A stretch of DNA of 64,000 bases from Rahnella variigena. GTDB lineage: Bacteria; Pseudomonadota; Gammaproteobacteria; Enterobacterales; Enterobacteriaceae. Position numbers and translations under genes: made by a program. The notes beneath the pieces are model-generated. The model worked only from the letters and a program-made list of their open reading frames with translations, did not search any database and had not been told where the DNA came from. Below are positions 1-64,000 of the stretch, one piece after another. The DNA lies in NCBI RefSeq assembly GCF_003610915.1, contig NZ_NSDJ01000001.1:4340001-4404000 (forward strand), written 5' to 3'. Position 1 is the stretch's first letter; the number at the start of each line of letters is the position of its first letter.

Positions 1-108
1 GTTTACGCGCGGTTGTTCGCCGCTGCGCAACCGACGCCTGAGAATGCGTTCAAGCTGATACTGGCGAAGCGAACGCTCGCCTCCGTGCTGACTGAAGCGA
101 GGGCATAA
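1..108 (+). CDS. paoB: FAD-binding subunit of periplasmic aldehyde oxidoreductase, 3' end only
   Basis: The first 35 codons are open from the window edge and end in TAA at 106-108, three bases before the paoC start. The visible residues (reading [10 protein letters not shown] at the start) are what is expected at the C terminus of the CO-dehydrogenase-type FAD subunit PaoB/YagS. The assignment rests mainly on the position directly upstream of paoC, because in the known paoABC operon the FAD subunit lies there. The rest of the gene is outside the window. Confidence 0.7.
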
Positions 109-111
109 CAA

Positions 112-2310
112 ATGAAATTCGACACGCCTGCAACTGACAACCCGATCGACCAGATGAAAGTGGTCGGTCGTGCGCATGACCGCATCGACGGTCCGCTAAA
201 AACCACCGGCACCGCGCCCTACGCCTACGAATGGCAGGATGAAGTGCCGGGCGCAGCCTATGGTTATGTCCTTGGTGCCGCCATTGCCAAAGGCCGTATC
301 ATCTCGATGGATCTGCATGACGCAGAACACGCACCCGGCGTGCTGGCGATCGTCACGGCGGCCAACGCCGGTAAGCTCGGCAAAGGCGACATGAATGCCG
401 CCACGCTGCTGGGCGGCCCGCAGATTGAGCACTACCATCAGGCGATTGCCGTGGTTGTGGCAGAGACCTTCGAGCAGGCACGCGCCGCCGCGTCACTGAT
501 CAACGTTGATTACCAGCGTGAACAAGGTGCGTACAGCCTGGCAGAGCAAAAGCCTGCCGTCACCACGCCGCCGGAAGATACGCCGGACAAAACCGCCGGT
601 GATTTCGACAGCGCCTTCGCCGCCTCGCCGGTGCAGCATGACGCCATTTATACGACGCCGGATCAGAGCCATATGGCGATGGAACCGCACGCCTCACTGG
701 CCGTCTGGGAAGGCGACAAGCTGATCCTGCGTACTTCGAACCAGATGATCGCCTGGTGTCGCAGTGAACTTGCCAAAACGCTGAATATTCCCGAAGAGAA
801 GGTGCGGGTGATTTCGCCTTACATCGGCGGTGGTTTCGGCGGCAAACTGTTCCTGCGCAGCGATGCTGTGCTGGCAGCACTGGCGGCGCGTGCCGCGAAC
901 AGGCCGGTGAAAGTGATGTTGCCACGACCGCTGCTCCCTAATAACACCACGCACCGTCCGGCCACTATTCAGCACATCCGCATCGGCACGGATGAAAAAG
1001 GCCGCATCACTGCCATCGCGCATGAAAGCTGGTCGGGCAACCTGCCCGGTGGTACACCGGAGACAGCCGTGCAGCAGAGTGAACTGCTTTATGCGGGCAA
1101 AAACCGGCTGACCGGGTTACGGCTGGCACAGCTGGATCTGCCCGAAGGCAACGCCATGCGCGCTCCCGGCGAAGCGCCTGGTCTGATGGCACTGGAAATC
1201 GCTATCGACGAAGTGGCGGAGAAAGCCGGCGTTGATCCGGTGGAGTTTCGTATTCTGAACGACACGCAGGTCGATCCGCTCAATACCGAGCGTTTCTTTT
1301 CACGCCGTCAGTTGATCGAGTGCCTGCGTACCGGCTCAGATAAATTCGGCTGGCACCGGCGTCATACCACACCGGCACAGGTTCGCGACGGACGCTGGCT
1401 GATCGGTATGGGTGTCGCGGCGGGTTTTCGTAACAATCTGCTGGATAAATCCGGTGCGCGGGTGCATCTCGACGCGCAGGGCATCGTGACGGTGGAGACC
1501 GATATGACCGATATCGGCACCGGCAGTTACACCATCATCGCCCAGACCGCCGCCGAGATGATGGGCGTTCCGCTGGAAAAAGTGGTCGTGCGTTTGGGTG
1601 ATTCCGACTTCCCGGTGTCTGCCGGTTCCGGCGGCCAGTGGGGTGCGAATACGTCTACCGCCGGGGTGTACGCCGCCTGCGTGAAACTGCGCGAAGCTGT
1701 CGCTGAAAAGCTCGGGTTTAATGCGGATGACGCCGTGTTTACCGATGAACTGATTTGTCAGGGCGAGCGCACCGCCCCGCTCGCCAAAGCCGCAGCCAGC
1801 GGAACCCTCACAGTGGAAGACACCATCGAGTTCGGCGGGCTGGACAAGACGTTCCAGCAATCGACCTTCGCAGCGCATTACGTGGAAGTCGGCGTGGATA
1901 TCGCCACCGGCGAAACCCGTGTCCGCCGCATGCTGGCGGTCTGCGCTGCAGGCCGGATACTTAACCCGAAAACGGCACGCAGCCAGGTGATCGGCGCGAT
2001 GACCATGGGCGTCGGCGCGGCCCTGACGGAAGAACTGAATATCGATAAGGAGTTGGGATACTTCGTGAATCACGATCTTGCAGCCTATGAAGTGCCGGTT
2101 CACGCCGACATCCCTGATCAGGAAGTGATTTTCCTCGACGACACAGACCCGGTTTCTTCCCCCATGAAAGCCAAAGGCGTCGGCGAACTGGGCCTGTGTG
2201 GCGTCAGCGCCGCCATCGCCAATGCCATTTATAACGCCACAGGCATCAGGGTTCGCGATTATCCGGTAACACTGGATAAGCTGATTGAGGGGCTGCCGGA
2301 GATTGAGTGA
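112..2310 (+). CDS. paoC: Molybdenum-binding catalytic subunit of periplasmic aldehyde oxidoreductase PaoABC
   Basis: This 732-residue protein has the length of E. coli PaoC/YagR and the xanthine-oxidase-family large subunit fold: an N-terminal domain (RAHDRIDGPLKTTGTAPYAYEW near residue 20) followed by molybdopterin cytosine dinucleotide-binding segments (YIGGGFGGK near 240, APGEAPG near 350, GSGGQWGANTSTAG near 505). The catalytic base glutamate is present in KGVGELG at residue 692. PaoABC oxidises aromatic and other aldehydes in the periplasm; the Tat signal belongs to PaoA, which is outside the window. A GAGGG ribosome binding site overlaps the end of paoB, so the two genes are translationally close. 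PaoD, the cofactor-insertion chaperone normally next in the operon, is not present downstream; the accessory region begins instead. Confidence 0.93.
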   Translation: MKFDTPATDNPIDQMKVVGRAHDRIDGPLKTTGTAPYAYEWQDEVPGAAYGYVLGAAIAKGRIISMDLHDAEHAPGVLAIVTAANAGKLGKGDMNAATLLGGPQIEHYHQAIAVVVAETFEQARAAASLINVDYQREQGAYSLAEQKPAVTTPPEDTPDKTAGDFDSAFAASPVQHDAIYTTPDQSHMAMEPHASLAVWEGDKLILRTSNQMIAWCRSELAKTLNIPEEKVRVISPYIGGGFGGKLFLRSDAVLAALAARAANRPVKVMLPRPLLPNNTTHRPATIQHIRIGTDEKGRITAIAHESWSGNLPGGTPETAVQQSELLYAGKNRLTGLRLAQLDLPEGNAMRAPGEAPGLMALEIAIDEVAEKAGVDPVEFRILNDTQVDPLNTERFFSRRQLIECLRTGSDKFGWHRRHTTPAQVRDGRWLIGMGVAAGFRNNLLDKSGARVHLDAQGIVTVETDMTDIGTGSYTIIAQTAAEMMGVPLEKVVVRLGDSDFPVSAGSGGQWGANTSTAGVYAACVKLREAVAEKLGFNADDAVFTDELICQGERTAPLAKAAASGTLTVEDTIEFGGLDKTFQQSTFAAHYVEVGVDIATGETRVRRMLAVCAAGRILNPKTARSQVIGAMTMGVGAALTEELNIDKELGYFVNHDLAAYEVPVHADIPDQEVIFLDDTDPVSSPMKAKGVGELGLCGVSAAIANAIYNATGIRVRDYPVTLDKLIEGLPEIE

Positions 2311-2337
2311 GTGGGATAAGGGAAAATCCGTGCGCTT

Positions 2338-2369
2338 GCGTTACTGTCTTTTATAAGAGACAGTAACGC
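2338..2369. promoter_or_regulatory. 12-bp perfect palindrome upstream of antitoxin gene, candidate operator
   Basis: Arms GCGTTACTGTCT (2338-2349) and its exact reverse complement (2358-2369) are separated by 8 bases. It lies 45 bp before the HigA-like antitoxin gene and 28 bp after paoC. Such palindromes are usual autoregulatory operators of antitoxins. It could also act as a weak terminator for paoC, but no T tract follows. Confidence 0.45.
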
Positions 2370-2413
2370 GGGATATTGATATATCTGGCTGACTTCAGGA
2401 AGAGGCAAAAACC

Positions 2414-2752
2414 ATGAACGCGAAAGACACCGCAGGTGATTCGATCCCTGCATCAGTAAGCCGTGATGCAGAGATGATTGAGACGCTCCGCGCCAATCCG
2501 AAATATGCTGAAATTTATCTGCAAACGGCATTAGAGGAAATCTACGAAGAGGGTGGCGTTCCGGCCTTCCTCACGGCATTACGTCGGGTCATCGAAGCAC
2601 GCGGTGGAGTCGGTGAAATCTCTAAAAAATCCGGTATAACGCGCCAGCACATCTACAGAGCGTTATCAGAGAATGGTAACCCAACTATCGGTACGCTAAC
2701 GGAACTCACACGTGCTGCAGGGGTTCGGCTTTCGGCTGGGCAACATGCCTGA
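2414..2752 (+). CDS. HigA-like addiction-module antidote protein (orphan)
   Basis: The 112-residue product resembles the COG3636 'addiction module antidote' family. It has an N-terminal segment (ETLRANPKYAEIYLQTALEE near residue 24) and a C-terminal Cro/C1-type helix-turn-helix (GGVGEISKKSGITRQHIYRAL near residue 70). Relatives repress their own operon and neutralise a HigB/RelE-type RNase toxin encoded just upstream. Here no toxin ORF is present on either side: paoC ends 103 bp upstream and a hairpin follows downstream. AGGAAGAGG is the ribosome binding site. It may be a remnant of a two-gene module or an independent repressor using the palindrome at 2338. Confidence 0.75.
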   Translation: MNAKDTAGDSIPASVSRDAEMIETLRANPKYAEIYLQTALEEIYEEGGVPAFLTALRRVIEARGGVGEISKKSGITRQHIYRALSENGNPTIGTLTELTRAAGVRLSAGQHA

Positions 2753-2787
2753 TTGAGTAACTCGAAAAATCTTACCGACTGTTTTAT

Positions 2788-2813
2788 AAGGGAGCCTATC
2801 TACTGGCTCCCTT
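2788..2813 (+). terminator. Hairpin terminator after antitoxin gene
   Basis: A perfect 9-bp stem (AAGGGAGCC / GGCTCCCTT) with an 8-base loop begins 36 bp after the antitoxin stop. The following sequence (ATTGCATCTTTT) is only moderately T-rich, so termination efficiency is uncertain. Confidence 0.5.
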
Positions 2814-2875
2814 ATTGCATCTTTTGCACTAATAACTATTTATCAGTCTTGCCCGTCTAATTCATGTCGCAAACA

Positions 2876-3133
2876 CTATTTGTCAGTAATCCGCGCGGTT
2901 CTTTGAACCAGATTTCCCTGCCGGTCATAATAACGGCTCGGCCAGACGATATGTGGTGGCACACCGATTGCCTGAGAGATAAGGATCTCTCCTTTCGGCC
3001 AGGGTCTGGAAAGTGCATTGGAAAGCGTGGAAGAACTCAGCCCCGCAGCGCGTGATACCGCTGCCAGCGTGGTGCCTTTCTTGCGAAGTGCCGCAATGAT
3101 ATCGGCGGGATGCCAGTCGTTGAGAGTATTCAT
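2876..3133 (-). CDS. Nlp/Ner-family (SfsB-like) DNA-binding regulator, copy 1
   Basis: This 85-residue protein carries the Ner/Nlp helix-turn-helix of Mu-like phages and SfsB. Recognisable stretches are DWHPADIIAALRKKGTTLAA, then SSSTLSNAL, then RPWPKGE and IGVPPHIVWPSRY. The ATG at 3133 is chosen because AAGGAG precedes it at the proper distance and homologous copy 2 (7373-7645) starts at the same point of the alignment. Family members are small repressors of lysogens and mobile elements. Two paralogues within 5 kb is unusual and points to related mobile DNA on both sides of the 4592 att copy. Confidence 0.85.
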   Translation of the reverse strand: MNTLNDWHPADIIAALRKKGTTLAAVSRAAGLSSSTLSNALSRPWPKGEILISQAIGVPPHIVWPSRYYDRQGNLVQRTARITDK

Positions 3134-3482
3134 GGATTGCTCCTTCAGATAGTTAATCACTACCACGGGAGCTGCGAAACCCTTTGGTGGTAGCCCAGAC
3201 GAGGTTCGCAGTACCGGTTCTGAAGGCTACCGGCCAGCCCGAAGGCTGCCCCGCCTGAGCCACCATTGAGATACTGCATGTGGATTACAGCCACATTTTC
3301 AATAGTTGCGTCAAAGCGACGGCACTCTCAACGTGAGGTGCCGCCTTCAGATTACACGAGCTGCGAAACTCGGCTGCGGATTGTGCCGCAGCGGTGTAGA
3401 TTATATCGGAAATCAGAAGGGCTGACCAAGTAAGTCGTTGAAGTTGCGAGGTGGGTTCCATGAAGTTTTTATGGAGGAAAAG
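3134..3482. other. Non-coding region resembling a P4-satellite leader (Icd/Ash type)
   Basis: No convincing gene is seen. A 12-bp direct repeat (GAGCTGCGAAAC) occurs at 3169-3180 and 3358-3369, with an inverted partial copy (GTTCGCAG) near 3204. A 7-bp stem CTACCAC/GTGGTAG frames the first copy. The phrase around 3190-3220 (TAGCCCAGACGAGGTTCGCA) resembles, from memory, the immunity/leader region of P4-like satellites where Ash/Icd proteins and the small CI RNA are made. This is recognition by eye and not a search result. Confidence 0.4.
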
Positions 3483-3704
3483 ATGGCTACTTATAAAGAA
3501 ATAATTGCGGATGTGAAGTCCAGAACGGGTAAAACTATTCACACTCCTTGCTGGATTGCGCATGTCAAAGCAATGCATGGCTTGACCACACGACAAGCTC
3601 ATAATCGACAAGATCCTGAAAAACGTGTGAAACCCTGCCCTGAGGAGTGGATTAGCGAAATAGAAAAATCTTTGCTGAAATTGGGAATGATCGATTCCCT
3701 ATAA
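3483..3704 (+). CDS. Small conserved protein upstream of HNH nuclease, function unknown
   Basis: The product is 73 residues when started at the ATG at 3483, which has GGAGG nearby; an in-frame upstream ATG at 3438 lacks such support. Notable residues are HTPCWIAHVKAMHGL followed by RQAHNRQDPEKRVKPCPEEW. This looks like a small, possibly nucleic-acid-binding domain with two cysteines, but I cannot name a function. It ends 15 bp before the HNH nuclease and shares its direction, so the two are probably co-transcribed and may work together. Confidence 0.65.
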   Translation: MATYKEIIADVKSRTGKTIHTPCWIAHVKAMHGLTTRQAHNRQDPEKRVKPCPEEWISEIEKSLLKLGMIDSL

Positions 3705-3719
3705 TATTAAGGAGAAGAA

Positions 3720-4367
3720 ATGCCAAAGCTTTTACCCGATTTTATTTCACGCCAGCAAATCATCGAGGCTATTCACGCTTATAACAGCGGTATCTTGCAC
3801 AAGTTTGATGCTTCTCGTATTTATGACGTTATGCATGATGGGCTAAGCTACCCTCCCAAGGCCATCGTGGGTATTGCAGCGACAAAAATGACTGGCGTTG
3901 AGTTTACTCCAGAGGATTTCACAGGAGGAATAAAATCTAAATGTGTGAAATTACTTACAAATCAAGGCTTCGAAATCAGAATTAAAAAGGGAAAAGCATA
4001 CTTTTCTACGAATAATGATCATCCTGATGAATTACATAGCACCGGTCAGTTTTGGGAAGGTTCGATAAAACAAATCACTGTTAACCTTTATGAAAGGGAT
4101 ATTGATGCAAGGAAGTCCGCGATAGCCCACCACGGTACAAATTGCCAAGTATGCAATATTGATTTCTGTAAGATATATGGCGAAATCGGCGAAGGATTTA
4201 TTCATATCCATCATTTGATACCCCTCTCAACAATCAAAGAGAATTATCGAGTTGACACGATAAAAGATCTCGTCCCGGTGTGTCCAAATTGCCATGCGAT
4301 GTTGCATAAACGGATACCGCCGTTTACGCCTGAAGAACTTAAACTGATTATTTCTAAGGATGGATGA
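3720..4367 (+). CDS. HNH endonuclease, McrA-like (putative type IV restriction)
   Basis: This 215-residue protein has a C-terminal HNH nuclease: a CQVC pair near residue 143, IHIHHLIPLS near 161, then DLVPVCPNCHAMLHK near 182. The paired cysteines bind structural zinc and the His-His-Asn-His set forms the active site. The N-terminal 85 residues (SRQQIIEAIHAYNSG, YPPKAIVGIAA, FTGGIKSKCVKLLTNQGFEI) resemble the head domain of ScoMcrA-like nucleases that recognise modified DNA. AAGGAG precedes the start. The likely role is defence against modified phage DNA. This is inferred from domain layout, and base composition is lower in GC than the backbone. Confidence 0.8.
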   Translation: MPKLLPDFISRQQIIEAIHAYNSGILHKFDASRIYDVMHDGLSYPPKAIVGIAATKMTGVEFTPEDFTGGIKSKCVKLLTNQGFEIRIKKGKAYFSTNNDHPDELHSTGQFWEGSIKQITVNLYERDIDARKSAIAHHGTNCQVCNIDFCKIYGEIGEGFIHIHHLIPLSTIKENYRVDTIKDLVPVCPNCHAMLHKRIPPFTPEELKLIISKDG

Positions 4368-4591
4368 GCAGACTTTATGATGTCCATAAAACGAGAGGAA
4401 AATATGACCTTAACGTTGTTAATGCGCAGCTCTGTGCGCAGGCTGTTATGACCTTTTTAGATATGCCTTTACTAGGCGATCAAAATTAATTAGCAAAAAA
4501 GGAATCTTATGTGAATTTTGAAGAAATAAAGGAGCTGATGCTAAATAGAAATATATCGAATAGATTAAAAACTAATAAAGTACAAGATAGA

Positions 4592-4615
4592 AATGGTGCC
4601 GACTACCGGAATCGA
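4592..4615 (-). repeat. attR-like 24-bp copy of the tRNA-Thr 3' end
   Basis: Bases 4592-4615 are identical over 24 bp to 9654-9677, which covers the CCA end and T-arm of the tRNA-Thr gene. The match stops abruptly on both sides. Duplicated tRNA 3' ends are the standard scar of tyrosine-integrase elements, so this marks the distal end of an island that entered at tRNA-Thr. Confidence 0.88.
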
Positions 4616-4834
4616 TAACCAGAGTAAGTAATTGTTTTTTTATAAAGAAATTAACTCACAATTAAAAACACCCCCATAAATACCCCCTATTTCTCCCCAA
4701 GAAGTTAGTTCGCGATGTTTATTGATTAACATCATGCTAAGTAAACATCAGTGAGATGTTCTGTCATAGCCCTTTCAACAAAAAACTTATGCAAACAAAA
4801 TTTAAATATTTTCGCCTGCTAATTAAGTCAACTA

Positions 4835-4887
4835 AAGGTGTGGCTAAATAATCATTCATCACAACAAATTAAAACTAGCCACACCTT
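4835..4887. repeat. 12-bp inverted repeat with 29-base loop, 3' of ATPase gene
   Basis: Arms AAGGTGTGGCTA (4835-4846) and TAGCCACACCTT (4876-4887) are exact complements. It sits 37 bp beyond the stop of the minus-strand ATPase gene. It could be a terminator for that gene, although the loop is long and the tail lacks a strong T run, or a recombinase/excisionase site next to the att copy. Confidence 0.5.
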
Positions 4888-4923
4888 AAAAAATCAATAT
4901 AAACCTAAAACAAAAAATATTTT

Positions 4924-6387
4924 TTAAAAAGCCTTACCCTGAACAATATTTAGGTAGGGTCTGTATAGAAATGGTATTTTAAGTAAAGCATCATTCTTGA
5001 AAATTTTCTGGTCAATAAATCCTATTTCAGAAAGCTGGACTGAAATGCCCCTAGCTATATTGACATCGGCTTTCCAAATTTGAGCAACAGTTTCGAGAGT
5101 ATGCTCTGCTTTTTGATTTTCCAGCGCCATAATATGCTCTCGCAAGTCTGGATACTCAGCAAATATTGTTTGTTCAAGCTTAACTTTTGATATTTCATAA
5201 GTTGCCTTTTTAATGGCTTGTCGACTAACAATATTTGGCGCCTCCGCTTTATCACTACTAATATCCTGCTCTCTACGCTCCTCAAGAACCGTTTGATTAT
5301 AAAAGTGTATTAGTTCGCGAGGCGCGACGTAACCTAATCCATCTCGCACTCGACTAATAATCCAGTCAAAAGTGTCTGACTGTTTCTCTCCAACATCAAC
5401 TTGTTTAGGGAATAGCGTATAGTAATATTCTTTTTGTTTATCAAAATCTGATTTTATTTTTTCAGCATCAATGGACAATTCATTTATTATCTCAGAATTT
5501 TCTAATGAGCGAATAACTATCAGGTTCAGAAGGTTGTTTAATGTCCACTCAATGTTCGTCGCACGCGTAATGTGACTTGCCTCTCTGAAGCCCTCTTTGG
5601 TTATTCTATTCCAGATGTCGTTTCTAAGAAAAATTTTTAATGATATGAACTCAAACTCTTCTAAATCAAGGTATACTTTAAACAACGCTCGAAGTGCATT
5701 TTTCTCTAAATCGAGACTTTGTTCGAAAGCAACATCTAATCGGTCGCACAGCAACCAAAATTTAATATCTTTCCCTTCAAGATATTTATTTAAAAAATCA
5801 AACAACTCATCAACTGAAATATACCCGACTTTCCTTTCTGCTTCTGTGGGGGTTTTGAAGGTTATTTTCCCAGTAATGCCCCCTTCAATTGTAGCCCCCC
5901 CCTCAACAGACTCAATATTAACTAATTGCCTTGCAAATCTCATTGCACTGTTTACAAATCTTTTTAAAGTGTTTTGTTGCTCAATTAATCCTGCCTCAAT
6001 CAATTTATCAATTACAGTTTTAGCATGCCCACTATTATGTCCATTAGTTATCAACCAATCACATATGATTTGAAGAAAGTAAACCTTCCACAAGGTTATA
6101 AATTCTTTTTCTGCCGTTGGAGGTTCATCACTAACATCAGAAAATACTGTTTGACCCGTTGGCTTTTCTGCAGAAAGCAGAATCACTTTTTTCTCTTTAA
6201 ACTCATCGATTCTTTTAAGTAATAACGTATACAAAGCGCTTTTACCAGAACCTTTAGCACCAAAGACAATATCCACATCACCATTATAAAGGGACTCCCA
6301 CTGTTGGGTTTTGACAAAATAATTTGATAACTTTTCTGATTCTTGCTCAGCAACACGCTCACCAAAAGATATTCTTTCAAGTTTCAT
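4924..6387 (-). CDS. P-loop ATPase, Sll1717-like family (putative defence protein)
   Basis: The product is 487 residues from the ATG at 6387, which has AAAAGGAG upstream; the frame stays open for 96 more codons but that extension has no good start. Walker A is FGAKGSGKSALY near residue 40 and a Walker-B-like strand ends in WLLCDRLDVAFE near 225. Near the C terminus RDGLGYVAPRELIHFYN is a conserved-looking segment. The layout matches what I recall as the 'P-loop ATPase, Sll1717 family', a STAND/KAP-like group often in defence islands. The function of the family is not settled. Codon use is AT-rich, unlike the backbone. It is first in island 1, convergent with nothing and followed by the 4835 inverted repeat. 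Confidence 0.72.
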   Translation of the reverse strand: MKLERISFGERVAEQESEKLSNYFVKTQQWESLYNGDVDIVFGAKGSGKSALYTLLLKRIDEFKEKKVILLSAEKPTGQTVFSDVSDEPPTAEKEFITLWKVYFLQIICDWLITNGHNSGHAKTVIDKLIEAGLIEQQNTLKRFVNSAMRFARQLVNIESVEGGATIEGGITGKITFKTPTEAERKVGYISVDELFDFLNKYLEGKDIKFWLLCDRLDVAFEQSLDLEKNALRALFKVYLDLEEFEFISLKIFLRNDIWNRITKEGFREASHITRATNIEWTLNNLLNLIVIRSLENSEIINELSIDAEKIKSDFDKQKEYYYTLFPKQVDVGEKQSDTFDWIISRVRDGLGYVAPRELIHFYNQTVLEERREQDISSDKAEAPNIVSRQAIKKATYEISKVKLEQTIFAEYPDLREHIMALENQKAEHTLETVAQIWKADVNIARGISVQLSEIGFIDQKIFKNDALLKIPFLYRPYLNIVQGKAF

Positions 6388-6712
6388 CTCAACTCCTTTT
6401 ATTAAGCTCGCACTAAAAAATAGAGAATTAGTTTTGTTATGAAAATTATTCTTCATATACAGATAAAAAGTCAACCACTCATTTACACTTTGAGAATATC
6501 TATTAACAAAGATAGCCATCCTTATACTTAGCAGTTGGCTATACGCACCCTTTATGCGCCAAGATATTTTACTGGTGTAGAGTGAGTTAGAGCAGACAAA
6601 TTTAGAACTGACGAAAATTGCACTACTCCGCACCCGCCTGCGGTTTTTGTAAGGCATAATTTTTTCAGTTTTCATTTTCTACAAACCGATACGCCAGACC
6701 GCCGCCCAAGGG
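6388..6712. other. AT-rich upstream region of ATPase gene
   Basis: The ATPase reading frame remains open upstream to 6675, but this extension (starting MKTEKIMPYKNRRR) has no family-like features and lacks a convincing ribosome binding site, so it is treated as non-coding leader and promoter region. No clear hairpin or operator was found. Confidence 0.5.
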
Positions 6713-6976
6713 TTATTCCTCATCCAAAACTGCCCGAACCCGCGCTTTAAGTTCATCAGCATCAAACTCATCCTTGTCACGATCATCATCAGGATTGAAT
6801 TGATCTGCGAGACAGAAAATGGTCGAGCATTTTTCACTGTCCTGAAAGTTATCTTTCAGCGAATCGCCGTTATCACCCTCAGCTTTCCATAACATCTGAT
6901 AAGGGTCAGCAAAATCTTCGGCTGAGATCTCGCCATTAATAAATGATCTGGCGAAGGTTAAAAGTTTCTGGCTCAT
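6713..6976 (-). CDS. Colicin-D-type immunity protein (orphan)
   Basis: The 87-residue acidic protein matches the pattern of the bacterial self-protective colicin-like immunity family that includes ImmD: FARSFINGEISAEDFAD near residue 8, a central SEKCSTIFCLADQFNPDDDR and a C-terminal DADELKARVRAVL. ImmD-type proteins bind and block tRNA-cleaving colicin domains. No bacteriocin or CDI toxin gene is next to it, so it is an orphan that could protect against toxins from competitors. It lies 26 bp downstream of the XRE gene on the same strand and is probably co-transcribed with it. Confidence 0.72.
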   Translation of the reverse strand: MSQKLLTFARSFINGEISAEDFADPYQMLWKAEGDNGDSLKDNFQDSEKCSTIFCLADQFNPDDDRDKDEFDADELKARVRAVLDEE

Positions 6977-7002
6977 TTTTGAGTATCCTGCAATTGAACA
7001 GA

Positions 7003-7260
7003 CTACGATTGTTTTTTACTTTCATGATATTCAATAATCAGCGCAGCAAGCTCGTCTTCCTCCGCATAAAAATAGGCAACAGGCACATCCAGCACTTTAG
7101 CTATTCTGCTGACAGTATCCTGATCCGGCTGATGCTTGCCTTTCTCATACTGATTCATGCGCGCACTTGATGAGGCCTCATCAACTCCCGCCAGTACACC
7201 TAACTTGTATTGAGAAAGCCCGGCACGCAGACGTGCTTCCTTGAGTCTCTTGATCAACAT
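7003..7260 (-). CDS. XRE-family helix-turn-helix repressor
   Basis: The 85-residue product is a typical Cro/C1 domain: RLKEARLRAGLSQYKLGVLAG, an unusual DEASSSARMNQYEKGKHQPD turn, then TVSRIAKVLDVPVAYFYAEEDE. It is divergent from Nlp copy 2 across a 112-bp region holding two near-identical dyads (7282 and 7331), so it probably controls both promoters. The downstream immunity gene is likely in the same transcript. Confidence 0.88.
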   Translation of the reverse strand: MLIKRLKEARLRAGLSQYKLGVLAGVDEASSSARMNQYEKGKHQPDQDTVSRIAKVLDVPVAYFYAEEDELAALIIEYHESKKQS

Positions 7261-7281
7261 GATGTCGGAGCCAACCTTTTC

Positions 7282-7298
7282 ACTAAGTTATTCTTAGT
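7282..7298. promoter_or_regulatory. Operator-like dyad, copy 1
   Basis: ACTAAG-N5-CTTAGT is a perfect 6+6 palindrome 22 bp upstream of the XRE gene start. Its reverse complement differs from the copy at 7331-7347 in one spacer base only. Confidence 0.75.
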
Positions 7299-7330
7299 TT
7301 TTTATTGTGTTATTTTTAAGCGCTGCGCAT

Positions 7331-7347
7331 ACTAAGGATAACTTAGT
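7331..7347. promoter_or_regulatory. Operator-like dyad, copy 2
   Basis: ACTAAGGATAACTTAGT repeats the dyad at 7282 with centres 49 bp apart, close to five helical turns apart. It lies 26 bp before the Nlp copy 2 start. Paired identical dyads in a divergent promoter are typical of phage-type repressors. Confidence 0.75.
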
Positions 7348-7372
7348 AACCACTATTATCCGGAGGTCTTAC

Positions 7373-7645
7373 ATGGCAGTTTCAAAAGATTGGCATACCG
7401 CTGACATCATCGCGGCAATCAGGAAGAAAGGGACAACAATGGCGGCGGTTTCAAGGGACGCAGGATTGAGTTCATCCACGCTTTCCAATGCGCTGGTAAG
7501 ACCCTGGCCGAAAGGCGAAATGATCATTGCAAAGACGATTGGGGTTGAGGCAAAAGAGATCTGGCCAAGTCGGTATTTTTTTTGGGTAAAAAAGGAAAAA
7601 AATAGACAGAAAGCTGAGGTCTTAAATGAATTAATTGTTTTATGA
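7373..7645 (+). CDS. Nlp/Ner-family DNA-binding regulator, copy 2
   Basis: This 90-residue protein is strongly similar to the product of 2876-3133: DWHTADIIAAIRKKGTTMAAVS, then SSSTLSNAL and RPWPKGEMI, with IWPSRYFF marking the end of the shared part and a divergent lysine-rich tail. The ATG at 7373 is preceded by CGGAGG; the longer open frame from 7307 runs through the operators. It closes island 1, ending 18 bp before the imperfect att copy at 7664. Confidence 0.86.
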   Translation: MAVSKDWHTADIIAAIRKKGTTMAAVSRDAGLSSSTLSNALVRPWPKGEMIIAKTIGVEAKEIWPSRYFFWVKKEKNRQKAEVLNELIVL

Positions 7646-7663
7646 TATAAAAATTAAAGCAGA

Positions 7664-7683
7664 AATGGTGCCAACTACCGGAA
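7664..7683 (-). repeat. Imperfect internal att copy (19 of 20 bases)
   Basis: AATGGTGCCAACTACCGGAA matches the tRNA-Thr 3' end with a single G-to-A change. It divides the 5-kb insertion into two segments, 4616-7663 and 7684-9653, as expected for two successive integrations at the same tRNA gene. Confidence 0.8.
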
Positions 7684-7746
7684 CACATAATATATCTTAA
7701 TCATTGATGTGATTAATATTTCGCGTCAAACGACAGAGGATTAGTT

Positions 7747-7896
7747 ATGGTTAATACTAATCTAATCCATGGCAGTGGCAGTGGCAAAACCGTAAGATGT
7801 GGAGTCGGGAGGGCTGGCATGTATACAGAGGAAGCCCCTTTTTATATATCCACTGCCAAAAGGGGGGAGTATACTCACACGCTGGGAACTGGCTAA
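7747..7896 (+). CDS. Short ORF (49 aa) upstream of the Hcp unit, unknown
   Basis: The ORF starts MVNTNLIHGSGSGKTVRCG, has AGAGGA 6 bases before ATG, and ends 14 bp before the next gene, with the same direction. I do not recognise it. It is rich in Gly, Ser and Thr. The strong ribosome binding site and operon-like spacing are the only support, so it may be a leader or a decayed gene. Confidence 0.4.
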   Translation: MVNTNLIHGSGSGKTVRCGVGRAGMYTEEAPFYISTAKRGEYTHTLGTG

Positions 7897-7910
7897 TAAA
7901 AGGAATTAGC

Positions 7911-8570
7911 ATGAGCAATTATGAGGAAATCGCCACACGAATTGCCGATATCATTATATCACCTGACTCAGTATTAGGTTTTATTAACGGTGCTATTTCC
8001 GTACCTCTCGATCTGGGTTATATGGCGTATGGTGTATTCGACACTGATTCACATTACTCTCACGAAACTGAAACAATCAGAATAATCCAGGCGATGAGGA
8101 ACGGAATTCTTAATTACGACCGTATTCTAGATGCGATAGAGATTGTTTTCTCAAAGTTTGATCAATATGTATCTGTAAGCAAACAAAACAAGGTGTTGAG
8201 CCGTGGCTCATTCTCAATAATAGGGCGCGCCGTTACTAATTCTGCGATTTCATCAACGATAGCTAAGGCAATTGCTCAGCGGGCTGGCTGGACAATAGCT
8301 CTGCGGGGGGGTGCTGTAGGTAACATTTTGCTTATAGGAGGAATGAAGGAGCGCTGTATAAGAACATCGGAACAGCTCAGCGTAGACGAACCTGAATTAT
8401 ATCAGGTGCTGCGTGTAAAAGATTATGACTTACTCTACTTTATGTTTGAACCGGCACTTAAACCCTTTGTGGATGCTCTGATCGTAAGACGACAACAGGG
8501 AATTCCCGCCTTTGATAACATACTGGAACGTGTAGAATCTAAAGTGAGTGGTGACCATGGGCATCATTAA
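7911..8570 (+). CDS. Unidentified protein encoded upstream of Hcp (possible T6SS cargo)
   Basis: The ATG at 7911 (AAAGGA upstream) gives 219 residues. The N-terminal part (EEIATRIADIIISPDSVLGF) is amphipathic. A glycine/alanine-rich hydrophobic stretch around residues 115-145 (SAISSTIAKAIAQRAGW, then GGAVGNILLIGG) could form a membrane hairpin. The C-terminal third is charged and has no motif I know. The partly overlapping membrane protein and the Hcp gene downstream suggest an effector with its immunity protein. That is inference from gene context only. Confidence 0.6.
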   Translation: MSNYEEIATRIADIIISPDSVLGFINGAISVPLDLGYMAYGVFDTDSHYSHETETIRIIQAMRNGILNYDRILDAIEIVFSKFDQYVSVSKQNKVLSRGSFSIIGRAVTNSAISSTIAKAIAQRAGWTIALRGGAVGNILLIGGMKERCIRTSEQLSVDEPELYQVLRVKDYDLLYFMFEPALKPFVDALIVRRQQGIPAFDNILERVESKVSGDHGHH

Positions 8571-8730
8571 GGGGATATTGGGTGCGTTGGTAGGCGCGAT
8601 TGCTGTCTGGTTGGGAATATATTTCTTTTTCCACTTCGAAACCTGGACAATGAGACTACTTTCTATTTTTACGCTTGCAGTCTGCATATATCTTCTGGGG
8701 AAATTATTAGATAAATTTTTTCCAATGTAG
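8557..8730 (+). CDS. Small two-span membrane protein (possible immunity protein)
   Basis: The 57-residue product has two hydrophobic helices (ILGALVGAIAVWLGIYFFF and LLSIFTLAVCIYLLG) joined by a short polar turn. The ATG at 8557 lies inside the previous gene (14-bp overlap), suggesting translational coupling; GTG codons at 8548 and 8551 are alternatives. A tiny inner-membrane protein fused by overlap to a candidate pore-like protein fits an immunity role. Confidence 0.6.
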   Translation: MGIIKGILGALVGAIAVWLGIYFFFHFETWTMRLLSIFTLAVCIYLLGKLLDKFFPM

Positions 8731-8764
8731 TTATTTTAAATTACTCAATTTATAAGGATGTAAA

Positions 8765-9244
8765 ATGTCAAATCCAGCATATTTATGGTTAACTGATGAA
8801 AATGGATCACCTGTTATAGGCGGTTCTTTAGTTTCTGGTCGAGTCGGAGCCATAGAATTAAAGTCGTTGACTCATAATGTACAGGTCCCAACCGACTCGA
8901 ATACGGGACGATTAACGGGAACGCGGGTACATTCACCTTTATCATTTCAAAAGGAATTTGATAAGGTTACACCGCTTTTATACAAAGGACTGAGCCAGGG
9001 TCTTACCATGAAATCCGCAACGTTTAAGATGTACCAGATCTTAGATGCAGGCATCGAATCCGAGTATTTTAATATAATTCTTGAAAATGTAAAAATAACT
9101 TCAATTACACCGAACCTATACCAAGGCGGTCAGACGGGAACGCATTTTGAAACAATCCAAATGCGCTATGAAGCTATTACGTGGAAGTGTTGCGAGGGCA
9201 ATATTATATTTAAAGATTCGTGGAACAACCGCTGGGTTGCATAA
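8765..9244 (+). CDS. hcp: Hcp-family type VI secretion tube protein (orphan)
   Basis: The 159-residue protein has the enterobacterial Hcp sequence: MSNPAYLWLTDENGSPVIGG at the start, then FQKEFDKVTPLLYKGLSQG, IESEYFNIILENVKI, and WKCCEGNIIFKDSWN at the end. Hcp hexamers stack to form the inner tube of the type VI machine and carry small effectors in their lumen. No other T6SS structural genes are in the window, so this copy would depend on a machine encoded elsewhere. It is last in the island 2 transcript, 34 bp after the small membrane gene. Confidence 0.9.
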   Translation: MSNPAYLWLTDENGSPVIGGSLVSGRVGAIELKSLTHNVQVPTDSNTGRLTGTRVHSPLSFQKEFDKVTPLLYKGLSQGLTMKSATFKMYQILDAGIESEYFNIILENVKITSITPNLYQGGQTGTHFETIQMRYEAITWKCCEGNIIFKDSWNNRWVA

Positions 9245-9653
9245 GCAGGCTATCTAACTGCGCGTAATACAGGAGTGGCTGAAGGTAAAATCCAAAGATT
9301 ATTGTTATTTATCAGCCAGTTTACTCACTATGGGTTAACAGAATGGAACTCTTGTGGCTTACACTGCATGAAACGGTAACGCGTAAACGCCGTTGCAGGA
9401 CAATGTGGCAGCTACTGAAAAATGTCAGACAGTTTATGAAATCAGCTTCACCGTTCCACGGCAGTCAGCATGGGTTAAGCAAAGTGGAGCGGTAACAGGC
9501 GCAGTTTTTTTAGACCGAATTCGAGATGCCCCGCATTGTGACCCCAATCATGTGTTCATTTCAATAGACACGGGTTGACACCAAACGAGTGGAAAAGGTA
9601 TTTTCTTGTTTGATTGTAAAGAGTTTTATTGACTTGACTTGAAAATACTTTGG
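9245..9653. other. Intergenic region between hcp and att, no supported gene
   Basis: Open frames of about 50-60 codons exist (near 9343 and 9393) but lack good ribosome binding sites and recognisable sequence. An integrase gene would be expected next to the tRNA gene; none is seen. It may hold a decayed remnant. Confidence 0.55.
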
Positions 9654-9655
9654 AA

Positions 9656-9731
<76 letters not shown>

Positions 9732-9889
9732 ATTTTGGAGTGTTACCGGGGGACTACGGGGTGCTAAATTAGTGAAATATAACGCTGCCGTCAAGCCCCC
9801 TGCAGTGCGTTTGCTGCTTTTCTCATCACCCTATGCAAAATAGGGGATTAGCACCGGCTTCATGACTAAAAATCCACCGGTGCTCACTG

Positions 9890-11143
9890 TTACGGACGGA
9901 CTAAATCGTCGCCGTAACCAATCCATTTGTAGGTCGTCAGGGCTTCTAATCCCATCGGGCCGCGGGCGTGCAGTTTTTGGGTACTGACCGCCACTTCTGC
10001 GCCTAAACCAAACTGTCCGCCGTCTGTGAAACGGGTGCTGGCGTTGACGTACACCGCCGAGGAATCCACTTCACGTACAAACCTGTCCGCGCTGCTGATA
10101 GAACGCGTGAGGATCGCATCGGAATGTTCGGTGCCGTAAGTGCGGATATGCGCCACGGCGGCGTCCAGATCGGCGATGACCGTCACGTTCAGATCCAGTG
10201 ACAACCATTCATCTGAATAATCTTCTTCAGTTACCGCCAGCACTTTCGCCGGGCCGTTTTGCAGATAAGGCATTGCGGATTCGCTGGCGTGTAACGTCAC
10301 GCCTGCGCGGTGCATTTTGTCGCTCAGTTCCGGCAGGAATCGGGCGGCAATGGATTCATGCACCAGCACGGTTTCCAGGCTGTTACAGGCGCTCGGACGC
10401 TGCACTTTGGCGCTTTCCAGCACGGTCAGCGCTTTGTCGAAATCTGCACTTTCATCCACAAATGTATGACACACACCGATACCGCCGGTGATCACCGGAA
10501 TGGTGGATTGTTCGCGGCACAGTTTGTGCAGCGCCGCGCCACCGCGTGGGATCAGCATGTCGACGTATTTATCCAGACGCAGCAGTTCTGCAACCAGTGC
10601 GCGATCGGGGCTTTCAATCGCCTGAACCGCCGCTTTCGGCAGCCCGCACTCTTCCAGCGCCATCTGGATGACGTTAACCGTCGCCTGATTAGTGTGGTGC
10701 GTTTCTTTGCCACCGCGCAGGATCACGGCGTTGCCGGTTTTCAGGCACAGGCTGGCGACATCGATGGTGACGTTCGGGCGCGCTTCATAAATCACGCCGA
10801 TCACGCCGAGCGGCACACGGCGGCGTTCGAGACGCAGACCGCTGTCCTGCTGTGAACCGTCAATCACCTGCCCGACCGGATCGCTCAGGCGGCAGACATC
10901 GCGCACGTCGCTGGCAATGGCCGATAACCGCGCGGGCGTCAGCAACAGCCGGTCTAATAAGGCTTCGCTCATGCCGCTTTCGCGGGCGGCGGACATGTCG
11001 AGTTCGTTGGCAAGAATAATGCTCTGGCTGTTGGCCTCAAGCATGTCGGCCATCAGCATCAGCGCACGGTTTTTCTGCGCGGTGCTGAGGGTGGAGAGCT
11101 GCCAGGACGCGGCTTTCGCGGCCTTGCCCATCTCGTTAAGCAT
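9890..11143 (-). CDS. proA: Gamma-glutamyl phosphate reductase
   Basis: This enzyme reduces gamma-glutamyl phosphate to glutamate semialdehyde in proline synthesis. Starting at the ATG at 11143 (AAGGAG upstream) gives 417 residues, the E. coli length; an upstream frame-open TTG-type extension is not needed. The aldehyde-dehydrogenase-like fold shows [16 protein letters not shown], the nucleophile cysteine in [10 protein letters not shown] near 255, and the conserved C-terminal [20 protein letters not shown]. It follows proB after 10 bp; its ribosome binding site overlaps the proB stop. Confidence 0.97.
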
Positions 11144-11153
11144 GGAAAACTCC

Positions 11154-12257
11154 TTAACTGACAATCATGTCGTCACGATGCACGGCAACCGGGCCGTATT
11201 CGTAACCGAGAATTTCGCTGATCTGCTGAGAGTGATGACCGGCAATCATGCGCATCGCATCGCTGTTATAGCGGCTGACACCGTGCGCAAGATCGCGCCC
11301 GTTCAGATTGCGGATGCGGATCACTTCGCCACGCGAGAAATCGCCTTTCACTTCGCGGATACCTTTTGGCAGCAGTGAACTGCCGCGCTCCATCATGGCG
11401 GAAACCGCGCCGTCGTCGATGGTGATTTCACCGGCTGGCGGTGCGCCGAAGATCCAGCGTTTACGGTTCTCCAGCGGGGTTTCCATCGCGTGGAAACGTG
11501 TGCCGACGGACACGCCGTTAATCACATCACCAATCACGCCCGGCAGGTTGCCTGCGGCAATAATGGTATCGACGCCCGCACGGCACGCGACATCCGCCGC
11601 CTGCAATTTGGTCGCCATGCCACCGGTACCCAGTCCGGAAACGCTGTCACCCGCCACGCCGCGCAATTCGTCATCAATCGTCATGACTTCGCGGATAAGC
11701 TCGGCCTGCGGATTGGTGCGCGGATCGGCGGTAAACAGACCGCGCTGATCGGTCAGCAGCAGCAATTTATCGGCACCGGCAAGAATTGCGGCCAGCGCGG
11801 AAAGATTGTCGTTATCGCCGACTTTGATCTCCGCCGTCGCCACTGCATCGTTTTCGTTAATCACCGGCACGATATGGTTATCAAGCAGCGCATGCATCGT
11901 GTCGCGGGCGTTGAGGAACCGCTCGCGATCTTCCATGTCGGCACGCGTCAGCAGCATCTGACCAATGTGGATGCCATAAATAGAGAACAATTGCTCCCAC
12001 AGCTGGATCAAACGGCTTTGCCCGACGGCAGCCAGCAGTTGTTTGGAAGCAATGGTGGCGGGGAGTTCGGGGTAGCCAAGATGTTCACGCCCGGCAGCAA
12101 TGGCGCCCGACGTCACAATCACAATCCGATGCCCTGCCGCATGTTGCTGCGCGCACTGGCGGACAAGCTCAACAATGTGAGCACGGTTGAGGCGGCGTGA
12201 ACCGCCAGTGAGCACGCTGGTGCCCAGTTTTACAACCAGTGTCTGGCTACCACTCAT
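11154..12257 (-). CDS. proB: Glutamate 5-kinase
   Basis: This is the first, proline-inhibited step of proline synthesis (ATP-dependent phosphorylation of glutamate). The 367-residue protein has an amino-acid kinase domain ([12 protein letters not shown] at residue 9, [14 protein letters not shown] near 50, [17 protein letters not shown] near 135, [15 protein letters not shown] near 210) and a C-terminal PUA domain ([19 protein letters not shown] onward). It forms the proBA operon. The E. coli neighbour phoE is absent between crl and proB. Confidence 0.97.
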
Positions 12258-12313
12258 AATCGTTCCATTAGTGTGAATAAGAAGTGCTTCTGTGTCTTTT
12301 TTAACAGGGGAGA

Positions 12314-12339
12314 AGCGTTATGCCAACCGGCATAACGCT
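12314..12339. promoter_or_regulatory. 11-bp perfect hairpin between proB and crl
   Basis: Arms AGCGTTATGCC and GGCATAACGCT flank a 4-base loop (AACC). It lies 57 bp upstream of proB and 42 bp downstream of the crl stop, both on the minus strand. No T tract follows on the minus strand, so it is either a weak crl terminator or a regulatory element in the proB leader. Confidence 0.5.
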
Positions 12340-12380
12340 ATAATAGCAGCATTCAGTATGGGAATGGGTAGTACAGAAAG

Positions 12381-12782
12381 TCAGGCGGAGAGCTTCACGG
12401 GTTCTTCGCTGAAATCATCAGCAGGTTCCAGTTTGAGGGACATCTCTTCAATCATCTTGTTGAGATTCTTGTGGAACCCTTTCAATGTCGTCTCAAGCTT
12501 CTCACGCACTTCAGCATCTTTAATGTTTTGCGCTTTCCAGATGCCGTCTTTATCGAACAAACCGAAGTGATAAACATAGGTAAAACGTTCGGCTTCAGCC
12601 TGCAACTCAATCCACCAGCCCCAGAACTCACGCTTTTCCGGCGCGGGCTTTACGTTCACACAGACAGCTAAGCAGTCAAAGAAAAAGCGGTCGTTCTCGC
12701 ATTTTCCTTCTCTGATGTACGGTCCCAGTGTACCGAAACGTTTCATTAGCCTGCTTTTAGGATGACCGCTTGGTAACGTCAT
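12381..12782 (-). CDS. crl: Sigma-S assembly factor Crl
   Basis: The 133-residue protein has the Crl sequence, including [20 protein letters not shown], the cysteine-containing [18 protein letters not shown] and [26 protein letters not shown] regions. Crl binds sigma-S directly and helps it form holoenzyme, activating stationary-phase genes. Its place between frsA and proB is the conserved one. Confidence 0.95.
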
Positions 12783-12845
12783 AGTACAACCTCCATAGAA
12801 AGACGATCCTTTTTAGCAAAACGTTAGGAATTAGCAACCATTAAG

Positions 12846-14096
12846 TTAACGCATATGCTTTTGCAACCACTCACAAATCTCATGCAAAGCCTTGTCAAAA
12901 TGCTCATAAAGCGGCTCGTTCTGAATCGGTAATAGCTTGCCTTCAGATGAAGAATCCGCAATCAATCTGGCTTCCGCCTTCGGGCTGAAGATGTCGTTTT
13001 CCCAGTACGCGGCCAGCATTGGCGTCGGCGTTCTGCGCCCCAGCAGCCCCTGCATTTTCAGAGAATATCGATTAAGTTCGGTCTTGAGCGCCGAATCCGA
13101 CGCGCTCGACATCCCCAGCCGGCTCGCCAGTACATCCATATACATGTCGGGAACCTGTTCCTGACATTTCGGATCGCTCAGCAATGAATGCACCAGCGCG
13201 CCCAATGTGGCAACGGCACACACACGGCGCGGTTCGAGATAGGCCAGACGCACAGCGACGTTCGCGCCAAAACGATAACCGAGCAGGCTGACACGGCTGG
13301 CATCGACCCACGCAACATCGGCAAGCTGGTGCAATACCTGCTGATGCAGGAAGCTGGTGTCCTGGGTGAGTTTCCACTTCGACGAGAACCCGATCGACGG
13401 CATGTCGATGGTCAGCATCGCAATGCCCATCGGCGCCAGATAAGAACGGAACAGACGCTGATGGTCACTTTGCAAGGTATCCAGACCGCCGCACACCATG
13501 ACAGTCGGGAACGGCGCTTTGCCTTCATTCGGCAGGTGCAGGAAACCGGTGATCGGCGCGCCGCCCGGAATTTTGAATTCGATCTCTTTGAGAGAATACG
13601 GCGAATGTTCTGACGATTTCTCAAAGGCTTTATTGGCCAGTACTTCTGACTGCTCTGCCAGCGTATCGCCTTTCAGATGCGGATACCCGGCGATGCTGTA
13701 AAGGTTCGCCGCCTTCAGCCAGTATTCGCTGGCCAGGTTCGGATCTTTTTCTTCTGCGGCTTTTTGCTGCCACGCCATCGCCTGATTTGACCATTCGTAA
13801 ACCCAGTTGCCGTTACGGTAGCCAATCACGGTGTCCAGCAGCAGCGGATCGCTGTGCTCGGCTTTGGAAACTGCAATCCGCGACAGCACTTCTTCGACTT
13901 CTAAAGGATCGACACCCCGCCACATCCACATCAGGCGGTTAATGGTTCTGTACCAGCAATTTACCGTGTCGCCTTCCAGCGCAGTGTGCATCGGCGGGTG
14001 CGTATTATGATGATGAACGCGACGAACCAGCGTCGAAGTTTCCGGATATTTAAAGGAAGGTTTAAACAGTTTTTCCGTAAGGTTGGCTGGAGCCAT
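12846..14096 (-). CDS. frsA: FrsA (YafA) alpha/beta-hydrolase-like fermentation/respiration switch protein
   Basis: The 416-residue product has an N-terminal helical part and an alpha/beta-hydrolase fold from about residue 170 ([39 protein letters not shown]). At the nucleophile elbow it reads LLGYRFGAN, with arginine in place of the usual serine, as in E. coli FrsA, so it is not expected to be a conventional esterase. E. coli FrsA binds unphosphorylated EIIA-Glc and favours fermentation. Confidence 0.93.
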
Positions 14097-14228
14097 GATG
14101 CAAGATCCTCCGTTAGCAAGCAGCGGGTCGCCCGCAGGCGATCATTTCTGGACGGGATTATAACCCGACCACGTTGCGACAAGTGAGGGGTGAGGTCAAG
14201 CGGAAAGGATTTCAAGTCAACAAAAGCA

Positions 14229-14255
14229 AAACGCCCGGCAATAAGCCAGGCGTTT
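14229..14255 (-). terminator. Terminator downstream of gpt
   Basis: AAACGCC and GGCGTTT arms, with further pairing inside, lie 19 bp after the gpt stop on the minus strand and are followed there by a TTTT-GC-TTTT tail. Confidence 0.7.
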
Positions 14256-14273
14256 ATAAACATTAAGGGAAAA

Positions 14274-14732
14274 TTACTTACCCACTAATGGAGGCACAAA
14301 GATGACCCCCATATCCCACGGCTGTTCGATCCAGGTGTTCTGCGGAATGTCGATGACGTAATCATCGACCAGCGGTGCGCCAGCAGGTTTGGCGAAGATG
14401 GTGATGAAATGTGCTTTCGGGTACATTTCGCGGATCGCTTTCGCAGTGCCGCCGGTATCAACCAGATCGTCGATCACGATGAAGCCTTCACCGTCGCCTT
14501 CTGCGCGTTTCAGCACTTGCATTTCGCGCTGATTATCATGGTCATAGCTGGAGATACACACGGTATCGACATGGCGGATGCACAGCTCGCGAGCCAGCAA
14601 CGCTGCAGGGACCAGACCGCCACGGCTGACGGCAATAATGCCTTTCCATTGTTCTGCCGGCAGCAGGCGTTTAGCCATGGTGCGGGCGTGGATTTGCAGC
14701 ATGTCCCAGGTTACAACGTATTTTTCGCTCAT
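14274..14732 (-). CDS. gpt: Xanthine-guanine phosphoribosyltransferase
   Basis: This salvages guanine and xanthine to nucleotides using PRPP. The 152 residues equal the E. coli length, with the base/PRPP loops [18 protein letters not shown] near 30 and the PRPP motif [19 protein letters not shown] near 85. It is divergent from pepD across 293 bp and immediately upstream of frsA, as in E. coli. Confidence 0.97.
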
Positions 14733-15025
14733 AAAGGTGTCCCAGCCAGTGAATTAACGGCTTCTAAATAAATAATGGGGGGAAAAAAGGTTGCGCGAGA
14801 TTATAGTGAGTCCGTCTCACAAAAACCAGCGATTATCTGGTCAAAGCGCCCCAAAAAACCCGGAATTTCTCCCCGTCCCCGCGCACAGGTTAAGATTAAG
14901 TGATATTCTGTCAGGCCACTCGCCACACAGTCTGGCGGGGATTACTTAACCTTAAACCTACAGCATCTCAATCAGTTCCCCCGCAAACGGAGCCTGAATG
15001 AGCTGACTGTTACAGGAGACTTATA

Positions 15026-16486
15026 GTGTCTGAACTGTCTCAGCTTTCGCCACAACCGTTGTGGGATATTTTTGCCAAAATCTGTTCAATTCCGCACCCT
15101 TCTTATCATGAAGAAGAACTGGCAAAACACATCGTTGAATGGGCACAGGAAAAGGGTATCCACGCTGAGCGTGATGAAGTCGGCAACATTTTGCTGCGTA
15201 AACCGGCCACGAAAGGCATGGAAAACCGCAAAGCCGTTGCCCTGCAGGCGCACCTCGATATGGTGCCGCAGAAAAACAACGATACCGTTCATGATTTCAC
15301 TAAAGATCCGATCCAGCCTTTCATCGAAGACGGTTGGGTAAAAGCCCGCGGCACCACGCTGGGTTCTGACAATGGCATCGGCATGGCGTCCGCGCTGGCA
15401 GTTCTGGCTGATGACAGCGTAGAGCACGGTCCGCTGGAAGTGCTGCTGACCATGACCGAAGAAACCGGCATGGCAGGCGCATTCGGCCTGCAACCAGACT
15501 GGTTACAGTCTGAAATCCTGATCAACACCGATTCTGAAACCGAAGGCGAAATCTACATGGGTTGCGCCGGCGGCATTGATTTTACCGCCACACTGCCACT
15601 GAGCCGTGAAGCGGTTCCGGCTGGTTTCACCACGCTGAAGCTGACCCTGAAGGGACTGAAAGGCGGCCACTCCGGCGCTGATATCCATTTAGGTCTGGGT
15701 AATGCAAGCAAATTGCTGGCGCGTTTCCTGGCAGACAACGCCGAGACACTGGGCCTGCGTCTGCTGGATTTCACCGGCGGCACACTGCGTAACGCCATCC
15801 CGCGTGAAGCGATTGCAACTCTGGCAGTGGCTGCGGATAAAGCAGACGTACTGAAAGCAGCAGCACAGGAATTCCTGGCGACCATTCAGTTTGAACTGTC
15901 AGCGGTTGAGAAGAAAATTGCTCTGGTGGCAGAAGCGGCTGAAAGCAACACGAAAGCGCTGACCGCGGAAACTCAGGGTAAATTCCTTGCCCTGCTGAAC
16001 GCGACGCCAAACGGCGTGATCCGCATGAGTGATGACGTGAAAGGCGTGGTAGAAACCTCGCTGAACGTCGGTGTTGTCACCATGAAAGATGACGAAGTAG
16101 CGATCAACAGTCTGATCCGTTCTCTTATCGACAGCGGCAAAGAATATGTGGTCAGCATGCTCAACTCACTGAGTGAACTGGCTGGCGCGAAAAGTCTGGC
16201 AAAAGGCAGCTACCCTGGCTGGAAACCTGAGCCAAGCTCACCGGTGATGACGCTGGTGCGTGAAACTTACCAGACGCTGTTCAATAAAACCCCGAACATC
16301 ATGGTGATCCACGCCGGTCTGGAATGCGGTCTGTTCAAAAAGCCGTACCCGGACATGGACATGGTTTCCATCGGGCCAACCATCACCGGCCCACACTCGC
16401 CGGATGAGCAGGTGGAAATTGCCAGCGTCGAGCTGTACTGGAAACTGCTGACGGCCCTGCTGAAAGCGATTCCTGAACGCAGTTAA
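15026..16486 (+). CDS. pepD: Aminoacyl-histidine dipeptidase (peptidase D)
   Basis: This cytosolic M20-family zinc dipeptidase cleaves Xaa-His dipeptides such as carnosine. The 486-residue protein shows the metal ligands in LQAHLDMVPQ (His about 76), SDNGIGMASALA, TMTEETGMAGAFG and GGIDFTA, with HAGLECGLF and the final histidine in TGPHSPDE. An AGGAG precedes the start. The gpt-pepD divergence is conserved. Confidence 0.97.
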   Translation: MSELSQLSPQPLWDIFAKICSIPHPSYHEEELAKHIVEWAQEKGIHAERDEVGNILLRKPATKGMENRKAVALQAHLDMVPQKNNDTVHDFTKDPIQPFIEDGWVKARGTTLGSDNGIGMASALAVLADDSVEHGPLEVLLTMTEETGMAGAFGLQPDWLQSEILINTDSETEGEIYMGCAGGIDFTATLPLSREAVPAGFTTLKLTLKGLKGGHSGADIHLGLGNASKLLARFLADNAETLGLRLLDFTGGTLRNAIPREAIATLAVAADKADVLKAAAQEFLATIQFELSAVEKKIALVAEAAESNTKALTAETQGKFLALLNATPNGVIRMSDDVKGVVETSLNVGVVTMKDDEVAINSLIRSLIDSGKEYVVSMLNSLSELAGAKSLAKGSYPGWKPEPSSPVMTLVRETYQTLFNKTPNIMVIHAGLECGLFKKPYPDMDMVSIGPTITGPHSPDEQVEIASVELYWKLLTALLKAIPERS

Positions 16487-16506
16487 TACTCGATCGATCC
16501 CCTAAA

Positions 16507-16620
16507 TCATTCGGGCTGTATTAAGGCGGCAACTGAGTAAATCCCCAGGAGTATACACAAGTATGTGACCGGGGTTTGCGAAGGCAGCCAACGCAGAGAC
16601 AGTTTGAAGGATGACGGGGA
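16507..16620. repeat. Enterobacterial intergenic repeat, copy A
   Basis: This shares AAGGCGGCAA, a central CCCC...GGGG hairpin (16543-16574), and GCCAACGCA plus an ATGACGGG-like end with copy B at 22956. It fills the gap between the convergent pepD and dinB genes and stops at the dinB stop codon. Similar palindromic elements are familiar in Yersinia, Serratia and relatives. Confidence 0.75.
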
Positions 16621-17679
16621 TCATTCCCAGGGAAGAAGAAGCTGCCGCTCGATTTGGGGATCTTGCAACGTCACATGCAACCCCACCAGCCTGACCCCTC
16701 TTCCGCCGCGCCGCTGTTCCCAGGCATCACGCGCGACTTTCAGTAAATCTTCTTTATTCAGCACCGGCCACACGTGCTCCTGCGTGGTTTGCTGGAAATC
16801 ATGAAATTTGAGTTTTACACCCTGTCTCGCAATGCGCAGATCCGGGCTGACGCGGCTTAAGCGCGTTTGCAGTTCGGGGTACAAACGTTCGATCAGCGCC
16901 ACGCACTCTTCCCAGCTGTGAATATCTTCGGCCAGCGTACGTTCCACACCGACGGATTTACGCAACCGCTCGGGGGAAATCTCGCGCTCATCAATCCCCT
17001 GACAGCGTTCCCACAACACGCGTCCAAACTTGCCAAAGCGTTTGAGCAGTTTCGCCAGATCGTAACGCTGTACATCACCGCAGGTGATCAACCCCTGTTC
17101 CTGCAACCGCTGGGCGGTGACTTTGCCGACGCCGGGGATTTTGCTCAGCGGCAAATCTTGTAAAAACGCGTCCACTTTATCGGGCGTAATCACAAACTGG
17201 CCGTTGGGTTTGTTCAGGTCTGAGGCGATTTTTGCCAGAAATTTTATCGGCGCAATGCCCGCAGAAGCCGTCAGATTGATTTCATCGAAAATGGCCTGGC
17301 GAATTTCAGCGGCGATAAGTGTGGCGGAACCATTGCATTGGGTGGCGTCGGAAACATCCAGATAAGCTTCGTCGAGTGACAACGGTTCGATCAATGGCGT
17401 ATAACGCGCGAAGATTTCACGAATGTGGTTTGACGCTTCTTTATAGGCGTCCATTCTGCCGGGAATGACTTTCAGATGCGGGCAAAGTTTCAGGGCCATG
17501 CCGGTAGGCATTGCACTGTGTACGCCAAATTTGCGGGCTGGATAATTGGCGGTACTGATGACGCCACGGCGGTCACGACTGCCGCCGATAGCGATTGGAA
17601 TATCGCGCAGGGAAGGATCGTCGCGCATCTCGACGGCCGCGAAAAAGCAGTCCATATCCACATGAATGATTTTACGCAT
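16621..17679 (-). CDS. dinB: DNA polymerase IV (translesion)
   Basis: This Y-family error-prone polymerase is 352 residues. The catalytic acidic residues are in [12 protein letters not shown] (Asp8) and [13 protein letters not shown] (Asp-Glu near 103), and the little-finger domain follows [13 protein letters not shown]. The C-terminal QLLLPWE is a beta-clamp-binding tail. A perfect LexA box sits 17 bp upstream of the start, so it is SOS-induced. The yafNOP genes that follow dinB in E. coli are absent. Confidence 0.97.
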
Positions 17680-17695
17680 AGCCCTCCCCCAATGA

Positions 17696-17711
17696 CTGTA
17701 TAAGTATACAG
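17696..17711 (-). promoter_or_regulatory. LexA box of dinB
   Basis: CTGTATAAGTATACAG fits CTGT-N8-ACAG exactly with an AT-rich centre, and lies directly upstream of dinB. Confidence 0.93.
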
Positions 17712-17960
17712 TTGAGTGCGGAGATTTCCAACACAGAAAATGTTGGTTAATTTCGCTTAATTAATCACCATTCATGGCAAGGTAATAAATTTCCGATTGG
17801 GAAATTCATTATTCATTATTTGGTGATTGCTAAAAAATTAATCAGTATTAATATGGCATCGTTTCAGACAGGCAGTACATAAGAAGAAAATCAGTGGCGG
17901 TCTTACAGGCAGTTCCGCTGTAGACACAATAATCGACATTATTACCAAGCAGGATTTAGA

Positions 17961-18686
17961 ATGATCAGAATCGCGCTGTTTCTTGCGATGCTCCTCAGTT
18001 TGCCTTTATTTACAGCAAATTACGCCGTGGCCAGCGATGCTGTCCCGGTCAACGCGACGCTTAAAAAGCAATTGTTAGGCGCTCCGGTTTATATCCAGAT
18101 CTTCAAACAAGAACGTAAACTCGAATTGTATGCCCAACTCGACGGCGAATTTCGTCTGATCGGCAGTTACGGCATCTGCGATTTTTCCGGCGGTTTGGGA
18201 AATAAACGTCGCGAAGGTGATTTCAAAAGCCCGGAAGGTTTCTACAACGTGGATATTCACCACCTGAAACCTGACAGCCGCTTTTATCGCGCCATTAACA
18301 TCGGTTTCCCCAATGCTTACGACATCTCGCAGGGCTATTCAGGTAAGTATCTGATGATCCACGGAAACTGTAAGTCTATCGGTTGCTACGCCATGACCGA
18401 CGGCTACATGGACGAAATCTTTACCTATGTGCAGGCGGCATTCCAGTTCGGGCAGCGTAATCTGCAGATCAGCATTTATCCGTTCAAAATGACCGATGCC
18501 AACATGAAGGCGCACAAAAACTCAAGCTACTACAGCTTCTGGAGCCAGTTACAACCGGGATATGCGTACTTTGAGAAACACCATCAGCCACCGAATGTTG
18601 TGGTCACTGACGGTAAATATGAAGTGCTGCAACCGTTGTCTAACACCCCGCTGTCCTCACAGCTGGCGTTCGCCCCGATGAAATAA
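17961..18686 (+). CDS. yafK: L,D-transpeptidase-fold peptidoglycan-Lpp hydrolase (DpaA/YafK)
   Basis: The 241-residue protein begins with a Sec signal peptide ([25 protein letters not shown], cleaved after about 25 residues). The YkuD domain carries the catalytic signature [10 protein letters not shown] near residue 133. In E. coli this protein releases Braun lipoprotein from peptidoglycan rather than attaching it. It is periplasmic. Its last 30 bp overlap the 3' end of yafJ on the other strand. Confidence 0.93.
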
Positions 18687-19424
18687 CGCGAACTCACCTG
18701 GGGCAATCTTGTTCCAGGTTTCGTTTGCGGTCAGCGGTTGCGTGGCAATCACGGTGACGACATCATTCGGTGTCGTCTGCTGCTGAAAATCAATTTCCAC
18801 ATCCTGATCCAACAACGTTGCCTTTCCGAAAGGCGCCCGCCGCGTGATCCAGTGCAAATTCGTCGAGCAGTATGCCATCACAAAATTGCCGTCCGACAGC
18901 AACATGTTAAACACCCCTTTCTGCCGTAACTCATCAGCCAGCGACGCGATATAGCGAAACACCGGCGGCCAGCTTGCAGGGCGGCGCGGATAACGTTGGG
19001 TGAGTTTATGCAGCAACCAGCAAAAAGCGTATTCACTGTCTGTCTGACCGACAGGGCGCAACGTGCCGGTATCCAGCTGGCGGTAACCGCGAAGCTGGCC
19101 GTTGTGCGCGTAAGTCCAGTTGCGTCCCCACAGTTCGCGGGTGAACGGATGGGTATTTTCCAGCGCCACTTCGCCACGGTTTGCCTGACGAATATGAGAA
19201 ATCACCGCGCAGGATTTGATCGGATATTCCTGAACAAGGCGGGCAATGGGCGAATTAAAACTTGGCGTCGGATCTTTAAAAGTACGACAGCCATTGCCTT
19301 CATAAAAGGTAATGCCCCAGCCGTCTTTATGCGGACCAGTCCCGCCACCGCGCTGCACTAATCCACTGAAACTGAAACAAATATCAGTAGGGACGTTAGC
19401 GCTCATCCCGAGCAATTCGCACAT
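18657..19424 (-). CDS. yafJ: Class II glutamine amidotransferase-like protein YafJ
   Basis: The ATG at 19424 (AGGAGG upstream) gives 255 residues, as in E. coli, and places the nucleophile at Cys2 ([10 protein letters not shown]). [13 protein letters not shown] and [21 protein letters not shown] are the Ntn-amidotransferase glutamine-binding segments. The substrate is unknown in E. coli; relatives hydrolyse gamma-glutamyl bonds. Its 3' end overlaps yafK by 30 bp. Confidence 0.93.
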
Positions 19425-19478
19425 CACCTGCCTCCTTTTATTATTCTTATAATGCGCTGCACTCAGGAAAGACAAAGC

Positions 19479-19537
19479 GAAATCTGGCGAAGAAGCGGAG
19501 TTTACACAGAGTAAATGAGCATTCTGAGCCAGATTTC
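19479..19537. repeat. Intergenic inverted repeat between yafJ and lpcA
   Basis: GAAATCTGGC (19479-19488) and GCCAGATTTC (19528-19537) are perfect complements, with an inner AGTTTAC/GTAAAT pair. The composition resembles another class of short palindromic repeats seen between genes in Enterobacterales. No second copy is in the window. Confidence 0.6.
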
Positions 19538-19564
19538 AACGCCGTATTACCCACGTGCGGCGAA

Positions 19565-20143
19565 TTATTTTGCCATCTCTTTTTCGATCAATAAGATCAG
19601 GATATGTATCACTTTAATGTGGATTTCCTGCACGCGGTCAGCGAAACCAAAGTGAGGAACGCGGATTTCCACGTCGGCTGAGCCGTCCATTTTGCCGCCA
19701 TCTTTACCGGTCAGGGTAATGACTTTCATGCCTTTAGCGCGGGCAGCTTCGATAGCTTTGATCACGTTACCAGAATTGCCAGAAGTTGAGATCCCCAGCA
19801 GAACGTCACCTTTCTGGCCAACGGCTTCCAGATAACGGGAGAAAATGTATTCGTAACCGAAATCGTTGCCGACGCAGGAGATGTGGCTGACGTCAGAAAT
19901 GGCAATCGCCGGATAGCCCGGACGGTTTTCACGATAACGGCCTGTCAGCTCTTCCGCGAAATGCATGGCGTCACAATGTGAACCGCCGTTACCGCAGGAA
20001 ATTACTTTCCCACCCGCTTTGAATGAATCTGCCAGCAGCACTGCTGCACGTTGAATAGACTCAATATTTGCCGGATCGCTGATGAATTTATTCAGCGTAT
20101 CAGCAGCTTCGTTCAGTTCAGTACGGATAATATCCTGGTACAT
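19565..20143 (-). CDS. lpcA: Sedoheptulose 7-phosphate isomerase
   Basis: This enzyme (also called GmhA) makes D-glycero-D-manno-heptose 7-phosphate, the first step to the heptose of the LPS inner core. The ATG at 20143 gives 192 residues, the E. coli length. The SIS domain shows [20 protein letters not shown] near 52 and [19 protein letters not shown] near 117. It is divergent from fadE, as in E. coli. Confidence 0.97.
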
Positions 20144-20376
20144 AGCAGCCTCTTTTATGTCCATTTGCAGCCGGTTTACGCACGGCCGATAGCAATAAAA
20201 CGTTCCGCTGTGCAGTTTAACGGAAAGCCGAAACAGCGAGAAGCAATGAAGCGGTAATGATTCCGATAGTTTCTATTTTTGACGCTTCGTGCGGCCGGTT
20301 TGTGAGCTGTGTTGTAATTAGTATGTAAACACATTGATAAAGAAATGAGTATGAACTAAAACCATTGTATCCCTAC

Positions 20377-20393
20377 AACAGGTCAGACCTCCT
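20377..20393 (+). promoter_or_regulatory. FadR-like operator upstream of fadE
   Basis: AACAGGTCAGACCTCCT agrees with the FadR consensus (AAC-NN-GTC-N-GACC) over its core, and lies 20 bp before the fadE start where repression by FadR in the absence of long-chain acyl-CoA would be expected. Confidence 0.65.
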
Positions 20394-20412
20394 ACTACTC
20401 AGGAGCTTTACT

Positions 20413-22881
20413 ATGATGGTTCTTAGCATTGTTGCATTTGTCGTGATCCTTGGTGCGTTGTTCTACCACAAGGTCAATCTTGCCCTTAGCAGCCTGATTT
20501 TACTGGCGTTTACCGCTGCCATGGGTGCCATTAATTTGTGGACGTTATGGCTTCTGGTGCCTCTGGCGATCATTTTGCTGCCGTTCAATATCCCTGCCCT
20601 GCGTCGTTCATTGTTCTCAGCCCCTGCCCTGCGCACCTTCCGTAAAGTGATGCCTGCCATGTCACGCACGGAAAAAGAAGCTATTGAAGCCGGAACGACC
20701 TGGTGGGAAGGCGATCTGTTTGGCGGTAAGCCTGACTGGAAAAAATTGCAGGATTACCCTGAACAGCAACTGACCGAAGAAGAGCAACACTTTATTGACG
20801 GGCCGGTTGAAGAAGCCTGTCGCATGGCGAATGACTTCCAGATAACCCATGAACTGGCAGATTTGCCGCCGGAACTGTGGGCGTATCTGAAAGAACATCG
20901 CTTCTTCGCGATGATCATTAAGAAAGAATACGGCGGCCTGGAATTCTCCGCTTACGCTCAGGCACGTGTGTTGCAAAAACTGGCCGGTGTATCCGGTATT
21001 CTGGCGATCACCGTCGGTGTGCCGAACTCACTCGGCCCGGGCGAATTGCTGCAACATTACGGCACCGAAGAGCAGAAAGATCACTATCTGCCGCGTCTGG
21101 CCGAAGGTCTGGAAATCCCTTGTTTCGCCCTGACCAGCCCGGAAGCGGGTTCTGATGCCGGTGCTATTCCGGATTTCGGTATCGTCTGTAAAGGCCAGTG
21201 GCAGGGGAAAGAAGTCCTCGGTATGCGCCTGACCTGGAATAAGCGTTACATCACGCTGGCGCCTATCGCCACCGTGCTGGGTCTGGCGTTTAAACTGAAA
21301 GACCCCGATCATCTGCTCGGCAGCGAAACCGAACTGGGCATTACCTGTGCGCTGATCCCAACCGACACCGCCGGTGTCGAAATTGGCCATCGTCACTTCC
21401 CGCTGAACGTGCCGTTCCAGAACGGTCCGACGCGCGGCCACGATATTTTCGTGCCGATCGACTACATCATTGGCGGCCCGAAAATGGCCGGTCAGGGCTG
21501 GCGTATGCTGGTGGAATGTCTGTCTGTCGGTCGTGGTATTACCCTGCCGTCTAACTCCACGGGTAGCCTGAAATCTCTGGCGCTGGCGACCGGCGCATAT
21601 GCCTATATCCGCCGTCAGTTCAAACTGCCTATCGGCAAAATGGAAGGCATCGAAGAACCGCTGGCACGCATTGCCGGTAACGCTTATGTGATGGACGCCG
21701 CTGCAACCCTGATTACCAACGGCATTATGCTCGGCGAAAAACCGGCGGTGCTGTCGGCCATCGTGAAATACCACTGTACTCACCGTGGCCAGCGCGCCGT
21801 GATGGATGCGATGGATATCACCGGCGGTAAAGGCATTATGCTCGGCACCAGCAACTTTGTGGCCCGTTCTTATCAGGGCGCGCCGATTGCGATTACCGTG
21901 GAAGGTGCCAACATTCTGACCCGCAGCATGATCATCTTCGGTCAGGGCGCGATCCGCTGCCATCCTTATGTTCTGCGTGAAATGGCGGCCGCTGAGAAAA
22001 ACGATCTGGTTGATTTCGACCGTGCGCTGTTCGGACATATCGGCCATGTCGGCAGTAATAATATGCGCAGCTTCTGGCTCGGTCTGACCGGCGGTCGCAC
22101 CAGTGACACTCCGGTTAACGACAAAACGGCGCGTTACTACCAGCACATCAACCGTCTGAGCGCTAACCTGGCGCTGCTGTCTGATATTTCCATGGGCGTG
22201 CTCGGCGGCAGTCTGAAACGTCGCGAACGTATTTCCGCCCGTCTTGGCGATATCCTCAGCCAGATGTATCTGGCGACGGCGACGCTCAAACGTTATGACG
22301 AAGAAGGTTGTAACGAAGCGGATTTACCGCTGGTTCACTGGGGCGTGCAGGATTGTCTGCATCAGGCTGAAGTGGCTATCGACGATTTGCTGCGTAACTT
22401 CCCGAACCGTTTCGTGGCGGGTGTGATGCGTCTGGTGATTTTCCCGCTGGGGCTTTCACATGCCGCACCGTCTGACCGTCTGGATCACGAACTGGCGCGC
22501 ATTCTGCAGCTGCCATCTGAGACCCGCAGCCGCATCGGTCGTGGTCAGTATCTGACGCCAAGCGAGCACAATCCGGTCGGTCTGCTGGAAGAAGCGTTGC
22601 AGGATATTCTGGCCGCTGAGCCGGTTCACAAACGTCTGTGCGAAGCGATGGGTAAAAAGCTGCCGTTTACCCGTCTGGATATTCTGGCGCAAAAAGGTCT
22701 GGATGCTGGTCATCTGAGCGCTGATGACGCCCGAATCCTGAGCCGTGCGGAAGAAAGCCGTCTGCGTTCCATTAACGTCGATGAGTTTGAGCCGGACGCC
22801 CTGGCTGCGCAAAAACCTGAAGCGGAGAAAGACAGCGTAAAAAAGGCTGAGGCGAAACCCCGCCACACCGAAGCTGCCTGA
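20413..22881 (+). CDS. fadE: Acyl-CoA dehydrogenase FadE
   Basis: This catalyses the first step of fatty-acid beta-oxidation. Starting at the tandem ATG at 20413 (CAGGAG upstream) gives 822 residues. Two N-terminal membrane helices ([16 protein letters not shown] and [17 protein letters not shown]) match E. coli FadE, followed by the flavoprotein dehydrogenase domain ([48 protein letters not shown]). The C-terminal tail is Lys/Glu/Ala-rich. A FadR-like site precedes it. Confidence 0.97.
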
Positions 22882-22900
22882 CTTAACCGTTAAATCATAA

Positions 22901-22932
22901 AAAAGCCTGAGTGTTTACGCACTCAGGCTTTT
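22901..22932 (+). terminator. Rho-independent terminator of fadE
   Basis: AAAAGCCTGAGTG and CACTCAGGCTTTT form a 13-bp stem with a 6-base loop 20 bp after the fadE stop. Confidence 0.9.
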
Positions 22933-22955
22933 ATTATTTATGAAGATACACACGT

Positions 22956-23082
22956 ATTACCCTAGAGGATTCAGGTTGCAGGAAGGCGGCAAGTAAACGC
23001 ATCCCCAGTCACATAGATAACTATGTGACTGGGGTAAGTGCGCGAAGCCAACGCATCTGCAGCCAGAATTATGATGGGTAAT
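22956..23082. repeat. Enterobacterial intergenic repeat, copy B
   Basis: It contains a perfect 14-bp hairpin CCCCAGTCACATAG-ATAA-CTATGTGACTGGGG (23003-23034) flanked by GAAGGCGGCAA and GCCAACGCA, the same framework as copy A at 16507. Like copy A, it lies between convergent genes and ends at the stop codon of the minus-strand gene (porin). Confidence 0.78.
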
Positions 23083-24480
23083 TTAGAAGTAGTATTTAAA
23101 GCGTACCCGCGCCCCATACCTCTGGTCACTGTCATCATCGCTGCTGTAAGTTTTATCCGCTTCCAGCATGGAGATGTACGCGCCCAGATAAACGTTGAAG
23201 TTTTCCATGTTCATGACGTTCGGGATCAGGTAGCTGGCGTGAACGGTATGGATATCGTAGCTGCCCGGCTCATCGAACCAGTCATCGTCGTAATCGGATG
23301 CGCGAACACCTTCGATATTAAAGTCTTCAATTTTGTTGTGCGCGTAGATGTAACCCAGTTCGAAGTTTTTCCACAACGCATTGGCACCGACGGTGAAGTC
23401 CTTCTCATCCGACGCATCCATATACGCCGTGCTCAGGTTTGCTACCACGCCATTTTCCGGGTCAGCTTTCTGGCCGTCCCAGGTCATTGTCATACCGTAA
23501 CCATTACGTTTGGACTGATCGACGAATTCATTTTTATCGTTGGTGTAACCATACGCGTTGTTCACCACGTTGGTTTCCATTGCCGCCGCAACCGAGAAGG
23601 CATCCCCCTTCCAGGCAATGATCGGGCGCAGATAGGCAACGTTTTTGTCATTCTCAAGTTCGTTGCCATGATAGTTTTGCTCGGCAAACAGCGCTGAACC
23701 GTTTTCCAGCAAGGTATTCAGCTCGAAATACCAGTTGCCGATATTTTTATTCAGCATGATGTTGCCGCCGCTGTCACTACGCCCGCGCCCTTCTTTCATC
23801 ATGTACACATAGCCATAACCGTCGGCGTACAGGTCGTTGGCGGTATTCCCGGAGTATTCGATGAAAGTATCCTGATTAAGCGGGAACATATCGTAGGCTT
23901 CGAAACGACCGATTTTTGCCATCCAGTCTTTTTCCTCACCGAAGAAGAAGGCAGCATCATCAAGATTCATCGAGCCATTCAGGTCGGCCGTTGGCTGTAC
24001 AGAGAAACCAGAGAACTGGCCATTATCATTACGGCGATAACCATCCAGACCGATTAATAACCGTCCGTTAACATCCCAGCGTTCATTATTTCCCGGTTTC
24101 CAGTTTTTATTATCACTGGTTCGCACAGAGGTTAATTGCCCTGTACGACTTGCGCCGTCGACATTAAATTCCACATCGCCATACAGTTTTAAATTATCGA
24201 ACCCATTAAGTGTTAATAATTTGTCTTTCGATATTCCATCTTTTTTAACTTCAACAGGATTAGCTTCTTTGACGATAGCAATTTCCTGTTCGCGTTTGAT
24301 GTCCTGATGTTTGAGCTGCTCAATTTGCTTTTCTGCCGTTTCTGCTCGCGTCTCTGCCTGCTGCAGACGCTGTTCGAGCTGCGCCATGCGGGCTTCGAGA
24401 CTGCTTTGAGACGCCGCGGCGACCGAAGAACCCGAAACGGCAAATCCAACGAACAAGGCCAGCGCTTTAATTTTTGTCAT
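23083..24480 (-). CDS. Outer membrane carbohydrate porin (RafY/ScrY/BglH-like)
   Basis: The 465-residue precursor has a signal peptide (MTKIKALALFVGFAVSGSSVAAA), then a periplasmic coiled coil (SLEARMAQLEQRLQQAETRA) typical of sugar porins, then a beta-barrel that begins LKLYGDVEFNVDGAS and ends in the outer-membrane signal RVRFKYYF with terminal Phe. The length and coiled coil fit RafY- or ScrY-like carbohydrate porins, but no sugar-utilisation genes are adjacent, so the substrate is unknown. The 24481-24772 region holds its promoter and the yehS terminator. Confidence 0.8.
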   Translation of the reverse strand: MTKIKALALFVGFAVSGSSVAAASQSSLEARMAQLEQRLQQAETRAETAEKQIEQLKHQDIKREQEIAIVKEANPVEVKKDGISKDKLLTLNGFDNLKLYGDVEFNVDGASRTGQLTSVRTSDNKNWKPGNNERWDVNGRLLIGLDGYRRNDNGQFSGFSVQPTADLNGSMNLDDAAFFFGEEKDWMAKIGRFEAYDMFPLNQDTFIEYSGNTANDLYADGYGYVYMMKEGRGRSDSGGNIMLNKNIGNWYFELNTLLENGSALFAEQNYHGNELENDKNVAYLRPIIAWKGDAFSVAAAMETNVVNNAYGYTNDKNEFVDQSKRNGYGMTMTWDGQKADPENGVVANLSTAYMDASDEKDFTVGANALWKNFELGYIYAHNKIEDFNIEGVRASDYDDDWFDEPGSYDIHTVHASYLIPNVMNMENFNVYLGAYISMLEADKTYSSDDDSDQRYGARVRFKYYF

Positions 24481-24688
24481 AATAAGATATCCTTTTCACT
24501 ATAAAATTTAACCGCTGCCTGTCAATTAACAGCGGTGTTTTATTTTTTTTAAAATAGTGCCCAGAGGTATTACGGCGAGGGATGAAGATAGTTTCCGGAT
24601 TAATACTCTGTCAAAAATAAACTGAAAAAACGTGAAGTGAGAAAGGAAATAACGAAATTCCGCAATTACAGAATCAATAAACGTAAAA

Positions 24689-24712
24689 CGGGAGCCTTTT
24701 TAAAGGCTCCCG
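24689..24712 (-). terminator. Terminator downstream of yehS
   Basis: CGGGAGCCTTT / AAAGGCTCCCG forms an 11-bp stem 60 bp after the yehS stop, followed on the minus strand by CGTTTTACGTTT. Confidence 0.75.
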
Positions 24713-24772
24713 CTTATTATTCACTAATGAAGTATTCTCTGTGAAAATATTTATTTCATGAATACTTTATAT

Positions 24773-25243
24773 TCAGCCCTTTTTAGGACGGACTTTCGCC
24801 GTCAGCCCTTTCAGGAAATAACGCATTACCTGATCGCCGCAAGGACGGTAGTTTTTGTGGCCTTCCTTGCGGAAGAACGCACTCAGTTCGCCTTCGGAGA
24901 CTTTGAAATCTGCCGCAGTCAGCACGGAAATCATGTCTTCGGTTTTCAGCTCAAACGCCACGCGCAATTTTTTCAGCATGATGTTATTGGTCAGACGCTT
25001 TTCTACTTCCGGCGCAGGGAAGCGATCGTCTTTACCGCGTTTGAAGGTGATCAGGCCATTAAGGAAGTTTGCCATCACTTCGTCTGGCACTTCCATGTAG
25101 CCTTCTTCATCTTCTTTTTTGAGGTAGCGCGACATCACTTCAGGGCTGACAGGCGTACCGGTCGTTTTAAGGATCTCAATCAACTGACCTTCGCTCAAAT
25201 CCAGCATGTAGCGCACGCTGCGCAAGACATGGTTATGCATCAT
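24773..25243 (-). CDS. yehS: DUF1456 protein YehS
   Basis: The 156-residue protein contains two tandem DUF1456 helical repeats: VLRSVRYMLDLSEGQLIEILK near residue 6 and IMLKKLRVAFELKTEDMISVL near 88, each ending in an FF/YL(K/R)KE motif. The length equals E. coli YehS. The function is not established. In E. coli yehS lies elsewhere, so the position beside mtnK is lineage-specific. Confidence 0.9.
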   Translation of the reverse strand: MMHNHVLRSVRYMLDLSEGQLIEILKTTGTPVSPEVMSRYLKKEDEEGYMEVPDEVMANFLNGLITFKRGKDDRFPAPEVEKRLTNNIMLKKLRVAFELKTEDMISVLTAADFKVSEGELSAFFRKEGHKNYRPCGDQVMRYFLKGLTAKVRPKKG

Positions 25244-25338
25244 AATTCTGTATTCCTGTTAAAAGTAAACCGAGGAAATGCCACCGGGTTTACCCCTACG
25301 CACCTCGAAGGCGGGCATTATACAAGAATCTTACAGGA

Positions 25339-26538
25339 TTAGCTGAACTGACGGATCCGCGCAATAAGTGACTCCACATCGCCGATTTGTTGTGCGGTCA
25401 GAATGAGTTTTTGTCCGAGGCTCAGCGCGTGTCGCTGGCAATCGGCGCGCATCGCAGCATCTTTAATGGTATCGAGATCGGCGACGTGCGCCAGTCCGAT
25501 GGTGCGGCGGATCAACTCCGCGCCGCAATACCCGACGGCATCGTGCCAGACTTCCTGCAGGAAAAATTCCGCATAGCCCGGCTCCGCCAGCGTCGGATCC
25601 TGGGATTTATCCCGCGCCAGTTGCAGGAAACGCTCCGAGAAGCTCAGCCACAGTTCACGCACATCTTTCAGGCGCTGCTCACGGCCATCTGCCGCTTCAC
25701 GCACCCCGACCAGTCCCGGCAGGCCACAGTAGTTCAGCAGCAGATTTCCCATTGCCGAACCCGGATCAAATCCCAGCGGGCCGTAATAACCGAATTCCGC
25801 GTCGATGGCTTTCAGTTTACCTTCGGCGACAAAAATCGACCCGCTGTGAATATCGCCGTGCAGCAACGCTTCCGCTTTACTCAGGAAACGGTGTTTCAGC
25901 GCCGCCACCGCCAGTCGCAGCGGTTTATCCGCACGCAGCGCATCCACTTCCGGCTGCAATACGGCATCAAAATTATTGCGCTCGTGATCGACATACGGAT
26001 CGGTAAAGAACAGATCTTCGGTGATCTGACACAATTCAGGATTAGTGAAACGGGAAACTTCGGCTTTTTTGGTCTGCGCGTTCTGGAAGAAATCCGAGGT
26101 ATGGAACAACGTTTGCGCCAGATATTCTCCCAGCTGGGCAGAAGCCTGCGGGTAGTATTTCCCCTGCACCAGCTCGCTGCGCCAGATGTGATGATCCGAC
26201 AGATCTTCCTGCACCATCACCGCCAGTTCTGCGTCGTGATGTAACACGGTGACCGTATGCTGCGGGCAATACTGACCGTGGATGATCAGGGTTTCTGCTT
26301 CAATGCGCGCACGATCTAAAGTCAGCGGCCAGGATTCACCCACACAACGCACATACGGCAGCGCCTGTTTGACGATCACCCGGCTTTTACCCGCAGTATC
26401 GCGGATCTTAAACACCAGATTCAGGTTTCCGTCACCGATTTCATCGGCAGTGACCAGGGAGTGCGGATCTGCCACGCCGCCAAACTGACGGGCATATTCA
26501 ACGGCATCTTTGGCGGTAAATGTGTAGTAGCGCGACAT
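25339..26538 (-). CDS. mtnK: 5-methylthioribose kinase
   Basis: This phosphorylates 5-methylthioribose to the 1-phosphate, entering methionine salvage. The 399-residue protein has an aminoglycoside-phosphotransferase-like fold: [10 protein letters not shown] near residue 32, the catalytic loop [13 protein letters not shown] near 230, and the metal-binding [14 protein letters not shown] near 249. It is divergent from mtnA, with a MetJ-box-like site between them. Confidence 0.96.
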
Positions 26539-26569
26539 CCTGACCTCTCGAATTCTTTTTTAGCCTTTA

Positions 26570-26593
26570 AAGCGTTTAGACGTCTATACATCC
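26570..26593. promoter_or_regulatory. MetJ-box-like operator between mtnK and mtnA
   Basis: A perfect met box AGACGTCT occupies 26578-26585, followed in 8-base register by ATACATCC and preceded by TAGCGTTT-like sequence. MetJ binds tandem 8-mers, so one perfect and one weaker box give a plausible methionine-repressed site for both divergent genes. Confidence 0.6.
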
Positions 26594-26654
26594 GTTACGC
26601 ATGTTGGCAGAATAAGTGACCAGATGCAACCGGGCAACAAGGATTTAACCAATA

Positions 26655-27683
26655 ATGCAAAGCCTCACAACCACCAGTTTACGTATTCGTGAAAACCAGC
26701 TGTGGATCCTCGACCAGCAAGCCCTGCCGCAACGGTCTGACTGGCGCGAATGTCGCGACGTCAGCGAACTGGTGGATCACATCCGCACCCTGCGCGTGCG
26801 TGGTGCGCCGCTGATTGGCTTGTCCGCCAGCCTGCTGCTGGCCCTGCTGGCTGAACGGGGAATGGCGCAGGATGAATTACATCATGCGCTGGACACGCTG
26901 CGTGCCTCGCGCCCGACCGCCGTGAATCTGATGAACAATCTCGACCGGATGAAAACCGCGCTGCAACAACCTGATTACGTGAAGGCGTTATCAGAAGAAG
27001 CGTTGCGTCTGGTGGATGAGGACCGGGCATTGTGCGACAGCATTGCCACACATGGCGCTAAGCTGGTCACACCCGGCAGTCGCCTGCTGACCCATTGCAA
27101 CACCGGCGGGCTGGCAACGGCAGGCGTCGGCACGGCAATCGGGGTGATCCGCCGCGCCCATGAGCAGGGGAATGTAGAACAGGTTTGGGTGGACGAAACC
27201 CGTCCGCTGTTACAGGGCGGACGTCTCACCGCCTGGGAACTCGGTGAGCTGGGCATTACTTATCAGCTGATTTGCGATTCGATGGCCGCCAGCCTGATGG
27301 CACAAAAGCGCGTCGATGCTATCTGGGTCGGCGCTGACCGCATTGCTGCGAATGGCGATGTTGCCAACAAAATCGGCACTTACAGCCTGGCGGTTTTGGC
27401 GAAATATCACGGCATTCCGTTCTACGTCGCCGCACCGCATACCACGCACGATCCGCAATGTCCGAACGGTGCCGCTATCCCCATCGAACAGCGCGCCGCA
27501 AGCGAAGTCACCGGCGTTTCCGGCAGTTTTGGTTCCGTACAATGGGCACCGCTGGACGCACAGGTTTATAACCCGGCATTTGATGTGACGCCTGCAGAGT
27601 TGATCAGCGGATGGGTGCTGGATGTGGGCGTGGTGACGCCGGATCAGGTTCGGGAAGGGTTCTTCAGACGAGCCTTGCGTTAA
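26655..27683 (+). CDS. mtnA: Methylthioribose-1-phosphate isomerase
   Basis: This converts methylthioribose 1-phosphate to methylthioribulose 1-phosphate. The 342-residue protein is of the eIF2B-like family: [13 protein letters not shown] near 50, the catalytic cysteine in [13 protein letters not shown] near 147 and the catalytic aspartate in [18 protein letters not shown] near 228. A strong terminator follows. Confidence 0.97.
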
Positions 27684-27700
27684 CCCTCTGGTAAATAATG

Positions 27701-27725
27701 CAGCGCCTGCAGGCGCTGTTTTTTT
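27701..27725 (+). terminator. Rho-independent terminator of mtnA
   Basis: The self-complementary CAGCGCCTGCAGGCGCTG is followed by seven T residues, 18 bp after the mtnA stop. Confidence 0.92.
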
Positions 27726-27991
27726 GAGCTAATGATAAAGAAAATCCATTAATGTAAGGAAATCGAAAAGCAATATCTGTTAGGATTATCATTCGCCAAT
27801 TTTAAATTTTACTCTCTTTCAGCGCCGGTATTCCGCGACCGAAAAGGGTAAAAATGGCTATTGAGATAATTCATCGTTTTAAGTGAAATATCTCCTGCTA
27901 CTTATTGGAATAACATTAAGTCAAATTATTTTAATTTGGCACGGGCAACCTTTGCCCGTTAATAAAAATTAAATTGACAAGGAATAGTAAC

Positions 27992-28663
27992 ATGATGAAA
28001 TCAGTTTTCATTTTGTCGGCAATGATTGCGGCAGGCACATTAACAGGGTGTGCAACAGAATCATCCCGCACGGTTGAAGTTCAGAAAGTCGCTTCTTATA
28101 ACACGCAATATAATGGCCCCCGCAGTCCGATTTCTGTCGGCAAATTCGATAACCGCTCAAGCTATATGAGTGGCATTTTCTCTGACGGCGTCGATCGTCT
28201 GGGCAATCAGTCTAAAACTATTCTGGTGACTGACCTGCAACAAACTGGCCGCTTTAATGTTTTAGACCGCACCAATATGGCTGAAATTAAAGAAGAAGCC
28301 GGAATTAAAGGCCAGGCACAAACGCTGAAAGGTGCTAATTACGTCATCACCGGTGATGTGACTGAGTTTGGTCGTAAAGAAGTCGGCGACAACCAGTTGT
28401 GGGGCATCCTCGGCCGCGGTAAGCAACAGATCGCTTACGCTAAAGTCAGCCTGAATGTTGTCAATGTTCAGACCTCTGAAGTGGTGTATTCCTCACAGGG
28501 CGCAGGCGAGTATTCCCTGTCCAACCGTGAAATTATTGGTTTCGGCGGCACTGCCAGTTATGACTCTACCTTAAACGGCAAAGTGCTGGATTTAGCAATC
28601 CGTGAAGCGGTGAATAACCTGGTGAATGGGATCGAAAGCGGCGCATGGCGTCCGGCTAATTAA
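27992..28663 (+). CDS. CsgG/HfaB-family lipoprotein
   Basis: The ATG at 27992 (AAGGAA upstream) gives 223 residues with a lipobox (LTGCATES) near residue 19. The body is CsgG-like: ISVGKFDNRSSY, LVTDLQQTGRFNVLDRTNM, GANYVITGDVTEFG, and VVNVQTSEVVYSSQGAGEY. CsgG proteins can form outer-membrane secretion pores, but many short relatives are only lipoproteins. It is the first gene of a three-lipoprotein operon, and this trio is familiar beside each other in other Proteobacteria. The operon interrupts the methionine salvage cluster. Confidence 0.85.
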   Translation: MMKSVFILSAMIAAGTLTGCATESSRTVEVQKVASYNTQYNGPRSPISVGKFDNRSSYMSGIFSDGVDRLGNQSKTILVTDLQQTGRFNVLDRTNMAEIKEEAGIKGQAQTLKGANYVITGDVTEFGRKEVGDNQLWGILGRGKQQIAYAKVSLNVVNVQTSEVVYSSQGAGEYSLSNREIIGFGGTASYDSTLNGKVLDLAIREAVNNLVNGIESGAWRPAN

Positions 28664-28681
28664 TAATACGGATATTATCAA

Positions 28682-29059
28682 ATGACATTACGTAAAACCC
28701 AACGCGCCGTGTTAAAAGGTGGATTTTTTACCCTAGCGTTATTATTAGCGGGCTGTGCAAAACAGGCTGACACATCATTATATAACTGGGATAACTATCA
28801 GAAGACCGTTTACCAGTATTATCAGGGTGACAAAGTCGGCCCGGAAGAACAAATCGCGTCATTAAAAGAGTCGATTGAAAAATCCCGTGCAACCGGTAAA
28901 GCCGTTCCACCAGGCCTGCACGCCCAACTGGGATTACTTTATGCCAATACCGGGCATACCGATCTGGCATTTCAGGAATTCAATACTGAGAAAAGTTTAT
29001 TTCCTGAGTCAGCAACCTACATGGATTTCCTGCTGAAAAATAAAGGGAGTGTTAAATGA
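28682..29059 (+). CDS. DUF4810 lipoprotein
   Basis: The 125-residue protein has a lipobox (LLLAGCAKQ, Cys about residue 25) and a body of two helical hairpins (SLYNWDNYQKTVYQYYQGD, then GLHAQLGLLYANTGHTDLAFQEFN) resembling a TPR-like unit. It fits the DUF4810 family that accompanies CsgG-like and GNA1162-like lipoproteins. Its stop overlaps the next ATG by four bases (ATGA), so translation is coupled. Confidence 0.82.
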   Translation: MTLRKTQRAVLKGGFFTLALLLAGCAKQADTSLYNWDNYQKTVYQYYQGDKVGPEEQIASLKESIEKSRATGKAVPPGLHAQLGLLYANTGHTDLAFQEFNTEKSLFPESATYMDFLLKNKGSVK

Positions 29060-29715
29060 AACGTTTATTCCTGCTGACCGGTATGGTGCTGACGTTGTTG
29101 CTGACAGGCTGCGCGAAAAAAGCGTCTTACGATTACACCGCGTTTAAAGAAAGCAAACCGAGATCGATTCTGGTCCTGCCGCCGGTGAACCATTCGCCGG
29201 ACGTGAACGCCAGCCACAGCATGCTTTCAACTGTCACGGCACCGCTGGCAGAAGACGGCTTCTATGTCTTCCCGGTGGCTGTCGTTGAAGAAACCTTCAA
29301 GCAGAACGGCATAACCGGTGCGGAAGATATTCGTTCAGTCAGCGCCGCCAAACTGCGTGAAATTTTCGGTGCGGATGCCGCGCTTTACATTGATATCACC
29401 AGCTACGGCAGCAGCTACATGGTGGTTTCCAGCGAAACCCGTGTCACCGCTAATGCCAAACTGGTGGATTTACGCAATGGCAAAGTGCTGTGGACAGGTA
29501 ACGCCACTGCCTCTGACAGCGAAAATGACAACAACAACGGCGGGATCATCGGCATGCTGGTTCAGGCTGCGGTGAAGCAAATCTCCAGCACGATTTCCGA
29601 CAAAGGTCATGATATCGCCGGGCTCACCAGCTACCGTCTGCTGAGTGCATCTCAGACCGACGGCCTGCTGTACGGCCCACGCTCACCGAATTATGGTAAG
29701 CAGGTAATGCGTTAA
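29056..29715 (+). CDS. GNA1162-like (DUF799) lipoprotein
   Basis: The 219-residue protein has a lipobox (LLLTGCAKK, Cys about residue 20) and the DUF799/GNA1162 body: RSILVLPPVNHSPDVNAS, FYVFPVAVVEETFKQNG, GADAALYIDITSYGSSY, then a Gly/Asn-rich NDNNNGGIIGMLVQAAVKQI stretch. The neisserial relative is a surface-exposed lipoprotein. The three adjacent lipoproteins are likely to form one outer-membrane-associated complex; the cargo or role is unknown. Confidence 0.85.
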   Translation: MKRLFLLTGMVLTLLLTGCAKKASYDYTAFKESKPRSILVLPPVNHSPDVNASHSMLSTVTAPLAEDGFYVFPVAVVEETFKQNGITGAEDIRSVSAAKLREIFGADAALYIDITSYGSSYMVVSSETRVTANAKLVDLRNGKVLWTGNATASDSENDNNNGGIIGMLVQAAVKQISSTISDKGHDIAGLTSYRLLSASQTDGLLYGPRSPNYGKQVMR

Positions 29716-29723
29716 AGGCCTGA

Positions 29724-29753
29724 AGAAAGCCGTCCCTTGCGGGACGGCTTTCT
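29724..29753. terminator. Strong hairpin terminator shared by convergent genes
   Basis: AGAAAGCCGTCCC / GGGACGGCTTTCT is a perfect 13-bp stem with a 4-base loop, 9 bp after the GNA1162-like gene. The stop codon of the minus-strand small gene (29757) abuts its other side, so it can terminate both transcripts. Confidence 0.85.
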
Positions 29754-29756
29754 GGC

Positions 29757-29876
29757 TTACTTGCCCGGTGCGTTAATGATCACATTAAGAGAGTTGTTGG
29801 AAATGCTCCAGCTCCCCTTCCCTTGTGTCAGCGTCGCGCCGGTGACAACGAGAAAGATACAGATGTACCGTTTCAT
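29757..29876 (-). CDS. 39-residue small protein with hydrophobic N terminus
   Basis: The product starts MKRYICIFLVVTGATLTQGK and ends SNNSLNVIINAPGK. The first 19 residues look like a short signal peptide or membrane anchor; the rest is polar with an amphipathic strand pattern. AAGGA sits 8 bases before the ATG, and the stop is directly at a strong terminator. The AAGGA lies in the right arm side of a hairpin (29879-29898), 25 bp after the leader ORF stop. I do not recognise the family. Its real-gene status is inferred from start signals, terminator and leader, not from homology. Confidence 0.55.
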   Translation of the reverse strand: MKRYICIFLVVTGATLTQGKGSWSISNNSLNVIINAPGK

Positions 29877-29878
29877 TG

Positions 29879-29898
29879 TGCGGTCCTTGCAAAGACCG
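29879..29898 (-). promoter_or_regulatory. Hairpin enclosing the small gene's ribosome binding site
   Basis: On the minus strand GCGGTC (left arm) pairs with GACCGC (right arm) across 8 bases, and the AAGGA ribosome binding site runs from the loop into the right arm. The leader ORF stop codon (29901-29903) abuts the base of the stem, so a ribosome finishing the leader would open it. Confidence 0.5.
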
Positions 29899-29900
29899 CT

Positions 29901-29975
29901 TCACGTCAACACCACCGGTGATATCTCCGTGAAAACAAGCGCTAGTCTGCGCCTGCGTTGACGGTCGTTGGACAT
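29901..29975 (-). CDS. Arginine-rich leader ORF (24 codons)
   Basis: The peptide begins MSNDRQRRRRLALVF and is rich in arginine early on (five Arg in six residues from codon 5). AGGAAAGG precedes the ATG closely. Its stop is at the foot of the RBS-masking hairpin of the small gene. The frame is open further upstream to tandem ATGs near 30032, so a longer version of about 43 codons is possible. It looks like a regulatory leader peptide. Confidence 0.45.
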   Translation of the reverse strand: MSNDRQRRRRLALVFTEISPVVLT

Positions 29976-30027
29976 CCTTTCCTGAAACCGGTGCCCGTTT
30001 GCTAAGACGGCGTAAAGGCCCGGCGTC

Positions 30028-30058
30028 ATCATACACGCATTGCCTGGGTCCTTGACAA
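30028..30058 (-). promoter_or_regulatory. Candidate promoter of the leader/small-protein unit
   Basis: TTGTCA (30053-30058) and TATGAT (30028-30033) on the minus strand are spaced 19 bp, slightly long. The transcript would have a leader of about 145 bases before the small gene. Confidence 0.4.
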
Positions 30059-30087
30059 ATAAGTTCAAAAAGTAGACTATCCCTCCC

Positions 30088-30106
30088 GCTAGTCTGCGCT
30101 TGCGTT
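30088..30106. repeat. 19-bp direct repeat, upstream copy of the leader's arginine segment
   Basis: GCTAGTCTGCGCTTGCGTT matches 29941-29959 in 18 of 19 bases. The two copies are 147 bp apart, a multiple of three, and the downstream copy encodes the RRRR run of the leader ORF. The upstream copy lies behind an in-frame stop and upstream of the candidate promoter. Confidence 0.6.
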
Positions 30107-30151
30107 ACATCAGTAACGAAGCCCGCTGGAAAGGCCGCTAACCTGACCAGC

Positions 30152-30183
30152 ACAAAAAAACCACCTTTCGGTGGTTTTTTTGT
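30152..30183. terminator. Bidirectional terminator after mtnD
   Basis: ACAAAAAAACCACC / GGTGGTTTTTTTGT with a TTTC loop has a U tract in both directions. It terminates the mtnBCD operon on the minus strand (21 bp after the mtnD stop). Confidence 0.9.
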
Positions 30184-30203
30184 TTCTGCGAGACGTCGCC
30201 CCC

Positions 30204-30749
30204 TTACTCCCCCATCCTCGGATACGCATCCGCAATCTTATCGCCGGTGAAATGCGCCACCCAGCCTTCCGGATTGTCGAACACGCGGATCGCGGTAAAT
30301 GACGGGGATCCGCCCATGTCAAACCAGTGGCGGGTGTTGGCCGGTACGGAAATCAGATCGTTCTTCTCGCACAGGATCTGGAAAATCTTGCCATTCAGGT
30401 GCAGGCAAAACAGCCCCGCGCCTTCAACGAAAAAACGTACTTCATCTTCGCCATGCGTATGTTCGGAAAGGAATTTGGTGCGCAACACGTCGCGCTGTTC
30501 GTTGTCCGGACGCATGCTGATCACGTCCCAGCTCTGATAGCCTTTTTCTTCGACCAGTTTGTCGATTTCATGCTGATAAGCGGCAATCACGTCCTGCGGT
30601 TGCGGGTTCTCACCTAAATCGCGATCAGCCTGCCAGCGCTCAAAGCGCACATCAATTTTGCTCAGTTCGGCAGCAATGGCGTCGCCGTCGCGGCTTTCCC
30701 ACACCGGTGCGGAAGGATCCTGGTCACTAAAAATCGTCAATGCACTCAT
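30204..30749 (-). CDS. mtnD: Acireductone dioxygenase
   Basis: This oxidises acireductone to 2-keto-4-methylthiobutyrate (Fe form) or to methylthiopropionate and CO (Ni form). The ATG at 30749 gives 181 residues, as in Klebsiella. The cupin metal ligands are in [17 protein letters not shown] near residue 95 and [10 protein letters not shown] near 138. It follows mtnC by 11 bp and is last in the mtnBCD operon. Confidence 0.96.
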
Positions 30750-30760
30750 GGTCAACCCTC

Positions 30761-31447
30761 TTATAAGAATGTTTCTAAGGCTATCTGATCAAAACGATTA
30801 ACTTGCAGGTGATCGCTGAGTTCGTCAGCGTCATCGCGGATCAACTGACAGGTATGCCAGCCTGCCAGGCGCGCGGCATCGAGTTCCTGACGGATGTCCG
30901 ATAAAAACAGTAAATCCTGCGGCGGCAGGATCAGTTGCTCGGCGATGTTCTGATACGACTCCGTTTCACGCTTTGCCCCGACGCGGGTGTCGAAATATCC
31001 GCTGAACAGCGGGGTTAAATCACCCGCATCACTGTAGCCAAACAGCAGTTTTTGCGCGTCCACCGAACCGGAGGAATACACGCAAAGTTTCAGGCCTTCG
31101 GCTTTCCAGGCTTCCAGTTGCGGCGCGACGTCGTCATAGAGATGGCCGCGGAAATCGCCATTCTCATAACCCGTGCGCCAGATGATGCCCTGCAAGACTT
31201 TCAGCGACGTCGATTTCACGTCGTTGTCCATGTAGGTAAAAAGCTGTTCGATGAGCGCTTCGACGCTGGCCTGTGGCCGGTCGATTTCAGCGCGTAAAGC
31301 GTCCAGCGCCGCTGCGACGTCCGGCTGTTCATGCTCATGACGAAGGAACTCCGCCAGACGCTGGCGGGCGTAAGGGAATAACACCTGATGCACAAAACGG
31401 ATATCCGTGGTGGTGCCTTCAATATCAGTGACGATGGCGCGGATCAT
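30761..31447 (-). CDS. mtnC: Enolase-phosphatase E1
   Basis: This bifunctional HAD enzyme enolises and dephosphorylates 2,3-diketo-5-methylthiopentyl-1-phosphate. The 228-residue protein starts with the HAD nucleophile motif [34 protein letters not shown] and [17 protein letters not shown] are HAD motifs II-IV. Its start overlaps the mtnB stop by four bases. Confidence 0.96.
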
Positions 31448-32058
31448 TTAGCCTCCAGCAGGCGACGTTGCAGTTCACACTGGAACAGGAATTCCAGCCC
31501 TTCCAGATGGCGGCGCGCTTCGGCCACATCCCGTCCCCAGCAGGTCAGCCCGTGGCCGCGCAGCAGAAAACCATACTGCAACGGCGCGTGTTCTGACGAA
31601 GCAATAATCTTCTGCGCCAGCGCAGGAATATCCTGGCTGTTGTCGAAGATCGGGATCACCACCTGATCAAGGTGCGAGGTCTGGCCACTGAGCGATTTTT
31701 GCATCTCGTAGCCTTCCAGCACCAGCGCGCCGCTGCGCTCAACCCGCGATAACACGGTCGAATTGACCGAATGGGTATGCAGCACCGCACCTGTTTCAGG
31801 ATAGCGGGAATACAGCATCGTGTGCAGCCCGGTTTCCGCCGAAGGACGACGACCACCCGGCGCAAGGCCGCTTTCCAGTTCCACCAGCAGGAAGTCTTCT
31901 GCGGTCAGTGATCCTTTGTCTTTTCCTGATTCGGTGATCAGGCAATGGGCATCGCCTTCGCGTACAGACATATTACCGCCCGTCGCCGGGCTCCAGCCCT
32001 TCTGACCAATCCAGTGACAGGCCGCCAGCAGCGCGCCCAGTTGCAAATTCTCTGTCAT
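31444..32058 (-). CDS. mtnB: Methylthioribulose-1-phosphate dehydratase
   Basis: A class II aldolase-fold zinc enzyme. The ATG at 32058 (AGGATAAAA upstream) gives 204 residues; a 33-codon upstream extension is rejected. Metal ligands are in [15 protein letters not shown] near 95 and [12 protein letters not shown] near 165, and [19 protein letters not shown] near 40 binds phosphate. First gene of mtnBCD, divergent from mtnE. Confidence 0.96.
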
Positions 32059-32151
32059 TTTTATCCTGTAAAACCGGTGCGTTGAGGGACTGAGTTTGGC
32101 GTGAAACAGCGATATATAAAAAGTTAAGTGCCTTAGACCGAATTGGCATTT

Positions 32152-32167
32152 AGCCATCTAAGCGTCT
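32152..32167. promoter_or_regulatory. Tandem MetJ-box-like site between mtnB and mtnE
   Basis: AGCCATCT and AAGCGTCT are two adjacent 8-mers in perfect register, each matching AGACGTCT at 6 of 8 positions. The site lies between two divergent methionine salvage operons, as does the one at 26570. Confidence 0.55.
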
Positions 32168-32265
32168 CGATTGCCAAATATTAACATCGTGTTATATTGT
32201 CAGCAACATCGCTATTTGCACACCTGACGCCTGTCAGGTCAACGGTCCAGGAGTATTGACCCGCC

Positions 32266-33426
32266 ATGAGCACAGCAGCATTGATCCCCGAAAGTAAACT
32301 TCCTGCCTTAGGCACCACGATTTTCACCCAAATGAGTGCTCTGGCGCAGAAACACAATGCGATAAACCTGTCGCAGGGTTTTCCTGATTTCGACGGCCCG
32401 CAATATCTGAGGGATCGTCTGGCGTATCACGTCAGTCAGGGTTCGAACCAGTACGCTCCGATGACCGGCACCGCGCCACTGCGTGAAGCGATTGCCGCGA
32501 AAACCGAACTGATTTACGGCTATGCGCCGGACGCCAACACCGACATCACCATCACAGCGGGCGCGACCGAATCACTGTATATCGCCATCACCGCGCTGGT
32601 GTCGAAAGGTGATGAAGTGATTGCTTTTGATCCGAGCTATGACTGTTACGCCCCGGCGGTGGAACTGGCGGGCGGCGTGATGAAACGCATTCAGTTACAG
32701 CCGCCGGAATTTAAAGTGAACTGGGCGGAATTCGCCGATCAGATCACTGACCGCACGAAGCTGGTGATCATCAACACCCCGCATAATCCGTCGGCCACGG
32801 TCTGGAGCGACAGCGACGTCGAACAACTCTGGCAGACCATTGCGGATAAGCACATTTTCGTGCTGAGCGATGAAGTGTACGAGCACATTTGCTTTGCACC
32901 GCAAGGTCACGCCAGCGTGCTGCGTCATCCCGAATTGCGTCAGCGTGCTATTGCGGTGTCATCGTTCGGCAAGACTTATCACATGACAGGCTGGCGCGTA
33001 GGTTACTGCATCGCACCGGCGATTATCAGTGCCGAACTGCGCAAGGTTCATCAGTATCTGACCTTCTCCATCACCACGCCGGTTCAGCTGGCGCTGGCGG
33101 ATATGCTGCGTGAAGCGCCGGAACACTGGCAGGAATTACCGGCCTTTTATCAGGCCAGGCGCGACCGTCTGGCGCAGGGGCTGGCGAACAGCCGTCTGAA
33201 AGTGTTACCCAGTCAGGGCACCTATTTCCTGCTGGTCGACTACAGTGACGTGTCCGATTTAGACGACGTGGCATTCTGCCACTGGCTGACTGAACATGTC
33301 GGCGTAGCGGCCATTCCGATGTCGGTATTCTGCGCCGCACCTTTCCCACATAAACTGATCCGGCTGTGCTTCGCCAAACAGGAAGCCACGCTGGACGCTG
33401 CCGCGGAGCGCCTGTGTCAACTTTAA
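32266..33426 (+). CDS. mtnE: Methionine aminotransferase (2-keto-4-methylthiobutyrate transaminase)
   Basis: A fold-type I PLP aminotransferase of 386 residues, similar to E. coli YbdL, performing the last step back to methionine. INLSQGFPDFDGPQYLRD is near 34, NTPHNPSATVW near 168, and the PLP lysine is in SSFGKTYHMTGWRVGY near 237. It overlaps mtnU, whose omega-amidase would remove the ketoglutaramate formed if glutamine is the amino donor. Confidence 0.93.
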   Translation: MSTAALIPESKLPALGTTIFTQMSALAQKHNAINLSQGFPDFDGPQYLRDRLAYHVSQGSNQYAPMTGTAPLREAIAAKTELIYGYAPDANTDITITAGATESLYIAITALVSKGDEVIAFDPSYDCYAPAVELAGGVMKRIQLQPPEFKVNWAEFADQITDRTKLVIINTPHNPSATVWSDSDVEQLWQTIADKHIFVLSDEVYEHICFAPQGHASVLRHPELRQRAIAVSSFGKTYHMTGWRVGYCIAPAIISAELRKVHQYLTFSITTPVQLALADMLREAPEHWQELPAFYQARRDRLAQGLANSRLKVLPSQGTYFLLVDYSDVSDLDDVAFCHWLTEHVGVAAIPMSVFCAAPFPHKLIRLCFAKQEATLDAAAERLCQL

Positions 33427-34187
33427 AACTGTCCGTACTGCAACAGCCGCTGGTGTGGCTGGACGGCGAGGCAAACCTCGCGCATTTCGACGGCCTGCTC
33501 GGTGCGCTCACCGGCCGTGACCTGATTGTGTTGCCTGAAATGTTTACCACCGGTTTTGCCATGCAGGCACCGGGCAGCGCGCTGCCGGAATCGCGTGTGG
33601 TGCAATGGCTGCAACAATGGGCGAAACAACTCGGTGCGATGATCGGTGGCAGTGTGGCGCTGAGCACCACGGAAGGCGCGGTGAACCGTTTCCTGCTGGT
33701 TGAGCCGCAGGGCAACGTACATTTTTACGATAAACGTCACCTGTTCCGCATGGCCGGTGAACACAATTATTATGTGCCCGGAAAACGTCGTGAAATCGTC
33801 GAATGGCGCGGCTGGCGTATTTTGCCGCAAGTCTGTTACGACCTGCGTTTCCCTGTGTATTCACGCAACCGTCAGGATTACGACCTGGCGCTTTACGTCG
33901 CCAACTGGCCCGCCCCCCGCAGCCGTCACTGGCAGACATTGCTCGCCGCCCGTGCCATCGAAAATCAGGCGTATGTTGCCGGTTGCAACCGCGTCGGCCA
34001 CGACGATAACGGTCATTATTACAGCGGCGACAGCCTGATCATTAATCCGCAGGGTGAAGAACTGGCGCGGGCAGAACCGGGTTCGGCGATGATTATTGAG
34101 GCCGAATTATCACTGGAAGCGTTACAGGATTACCGCGAAACTTTCCCCGCCTGGCGCGATGCCGATACCTATTTGTTGCATGACTGA
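33414..34187 (+). CDS. mtnU: Omega-amidase (nitrilase family), YafV-like
   Basis: The GTG at 33414 (GGAG upstream) gives 257 residues, close to E. coli YafV (256), and overlaps mtnE by 13 bp. The nitrilase triad is Glu in IVLPEMFTTGFAM, Lys in YDKRHLFRMAGE and Cys in ILPQVCYDLRFP. It hydrolyses 2-oxoglutaramate, making the glutamine-dependent transamination irreversible. Overlap with mtnE supports this role. Confidence 0.92.
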   Translation: MSTLKLSVLQQPLVWLDGEANLAHFDGLLGALTGRDLIVLPEMFTTGFAMQAPGSALPESRVVQWLQQWAKQLGAMIGGSVALSTTEGAVNRFLLVEPQGNVHFYDKRHLFRMAGEHNYYVPGKRREIVEWRGWRILPQVCYDLRFPVYSRNRQDYDLALYVANWPAPRSRHWQTLLAARAIENQAYVAGCNRVGHDDNGHYYSGDSLIINPQGEELARAEPGSAMIIEAELSLEALQDYRETFPAWRDADTYLLHD

Positions 34188-34198
34188 AGGGTTTAACC

Positions 34199-34224
34199 AG
34201 TCAGCCTGAGAACTCAGGCTGACT
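34199..34224. terminator. Terminator between convergent mtnU and pseudogene
   Basis: AGTCAGCCTGAG / CTCAGGCTGACT forms a 12-bp stem just beyond mtnU. No long T run follows, but AATAAATTATAG is AT-rich. Confidence 0.65.
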
Positions 34225-34236
34225 AATAAATTATAG

Positions 34237-35229
34237 TTATTCAGGTAATACAATCAGCGGCAATACTTTAGATTCGGACTCTTGTTCCTCTGTCTCGGTA
34301 TTAAAGTCTACAGCTGTCACCCTCACATACCCAGGTTTACCAGGCTCAGGAACAACCAGTGGATCTTTTTGAACCTCAAGCTGATTGATATGCGTGCTCA
34401 CCACATTCATTGCCTGAGTCCATTGTCCGCGTTGAATATCGTATAGATGAATACCCGTCCAGCCCCCCATTTCACGCCAGTCCAGTAATACAAGCCGGTC
34501 TCGCCCACTGCCATCCAGCCCGGAGAGGATATCCAGCGATGCACTATTACAACTTGGTATTTCTATCGGCTTAACCGTTGCATCTGAAGACCACAGGTAA
34601 CAACTACACTGCTGCGCATAATCACAAGAACCCTGTGTTTCAGTATTACGGCTGTTTACCCAAGCATACTGCGGTTGTTTTCCGTTAAATTTTGCACGAA
34701 TAACAGTCCGACTGTCGTCACTTGTCCCCAGATTGCTATCAGTAATATCGTCAGTTTCTGCAATAATTTGCCACAGCCCCGACTTATTTTCTTTAATGTA
34801 CAAGCTGGCCGGATAATTCTGCGCCCGGTCATTCATGACGACTTGCTTAACAAACTCTGCGCGCAAACTGTCGTCGGCCCCGTCTTCATCATCAGTATTA
34901 TTGCCATCACTGTTGATTGAAATTGTACTGACGATTTTTTAAGAGAGGAACTTTCTTTTCTCAGATTTAAAAAAAAGGGATTTATTCGCGATAACTTTTT
35001 CACGTCGCATCATTTGGTGATAATAATCAACCTGATTGGCATATAACGCCGTTAACTCTTCCGCATTTTTATTTTGATGGGCAAGCTGCCAGCGCTGAAC
35101 AATTAGCATGGCTTGTGGCCGCTCTTTTTCCAGCTTAATTTGAGTATCATCTAATTCATCGGCAAAGGCCGACATAGAGATGTTAAACAAACACATTCCT
35201 AACAGCACACCTGCAATTCGTATTGTCAT
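34237..35229 (-). pseudogene. Secreted NTF2-like protein gene interrupted by an in-frame stop
   Basis: The frame runs from ATG 35229 (signal peptide MTIRIAGVLLGMCLFNISMS, then QRWQLAHQNKNAEELTALYA and VDYYHQMMRREKVIANKSLFF) to TAA at 34939-34941 and continues in the same frame to 34237 with no gap (KIVSTISINSDG, RAEFVKQVVMNDRAQNYPASLYI, GLWQIIAETDDITDSN, and a C-terminal domain with several cysteines). The two halves join as one NTF2-like domain, so the TAA probably replaced CAA (Gln). If read through, the protein would have 330 residues. It may be a pseudogene, a recent mutation or a sequencing error. Function unknown. Confidence 0.78.
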
Positions 35230-35303
35230 TTTGTCATCCCTGAACTAAGAAATTCATAATTCCGGCGCTCGCGACTGCAGCAACGCAGGATTAATAATAT
35301 CTT

Positions 35304-35810
35304 TTAATTCCCGCCGATGAAGTCCGCTTTACCGATGTTCACGCCCAGGTGGCGCAGAATGTTGTAGGCGGTAGTGATGTGGAAATAGAAGTTCGGCACG
35401 GCAAAAACGGTGACGTAGCTGTGCGCGGTGAATTTCAGTTCATGGTTTCTGCCTTTCACCACGATCTCACGGGATTCATCGCCTTCCAGTTTCGCGACAT
35501 CCACGCTTTCAATAAAGCGCAGCGTTTTGGCGATACGTTCCTGCAACTGGGCAAACATCACTTCATTATCTTCCATCGCCGGTGCAGCAACGCCTGACAG
35601 ACGGGCAATTGCGCCTTTCGACATGTCACTGGTGATTTGCACCTGACGCGCCAGCGGATACATATCTTCGGCCAGACGGGTATTCAGGACTTCTTCTTCT
35701 GATTTTCCGTTTTCTTTTGCCCATGCAGCGCCCTTTTCCAGCAAGGCTGAAAGATTCTTTAATCCACGAACAAACTGTGCTGCCGTACTGCCATAAAGAG
35801 ATGCTGACAT
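35304..35810 (-). CDS. DUF1993 family protein
   Basis: The 168-residue product matches DUF1993: MSASLYGSTAAQFVRGLKNL at the start, RLAEDMYPLARQVQITSDMSKGA near 47, and SYVTVFAVPNFYFHITTAYNILRH near 130, with the C-terminal GKADFIGG. This family has a DinB/YfiT-like four-helix-bundle character. Function unknown. It is monocistronic. Confidence 0.85.
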   Translation of the reverse strand: MSASLYGSTAAQFVRGLKNLSALLEKGAAWAKENGKSEEEVLNTRLAEDMYPLARQVQITSDMSKGAIARLSGVAAPAMEDNEVMFAQLQERIAKTLRFIESVDVAKLEGDESREIVVKGRNHELKFTAHSYVTVFAVPNFYFHITTAYNILRHLGVNIGKADFIGGN

Positions 35811-35837
35811 GACGCTTCCTTAGTGAATGAATTGTTA

Positions 35838-35870
35838 GAACAACCGGCGCTACATTAGCGCGTTCCGTTC
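35838..35870. promoter_or_regulatory. Extended palindrome, candidate activator site
   Basis: GCGCT-N5-AGCGC (35847-35861) is perfect and is flanked symmetrically by GAAC (35838) and GTTC (35867). It lies about 130 bp upstream of the sigma-54-type element at 35968, a normal enhancer distance, and has the 5-5-5 geometry of NtrC sites but not their GCAC sequence. Confidence 0.4.
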
Positions 35871-35967
35871 TAAACAGCGTGACGTTTTATAGCAATGAAG
35901 TGTGACGAAATGCGGGTTTGCGACACATCTCTCTCTTTTTGTCAGCGCATGTAAACACATCCCTGTG

Positions 35968-35983
35968 TGGATCAATTCTTGCA
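35968..35983 (+). promoter_or_regulatory. Sigma-54-type -24/-12 element upstream of amidotransferase-like gene
   Basis: TGGATCAATTCTTGCA has GG and GC 10 bp apart and a consensus TTGCA -12 element; the -24 element is TGGATC instead of TGGCAC. The start codon at 36023 is about 28 bp after the predicted transcription start. Confidence 0.55.
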
Positions 35984-36022
35984 TTCAATATCCCCGCAAA
36001 AACATCTGACAGAGGACCACTG

Positions 36023-37291
36023 ATGACCATCACCTTTATTGCACACTCCACGCCCGAACCTGCGTTGTACGGCGCGATGGCAGCGATACTTGCTGAACTC
36101 CGCGCGTTGCCGCTGTGTCACTTTCCCGTCAGTCATGATGCACAACGTTACCCGAATGCCCGTCAGCACGTCACGGCGCAGGGACACGCACTGACCAGCG
36201 GGCTGGTGTGGCTTGAGCGCCTGACCGGGCGCGGTGCGGGTGAAGAAACCGGCCTTGAATCCCTGATTTATCGGGCACTTAAAGAAGATATCGTCGTGCC
36301 ATTGCGTGAGCCTTTATCCGCGGGTCTGGCGGCACAAATCGCTGAACACGGCATAGAAACTGAGTCACTGACCGTGGCGCGCAATCAGGATAAATTCCAG
36401 CTGGAAGATTGCGCGACCGGCAAAATTCGCAGTAACGGCTGGGGGCGCGATGCCTTCGGGCGCTGGGCGTTAGGCTCCGTTTCGCAGCCGGTAATGCGGG
36501 CAGGAAAAACACTGCGCGTGGCGCTGGTAGGCGATTTTGCCGAGCAACGCGACAGCTATCCGGCGATGCTGGCTGCACTGGGAGACGCCGCCGATGCACT
36601 GGCAATGAACATTGACGTGGTGTATGTGACAGCGGCGTTACTTGGCAGCCAGCTCGACTGCACGCTTTTCGACGTCGACGGCATTATTTTACCGGGCGCA
36701 ACGTTAACGCAGGGCGATCATCAGGCCAGCGCGCTGGCGACTGCCGCCTGGGCACTGGAAAACCGCACGCCGGTGCTGGGCATCAATCAGGGAATGCATC
36801 AGATGGTGACGGCGCTGGGCCAGAAAGTGCTCGGACAGGATCGGGTGGTGATGCACGGCCCGTCAACGCTGGGCAGTCTGCAAACCGGTTTGCCGCTCGC
36901 CGAGCACGCGCAGCCACGTCCGGGGAATCATACGGTCATCACCCGCACCGGCAGCCTGCTGGCGAATAAAATGGGCGATGCGTTTACGCTGCGCTATAAC
37001 CAGCGCCGCTATCTGAATCCGCATTTACTGGCAGAACTGGAAAGTACGGGATTGCGCATTACGGGGTATGACGAAAGCGGGGAACAGGCGCAGGTGGCAG
37101 AGCTGGACAATCATCCGTTCTTTCTCGGCGTTCAGGGACAACCGGAACTGATGTCACGTCGCGAGCGCCCGCATCCGCTGCTGATGGCGTTTCTGCAACA
37201 GGTGCGTCAGGGCAATCGTGACCGGGATGTCAGCCACGCGGCGCTGACCCAAAGCGTGCGGTTAAAGCATCCGCACCTGCTGATGGGCTGA
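36023..37291 (+). CDS. Glutamine amidotransferase (CTP-synthase type)-like protein lacking catalytic Cys and His
   Basis: The ATG at 36023 (GAGG upstream) gives 422 residues. The first ~160 (TITFIAHSTPEPALYGAMAA onward) I do not recognise. From about 175 the protein resembles the CTP synthase amidotransferase domain: LRVALVGDFAEQRDSYPAML, DVDGIILPGATLTQGDHQAS, PVLGINQGMHQMV, and NHPFFLGVQGQPELMSRRERPHPLL. At the nucleophile position the usual Cys is Asn (GINQGM), and the HPE dyad is QPE. It should therefore not hydrolyse glutamine by the usual mechanism. It sits convergent to uraH with its own sigma-54-like promoter. A role in purine or nitrogen metabolism is inferred only from location. Confidence 0.75.
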   Translation: MTITFIAHSTPEPALYGAMAAILAELRALPLCHFPVSHDAQRYPNARQHVTAQGHALTSGLVWLERLTGRGAGEETGLESLIYRALKEDIVVPLREPLSAGLAAQIAEHGIETESLTVARNQDKFQLEDCATGKIRSNGWGRDAFGRWALGSVSQPVMRAGKTLRVALVGDFAEQRDSYPAMLAALGDAADALAMNIDVVYVTAALLGSQLDCTLFDVDGIILPGATLTQGDHQASALATAAWALENRTPVLGINQGMHQMVTALGQKVLGQDRVVMHGPSTLGSLQTGLPLAEHAQPRPGNHTVITRTGSLLANKMGDAFTLRYNQRRYLNPHLLAELESTGLRITGYDESGEQAQVAELDNHPFFLGVQGQPELMSRRERPHPLLMAFLQQVRQGNRDRDVSHAALTQSVRLKHPHLLMG

Positions 37292-37304
37292 AAGACAGAA
37301 AGGT

Positions 37305-37640
37305 CTAACTGCCGCGATACGTTGAATAAGAATAAGGACTGATCAGCAGCGGCAGATGGTAATGATCCTGCTCACCGTCGATCACCACATCAATGATCGC
37401 CGAGTGATACAGCGTTTCGCGCCCCGTTGCCGTGAAATACGCGCCAATATCCGCACACAACCGGTAATGCCCGGAAGCCACCGGTTCCGGCGTTAATTTT
37501 GCGGCGCGGCCATCGGCATCGGTTTGGGTTTCGCTGATAAGCGTGATGTTCCGCCCTTCAAGGCTTTCCAGCCAGACGCGCACATTGGCCGCGGGCTGGC
37601 CCAAAGACGTATCGAGAATATGGGTGGTGATGCGTGTCAT
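37305..37640 (-). CDS. uraH: 5-hydroxyisourate hydrolase
   Basis: This transthyretin-like enzyme opens 5-hydroxyisourate to OHCU. The 111-residue protein has THILDTSLGQPAANVRVWLE at the start, RLCADIGAYFTATGRETLYHSAIIDVVI-like central strands and the diagnostic C-terminal YRGS. It overlaps uraD by four bases and is the last gene of the long operon starting at 43566. Confidence 0.97.
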   Translation of the reverse strand: MTRITTHILDTSLGQPAANVRVWLESLEGRNITLISETQTDADGRAAKLTPEPVASGHYRLCADIGAYFTATGRETLYHSAIIDVVIDGEQDHYHLPLLISPYSYSTYRGS

Positions 37641-38152
37641 AACGGGAATATCTCCTTTAAACGCAGCAGGGTAATTTCTTTGAGTTGTTGAGCCGTTTCC
37701 TGATCTTCAGCGTCCGGTGAATTCTGTAACCGCCGTTGCAGATTATCCAGAATCTCCTCTGAACTGCGCCCTTTCGCGCGGATCAGAAACACCCGTCCGA
37801 AACGTTGCTCATAACGCAGGTTGCCGTCATGCAGCGCATCGATCACTGCCTGCTGGCTGATATTGAGCGTCGCCTGTTCGCCACGGGAAAGCTGCGCTTC
37901 TTTACTGGCTCCGCTGGCGCGTTCGCCGATACGCGGATGTGCCGACAGCGCCTGAGTAATATCTTCCGGTTGCCAGTTTTCGCAGGCCGCTTCGGCGCGG
38001 CGCAATACGTCTTCCACAGAAGCATAAGGGCGTCCGTCACTGACAGTTTTCGCCCACGAAGGGATATTCACCAGCGGGCGCAACAGGGCAACGGCTTCAA
38101 ATTCGGATAGCGCATTGAATCTGGATAACGAGCCGGATCCTTCGAAAGTCAT
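37637..38152 (-). CDS. uraD: 2-oxo-4-hydroxy-4-carboxy-5-ureidoimidazoline (OHCU) decarboxylase
   Basis: This stereospecifically decarboxylates OHCU to S-allantoin. The 171-residue helical protein has the catalytic histidine in ALSAHPRIGERASG near 70 and the family segments FEAVALLRPLVNIPSWAKTV and YEQRFGRVFLIRAKGRSSEEIL. It overlaps both neighbours by a few bases, which indicates tight coupling. Confidence 0.95.
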   Translation of the reverse strand: MTFEGSGSLSRFNALSEFEAVALLRPLVNIPSWAKTVSDGRPYASVEDVLRRAEAACENWQPEDITQALSAHPRIGERASGASKEAQLSRGEQATLNISQQAVIDALHDGNLRYEQRFGRVFLIRAKGRSSEEILDNLQRRLQNSPDAEDQETAQQLKEITLLRLKEIFPL

Positions 38153-39423
38153 AAATGTCCCTCAGCAAAACTCAGCACCGTATTGATATACGCCTGCACC
38201 GCGTAAGCTACGTCGCCGGTGGTGACAGATTCATAGGGATGATGGCTGATGCCGTCTTTACAGCGCACAAACAACATGCCGACCGGCCAGCATTCAGCCA
38301 TGGCAATCGCATCATGCCCTGCCCCGCTTGGCAATGACATCGCCTGTCCCTGCAGGTGTAGAACGCTCTGACTCAGACGATGCTGCAAACCGGCATTACA
38401 TTCCGTCGCGCTGATGCCGTAAAACTGTTCGGCAGCGAACGTCAGGCCGCGCCGTGCGGCGATATCCCGACCTTTCGCCAGCAGCGTTTCCAGCAGCGCA
38501 GAGAGATCATCATCACGCGGACCGCGTACATCCAGCGACAGCTTCACCTGACCCGGAATGACATTCACCGCGCCCGGCAGACATTCCAGGGTGCCGACCG
38601 TCGCCACCAGATTACGGCCAGTGGCAGTAGTGATGCTTTCAATCGCCAGCGTCCATTCAGCGGCGGCGGTCAGGGCGTCCTGACGCTGCCCCATCGGCAC
38701 GGTTCCGGCATGACCTGCGTGACCGGTGAATTCGCAATTAAGGCGACGCGCACCGTTAATCGCCGTGACCACGCCGAGCGGCACATCCGCCGTTTGCAGG
38801 CACGGGCCTTGTTCAATATGCAATTCAAGATACGCGCAGAAATCGCTGACCGCGCGCTGTGACGCACCGATTTTCAGCGGCTCCAGCCCGGCACTCTGCA
38901 TCGCCTGTGCCACCGAAATCCCCTGCGCGTCCTGACGTTCCAGCCAGTCCGCCGGCCAGGTGCCGGTCAGCCCGCGGCTGCCCAGCAGCGTGATACCAAA
39001 ACGCGTCCCTTCTTCATCGCAGAACCCGACAATTTCCACCGCCATCGGCAAACGGATGCCGTTGTGATGCAAATGCGCCACCACTTCCAGCGCGGTCAGC
39101 ACGCCCAGCGGGCCGTCATAACGCCCTGCATTACGCACGCTGTCGAGATGTGAGCCAAGCAGGATGGCGGGAGCCGAAGCGTCCAGCCCTTCGTAGCGCC
39201 CGCAGATGTTGCCGACGCTGTCCTGCCAGACGCGCATACCGGCCGCTTCCATCCATCCGCCCACAACCTGATTGGCCTGCAAATGTTCGGCCGAGAGATA
39301 CACGCGGGTCAGCTGACCCGGCGTTTCACTGATGGCGGCGAGTGCATCGCAGCGCGCCATCACCCGTTCAGCGGCACGTTTTGCGCTGTCGGAAACCGCA
39401 GCCAGCGTAAAGGCTTCTGCCAT
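38149..39423 (-). CDS. hpxK: Allantoate amidohydrolase
   Basis: This M20-family metal hydrolase converts allantoate to ureidoglycine, CO2 and ammonia. In the 424-residue protein the metal ligands lie in LLGSHLDSVRNAGRYDGPLG near 85 and GFCDEEGTRFGITLLGSRGL near 120, with LELHIEQGP near 195 and HAGTVPMGQRQDAL near 230. AllC is the E. coli counterpart; the hpxK name follows Klebsiella because it is beside hpxJ. It overlaps uraD by four bases and hpxJ by one. Confidence 0.93.
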   Translation of the reverse strand: MAEAFTLAAVSDSAKRAAERVMARCDALAAISETPGQLTRVYLSAEHLQANQVVGGWMEAAGMRVWQDSVGNICGRYEGLDASAPAILLGSHLDSVRNAGRYDGPLGVLTALEVVAHLHHNGIRLPMAVEIVGFCDEEGTRFGITLLGSRGLTGTWPADWLERQDAQGISVAQAMQSAGLEPLKIGASQRAVSDFCAYLELHIEQGPCLQTADVPLGVVTAINGARRLNCEFTGHAGHAGTVPMGQRQDALTAAAEWTLAIESITTATGRNLVATVGTLECLPGAVNVIPGQVKLSLDVRGPRDDDLSALLETLLAKGRDIAARRGLTFAAEQFYGISATECNAGLQHRLSQSVLHLQGQAMSLPSGAGHDAIAMAECWPVGMLFVRCKDGISHHPYESVTTGDVAYAVQAYINTVLSFAEGHL

Positions 39424-40661
39424 TACTGACCTCCTGCGTAGTGATCCCAGGCGGCCTGCGCCCCTGCGCCGTATTTCGACGCATAGCCGAGACGGTTAAG
39501 CACCGCTTCCAGCGCAACCAGCGTCTGCAACACGCAGTCTTTACGCGCGTTGTAACCCATGGTGCCGATACGCCAGATTTTCCCGGCCAGCGGGCCAAAT
39601 GATGTGCCGATTTCAATGCTGAAATCGTTAAGCATCATCTGGCGCACCTGTTCGCCGTGAACGCCCTGCGGAATGACCACGCCGAGCACGTTATTCATGC
39701 GGTTGTTCAGGTCGCCGAACACTTCCAGCCCCATGCCCTGAATCCCTGCCAGCAGCGCGCCGCCGTGCAGTTTGTGGCGGGCGATACCGGTATCGAGCCC
39801 TTCTTCCAGAATGATGCGCGCACATTCGCGTGCCGCAAATAACATGCTGGTGGCTTCAGTATGGTGGTTCAGACGCTCCGGCCCCCAGTAATCCATGATC
39901 ATGCCAAGATCGAAATAGTTGGAGTAGATCATCTCCTCATCACCGTCGGCGTGGTCGGCGGTACGGATACCTTCTTCCACGCATTTACGGCGGCGGATTT
40001 GTTCTTCAAAGCGCGGGCTGATGGTCACCGGCGAGCTACCGGAAGGACCGCCGAGGCATTTTTGCAAACCGGCAGACACTGCGTCTAAACCCCAGGCGTC
40101 GGTTTCCAGCGGGTTGCCGCCGAAGGATGCCGTGGCATCGGAATAGAACAACACGCCGTGACGGCGACAGATTTCACCCAGTTGCTCCAGCGGCTGCAAC
40201 ATGGTGGTGGACGTATCGCCCTGCACGGTCAGCAACCAGCGCGGTTTCACGGATTTAATCGCATCTTCGATTTGCTGCGGATCAAACACTTCGCCCCACG
40301 GCGCTTCGATGGTGTGAACTTCAGCGCGACAACGACGGGCAATTTCACACAGCAGATGACCGAAACGACCAAACACCGGCACCAGCACTTTGTCGCCCGG
40401 ACGGATACCGGAAAGCAGCACGGCTTCGATCCCAGCGCGCGAGGTGCCGTCGATCAGCAACGTCCACGGGTTTTCGGTTTTATACAGCGCACGGTACAGC
40501 GCCATCACTTCGTTCATGTAGCCGGTCATCACCGGATCATATTGTCCGACCAGCTGGCTCGCCATCGCCCGCAGCACGCGCGGGTCAGCATTGATTGGCC
40601 CCGGCCCCATCAGCAGACGGGTTGGCGGGTTGATTTGTCCGGGAGAGATGAAATCTGACAT
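39423..40661 (-). CDS. hpxJ: Ureidoglycine-glyoxylate aminotransferase
   Basis: A fold-type I PLP enzyme (PucG/HpxJ type) of 412 residues that transaminates ureidoglycine with glyoxylate or another 2-oxo acid. It shows LLMGPGPINADPRVLRAM near 16, DGTSRAGIEAVLLSG near 70, VQGDTSTTMLQPL near 148 and the PLP-lysine segment SAGLQKCLGGPSGSSPV near 200. It is 18 bp downstream of the ABC ATPase gene. Confidence 0.92.
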   Translation of the reverse strand: MSDFISPGQINPPTRLLMGPGPINADPRVLRAMASQLVGQYDPVMTGYMNEVMALYRALYKTENPWTLLIDGTSRAGIEAVLLSGIRPGDKVLVPVFGRFGHLLCEIARRCRAEVHTIEAPWGEVFDPQQIEDAIKSVKPRWLLTVQGDTSTTMLQPLEQLGEICRRHGVLFYSDATASFGGNPLETDAWGLDAVSAGLQKCLGGPSGSSPVTISPRFEEQIRRRKCVEEGIRTADHADGDEEMIYSNYFDLGMIMDYWGPERLNHHTEATSMLFAARECARIILEEGLDTGIARHKLHGGALLAGIQGMGLEVFGDLNNRMNNVLGVVIPQGVHGEQVRQMMLNDFSIEIGTSFGPLAGKIWRIGTMGYNARKDCVLQTLVALEAVLNRLGYASKYGAGAQAAWDHYAGGQ

Positions 40662-40679
40662 AGTTAATCCTTTACAATG

Positions 40680-41432
40680 TTAGCTTGCAGCAGCCTCAGT
40701 AAGGCCGCGGACGGATGCGATAAACTGTTTTAACTCCGGCGTTTGCGGATTGGCAAACAGCGCCCGGCTTTCGCCCTGTTCCCACACGGTGCCCTGATGC
40801 ATAAACACCACGCGGTCGCCCACTTCGCGGGCAAAATTCATTTCGTGCGTCACCAGCACCAGCGTCATGCCTTCTTTCGCCAGTTGCTCGAGCACTTTCA
40901 ATACTTCGCCGACTAATTCCGGATCCAGCGCCGAGGTGATTTCATCACACAGCAGCACTTTCGGGTTCATCGCCAGCGCACGGGCAATCGCCACACGTTG
41001 CTGCTGGCCGCCGGAAAGATTTGACGGGTAATAATCCATGCGATCCGCCAGCCCGACTTTCGCCAGCATCTGCGCGGCCAGTTCACGGCATTCGGCGGCG
41101 GACTTTTTCAGCACGCGGCGTGGCGCCAGCATGACGTTTTCCAGCGCGGTCATGTGCGGAAAAAGATTGAAGCTCTGAAACACCATACCGACCGAACGGC
41201 TGATATCACGCGCCTGAGAATCGCGGTCAGTGATGGTCATGCCGCCCAGTTTGATGCTGCCTTCCTGATAGCCTTCCAGCCCGTTCATGCAGCGCAACAG
41301 CGTGCTTTTACCTGAACCGCTGCGGCCGATGATCGAAATCACTTCGCCGCTGTCGATATCCAGATCCACGCCTTTCAGCACGTGGTTCTGACCGTAATAT
41401 TTCTGAACCTGATTGATGGTGATCAGTGGCAT
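40680..41432 (-). CDS. Polar amino-acid-type ABC transporter ATPase (probable allantoate import)
   Basis: The ATG at 41432 (GGAGAG upstream) gives 250 residues; the 21-codon extension lies inside the permease gene. Walker A is [20 protein letters not shown], the signature is [17 protein letters not shown], Walker B is [20 protein letters not shown]. It belongs to the GlnQ/PAAT class. The stop of the upstream permease and this ATG overlap (TAATG). By context it energises uptake of a purine-ring breakdown product; in Klebsiella the hpxFGHI genes are the analogue. Confidence 0.93.
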
Positions 41433-42085
41433 TACTGTTTCTCTCCACGCAATGATTTTTCTAAATGCTGACTGTAACGGGACAGCGGATAGCACATCAG
41501 GAAGTAGCCCAGTGCCACTAATCCAAACACTTTGAACGGCTCATACGTCACGTTGTTCAGCATGGTTCCGGCTTTGGTCAGTTCGACAAAACCGATAATC
41601 GACGCCAGCGCGGTGCCTTTCACCACCTGCACGGAAAACCCGACGGTCGGCGCAATGGCAATCCGCAGCGCCTGCGGAGTAATGACACGCCATAACGTCT
41701 GACCGAAATTCAGGCCGAGGCAGCGCGACGCTTCCCACTGGCCTTTCGGTAAAGCGGCAATACTGCCGCTCCAGATATCTACCAGATACGCGCTGGTATA
41801 CAGCGTCAGCGCCAGCGCGGCAGCCGTCCACGGACTGACGTTGATACCAAACAGGCCAAGCCCGAAGAACGCCAGGAACAGCTGCATCAGCAGCGGCGTA
41901 CCCTGAAACAGTTCGGAATACAGACGCACAAAACGCGTCGGCCAGCGACGTTTGGTCAGGCGCATAAGCAACAGCGGCAGAGTCACCAGCGTGCCGCCGA
42001 TAAACGCGGTCAGCGACAACAGCAACGTCCAGCGCGCCGCCAGCAGGAGATTGCGCACAATGTCCCAGTCAGTGAAGGTCATCAT
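41432..42085 (-). CDS. PAAT-family ABC permease (second subunit)
   Basis: The 217-residue integral membrane protein has five or so hydrophobic helices and the permease EAA motif in GQWEASRCLGLNFGQTLWRVITPQALRIA near 118. It resembles HisM/GlnP. It abuts the other permease gene directly at 42085, so the two probably form a heterodimer. Confidence 0.92.
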   Translation of the reverse strand: MMTFTDWDIVRNLLLAARWTLLLSLTAFIGGTLVTLPLLLMRLTKRRWPTRFVRLYSELFQGTPLLMQLFLAFFGLGLFGINVSPWTAAALALTLYTSAYLVDIWSGSIAALPKGQWEASRCLGLNFGQTLWRVITPQALRIAIAPTVGFSVQVVKGTALASIIGFVELTKAGTMLNNVTYEPFKVFGLVALGYFLMCYPLSRYSQHLEKSLRGEKQ

Positions 42086-42750
42086 CAGTTTTCACTCCCA
42101 AAGACACGGCGTCCGGCCAGCAGCAGCAACTGACGCATCGCCACCGACAACAGCAAATAGAACAACGTGGTGACCAGATACACTTCGAAACTGAGGAAGG
42201 TACGTGACTGAATTAAGTTCGCAGCAAACGTCAGTTCCTCAAAAGACACCTGCGATACCACGGAAGATCCGAGCATCACGATAATGCACTGGCTGACCAG
42301 CGACGGATAAATGCGTTTCAGCGACGGCGGCAGCACAATGCGCAGGAACGTCTGACTGCGCGTTAGTCCCAGCACACGTCCGGCTTCCCACTGGCCTTTC
42401 GGCGTCACCTGAATACCGGCGCGGATAATCTCGGTGCTGTACGCGCCGAGGTTAATCAGCATCGCCAGCAGCGCCGCTTCACCGGCGGTCATTTTCAGGC
42501 CAATGGCTGGCAGGCCAAATACAATGAAAAACAGCTGCACCACAAACGGCGTATTACGGATGGCTTCGACATAAATGCCCCAGACTGTCCGCAGAATTTT
42601 ATGGTTGCCGCAGCGGATGGCCGCGCCGCAAATTCCTATCGCGACACCGCCAACCGTTGCCAGTACCGTCAGCTCAATGGTGGTCCATAATCCGGCCAGC
42701 AGTTCCGGCATATAAGGCCACAGCGCGCTAAAGTTAAGCTGATAGGTCAT
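42085..42750 (-). CDS. PAAT-family ABC permease (first subunit)
   Basis: The 221-residue membrane protein has the EAA loop KGQWEAGRVLGLTRSQTFLRIVLPPSLKR near 120 and family features RNTPFVVQLFFIVFGLP near 68 and AYSTEIIRAGIQ near 100. It shares one base with the second permease gene and follows the binding-protein gene by 24 bp. Confidence 0.92.
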   Translation of the reverse strand: MTYQLNFSALWPYMPELLAGLWTTIELTVLATVGGVAIGICGAAIRCGNHKILRTVWGIYVEAIRNTPFVVQLFFIVFGLPAIGLKMTAGEAALLAMLINLGAYSTEIIRAGIQVTPKGQWEAGRVLGLTRSQTFLRIVLPPSLKRIYPSLVSQCIIVMLGSSVVSQVSFEELTFAANLIQSRTFLSFEVYLVTTLFYLLLSVAMRQLLLLAGRRVFGSEN

Positions 42751-42774
42751 GAAAAATCTCCGTCAAAACCCTGC

Positions 42775-43566
42775 TCACGCGCCGATTGATGCCGGCAGCG
42801 GTGCCTTCATCCATTTTTCAGACAGCGTATTCAGCGTCTTGTCTTTGATGCCTTCGGCGATCAGTTCATTCACTTTGTCTTTCAGTGCCGGTTCGTCTTT
42901 ACGCAGACCGACATAGCACGGCGAATCTTTCAGCATCACTTTGGAAACCGGCGCTTTGGCCGGATTCATGCGGGCTACCGCCGCTACCACCAGGTTACCG
43001 GTGGCGATGTATTCCACCTGACCGGACAGGTAGGCCGACAGCGTGGTGTTGTTGTCTTCGTAACGCTGAATTTTGGCATCTTTCGGTGCCACATCGGTCA
43101 GCGCCAGATCTTCCACCGCGCCACGGGTCACGCCGATGGTTTTACCGGACAGTTCTTTCAGATCCGACAGTTTGTCACCCTGCGCACCAAACACGCCGAG
43201 GAAGAACGGCGCGTAAGCGTTGCTGAAGTCGATGACTTTTTCGCGCTCGGCGTTTTTGCCGAGGCTGGAAATCACCAGATCGACTTTATCCGTTTGCAGA
43301 TAAGGCACCCGGTTGGCGCTGGTGACCGGCACCAGTTGCAACTTAAGTTTCATCTTATCGGCCAGATAATGCGCCATGTCGATGTCATAACCTTCCGGCT
43401 GCAAATCCTTGCTCACCGAACCAAACGGCGGGAAATCCTGCGGAACAGCCACGCGCAGCACGCCACGCTTCTGAATATCCTGCAACTGATCGGCCATAAC
43501 ATTCGATGCCTGAAGCACCAGCATTGCCGCACCTGCCCATGCCAACAACCGTTTGTTCATGTTCAT
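42775..43566 (-). CDS. ABC transporter periplasmic substrate-binding protein
   Basis: The 263-residue precursor has a signal peptide (MNMNKRLLAWAGAAMLVLQASNVMA) and a type II periplasmic-binding fold of the amino-acid class: RGVLRVAVPQDFPPFGSV near 34, GYDIDMAHYLADKMKLKLQLV near 58, KVDLVISSLGKN near 93, and KTIGVTRGAVEDLAL near 145. First gene of an eight-gene operon ending at uraH. Allantoate or a related ureide is the likely ligand, by context. Confidence 0.92.
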   Translation of the reverse strand: MNMNKRLLAWAGAAMLVLQASNVMADQLQDIQKRGVLRVAVPQDFPPFGSVSKDLQPEGYDIDMAHYLADKMKLKLQLVPVTSANRVPYLQTDKVDLVISSLGKNAEREKVIDFSNAYAPFFLGVFGAQGDKLSDLKELSGKTIGVTRGAVEDLALTDVAPKDAKIQRYEDNNTTLSAYLSGQVEYIATGNLVVAAVARMNPAKAPVSKVMLKDSPCYVGLRKDEPALKDKVNELIAEGIKDKTLNTLSEKWMKAPLPASIGA

Positions 43567-43620
43567 AGATTATCTCCGGTGAAAAGTTTTTGGAACGATA
43601 GATTCTTATATTTAAAACTT

Positions 43621-43637
43621 TGCAACGAATGTGCCAA
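43621..43637 (-). promoter_or_regulatory. Sigma-54 promoter of the transporter-hpxJK-uraDH operon
   Basis: On the minus strand TTGGCACATTCGTTGCA matches the -24 (TGGCAC) and -12 (TTGCA) elements fully, with GG and GC 10 bp apart. The predicted start near 43610 leaves about 45 bases before the ATG. An NtrC-like site lies about 150 bp upstream. Confidence 0.85.
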
Positions 43638-43718
43638 AAATGACCCGGCAGAAAAAATGTGCGCAAAGTCACGACATGACAAGGAATTAGCGACTCAGCG
43701 AAGTAAGCAGAGGGGATT

Positions 43719-43743
43719 TTTTTGCCCTGAATCAGGGCAAAAA
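43719..43743. terminator. Hairpin terminator downstream of hpxU
   Basis: TTTTTGCCCTGA-A-TCAGGGCAAAAA is a near-perfect palindrome with T/A runs on both sides, 82 bp after the hpxU stop on the minus strand. It separates hpxU from the transporter operon. Confidence 0.7.
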
Positions 43744-43766
43744 GCGAGAAAGGTTGAAAACTCTGA

Positions 43767-43783
43767 TGCACCGTAATTGTGCG
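43767..43783. promoter_or_regulatory. NtrC-like enhancer site
   Basis: TGCACC-GTAAT-TGTGCG agrees with the NtrC consensus (TGCACC-N5-GGTGCA) except for two bases in the right half, and lies about 155 bp upstream of the predicted sigma-54 start. Confidence 0.6.
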
Positions 43784-43824
43784 AAAGCACCAGAAAAGCG
43801 CTGAGTTTGTCCCTGAATCGGGAA

Positions 43825-44664
43825 TCAGCGCTGTTCCAGCTCATCCAGATCGTTATACAAATCGCTTATCTGATGAATGCGCTGACGGCCTGACGCGAGC
43901 ATATCGTGCAACAACGCATTGCTGAGTAAATTCGCCAGGCTCATGGCAGATGAATAACTGTCGAACGCCGACACGCTGTCGAGCGGCGCGGCCAGATGCC
44001 AGGTGGCGAGCGGGATCAGCGTCTGCGCCTGCGGCTCGCAAATCAGTAAAACCGGCACATCAAGTGACTGTAATTGCGTGAGAATCGCCTTCGCCATGCG
44101 GGGACGGCGACGAAAAGCAACGAAAATCACCACGTCCTGCGCGGTGAGATCCACCAGTTCTTCCGCCAGCGTCTGCCCCGGCTGCGGCATCATCATCACG
44201 CCAGCCCGCACCTGAATCAGTTGCTGACGCAGGTGCAGCGCCACCGGATAACTGTTACGAAAACCCAGCAGACGTACCTGCCGCGCCTGACTCAGGGCGG
44301 TGATCAGCGCGCCAAACTGTGCGCCATCAATCTGATTAATCCACTGCGTCAGGTTAGCCATTTCCTGTTTATAGTGCCGTGATAACAAGGTGTTACCTTG
44401 CACCGCGTCACGGCTGTCGGTCAGCGGCATGCCACTCTGGCGCAGGGTGCGCATTTCATCGCGCATATCGCGATAACTCGGGTAACCAAGACGTTTAAAC
44501 AGGCGGCTGACCGTGGCCTTCGACACGCCGCTGAGCCGCGCCAGCTCTGCGCTGTTGTAGCTCATCAGGTCATCAATGCTGGCAAAAATAAAGTCGGCCA
44601 CCCGCTGTTCCTGCGGCGTGAGTTCTGCGTAATGGTCACGCAGACGTTCATCAATCTGTTTCAT
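43825..44664 (-). CDS. hpxU: RpiR-family regulator HpxU
   Basis: The ATG at 44664 gives 279 residues. The N-terminal RpiR helix-turn-helix is DLMSYNSAELARLSGVSKATVSRLFKRLG near residue 30. The C-terminal SIS domain covers about 125-250 (VRLLGFRNSYPVALHLRQQL, DVVIFVAFRRRPRMAKAI). In Klebsiella an RpiR repressor named HpxU controls the allantoate and oxamate genes; position here between those two units supports the name. It is divergent from hpxW. Confidence 0.85.
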   Translation of the reverse strand: MKQIDERLRDHYAELTPQEQRVADFIFASIDDLMSYNSAELARLSGVSKATVSRLFKRLGYPSYRDMRDEMRTLRQSGMPLTDSRDAVQGNTLLSRHYKQEMANLTQWINQIDGAQFGALITALSQARQVRLLGFRNSYPVALHLRQQLIQVRAGVMMMPQPGQTLAEELVDLTAQDVVIFVAFRRRPRMAKAILTQLQSLDVPVLLICEPQAQTLIPLATWHLAAPLDSVSAFDSYSSAMSLANLLSNALLHDMLASGRQRIHQISDLYNDLDELEQR

Positions 44665-44721
44665 CTCCGTCCCTTTTGTAACCAATGTTTCAGTAAATCA
44701 GCGGAACATACCATGCACTAT

Positions 44722-44737
44722 GCTTGCCAATGCAAGC
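44722..44737. promoter_or_regulatory. Dyad between hpxU and hpxW
   Basis: GCTTGC-CAAT-GCAAGC is a perfect 6+6 palindrome about 50 bp upstream of the hpxW sigma-54-type element. It could be a HpxU operator or an activator site. Confidence 0.45.
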
Positions 44738-44773
44738 TAAATTATGAGTGAAAGTCTGAAGGTTTTGCCGATG

Positions 44774-44789
44774 TGGAACACCTCTTGCT
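44774..44789 (+). promoter_or_regulatory. Sigma-54-type element upstream of hpxW
   Basis: TGGAACACCTCTTGCT has GG and GC 10 bp apart and a consensus -12 (TTGCT); the -24 differs by one base from TGGCAC. The hpxW start is about 63 bases after the predicted start. Confidence 0.65.
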
Positions 44790-44863
44790 TAACTTAATCC
44801 CTGCACGCCCTCATCCCTGCATGCGCGGGCAACATAAAAAAAGCGTTTCAAAAAGGACATCGC

Positions 44864-46450
44864 ATGATTAACAGTAACAGCGCACCGCTGGGCATGGCGG
44901 TTACACCTCATCATCTGGCGAGCCAGAGTGCGCTTGCGGTATTGCGTGAAGGCGGCAATGCCATCGAGGCAATGGTGGCGGCGGCCGCCACCATTGCCGT
45001 GGTCTATCCGCACATGAACGGACTGGGCGGCGACGGCTTCTGGCTGATTGTGCCCCCGCAGGGCAATCCGGTGGCGATCGACGCCAGCGGTGCCGCCGGT
45101 TCGCTGGCCTCTCTCGATTTTTACGCCGGTGAAACGCACATTCCGCACCGCGGCCCGAAAGCGGCGCTGACGGTCGCAGGCACCGTCGGCGGCTGGCAGG
45201 AAGCGCTGAATGTATCGGCTGAATTCGGCGGCGAGCAAAAACCGCTTTCGCGCCTGCTGCGTGACGCCATCCGTTACGCTGCGGACGGCATTCCGGTGAC
45301 CGCCTCGCAGGAAGCCGCCACCCGCGCCAAGCAACATGAACTGAAAGATTTCCGCACCTTCGCCGATGTTTTTCTGCCTAACGGCGACGTGCCGCGCGCC
45401 GGGAACCGTTTCACCCAGCCGCAACTGGCGCAGACGTTATCGATGCTGTGCGAAGACGGGCTGAACAGTTTCTATCGCGGTGAGCTGGCCGACAATATGG
45501 CCGCCGACATGGAAAAGCTCGGTATGCCGGTCACCCGCGCCGATCTTGCTGCTTACAAGCCGCAGCGCCGTGTGCCGCTGCGCCTCAAACACAGCAAAGG
45601 CGAAATCTACAACCTGACGCCACCGACGCAGGGGCTGGTTTCGCTGGCGATCCTCGGCCTGACTGACCGCCTGCCGCTGGAAACCATGGATGAAAGCGCG
45701 ACGATCCACAGCATTGTCGAAGCCACCAAACTGGCGTTCGGCCTGCGCGACCGCTTTATCACTGATCCACGCATGATGACGCAGGACGCGCAGAGCCTGC
45801 TGGATCCGCAATATCTCGATGCCCTCGCCACCCGCATCAAACCGCACAGCGCCGCCGACTGGGGCAAAGGTAAAGGTCCGGGCGATACCGTCTGGATGGG
45901 CGTGATGGACAGCAGCGGGCTGGCGGTATCATTTATCCAGAGTATTTATCACGAGTTCGGCAGTGGTGTAGTGCTGCCGGGCAGCGGCGTGTTGTGGCAA
46001 AACCGCGGCGCATCTTTCAGCCTCGACGCCAGCCATTTACTGGCGCTGGCACCGGGCAAGCAACCGTTTCATACCCTCAACCCCGCCGCCGCACGTTTAT
46101 ACGACGGGCGCACCATGGTTTACGGTTCGATGGGCGGCGACGGTCAGCCGCAAACCCAGGCCGCCGTGTTTATCCGCCATGTGGTGCAGGGTCAGTCTTT
46201 GCAGCAGGCGATCAGCGGTCCGCGCTGGCTGCTGGGGCGGACGTGGGGAGAAAGTTCGGATTCACTGAAGCTGGAAGGCCGTTTCGCCTATCCGACGCAG
46301 GCCGGGCTGAGACAGCGCGGTCACGACGTCGAACTGTTGCCGGATTTCAGCGAAGCCGTCGGCCACGCCGGTGCGATTGTCCGCCATACCAACGGCATGT
46401 TTGAAGGTGCCTCCGACCCGCGCAGCAACGGCAGCGCCGCCGGATTTTGA
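44864..46450 (+). CDS. hpxW: Oxamate amidohydrolase (gamma-glutamyltransferase-like Ntn hydrolase)
   Basis: The 528-residue protein belongs to the gamma-glutamyltransferase family, with MAVTPHHLASQSALAVLREGGNAIEA at the start and LNLTPPTQGL-type core strands. The self-processing site is GPGDTVWMGVMDSSG near 345, where the threonine becomes the N-terminal nucleophile. In Klebsiella HpxW hydrolyses oxamate, the product of the oxalurate branch, to oxalate and ammonia. There is no secretion signal, consistent with a cytoplasmic catabolic enzyme. First gene of hpxWXYZ. Confidence 0.92.
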   Translation: MINSNSAPLGMAVTPHHLASQSALAVLREGGNAIEAMVAAAATIAVVYPHMNGLGGDGFWLIVPPQGNPVAIDASGAAGSLASLDFYAGETHIPHRGPKAALTVAGTVGGWQEALNVSAEFGGEQKPLSRLLRDAIRYAADGIPVTASQEAATRAKQHELKDFRTFADVFLPNGDVPRAGNRFTQPQLAQTLSMLCEDGLNSFYRGELADNMAADMEKLGMPVTRADLAAYKPQRRVPLRLKHSKGEIYNLTPPTQGLVSLAILGLTDRLPLETMDESATIHSIVEATKLAFGLRDRFITDPRMMTQDAQSLLDPQYLDALATRIKPHSAADWGKGKGPGDTVWMGVMDSSGLAVSFIQSIYHEFGSGVVLPGSGVLWQNRGASFSLDASHLLALAPGKQPFHTLNPAAARLYDGRTMVYGSMGGDGQPQTQAAVFIRHVVQGQSLQQAISGPRWLLGRTWGESSDSLKLEGRFAYPTQAGLRQRGHDVELLPDFSEAVGHAGAIVRHTNGMFEGASDPRSNGSAAGF

Positions 46451-46486
46451 TCAGAGTTCGCTCATGAGAATTGATAAGGAAGCAGC

Positions 46487-46681
46487 ATGAAAAATACCCC
46501 CGCAGCGACCGACTGGGCCGCTTATATCCGCCAGATGGAAAGCGTGCTGGCGCTGGAACTCGACGACACCCGTCGTCAGGAATTGCTGGTGCAGTTCAGC
46601 CGTATCGCCCAGATGGCACAACCGCTGATGGATTTACCGCTCGATTCGCGACTGGAAATTGCCGGGGTGTACAGAGCATGA
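46487..46681 (+). CDS. hpxX: AtzG-like small subunit HpxX (DUF4089)
   Basis: The 64-residue protein (WAAYIRQMESVLALELDD, then LVQFSRIAQMAQPLMDLPLD) resembles AtzG, the GatC-like partner that stabilises the AtzE amidase. An AAGGA site precedes it. It overlaps hpxY by four bases (ATGA), as expected for a stoichiometric complex. Confidence 0.88.
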   Translation: MKNTPAATDWAAYIRQMESVLALELDDTRRQELLVQFSRIAQMAQPLMDLPLDSRLEIAGVYRA

Positions 46682-48099
46682 AGAGTGTATCGCGCATGAA
46701 ATCGTTTGATAGCTTTACCATCAGTCAGTTACATCAGGCGATGGCGCAGGGCGAAATCTCAGCGACAGAAATTGCGACGTCCACGCTGGACGCCATTGAA
46801 CAGGCTAATCCGGTCATCAACGCGTATACGCATATCACCCGCGAACGCATGTTAAGTGAAGCAGCAAAAGTGGATAAAACCCGCGCCAGCGGTGCCGCAC
46901 TTGCGCCTCTGGCAGGCATCCCTTATGCGGTGAAAAACTTGCTGGACGTGGCCGGTGAAGTAACGCTGGCAGGCGCAAGCCTCAACAGCAGCAACGCTAC
47001 CGCACGCCACGATGCGTGGACGGTTTCACGCCTTGCAGCACAAGGCGCGATGCTTTCCGGCATGCTGAATATGGATGCTTACGCTTACGGCTTCACCACT
47101 GAAAACAGCCATTACGGCGCCACCCGTAATCCGCGGGATCTGGCGCGTGTCGCCGGAGGATCTTCCGGCGGTTCCGCCGCCGCCGTGGCTGCTGGTCTGG
47201 TGCATTTCACACTCGGCAGCGACACCAACGGCTCGATCCGCGTGCCCGCCTCATTGAGCGGTATTCTCGGCCTGAAGCCGACCTTCGGACGAATTTCACG
47301 TCGCGGCAGCCAGCCGTTTGTCGCCAGCCTCGATCATATCGGCCCGATGGCGCGATGCAGCGAAGATCTTTCGCAGGTCTATGACGCGATTCAGGGCACG
47401 GATCCGCAAGATCACTTCCAGGCAGATAAGCCCGTCACCGCGACGTTTTCGCAGCTCGGACGCGGCCAGCAGGGGTTGCGCACTGCGGTGCTGGGCGGAT
47501 ATTTTTCTACCTGGTGCGACGACCACGCCAAAGCAGCGGTGCGTCAGATTGCGCAGGCTCTGGAAGCGCAGGAAGAAGTCGTGATGCCGCAGGCCGAAAT
47601 GGCGCGTTCAGCTGCGTTTATCATCAGTGCTTCTGAAGGCGGTAATCAGTATTTGCCAAAACTGCGCAGCATTCCGGAGCAGTTTGAGCCATTATCCCGC
47701 GAGCGTTTACTGGCCGGTGCGATGATCCCGGCGGCGTGGTACGTCCAGGCACAGCGTTTTCGTCAGCATTTTCAGGAACAAATCTTGCCCCTGTTTGATC
47801 ACTGGGACATTCTGATCGCCCCTGCCACGCCATGCCCGGCAACACTGATTGGTCAGGACACAATCAGAATTAACGGTCAGGATCTGCCAACCCGTGCCAA
47901 TATGGGCATGCTGACGCAGCCGATTTCGTTCCTCGGTTTACCGGTGGTCACGGTGCCGGTCACGACATCAACCGGTCTGCCGATTGGATTACAACTGATT
48001 GCGCCGCCGTGGCGCGAAGACCTGTGCCTGCGCGCTGCACGGGCGCTGGAATTACAGGGAATAGTGAACGTCAGCAGTTCTCCGGTGATGCCTGCGTAA
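46678..48099 (+). CDS. hpxY: AtzE-family amidase HpxY
   Basis: An amidase-signature enzyme. The ATG at 46678 overlaps the hpxX stop (473 residues); the ATG at 46696 is an alternative. The Ser-cisSer-Lys triad is visible: Lys in GIPYAVKNLLDVAG near 85 and the serines in RVAGGSSGGSAAAVAAG near 160. LGSDTNGSIRVPAS follows near 183. Relatives hydrolyse carboxybiuret in s-triazine degradation; the exact substrate in the hpx pathway is not certain, probably a ureido or oxalurate-derived amide. Confidence 0.9.
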   Translation: MKSVSRMKSFDSFTISQLHQAMAQGEISATEIATSTLDAIEQANPVINAYTHITRERMLSEAAKVDKTRASGAALAPLAGIPYAVKNLLDVAGEVTLAGASLNSSNATARHDAWTVSRLAAQGAMLSGMLNMDAYAYGFTTENSHYGATRNPRDLARVAGGSSGGSAAAVAAGLVHFTLGSDTNGSIRVPASLSGILGLKPTFGRISRRGSQPFVASLDHIGPMARCSEDLSQVYDAIQGTDPQDHFQADKPVTATFSQLGRGQQGLRTAVLGGYFSTWCDDHAKAAVRQIAQALEAQEEVVMPQAEMARSAAFIISASEGGNQYLPKLRSIPEQFEPLSRERLLAGAMIPAAWYVQAQRFRQHFQEQILPLFDHWDILIAPATPCPATLIGQDTIRINGQDLPTRANMGMLTQPISFLGLPVVTVPVTTSTGLPIGLQLIAPPWREDLCLRAARALELQGIVNVSSSPVMPA

Positions 48100-48151
48100 A
48101 AACCTGCATCTCCGTTTTCCAGGGTGAAGTAAAAGAGTAAAGAGACGAATC

Positions 48152-48535
48152 ATGAAAACTGAACATATCGACCGCCCGGCGATCCTTGCCGAAATGAATG
48201 CGGCGTTTTATCGCTATGAACAGGCGCTGATCACCAACGATACCGCCGTCCTCGACGAACTGTTCTGGCACGATCCGCGTACCGTGCGCTACGGTGCGGG
48301 CGAAAATCTTTACGGCATCGAAGCCATCCGCGCGTTCCGCTCAGCGCGTTCCTCACAAGGTTTAAACCGGGATCTGGTCAACACCACCATCACCACATTT
48401 GGCGATGACATGGCAGTGGCCAGCACGGAGTTTCGCCGTGAAGGCACCGACAAAATCGGGCGTCAGCAGCAGACGTGGGTGAAGATGGCGAGTGGATGGA
48501 AGATTGTGGCAGCCCATGTGAGTCTGATGGTTTGA
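48152..48535 (+). CDS. hpxZ: HpxZ, AtzH-like NTF2-fold protein (DUF3225)
   Basis: The 127-residue protein has an NTF2-like fold: MNAAFYRYEQALITNDTAVLDELFW, then VRYGAGENLYGIEAIRAFR and MAVASTEFRREG, ending in GWKIVAAHVSLM. AtzH relatives remove a labile carboxyl/amide group in cyanuric-acid degradation, and HpxZ is encoded next to the AtzE/AtzG-like pair in both systems. Last gene of hpxWXYZ. Confidence 0.9.
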   Translation: MKTEHIDRPAILAEMNAAFYRYEQALITNDTAVLDELFWHDPRTVRYGAGENLYGIEAIRAFRSARSSQGLNRDLVNTTITTFGDDMAVASTEFRREGTDKIGRQQQTWVKMASGWKIVAAHVSLMV

Positions 48536-49161
48536 CCGAACCAATGGGCGGTTCAGCTTTGGAAAGCTGAGGAAACTGTTCTTTTCCAGGAATGGACGGT
48601 GACAATTTCGGTTCCCACCGAGGGGAAATCTGAACGGTGATAATTTCGGTTTCTCAATAACAGCGATCACTTATCGCGCTGCGCCGAAACCGCCCAAAAG
48701 GGGCCAGGACGGGCCCCTCTTGGATCTCCCACGTCTTTTAACTGCATGCTATCGCTCGCTGGCTATGTTTCAGCAACCACCGTGACAGCCTGGAAATCTT
48801 GCCGCTACGCGGTTCCCTCTCTCGGTCCTGAAGCCTCAGGTCTTCAGGACGCTCCGTTCAGCAAGATTTCTGAATCGCCCGCACCATCTTAAAATTAACG
48901 GCAGACTGTTTTTCATCTTTTAGAAAAGTGGATTGGCGTGCTCAAAATTCAGCTGAACGGAGCGGCTTCAAGACCTATGGCTTGAAGACCGAGAGAAGGT
49001 AGTGCGAAGCACCTGGATTTTCGCCACGCACTGAAGCAACAGAACATGTCCGTCGTGCCCGCGACAGCGCGCAGTGAAAAAGCGCGGGAGTCCAGAGGGC
49101 GCGCGCTTACGCGTCCTCTGGGCCAGTTTGGGCGGCGAGCCCAAGGTTTTGAATTTCGGGA
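48536..49161. repeat. 626-bp non-coding region with nested inverted repeats
   Basis: No gene is supported. The core has two arms of about 90 bases: 48791-48878 and 48935-49024, inverted relative to each other. Exact pairs are TCTCTCGGTC (48818-48827) with 48987-48996, and CGCTCCGTTCAGC (48850-48862) with 48952-48964; the intervening sequence matches imperfectly. Outside this, CGCCCAAA and GGCC motifs near 48691-48720 recur inverted near 49110-49140. An 18-bp direct repeat (ACGGTGACAATTTCGGTT, one mismatch) lies at 48596 and 48634. This could be a MITE-like element or a structured RNA locus. Confidence 0.7.
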
Positions 49162-50100
49162 TTAAACACCGAAATGTTTAACCCAATGGTCGGCAATATC
49201 CTGCCGCTTACAAACCCATACGCGATCATGCGATTCGACGTAATCGAGAAACCGCTGTAAAGCGCGAAATCTCCCCGGGCGACCGAGGATCCGACAATGC
49301 ATCCCGATCGACATCATTTTCGGCGATGTTTCGCCCTCTTCATACAACACGTCAAACGTGTCTTTCAGATAGGTATAAAACTGCTCGCCGGTATTGAACC
49401 CTTGCGGGGAGGCAAACCGCATGTCGTTGGTTTCCAGCGTGTATGGGATCACCAGATGCTGTTTCGTTTCGCCATTTTCCAGTTTCACCGGCGTCCAGAA
49501 CGGCAGGTCATCACCGTAATAATCGCTGTCATACTGGAATCCGCCAGACTCCGCGACCAGCTGGCGGGTGTTCGGGCTGTCGCGGCCTGTGTACCAGCCG
49601 GACGGCGCTTTGCCGAACAGGTCGCGCAGCACGGTGATGGCTTTTTGCATGTGCTCCGACTCTTCGGCTTTGCTCATGTTCTGATAGTGGATCCAGCGCC
49701 AGCCGTGGCTGACAACGTCGTAATCCGCCGCTTTAATCGCGCTGACAATTTCCGGATTGCGTGCCAGCGCCATCGCTACACCGAAAACGGTCAGCGGTAA
49801 GCCACGTTTCTGAAACTCATTGTGGATGCGCCAGAAACCCGCACGGGATCCGTATTCGTACAGCGAATCCATCGACATATGGCGGTCGGGAAAACTGGCT
49901 GCGCCGATGATGTCAGACAGGAATTGCTCGGAACCGGCATCGCCATGTAAAACGTTATTTTCTGCGCCCTCTTCGTAATTGAGAACAAACTGCACCGCAA
50001 TGCGGGCGTTGCCCGGCCAGTTAGCATGTGGCGGACGGCCGGCGTAACCGATCAGGTCACGCGGATAAGCATCAGTCAAACCGTACTCAAAATCAGACAT
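49162..50100 (-). CDS. puuE: Allantoinase PuuE (polysaccharide-deacetylase fold)
   Basis: This metal-independent allantoinase hydrolyses allantoin to allantoate. The 312-residue protein has the NodB-like fold: LIGYAGRPPHANWPGNARIAVQFVLNYEEGAENNVLHGDAGSE is the family's characteristic N terminus (positions 17-59), with YDVVSHGWRWIHYQN near 128 and PSGWYTGRDSPNTRQL near 165. It is unrelated to the AllB type found in E. coli. Its start overlaps hpxA by 8 bp. Confidence 0.95.
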   Translation of the reverse strand: MSDFEYGLTDAYPRDLIGYAGRPPHANWPGNARIAVQFVLNYEEGAENNVLHGDAGSEQFLSDIIGAASFPDRHMSMDSLYEYGSRAGFWRIHNEFQKRGLPLTVFGVAMALARNPEIVSAIKAADYDVVSHGWRWIHYQNMSKAEESEHMQKAITVLRDLFGKAPSGWYTGRDSPNTRQLVAESGGFQYDSDYYGDDLPFWTPVKLENGETKQHLVIPYTLETNDMRFASPQGFNTGEQFYTYLKDTFDVLYEEGETSPKMMSIGMHCRILGRPGRFRALQRFLDYVESHDRVWVCKRQDIADHWVKHFGV

Positions 50101-50851
50101 AGTGTTCTCTCATATTCAGTCCGGCAAAACGACCAGACAAAGGTTTTTCCAGCGGATAATCCAGATCACCGTGTTTACTGGTCGTCAGGCGTAAAGACGC
50201 CAGTGACTCGACCATTTTGACCGCCGCGCTGACGCCATCGATCACCGGTATATTCAGCTCGAGCGTCAGTTCCTGCGCCAGATCGGCCATTCCGCCGCAA
50301 CCGAGCACAATCGCCCCGCTGCCGTCGGATTTTTTCGCCGCGATACATTGCTCGCGCACCTTCTGCTGCGCCAGACCGCTGCCGTCTTCCAGTGATAACA
50401 CCGGTAAATCGATGGCGTGTAAGGCGGCACAATGGCGTTCGAATCCGTACTGATGCAGCAAATGCCGGGCAATGGTCAGCGTACGCGGCAAGGTCGTGAC
50501 GACAGAGAATCGCGTCGCCACCATTGTCGCCAGATGCATCGCCGCTTCGGCAATGCCGACAACCGGCGCACGCGCCAGTTCGCGGGCAGCCAGTAAACCG
50601 GGGTCACCGAAGCAGGCAATAATGTGCCCGCCGACACCCGCATCCCGCCCGGCTTTTATCTGCTGCAATACGCCGAGCGTGGCAATCGCTTCATCGAAAT
50701 GCCCTTCAATAGACGGCGCGCCTTCTTCCGGGCAAACGGCCAAAATTTGTGTCTCCGGCGCCGCCACCGAGCGGGCGGTTTGCGCCATCACGTCGGTCAT
50801 CGCCAGACTGGTATTGGGATTGATCAGTTGTATACAAAGTGGATTGGCCAT
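50093..50851 (-). CDS. hpxA: Allantoin racemase
   Basis: An Asp/Glu/hydantoin racemase of 252 residues that interconverts R- and S-allantoin. The two catalytic cysteines are in IIACFGDPGLLAARE near 79 and IVLGCGGMADLAQE near 184. IQLINPNTSLAMTDVM is at the start. The second to twelfth codons include a perfect TTGTATACAA, identical to the putative operator upstream of the GntR gene. It abuts the regulator gene by one base. Confidence 0.94.
   Translation of the reverse strand: MANPLCIQLINPNTSLAMTDVMAQTARSVAAPETQILAVCPEEGAPSIEGHFDEAIATLGVLQQIKAGRDAGVGGHIIACFGDPGLLAARELARAPVVGIAEAAMHLATMVATRFSVVTTLPRTLTIARHLLHQYGFERHCAALHAIDLPVLSLEDGSGLAQQKVREQCIAAKKSDGSGAIVLGCGGMADLAQELTLELNIPVIDGVSAAVKMVESLASLRLTTSKHGDLDYPLEKPLSGRFAGLNMREHYV
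50828..50837. promoter_or_regulatory. Intragenic copy of the TTGTATACAA operator
   Basis: The same 10-base palindrome as at 51641 lies 14 bp inside hpxA, where a bound repressor could block transcription reading out of the regulator gene. Confidence 0.5.
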
Positions 50852-51585
50852 CAGTCCGAGTCCTTTTCTGTGACCGGCATCCGGGCCGCAAAAATCTGCG
50901 CGAAATCAGGCGTCGGCCCTTTGTTTTGCTCAAAGCGCAGGCTGGCGACGATGCTGTCAAAATGCTGCGCCATGCTGCCGGACAACGCCACGGTGTCGCG
51001 TTTTTTCAGCAGTTCCAGCAGATCGTCATGATCATGACAACGGCATCCTTGCTGCCACGGCGCGCCCCAGGCAGCGATCGCCAGTGAAGATCGCAATGTG
51101 AGCTGAGAGACGGATTCGGTCAGGACTTTATTGCCGGAAATGGCCTGAAGCTGAACGTGAAAAGCGGCTGACAGACGGATTGCCGCCGCGCCGTCGCGCT
51201 CGTCATGGGCACGCTTTTCTTCCTGCACCAGCTTCTTCAGTGCGACCAGATGGGTCGACTGACAACGGGCAATCACCTGCGGCAGGTTGGCGCATTCAAG
51301 AATTTTACGGGTAGCGAAAACATCGCGCGCTTCTGCGGCATCCGGCGCGGTTACATGCGCACCACGTTTGGGCAATATCGTCACCAGTTGCACTGCGGCA
51401 AGGCGCTGTAACTCCCGACGGATACCCGTGCGGCTGACCGAGAACACTTCCGCCAGTGCTTCTTCGGGTAATTTACTGCCGGGTAAAAGCTGGTGCTCAA
51501 CAATAGACCTCACCAGCGCGTTGTAAATGTGGTCGTCCTTATCCTCGGTAAAATAGGCCGTATTCAGCCCGCTCCAACTGGTCAT
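50851..51585 (-). CDS. hpxS: GntR-family (FadR/FCD class) regulator of the allantoin genes
   Basis: The 244-residue protein has an N-terminal winged helix (EHQLLPGSKLPEEALAEVFSVSRTGIRRELQRLAA near 31) and a C-terminal FCD effector domain (DVFATRKILECANLP, AAFHVQLQAISGN). The hpxS name follows the Klebsiella cluster and is tentative. It is divergent from the permease over a region with three evenly spaced GTATAC motifs, which are probably its operators. Confidence 0.8.
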   Translation of the reverse strand: MTSWSGLNTAYFTEDKDDHIYNALVRSIVEHQLLPGSKLPEEALAEVFSVSRTGIRRELQRLAAVQLVTILPKRGAHVTAPDAAEARDVFATRKILECANLPQVIARCQSTHLVALKKLVQEEKRAHDERDGAAAIRLSAAFHVQLQAISGNKVLTESVSQLTLRSSLAIAAWGAPWQQGCRCHDHDDLLELLKKRDTVALSGSMAQHFDSIVASLRFEQNKGPTPDFAQIFAARMPVTEKDSD

Positions 51586-51597
51586 TGCTGTTACTCC

Positions 51598-51650
51598 GTA
51601 TACCGTTCTGTGTATTTATCGTATACCTGAAATAGATTTTTTGTATACAA
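51598..51650. promoter_or_regulatory. Three phased GTATAC operators between GntR gene and permease
   Basis: GTATAC occurs at 51598-51603, 51621-51626 and 51643-51648, spaced 23 and 22 bp (two helical turns). The third is within the perfect palindrome TTGTATACAA (51641-51650). These are likely binding sites for the adjacent GntR regulator. Confidence 0.7.
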
Positions 51651-51762
51651 GAAGTGAAGTTTGGCCTGATTCATGCAGTGTTCCCGTGACTGCTTTTTAA
51701 CTTTGGGCAGCCGGTCACCGGCTTCCGACTTTCACATGTTGTTTATGACAGGAGCACGATTT

Positions 51763-53265
51763 ATGCCAAATCAGGAAATCACCTCCGCAACGGCGTCTTC
51801 CGAACAGGGTGCCGGGATCATCAAGCCTTATTACAGCCCGCGGCTGTGCAATGATGATTTAGCACCGACCCGTGACCAGAACTGGAGCTGGTACAACATA
51901 TTTTCTTTCTGGATGTCCGACGTACACAGCATGGGCGGTTATGTGGTCGCCGCCAGTTTCTTCACCCTCGGCCTGACCAGCTGGCAGGTGCTGCTGTGTT
52001 TGCTGTGCGGGATTTGTATCGTGCAGATTTGTGCCAACCTGGTGGCGAAGCCAAGCCAGCAGGCGGGTGTGCCCTACGCGGTGATTTGCCGTCAGGCATT
52101 TGGTGTATTCGGGGCGAATATTCCGGCGGTGATCCGCGGGCTGATCGCTTTCGCGTGGTACGGCATTCAGACCTATCTGGCGGCCAGCGCGTTAATGCTG
52201 GTGCTGCTAAAATTCTTCCCTTCCCTGACGCCGCTGACCGTGCCGCACTGGCTGGGCCTTTCTGCCCTCGGCTGGATTTGTTTCGGCATTATGTGGGTAT
52301 TGCAGGCGATGGTGTTCTGGCACGGAATGAGCGCGATTAAGCGCTTTATCGATGTGGCGGGTCCGGCGGTGTATGTCGTTATGCTGATGCTGGCGGGCTG
52401 GATTTTGTATAAAACCGGGCTGAGTAATATCTCCTTTACGTTATCCACCAAAACCCTGACGGTCGGTCAGCAAGGCTGGGAAATGCTGACCGCCACGGCG
52501 CTGGTGGTATCTTATTTCTCCGGTCCGCTGCTGAACTTTGGTGACTTCTCCCGCTACGGTAAAAGCATGAGCGAAATCCGTCGCGGTAACCGCTGGGGTC
52601 TGCCGTTTAACTTCCTGCTGTTCTCGATTGTGACCGTAGTTATCGTCTCAGGGACACAATCGTTGTTCGGGCAGATGATCACCGATCCTATCGAAACCGT
52701 CAGCCGTGTGGGTAACAGCGTTGCCGTGGCGCTTGGTCTGCTGACCATGATCATCGCCACCATCGGTATCAATATCGTGGCGAACTTCGTGTCACCGGCG
52801 TTCGACTTCTCTAACTGTTCACCGCAGAAAATCAGTTTCCGTACCGGCGGGATGATCGCCGCGGTCGGTTCTGTGCTGCTGACGCCGTGGAACCTGTTCC
52901 AGTCACCGGAAATTATCCACTACACGCTGGACGTGCTGGGGTCATTTATCGGGCCATTGTTCGGGATTTTGCTGGCGGATTATTATCTGATCAAACGCGG
53001 TCATATGGACGTCGATGCGCTGTTTAACGCCACGCCTTCCGGCCGTTACTGGTATCGCAACGGGTTTAACCCGAAAGCGATTGCAGCCCTGGTACCCGCA
53101 GTGGTGATTGGTCTGGTGATAAGCTTTACGCCCGACCTGCATCAGGTGGCGAACTTCAGCTGGTTTATCGGTGCATTCCTGGCAGGCGGTTTCTATCGTT
53201 ACATCGCCCGCCATGATCGTGCGACCAGCGGCGCAATGGGCTATATGAAAATCGAAGCGGAATAA
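51763..53265 (+). CDS. NCS1-family allantoin (hydantoin) permease
   Basis: The ATG at 51763 (CAGGAG upstream) gives 500 residues with 12 predicted helices. NCS1 hallmarks are PTRDQNWSWYNIFSFWMSDVHSMGGYV near 35, QQAGVPYAVICRQAFGVFGANIPA near 96, and LNFGDFSRYGKSMSEI near 257. PucI/AllW/HpxP-like permeases take up allantoin. A weak sigma-54-like sequence (TGGCCTGATTCATGCA, 51662-51677) precedes it, with poor -12 match. Confidence 0.92.
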   Translation: MPNQEITSATASSEQGAGIIKPYYSPRLCNDDLAPTRDQNWSWYNIFSFWMSDVHSMGGYVVAASFFTLGLTSWQVLLCLLCGICIVQICANLVAKPSQQAGVPYAVICRQAFGVFGANIPAVIRGLIAFAWYGIQTYLAASALMLVLLKFFPSLTPLTVPHWLGLSALGWICFGIMWVLQAMVFWHGMSAIKRFIDVAGPAVYVVMLMLAGWILYKTGLSNISFTLSTKTLTVGQQGWEMLTATALVVSYFSGPLLNFGDFSRYGKSMSEIRRGNRWGLPFNFLLFSIVTVVIVSGTQSLFGQMITDPIETVSRVGNSVAVALGLLTMIIATIGINIVANFVSPAFDFSNCSPQKISFRTGGMIAAVGSVLLTPWNLFQSPEIIHYTLDVLGSFIGPLFGILLADYYLIKRGHMDVDALFNATPSGRYWYRNGFNPKAIAALVPAVVIGLVISFTPDLHQVANFSWFIGAFLAGGFYRYIARHDRATSGAMGYMKIEAE

Positions 53266-53309
53266 CAGACTGATACAAGGAAGGAAACAGCCAGGATGGC
53301 TGAAACGAC

Positions 53310-53341
53310 GAAGCCCTGAGTGATTTCTCACTCAGGGCTTC
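53310..53341. terminator. Hairpin between permease and tRNA-Asp
   Basis: GAAGCCCTGAGTGA and TCACTCAGGGCTTC form a 14-bp perfect stem. It lies 45 bp after the permease and 8 bp beyond the 3' end of the minus-strand tRNA, so it can terminate both. U tracts are weak. Confidence 0.65.
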
Positions 53342-53348
53342 TGAATAG

Positions 53349-53425
53349 TGGCGGAACGGACGGGGCTCGAACCCGCGACCCCCTGCGTGACAGGCAGGTA
53401 TTCTAACCAACTGAACTACCGCTCC
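53349..53425 (-). tRNA. aspV: tRNA-Asp (anticodon GTC)
   Basis: The 77-base gene has an encoded CCA, the anticodon stem-loop CCTGCCTGTCACGCAGG with GTC and an intact GGTTCGAGCCC T-arm. It sits next to dnaQ as aspV does in E. coli. Its 3' end faces the purine cluster; no duplicate of that end was noticed at the far side of the cluster. Confidence 0.97.
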
Positions 53426-53564
53426 GCGTTTTGTTCTGGTTAAGAACGGAGCGGATATTAAGGAATGCCCGCCCTTACGTCAATGCTTTTCCTGATATTT
53501 TCAATCAACCGCACAGTTTTTCCGCAGGCTGGATATTTTCAATCCAAAAGTCAGGAAAAGTGGC

Positions 53565-54302
53565 TTACGAACGCCACAAACAACTGCCGCCCTTTTTCAC
53601 CACCAGATCCAATCTTTCTTCGTGCCACGCCAGTTCCTGCTCATTTGCCGCGATCACTTTTAACCCCGAAGCAGGACGCGCCACGCGCTGGATCCCGAGC
53701 CCGTCTGCACCGGTATTTTGCTCGCCTTCGTGGGTAAATTTAATGCTGGTCTGGCCGCCGGTCATCATCAGATAAACTTCGGCAAGAATTTCGGAGTCAA
53801 GCAAGGCGCCGTGCAGCGTACGTTTGCTGTTGTCGATCAGGTAACGATCGCTGAGGGCATCGAGGTTATTACGCTTGCCGGGAAACAGCTTACGCGCCAT
53901 CGCCAGGCTGTCGGTTATTTTACAGAACGTCTCGGTTTTCGGCAGATTACGGCCAAGCATGTCGAACTCGTAATCCATAAAGCCGATGTCGAACGTTGCG
54001 TTATGAATGACTAGTTCGCTGCCGCGAATGTACTCAACAAAGTCGTCAGCAACGTCGGCGAAGGTCGGCTTATCGGCGAGGAATTCGTCACTGATACCGT
54101 GAACGCCGAAGGCTTCCGGATCCACCAGACGATCGGGTTTGAGATAAACATGGAAATTGCGCCCCGTCAGACGACGGTTAACCACTTCAACAGCACCGAT
54201 TTCGATAATCCGGTGCCCTTCGTAATGGACGCCGAGTTTATTCATACCGGTGGTTTCGGTATCGAGAACGACGATCCTGTTAGATGTGTTTTGTAAATCC
54301 AT
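53565..54302 (-). CDS. dnaQ: DNA polymerase III epsilon subunit (3'-5' proofreading exonuclease)
   Basis: The 245-residue protein has the DnaQ-class exonuclease motifs: VVLDTETTGMN near 12, IHNATFDIGFMDYEF near 98, and RTLHGALLDSEILAEVYL near 162 with the general-base histidine. The C-terminal KKGGSCLWRS is the alpha-binding tail as in E. coli. In E. coli dnaQ is divergent from rnhA over a short promoter region; here aguA and aguB lie between them. Confidence 0.96.
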   Translation of the reverse strand: MDLQNTSNRIVVLDTETTGMNKLGVHYEGHRIIEIGAVEVVNRRLTGRNFHVYLKPDRLVDPEAFGVHGISDEFLADKPTFADVADDFVEYIRGSELVIHNATFDIGFMDYEFDMLGRNLPKTETFCKITDSLAMARKLFPGKRNNLDALSDRYLIDNSKRTLHGALLDSEILAEVYLMMTGGQTSIKFTHEGEQNTGADGLGIQRVARPASGLKVIAANEQELAWHEERLDLVVKKGGSCLWRS

Positions 54303-54381
54303 GGGTCATTTTCCAACGCTGACAGTCAATGGCAGAAACAGTCTGCCCGGCACGCACAGAGACACGGCCGGGCACTTTATC

Positions 54382-55467
54382 TTACGCGGGGATTTGCTGC
54401 GTAATGCAGTGGATGTTACCACCACCCAGAAGAATTTCACGGGCCGGAATACCGGTGATTTTATAATCCGGATACATTTGCGCAAACATTGCTTCAGCCA
54501 GCTTATCGGTTCTCGCATCGAGCAGCGGGAAAATGATGTGGTTATTGCTGATCAGGTAATTGACGTAAGACGCTGCCAGACGGTTGCCTTCCACACGTTC
54601 AATCGCCGTACCCGGCAATACCCCAATCGTCTCTTCTGCGGTGGCGTGCATCACAGGAGGCGAAGGCATTTTCCAGATTTTCAGGCTGCGCCCTTTGGCA
54701 TCTTTCGTTGCTTCCAGCACTTTTAACGCTGCGGCAGAACGCGCGTACTGCGGGTCCTGCTCGTCGTCAGTCCAGTGCAAAGCGACTTCACCCGGACGCA
54801 CGAAGCAGCACATATTGTCGATGTGTCCGTCGGTTTCGTCGTTAAATACGCCCTCTTCCAGCCAGATGAATTGCTTCACGCCGAGGTATTTCTGCAACTG
54901 CGCTTCAATGTCAGCTTTGGAAAGATCAGGGTTACGGTTCGGATTGAGCAGGCATTCTGCGGTGGTCAGCAAGGTGCCTTCGCCGTCCACATGAATGGAG
55001 CCCCCTTCCAGCACCAGATCCGTCGACACATAAGGAATGTGCTGATAGTTCGCTACCTGACGGGCAACCAGCTGGTCACGCTCCCAGCTCGAATACAGAC
55101 CGCCGTTGAAGCCGCCCCAGGCGTTGAATGTCCAGTCGATAGCCAGACGCTCGCCTTGCGGATTGACCACAATGGTCGGGCCGGTATCACGCATCCAGGC
55201 GTCGTCGCTTTCCATTTCCACCAGCGTAATCTGCGCTGGCATCACTTCGCGTGCGTTGGCCATTTCCGCTGCCGGAACCGCCATAAATACCGGCGTTTTA
55301 GTCGCAATCGCTGCCGCCACATTGGCGAAAGCCAGCTGTGCCGGACGCCCGTTCGAGCGCCAGTTATCGGTGCGGTAAGGCCAGATCATCCAGACAGCCT
55401 GCTGCGATGCCCATTCAGCGGGCATCGCAAAACCTTCAGCCTGAGGATTGATATCAATAGAAGACAT
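54382..55467 (-). CDS. aguA: Agmatine deiminase
   Basis: This converts agmatine to N-carbamoylputrescine and ammonia. The 361-residue guanidino-group-modifying enzyme has [19 protein letters not shown] near 19, [15 protein letters not shown] near 88, [24 protein letters not shown] near 152 and the nucleophile Cys at about 354 in [11 protein letters not shown]. It follows aguB by 3 bp, and the pair gives a complete agmatine-to-putrescine route. Confidence 0.96.
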
Positions 55468-55470
55468 CAG

Positions 55471-56355
55471 TTATTTCCTTGTTGAACCGTCGGATGTCGC
55501 GATTGCGCCATACATTTCAGGACGGCGGTCGCGGAACAGCCCCCACGATGCGCGCTGTGCAGCAATAGCATCGAGATCAAAGGTATGAACCAGCACGGCT
55601 TCTTCCGTTTTGTTGGCCTGTTCAACCAGCGCACCGGTTTGATCAGCAATGAAGGAAGAACCGTAGAAGGTCATTTCATAATCAGGAATGAATTTGCTTT
55701 TTTCCGTGCCGATACGGTTAGAGGCGATCACCGGCACCAGGTTAGCCGCAGCGTGACCCTGCTGAACGCGGGTCCAGTGTGGCTGGCTGTCGATTTCCGG
55801 ATACGCCGGTTCTGAACCGATCGCCGTCGGATAGAAGATGATTTCTGCGCCCTGCAATGCCAGGCAACGTGCGGTTTCCGGGAACCATTGATCCCAGCAA
55901 ATGCCCACGCCGATTTTCGCATAACGGGTATTCCACACTTTGAAGCCAGTGTCGCCCGGAATGAAGAATTGTTTTTCCTGATAGGCCGGGCCGTTCGGAA
56001 TGTGAGTTTTGCGGTAAACGTCCAGCACACTGCCGTCAGCATCAATCATGACCAGCGAGTTGTAATAGGCGTTATTGCACTTTTCAAAGAAGCTCAGAGG
56101 CAGTACCACTTCCAGTTCTTTCGCCAGCGCAGAGAAATGGCGGATCAGCGGGCTGTTGTCCAGCTCCTGTGCCAGGCTGTAATGCTCAGGGCTCTGATCA
56201 ATACAGAAGTAAGGCGCAGCAAAAAGTTCCTGAATAAGAATAACTTGTGCGCCTTTAGAATGAGCCTGGCGAACCAGTTTCTCAGCGTTAACAATATTCT
56301 TTTCCAGATCCCAGCTGCAGCTCATTTGTGTTGCAGAAACCGTAACATTTCTCAT
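55471..56355 (-). CDS. aguB: N-carbamoylputrescine amidase
   Basis: A nitrilase-superfamily enzyme of 294 residues releasing putrescine, CO2 and ammonia. The triad is Glu in ILIQELFAAPYFC, Lys in YRKTHIPNGPAYQEK and Cys in IGVGICWDQWFPETAR. First gene of aguBA. The 270-bp region to rnhA holds promoters for both directions. Confidence 0.96.
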   Translation of the reverse strand: MRNVTVSATQMSCSWDLEKNIVNAEKLVRQAHSKGAQVILIQELFAAPYFCIDQSPEHYSLAQELDNSPLIRHFSALAKELEVVLPLSFFEKCNNAYYNSLVMIDADGSVLDVYRKTHIPNGPAYQEKQFFIPGDTGFKVWNTRYAKIGVGICWDQWFPETARCLALQGAEIIFYPTAIGSEPAYPEIDSQPHWTRVQQGHAAANLVPVIASNRIGTEKSKFIPDYEMTFYGSSFIADQTGALVEQANKTEEAVLVHTFDLDAIAAQRASWGLFRDRRPEMYGAIATSDGSTRK

Positions 56356-56625
56356 TAGACATCCTTAAAGCATTGGAAAATTGGCAGTGAAAAAACCATG
56401 AAAGTCGGAACTCACTCAGAGTTTTGAACTGGCACTCTGCAGTTTCCTATTATATTGCAAAAGACAGCGCTCTCCAGCCAAAAGAGTCATTACTGATGGC
56501 CAAACCTGTTACAAAGCCTCCTCAGCGCCCGCTTTCAGACAGTTACACCCCAAGATATTGCTGTGCCCGGCACGGCGGTTTATGTCAGACTTGGTTTTTA
56601 CTTTTGATGACAGAGCCTGCCAGAT

Positions 56626-57093
56626 ATGACCAAACAGGTAGAAATTTTCACCGACGGCTCCTGCCTGGGTAATCCCGGCCCCGGCGGTTTCGGCGCGATT
56701 TTACGCTATAAGCAACACGAAAAAGAGTTCAGCGCGGGTTTTCGTCTCACCACCAATAACCGCATGGAAATGATGGCGGCGATTGTGGCGCTTGAAGCAT
56801 TGAGCACGCCCTGCGAAGTGACGCTGAGCACCGACAGCCAGTATGTGCGCCAGGGCATTACCACCTGGATCCACAACTGGAAAAAACGTGGCTGGAAAAC
56901 AGCAGACAAAAAACCGGTGAAAAACGTCGATTTATGGAAACGTCTCGACGCCGCGATCCAGACGCATCAGCTGAACTGGATGTGGGTCAAAGGCCACGCC
57001 GGGCACCCTGAGAATGAGCGGTGCGACGTGCTGGCGAAAGAAGCGGCGGGGAATCCGACGCTGGAAGATGTGGGTTATCAGGCTGAGAATTAA
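56626..57093 (+). CDS. rnhA: Ribonuclease HI
   Basis: It degrades RNA in RNA-DNA hybrids. The 155-residue length equals E. coli. The four catalytic acidic residues are visible: Asp in [13 protein letters not shown], Glu in NRMEMMAAI, Asp in [11 protein letters not shown] and Asp in [12 protein letters not shown]. An upstream in-frame-shifted ORF at 56424 is not coding. Confidence 0.97.
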
Positions 57094-57124
57094 ACGGCTG
57101 CGCGTTGGTCATTCTCTTCTCAAC

Positions 57125-57850
57125 TCAATCCCGATGTTCTTCCCGGTAACTCTTGGTCGCACCTACGGCCTGCGGTATTTTTTGTTTCTGTGCGAGGACT
57201 TTTTTCGCGGTCGGTGTCAGCGGGAAAGTCCTTTTGCGGGCAATGATCAGCGTCATACATCCCAGCGCAGGAAGATGCGTACTCAGTAATTTTCCGCCAT
57301 TCTTTTTCCACGGCAGCACGTGAAAACGCCGGTGAACCATCACTTCATAATTGAGCAAAGACAGCCAGTCGAGCAGACGCATCTGGGTAAATAAACGGCT
57401 GCTGTAAGGCTGGCGTTTACGAAACACCGGCATCAGTTTGCCGATACCTAAAAGACTGAGCGGATTAAAGCTGCTGAGCACCATCCAGCCGTCATCAATC
57501 AGCACGCGATCCACTTCACGCAGTATGCGGTGCGGGTCATCCGCGTAAGCCAGCGTATGGCTGAGCAGGCAGGCATCCACCGATTTTGCCGCAAACGGTA
57601 AATAGTAAGGATCGCCCTGAACATGCAGCCCCTCGCCTTCCGGTGCGAAGTTCACCTGATGCGAGATCGGACAGGCCTGAGCATCGATTTCGGCACTTAA
57701 TGCGCCGATTTTCAGCAGGTGGAACCCGTAAAGTTTGCCCCACCAGGGTTGCAGTTGTTGCTCAAGCGCGGCACGGTAGTAGTCGCCGCATGGGATATCT
57801 TCCCATGAAGCCGGTGCAACTATTTTCTTACGGGCGCGGGCTGGTCGCAT
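57125..57850 (-). CDS. yafS: SAM-dependent methyltransferase-like protein YafS
   Basis: The 241-residue protein is a class I methyltransferase-type fold: [11 protein letters not shown] near 45, the acidic loop [31 protein letters not shown] near 90-120, and [21 protein letters not shown] following. Function unknown in E. coli. It is convergent with rnhA and divergent from gloB, the conserved order. Confidence 0.9.
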
Positions 57851-57893
57851 AGTTTGTTATCTTCTTTCAAGCAGTTGCCAAAGAGAGGTTGCC

Positions 57894-58649
57894 ATGAATC
57901 TTATCAGTATTCCTGCCTTGCAGGACAATTACATTTGGATGCTCGATGACCAGCAAGGGCATTGCCTGATTGTCGATCCCGGTGAAGCAGCGCCGGTTTT
58001 AGCCGCGCTGAAAAAGGATAATTTAACCCCGACGGCTATCCTCCTGACGCATCATCATCACGACCATGTTGGGGGTGTTGATGAGATTTGCAGCCATTTT
58101 CCGGGTCTGAAAGTGTACGGACCTCACGAAACTGAGAACAAATTTAGTCAGATTAGTCTTAAAAACGGCGATAAATTGGTAATTGGCGGTCTGGAATGGC
58201 AGATCTTTGCTACGCCCGGGCACACTCTTGGTCACATTTCATACTATAGCGCACCTTATCTTTTCTGCGGAGACACGATGTTTTCCGCCGGATGTGGCCG
58301 TTTGTTCGAAGGGACGCCGGAGCAAATGTACCAGTCGTTTCAACGCTTAGCAGCCCTGCCTGATGAAACATTAGTCTGCGCCGCACATGAGTACACTCTC
58401 TCAAATCTTAAGTTTGCGCGCTCCATTTTACCGCAGGATCATGATATTCATTCTCATGAGCACAAAGTGCAACAAATGCGTGAAAAGGGACAATCTTCCC
58501 TGCCTTCTACCCTCGGTCTTGAGCGTAAAATTAACCTCTTTTTACGTTGCGATGATGTTGATTTACAAAACAAATTAAACCTTAACGGTTCCTTAAAGCC
58601 TGACTGGCAGGTTTTCGCACAATTAAGGGCACTGAAAGACACCTTTTAG
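57894..58649 (+). CDS. gloB: Hydroxyacylglutathione hydrolase (glyoxalase II)
   Basis: It hydrolyses S-lactoylglutathione to lactate and glutathione in methylglyoxal detoxification. The 251-residue metallo-beta-lactamase-fold protein has the dinuclear metal motif [15 protein letters not shown] near 52, [14 protein letters not shown] near 107 and [22 protein letters not shown] near 123. The shift from -HPEC ends at [11 protein letters not shown] near 165. Confidence 0.96.
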
Positions 58650-58718
58650 CCCCAAAGGTTGTGTTTTTTTTCGAAGCAAAGTATTATCGCTCGTCTTTTA
58701 AGCAACTATGACACACAC

Positions 58719-60104
58719 ATGAAGGCAAACGCGATCCTAATAATCGCCTCCATGTTGCTCACAGGTTGCCAGGCGTCCAGGCAGGGCGTGAAGGTACCGG
58801 AACAACATGCACAGAGTTTGTCTTCAGCAAGTCAAAGTGAAGCAGGACAGTACACAGATGATGGCCGTGCGGCCTCTGGGGGATGGTTGGATGGAAACGA
58901 CACCGTCTCCCAACAAAATTTGTGGAACTTCATAGGCGACGAGCTGAAGATGAAGGTTCCGGATAATCCCCGGATCCGCGAACAAAGAGTTAAATATTTA
59001 AAGAATAAGAGCTATCTCCACGATGTAACATTACGGGCAGAGCCGTACATGTACTGGATCACCGAGCAGATTAAAAAACGTAATATGCCGATGGAACTGG
59101 TACTGCTACCCATAGTGGAGAGCGCTTTTGACCCTAAAGCAACCTCATCAGCTAACGCTGCAGGGTTGTGGCAGATTGTGCCTCAAACGGGTCGAAACTA
59201 TGGTTTGAAACAAAACCAGTGGTATGACGGTCGCCGCGATGTTGTGGCTTCGACAACTGCTGCGCTTGATATGATGCAACGCCTGAACAAGATGTTTGGT
59301 GGCGACTGGTTACTGACCGTTGCTGCGTATAACAGTGGTGAAGGCCGCGTAATGCAAGCGGTGAAAGCGAACAAAGCTAAGGGTCGTTCGACTGACTTCT
59401 GGGCGCTGGCGCTTCCACGTGAAACATCGATTTATGTGCCGAAGATGTTAGCCCTGAGCGACATTCTCAAGCACAGTAAAAAATACGGTATTAGTCTGCC
59501 GAAACCGAGTGAAGACCGTGCCCTGGCGCGTGTTGAAGTTGGACAGCAGATGCAACTGACCCAGGCGGCGGAGATGGCGGGCATGTCCCTGACCAAGCTC
59601 AAGTCGTTTAACACTGGCTACAAGAAAAATGTAACCGCGCCGAATGGCCCGCATTACATCGTTCTGCCGAAGGCGCATGCCGACCAGTTAAAAGATTCAC
59701 TGGCTGATGGCGATATTGCCGCAGTACAGGAAACCAAACTGGCCAGCAACACTCCGTCAGGTGCAAAACAGTACAAGGTTCGCTCCGGCGACAGCTTGTC
59801 TGGCATTGCAGCCCGGCTGAATGTGAAGACCCGTGATTTACAGCGTTGGAACAATTTGCGCTCAGCAGGCGCGTTAAAAGTTGGGCAAACACTGCAGGTG
59901 GCGGATAACAGCGTCAGCGATACCAGTGCCAATGGCGGCAGCATCACTTATCAGGTGCGTAAAGGCGATTCATTGTCGAGCATTGCCAAGCGTCACGGCG
60001 TCAACATCAAAGATGTGATGCGCTGGAACACTAATGCCGACAACCTGCAGCCGGGCAACAAGTTAACGTTGTTCGTCAGCAACAAGATGAGTCCTGATAC
60101 CTGA
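58719..60104 (+). CDS. mltD: Membrane-bound lytic murein transglycosylase D
   Basis: The ATG at 58719 gives 461 residues with a lipobox (LLTGCQAS) at about residue 16; the frame is open upstream but the extension lacks support. The SLT domain has the catalytic Glu in PIVESAFDPKATSSANAAGLWQ near 125 and LLTVAAYNSGEGRVMQAVK near 205. Two LysM repeats follow (YKVRSGDSLSGIAARLNVK near 350 and YQVRKGDSLSSIAKRHGVN near 410). It cleaves glycan strands in the periplasm as an outer-membrane lipoprotein. Confidence 0.95.
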   Translation: MKANAILIIASMLLTGCQASRQGVKVPEQHAQSLSSASQSEAGQYTDDGRAASGGWLDGNDTVSQQNLWNFIGDELKMKVPDNPRIREQRVKYLKNKSYLHDVTLRAEPYMYWITEQIKKRNMPMELVLLPIVESAFDPKATSSANAAGLWQIVPQTGRNYGLKQNQWYDGRRDVVASTTAALDMMQRLNKMFGGDWLLTVAAYNSGEGRVMQAVKANKAKGRSTDFWALALPRETSIYVPKMLALSDILKHSKKYGISLPKPSEDRALARVEVGQQMQLTQAAEMAGMSLTKLKSFNTGYKKNVTAPNGPHYIVLPKAHADQLKDSLADGDIAAVQETKLASNTPSGAKQYKVRSGDSLSGIAARLNVKTRDLQRWNNLRSAGALKVGQTLQVADNSVSDTSANGGSITYQVRKGDSLSSIAKRHGVNIKDVMRWNTNADNLQPGNKLTLFVSNKMSPDT

Positions 60105-60124
60105 TTCGTAACGGTACCGGCAAT

Positions 60125-60158
60125 AAAAAAGCACCCTGAATATTCCGGGTGCTTTTTT
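60125..60158 (+). terminator. Rho-independent terminator of mltD
   Basis: AAAAAAGCACCC and GGGTGCTTTTTT pair across a 10-base loop, with a T tract, 21 bp after mltD. It may also serve yafD on the minus strand. Confidence 0.9.
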
Positions 60159-60220
60159 TATGTCTGCTTTTTTTGACTGTGTGCTTTTGAGCCGCGTTCT
60201 TTTGATCGACAAAAAAAGCA

Positions 60221-61021
60221 CTACAACGCCAGCGGTTTACTTGCCATAAACTCAACCCGCAGCGGGTTGTGGTCTGAAGCCCGCGTTTCCATCACCGACG
60301 CACTGGTGACGCTCAGGTCACGGTAAAAGATGAAATCCAGCGGCCTGCCGAACGCCCGCTTACGGTAGTCAGAAGGAAAACGCACTTCCTCCAGATGGAT
60401 ATTCCCCGCAAAGCCATACAGCGCGTTAATACGCTGTTTGCTCCAGGCGTTGAAATCCCCCGCCATAATCACTGGCCCTTTATGGTTAGCAATCTGCTCA
60501 CCAATCGGGTCGAGCTGTTTGCTGTAGACGTCAATACCGATGCTGAAATTGACGGCATGAATATTCACCACCATCAGCAAACGGCCATCCAGAAGCGGAT
60601 AGACAGTCACTAATGCCGATTTAGACAGCCTCAGAAGCGGCTCACGCTCACGCAGCGGGCAACAATAAACCGGATGCGCCGCAGAGAGTGTCATCACGCC
60701 AGAGGGGTGCTGAGGCAGCATAAACGCCGGCACCTGATCGGCAGCCAGATAGTTGGATGTGGCAAAGCGGATCAGTTCGGGCGTCGTCTGCGCCTCCTGA
60801 AGTAACACCAGTTGCGCATCTTTGCCGTAATCGCGCAGAACTGACAACCAGTCAGCCCGCTGCTGTTTAAAGATATTCCACACCATGACGCGCAGAATAT
60901 TCGAGTTGGGTAGCGCAGCACCCGGCGGCAAATCCGGCCCTAAATGTGCGAGGGCACCCGGAAAGATTTGCTCAGCGGGCTGACCTGCGACATACCTCAT
61001 TGCATATGTTTTTTTCCGCAC
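60221..61021 (-). CDS. yafD: Endonuclease/exonuclease/phosphatase-family protein YafD
   Basis: The GTG at 61021 gives 266 residues, exactly the E. coli YafD length, and aligns [17 protein letters not shown] with its start; the ATG at 61000 is the alternative and the longer frame to 61159 is rejected. The EEP fold shows [59 protein letters not shown] and the final [12 protein letters not shown]. Substrate unknown; it has been linked to outer-membrane/stress phenotypes in relatives. Confidence 0.92.
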
Positions 61022-61214
61022 GCTAATCGCCTGTTTACCCGTTATATCGTTGCTATATGAGAGAGATTCCCACAGCGAAAGTTCAGTATACGCCCGCAGG
61101 CGCTCAGGCCAAATCTGTTTACATTGGTATACAACCTGGTCACATCTACAGGCTAGCACAAAAACGAAAACGGCCCGCCGAAGCGAGCCGTGAAGACACA
61201 GAATGCAGGATAAA

Positions 61215-62390
61215 TCAGGCCAGCGCCGCTTTCGGCTTGCGGTCGAGATGCCCGCTCAGACGGATAAGTAACAGCGCGCCCGCGACGATCACCGCGCCAA
61301 TCCACGGCGTTTGCGCCAGACCAATTGTGGAAACCACCTGCCCGCCAATCACCGAACCTAAAGCGATACCGACGTTAAATGCTGCGATGTTCAGACCAGA
61401 CGCCACATCGACCGCATTCGGCGTCACCTCTTCGGCTTTCTGCACCACGTAAACCTGCAATCCGGGTACGTTGCCGAAGGCGAAAATTCCCATCACCAGC
61501 AGCGTGATTAACGCCGGAATACCGAAACCTGAAGTGAACTGGAAAATCAGCAACAGCGCGGCAAGTGCGGCAAAAATAATCGTCAGCGCTTTAACGGCTC
61601 CGTGGCGGTCAGCCAGTTTGCCGCCCCAGATATTGCCGATGGCAACCGACACGCCATACACCAGCAGGATCCAGCTGACCATACTGGCGGAGAAACCGGC
61701 CTGTTCCTGCATCATCGGCGCAAGAAACGTGAACGTGGTGAATACGCCGCCGTAACCCAGTGCGGTGATGGCGTAAATCAGTAACAGACGCGGGTTCATC
61801 AGTACTTTGACCTGATCAGAAATGCGCGCTGCCGGTTTGTTTTTGATGTTATTCGGCACCAGGATCGCGCTGGCAATAATGGCAACGACACCAATCAGCG
61901 ACACCGCGAGGAAAGTTTCACGCCAGCCGAAATGCTGACCGATAAATGTCCCGAGCGGCACACCCGTCACCAGCGCCACGGTCAGACCGCCAAACATCAG
62001 CGCGATGGCAGAAGCCGCTTTTTCTTTCGACACCAGACTGGTGGCAATGGTCGAGCCAATAGAGAAGAACACACCATGCGCCAGGCCGGTCAGCAGGCGC
62101 GCCATCACCAGCGTGCTGTAATTCGGTGACTGCCACGCCAGCAGGTTACCCAGCGTGAACAGCACCATCAGGCCAATCAGCAACGTTTTTCGCGGTACAC
62201 GGCCCGTCAGTGCGGTCAGAACCGGTGCGCCAATCGCCACGCCGAGTGCGTAAATGGACACCAGCAAACCGGCGGACGGGACTGAAACGCCCAGTTGCTG
62301 TGCGATGGTCGGCACCAGGCCGACGATAACAAATTCTGTTGTTCCTATAGCGAACGCACTGATGGTCAGTGCTAATAGTGCAAGCGGCAT
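61215..62390 (-). CDS. MFS transporter, YdhP/AraJ-like (DHA1)
   Basis: The 391-residue protein has 12 hydrophobic helices. Typical of this sugar-efflux/drug-proton group are [21 protein letters not shown] in helix 1, [20 protein letters not shown] in helix 4 and [18 protein letters not shown] in the helix 5-6 region. It is closest by eye to YdhP. It is divergent from the LysR gene yafC and lies in the slot where E. coli has yafE; control by YafC is possible. Confidence 0.88.
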
Positions 62391-62496
62391 AACCTTTACT
62401 CCACATGAATATCGATTTGATGGCGGCTATTATCGGCTTGTGCTTAAATGACAGAAATAACCAAAATATCAATTTATTTATGCTGGAGTAACAACA

Positions 62497-63393
62497 ATGC
62501 GAGCCAGTTCTGAAGAGTTGATTACCTTTGTCACGGTGGTGGAAAGCGGCAGTTTCAGCCGCGCGGCAGAACAGCTGGGACAGGATAATTCCGTGGTCAG
62601 CCGGACGTTGAAACGTCTGGAGCAAAAACTGGGCATCACCCTGCTCAACCGCACCACGCGTCAGATCAGCCTGACGCACGAAGGCGAGCGCTATTTCGTC
62701 CGCGTACAGAAGATCCTGCATGAAATGGCAGCAGCCGAAGACGATTTGCTGGAGAACCGCGACGATCCACAGGGGGTTTTACGCATCGATGCAGCGACGC
62801 CGGTTATTTTGCATATCATTTCGCCGCTGGTGGCAGAATTCACCGAACGATTCCCGAAGATGTCGCTCGCGCTTTTTTCTTCCGAGAGCAATATCAATCT
62901 GATCGACCATAAAGTGGATGTGGCGATCCGCGTCGGTGAGCTGGAAGATTCCAGCCTGCGGGCGCGCAAGCTGATGCTCAGCTATCGCAGCGTGCTGGCG
63001 TCGCCGGATTACCTGAAAAAATGGGGAACGCCGCAAAGCGCTGATGATCTGCTGAAACACCGATGTCTGGGTTTTAACGAAGTGGTGGCGCTGAACAAAT
63101 GGCCACTGCTGTGCGCGGACGGCCAGCAACTGACGGTCACACCGTTTATCAGCTCAGGAAGCGGTGAGACACTGCGCAGATTGTGTTTACAGGGCAACGG
63201 CATTGCCTGTCTGTCGGATTTTATGACCGATGAGGATGTTGCACGGGGAGAGCTGGTAAAACTGCTGGTACCGGACACCCTGCGTATCGCCATGCCTTTC
63301 CACGCGGTGTATTACAGCGATCAGACGGTCAGCACAAGGATCCGGTGTTTTATTGATTTTCTGAGTGAAAAGCTGGGAACACGCGGGAGCTGA
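62497..63393 (+). CDS. yafC: LysR-family regulator YafC
   Basis: The 298-residue protein has the LysR helix-turn-helix ([31 protein letters not shown] near 16) and an effector domain ([20 protein letters not shown] near 88, [21 protein letters not shown] near 225). It is close in sequence to E. coli YafC and in the same position. The divergent MFS gene is its most likely target. Confidence 0.9.
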
Positions 63394-63426
63394 ATATCCC
63401 CCTTCGCAGGGGGAAGCGTGTAAGGA

Positions 63427-64000
63427 TCAATCCCACTTTGGCGCCAGACCTTCAGGGCTGACCAGACGGCCATTGCGTTCCAGCGCAGCGATCTGCTGCA
63501 TGTCGTTATCTGTCAGCGTCAGGTTTTGCGCCAGCAGATTACTTTGCAGGTTTTCGCGTTTGGTCGATGACGGAATAACCGCGTAACCCAGCTGCAATGC
63601 CCAGGCCAGCACGACCTGCGCAGGCGTCGCATGATGGCGGCCGGCAATCTCAATAATCGTCGCGTCTTTCAGCGCGTCACCGTAGGCCAGCGTCATATAA
63701 GACGTTACGGCAATACTGTTCTGACGAGCGAAATCGACCACGGTCTGGTTTTGCAGGAACGGAGACAGTTCGATCTGGTTAGTCGCAATCTGATCCGCGC
63801 CCACGGCGTCGATCGCTTCCTGCATCAGCGCGACAGTAAAGTTGGAAATACCGATTTCGCGGGTCAGGCCCATTTTCTTCGCTTCCACCAGTGCGTGCAT
63901 CGTTTCTGCCACGCTGACGGCCTGGTCCGGAGACGGCCAGTGGATCAGCGTCAGATCGACATAATCTGTTTTCAGTTTACGCAGGCTCTCTTTCAGGCTG
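63427..64000 (-). CDS. dkgB: 2,5-diketo-D-gluconate reductase B, 3' part
   Basis: An aldo/keto reductase truncated by the window edge; 191 codons are visible and the start lies beyond 64000. Visible features are [13 protein letters not shown], the [18 protein letters not shown] segment, and the NADPH-binding [17 protein letters not shown] near the C terminus. DkgB reduces methylglyoxal and 2,5-diketogluconate. Position next to yafC is as in E. coli. Confidence 0.93.

What the first reader, a model, noticed from the sequence alone, without database searches (positions are those of the whole stretch)
29757..30106. Possible undescribed leader-peptide-controlled small protein unit inside the methionine salvage locus
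On the minus strand a candidate promoter (30058/30028) is followed by an arginine-rich ORF (29975-29901) with a strong AGGAAAGG start signal. Its stop codon lies at the foot of a 6-bp hairpin (29898-29879) that contains the AAGGA ribosome binding site of a 39-codon ORF (29876-29757). That ORF has a signal-like N terminus and ends against a 13-bp terminator. This is the geometry of translation-controlled leader systems, in which a ribosome on the leader opens a hairpin in front of the downstream start. An arginine-run (RQRRRR) could make the switch respond to arginine or charged tRNA-Arg supply, or to an arrest signal. A second, in-frame copy of the arginine-coding segment lies 147 bp upstream. 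I do not recognise either product.
Basis: partly seen in the sequence, partly recalled or inferred. Interest (0 to 1): 0.8.

Follow-up and report, generated by a model that had tools for sequence, protein, structure and literature searches.

The report
Known timP–TimR toxin–antitoxin locus
The small two-ORF unit is a Rahnella copy of timPR, a known bacterial system in which a small RNA silences a tiny membrane toxin; the supposed leader peptide is most likely an accident of the RNA's folds.

Summary
Window 29723–30023 (−) matches Rfam RF00126, ryfA, at 220.6 bits. That RNA is now known as the timP mRNA of the type I toxin–antitoxin locus timPR. The 39-codon ORF is TimP (NCBIfam toxic_TimP, E 3.5e-8, below its curated cut-off). 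The hairpin with the ribosome-binding site is stem-loop SL4. The "AGGAAAGG start signal" is the 3' arm of SL1. The "147-bp upstream repeat" is the pairing segment of the predicted divergent antitoxin RNA TimR (about 30082–30182, +).

Across 41 homologous 5' UTRs, SL1–SL4 and the SL1–SL3 pseudoknot covary: 95.9% of cells paired, 20 of 37 pairs with two-sided changes, 0 of 500 shuffles as high. The leader ORF is intact in 13 of 41, without sign of protein-level constraint; TimP in 40 of 41.

Published Salmonella work shows pseudoknot-dependent translation, TimR repression and no role for a (different) upstream ORF; its alignment legend lists Rahnella aquatilis.

One fresh angle: the TimR-binding loop is the most variable region compared and changes in step with TimR. 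In 10 multi-copy genomes the cognate TimR is the strongest partner for 23 of 26 mRNAs.

The parts
29723..30023 (-). timP mRNA (Rfam ryfA, RF00126), about 301 nt
   Evidence: 220.6 bits against a gathering score of 80, E 2.7e-59, full model 1-296
30028..30058 (-). candidate timP promoter, TTGTCA - 19 nt - TATGAT
   Evidence: sequence only; 4 nt lie between it and the Rfam 5' end; not listed by the stock scan, which allows spacers of 16-18 nt
29976..30018 (-).
   Evidence: helices 1 and 2, 95.8% and 96.3% of cells paired, 5 of 7 and 3 of 4 pairs with changes on both sides
29913..29993 (-). pseudoknot, SL1 CACCGGT 29993-29987 with SL3 ACCGGTG 29919-29913
   Evidence: helix 3, 99.7% of cells paired, 4 of 7 pairs with changes on both sides; essential for timP translation in Salmonella (PMC11228461)
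29936..29958 (-). SL2 (29955-29936) with the TimR-binding segment 29958-29940
   Evidence: 96.8% of cells paired, 2 of 7 pairs with changes on both sides; loop is the most variable of the regions compared; -40.8 kcal/mol duplex with the TimR segment
29900..29933 (-). SL3
   Evidence: helix 5, 97.6% of cells paired, 5 of 6 pairs with changes on both sides
29880..29899 (-). SL4 sequestering the AAGGA Shine-Dalgarno (29888-29884)
   Evidence: helix 6, 88.6% of cells paired, 1 of 6 pairs with changes on both sides (weakest covariation); present in the MFE fold
29757..29876 (-). timP CDS, 39 codons, small toxic inner membrane protein homologue
   Evidence: NCBIfam NF040796 toxic_TimP E 3.5e-8, 33.6 bits (curated cut-off 45); frame kept in 40 of 41, pN/pS 0.55 in a 13-locus set
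29724..29753 (-). timP intrinsic terminator, 13-bp stem, 4-nt loop
   Evidence: fold; not listed by the stock scan
29901..29975 (-). candidate 24-codon leader ORF of the finding; most likely incidental
   Evidence: intact in 13 of 41, pN/pS 0.85; no family hit in NCBIfam or Pfam at E up to 1
30082..30182 (+). predicted antitoxin sRNA TimR (5' end inferred, about 30082-30087)
   Evidence: pairing segment 30087-30105; fold z -6.35 for 30080-30182, much of it from the terminator 30153-30182
30052..30080 (+). candidate timR promoter, TTGACA 30052-30057 - 17 nt - GACTAT 30075-30080 (alternative -10 TAGACT 30073-30078, 15-nt spacer)
   Evidence: sequence only, not listed by the stock scan; its -35 overlaps the timP -35 on the other strand

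Best explanation
This is a chromosomal timPR type I toxin-antitoxin locus of a Rahnella species. A divergent promoter pair drives timP mRNA leftwards and the antitoxin RNA TimR rightwards. The timP mRNA folds so that SL4 hides the Shine-Dalgarno of the 39-codon toxin. The mRNA becomes translatable only when part of SL1 pairs with SL3 in a pseudoknot. TimR pairs with SL2 through a 19-nt stretch, destabilises the pseudoknot and keeps TimP off; if TimR falls, TimP is made and goes to the inner membrane. Shown here by sequence comparison: the anatomy, the covariation, TimR complementarity and its co-change, TimP frame conservation. Inferred from the Salmonella experiments: toxicity, membrane target, pseudoknot requirement, TimR mechanism. 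Not seen in anything I read: transcription or toxicity in Rahnella.
For: RF00126 full-length hit. E. coli chromosomal matches listed are annotated timP. NCBIfam toxic_TimP. 37 pairs in 41 sequences: 95.9% of cells paired against 86.8% in shuffles, 154 two-sided cells against 42.4, sliding controls 38.6-47.7% paired. Pseudoknot 99.7% of cells paired. TimP frame in 40 of 41. TimR segment: duplex -40.8 against -21.0 +/- 3.2; both copies change together in the genus, ACCC in 2 loci and GACT in 4. Cognate TimR region strictly strongest for 18 of 43 mRNAs and among the three strongest for 36 of 43. TimR fold z -6.35 with terminator. Experiments in PMC7667032 and PMC11228461 (parts read, see full report).
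Against: TimP scores below NCBIfam's curated cut-off (33.6 against 45). SL4, the hairpin of the finding, has little covariation (1 of 6 pairs) and 6 of 41 sequences do not form several of its pairs in my alignment. In one search the cognate is not among the three strongest for 7 of 43: beaten or equalled by 3 others for L002, L007 and L050, 4 for L026, 6 for L051, 10 for L067a, 17 for L055. Two E. coli papers argue that RyfA acts as an sRNA independent of the peptide (passages of PMC8205139 and PMC13188913). No expression data for this strain.
Confidence: 0.95

Rival explanations
1. Leader-peptide control: a ribosome translating the 24-codon arginine-rich ORF opens SL4 and couples translation to TimP, perhaps sensing arginine or tRNA-Arg.
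For: The 24-codon frame is intact in all five distinct mtnD-site Rahnella 5' UTRs tested and in 13 of 41 overall. Its stop is 24 nt before the TimP start and next to SL4. The upstream ORF disproved in Salmonella (nt 53-55 to 77-79; PMC11228461) is 8 codons long and so not this one; by position in my alignment its start would be ACG in the window (inferred, I did not align the Salmonella sequence). The exact ORF has therefore not been tested.
Against: Start is ATG in 17 of 41 and the frame intact in 13 of 41; pN/pS 0.85 in frame against 0.60 and 0.73 in the other frames. Arg codons are not conserved. The SD-like run is an SL1 arm that changes with its partner. A ribosome on this ORF would unfold SL2, SL3 and the pseudoknot that translation needs (inference). 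[quoted passage not shown]
Confidence: 0.04
2. The transcript acts mainly as a trans-acting regulatory RNA (RyfA), with the small protein of minor importance.
For: In UPEC, ryfA alleles with the TimP ORF disrupted complement the ryfA mutant (passages of PMC8205139); similar discussion in PMC13188913.
Against: TimP frame kept in 40 of 41 homologues; pN/pS 0.55 in 13 loci. TimP toxicity, localisation and TimR control shown in Salmonella (PMC7667032). The two roles do not exclude each other.
Confidence: 0.1
3. A decayed, non-functional ryfA relic.
For: The locus is not found next to mtnD in 5 of 9 named Rahnella neighbourhoods (1,200 bases searched on each side), so it is dispensable at this site.
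Against: Promoter-like elements, TimP frame, the stems, the pseudoknot and a matching TimR segment are all in place; both pairing copies change together within the genus.
Confidence: 0.03

Closest known systems
timPR (timP/ryfA-TimR) of Salmonella Typhimurium and other enterobacteria
   Same: Divergent antitoxin sRNA, four stem-loops, SL1-SL3 pseudoknot, SD in SL4, small signal-like toxin (38 aa in Salmonella, 35-42 aa in the loci used here), TimR site in SL2
   Different: TimP of 39 aa; located between mtnD and a GNA1162-like lipoprotein gene, not at sseA-sseB; a 24-codon open frame across SL2-SL3 where the Salmonella paper tested an 8-codon one
tisB-istR1, zor-orz, shoB-ohsC, dinQ-agrB (type I TA with divergent sRNA)
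   Same: Gene arrangement (as stated in PMC7667032); for tisB also antisense control far upstream of the RBS
   Different: Different genes; tisB needs mRNA processing and a standby site, timP does not (PMC11228461). No sequence comparison with these was run here
Translational attenuation by leader peptides; hok/mok and repA/CopA uORF coupling
   Same: Small upstream frame near a hidden RBS
   Different: No conserved leader frame here; coupling ruled out for the Salmonella uORF (PMC11228461)

Membership tests
timPR type I toxin-antitoxin | ryfA/timP RNA covariance match | tested here: met
   220.6 bits, gathering score 80
timPR type I toxin-antitoxin | small signal-like hydrophobic protein of the TimP family in the conserved frame | tested here: met
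   the NCBIfam score is below that model's curated cut-off, so this rests on frame and position as well; no signal-peptide predictor was run
timPR type I toxin-antitoxin | divergent sRNA with 5' complementarity to the timP 5' UTR, then an intrinsic terminator | tested here: met
   (sequence only; transcript not observed)
timPR type I toxin-antitoxin | SL1-SL3 pseudoknot | tested here: met
   99.7% of cells paired, 4 of 7 pairs with two-sided changes
timPR type I toxin-antitoxin | SD sequestered in SL4 | tested here: met
   stem present in the window, 88.6% of cells paired across the alignment, little covariation
timPR type I toxin-antitoxin | toxin action at the inner membrane, repression by TimR | not testable with these tools
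   shown for Salmonella in PMC7667032 and PMC11228461
Leader-peptide attenuation system | conserved, selected leader ORF | tested here: not met
   13 of 41 intact, pN/pS 0.85 against 0.60 and 0.73 out of frame
Leader-peptide attenuation system | conserved sensing codons (Arg run) | tested here: not met
   run differs within the genus and beyond
Leader-peptide attenuation system | translation of the leader changes downstream expression | not testable with these tools
   a different uORF was disproved in Salmonella; this frame is untested

The most novel reading that the evidence does not exclude
The apical part of SL2 with its TimR counterpart is a fast-evolving address code. The two copies change together, so duplicated or mobile timPR modules become deaf to each other's antitoxin while keeping a near-constant toxin and RNA frame. 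A newly acquired copy then adds its own addiction rather than being silenced by the resident TimR.
Probability: 0.35. Interest if true: 0.4.

Novelty: already known. Interest (0 to 1): 0.15.

Why it matters
As a finding it is a useful correction: an unrecognised toxin–antitoxin locus was read as a new leader-peptide switch. If the address-code reading is right, timPR would be a compact natural set of orthogonal antitoxin–toxin RNA pairs, including copies on plasmids, and would make it testable how RNA-based addiction modules avoid cross-silencing.

Tried and rejected
Leader-peptide attenuation: tested by frame survival and pN/pS against the other frames and rejected as best explanation. The pN/pS set is small (13 loci) and the RNA itself is constrained, so this is absence of support, not proof.

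The stock promoter and terminator scan listed neither promoter and neither terminator described here. For the terminators I infer that their stems absorb the T run.

My first script read minus-strand loci in the wrong orientation; its rows for those loci are void and were redone.

The MFE fold of the whole RNA does not show the lower SL1 stem, nor the pseudoknot, which that kind of program does not predict. The structure counted was written by hand from the window sequence and the published four-stem model. Control (b) favours any structure derived from one of the sequences, so weight rests on the two-sided changes.

Rows dropped: of the 46 places at 80 bits or more found, L006 and L054 (identical to another over 155 nt) and L048, L066a, L072a (5' part did not align). 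The 25 lower-scoring loci that I held were not used, and weaker matches (below about 39 bits) were mostly not fetched or not used. The TimP count accepts any ATG at nt 141–156 opening 33–45 codons; the one miss is L067a, whose start is ATA. The leader pN/pS uses only the 13 loci with an intact frame.

Against the address-code reading (26 mRNAs in the 10 multi-copy genomes that I compared; genomes whose second match was weak, such as G010 and G568, were left out): the cognate is not the strongest for 3 of 26 (L008 in G006, L055 in G505, L074a in G666). For L066a (G424) it leads by only 1.1 kcal/mol; its 5' part did not align, so the segment used is probably misplaced. Several crossed duplexes are still strong (L074b −44.2 against −49.2; L020 −38.2 against −45.6; L049 −35.0 against −42.9; L069a −34.6 against −41.3). 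L055 and L067a have identical target segments. All of these are calculated energies of naked duplexes. One search was a general search for cross-talk among type I systems; I saw only its listing and abstracts.

Full report
What is there. A search of the whole window against Rfam gave four matches over threshold. One covers this stretch: ryfA, RF00126, window 29723–30023 minus strand, 220.6 bits, E 2.7e-59, full model length. Blastn in the E. coli collection finds a partial relative in 5376 of 5426 genomes; [quoted passage not shown] one opened). NCBIfam's toxic_TimP model hits the 39-codon ORF at E 3.5e-8, but below its curated cut-off (33.6 against 45 bits), which may be why such loci stay unannotated.

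Known biology. I read parts 1–3 of 7 of PMC7667032 (mBio 2020), its section 13 and found passages, and parts 1–3 of 5 of PMC11228461 (PNAS 2024). ryfA was long taken as a non-coding RNA. In Salmonella it encodes TimP, a 38-aa toxic inner-membrane protein, and the divergent sRNA TimR pairs with the 5' UTR to block translation; matching mutations in both RNAs restore the repression that single mutations lose. The PNAS paper finds four stem-loops with the SD locked in SL4, and a pseudoknot between SL1 and SL3 that is essential for translation and is destabilised by TimR. A start-codon mutation of a putative uORF (nt 53–79) did not affect timP translation. Its Fig. 3 legend lists Rahnella aquatilis among the aligned homologues (I saw the legend, not the figure). 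The mBio paper raises and doubts uORF coupling because the upstream ORF is not conserved. Against the toxin view, E. coli studies (passages of PMC8205139 and PMC13188913) report or argue that ryfA phenotypes do not need the peptide.

Host and site. The window's MtnD is 96–99% identical to those of nine named Rahnella loci, so the host is a Rahnella or very close kin. Of the 80 mtnD neighbourhoods returned, four hold the window's timPR by blastn, all in Rahnella: R. bonaserana, R. perminowiae, R. victoriana, R. bruchi. The other five Rahnella loci do not have it within the 1,200 bases held; one of them matches only at the terminator. The locus therefore comes and goes at this site.

Structure test. 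I aligned 41 timP 5' UTRs and counted a hand-written structure of 37 pairs. 95.9% of cells pair against 86.8% in column shuffles; 20 pairs have two-sided changes (shuffles 12.9); 154 two-sided cells (shuffles 42.4); none of 500 shuffles reaches these three. Slid controls give 38.6–47.7% paired. The pseudoknot pairs in 99.7% of cells, with two-sided changes at 4 of 7 positions.

Leader ORF test. At the aligned position the start is ATG in 17 of 41, and the frame to the aligned stop is intact in 13 of 41; TimP is intact in 40 of 41. In the 13 loci, pN/pS is 0.85 for the leader frame and 0.60 and 0.73 in its other frames; for TimP it is 0.55 against 0.74 and 1.01. The five distinct mtnD-site Rahnella 5' UTRs all keep the leader frame, but their arginine run changes where the TimR-binding loop changes. 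The uORF disproved in Salmonella is an 8-codon one and so not the same ORF; the window's ORF has not itself been tested. I hold its use as unlikely (0.04), not excluded.

TimR. On the plus strand a TTGACA box (30052–30057) overlaps the timP −35 on the other strand. The predicted RNA carries the 19-nt pairing segment at its 5' end (30087–30105) and ends in a 13-bp hairpin terminator at 30153–30182. Its duplex with timP is −40.8 kcal/mol; 500 shuffled upstream segments give −21.0 ± 3.2, best −34.3. Over 43 loci the cognate duplex has median −43.7, against −32.2 for the median of non-cognate means; the cognate is strictly best for 18 and within the top three for 36, and the 7 exceptions are listed under evidence against. 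Within the genus the loop reads ACCC in L002 and L004 and GACT in L003, L005, L006 and L007, with the same change in both the mRNA and the TimR copy.

A possible fresh angle. The SL2 loop is the most variable of the nine regions compared (1.54 bits against a mean of 0.75). The window's genome carries a second, diverged timPR at C1:568675–568980 (54.6 bits, below Rfam's cut-off); cognate energies are −40.8 and −41.6, crossed ones −21.1 and −23.1. In G709 two tandem copies encode identical TimP but carry different loops. Over 10 multi-copy genomes the cognate is the strongest partner for 23 of 26 mRNAs, with some crossed duplexes still strong (details in Tried and rejected). Relatives also occur in 43 PLSDB records, of which at least four of the 20 listed are over 1 Mb and look like chromosomes rather than plasmids. 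The two mobile copies I inspected, on an E. coli plasmid with phage structural genes and on a conjugative Serratia plasmid, hold a TimP frame and a strong TimR match (−46.2 and −52.7). The phage collection gave one match, in a 1,919-base unannotated record. In the parts of the timP papers that I read I saw no discussion of such an address code; no targeted literature search for this exact claim was made beyond.

Verdict. Already known system, here in Rahnella; the mechanism in the finding is replaced by antisense- and pseudoknot-controlled translation.

Noticed in passing
G000:C1:568675-568980 (L017; inside L084): A second, diverged timPR-like locus in the same genome: 40-aa TimP-like ORF and a 17-nt exact upstream repeat; below Rfam's gathering score and no NCBIfam hit. 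Similar low-scoring matches occur in eight of the 13 genus mates searched.
   Followed up: partly
L069 (G709), about 1001-1297 and 1512-1808: Tandem timP copies with identical TimP proteins but different SL2 loops.
   Followed up: partly
L061 1501-1769 (NZ_CP020518.1) and L086 3001-3269 (NZ_CP074148.1): timPR-like modules without a listed timP gene on an E. coli plasmid carrying phage structural genes and on a conjugative Serratia plasmid, each with a TimP frame and strong TimR complementarity.
   Followed up: partly
window 30052-30058: The -35 boxes of the predicted timP and timR promoters overlap on opposite strands (TTGTCA / TTGACA), which could make their initiation compete.
   Followed up: no
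window 3183-3270 (-): Rfam C4 antisense RNA (RF01695, 79.3 bits); from recall, an immunity RNA of P1/P4-type phages, so perhaps a prophage nearby.
   Followed up: no
window 27974-29715 (+): Three lipoprotein-like genes in a row (Pfam CsgG, DUF4810, GNA1162-like; lipobox seen by eye), convergent with timP.
   Followed up: no
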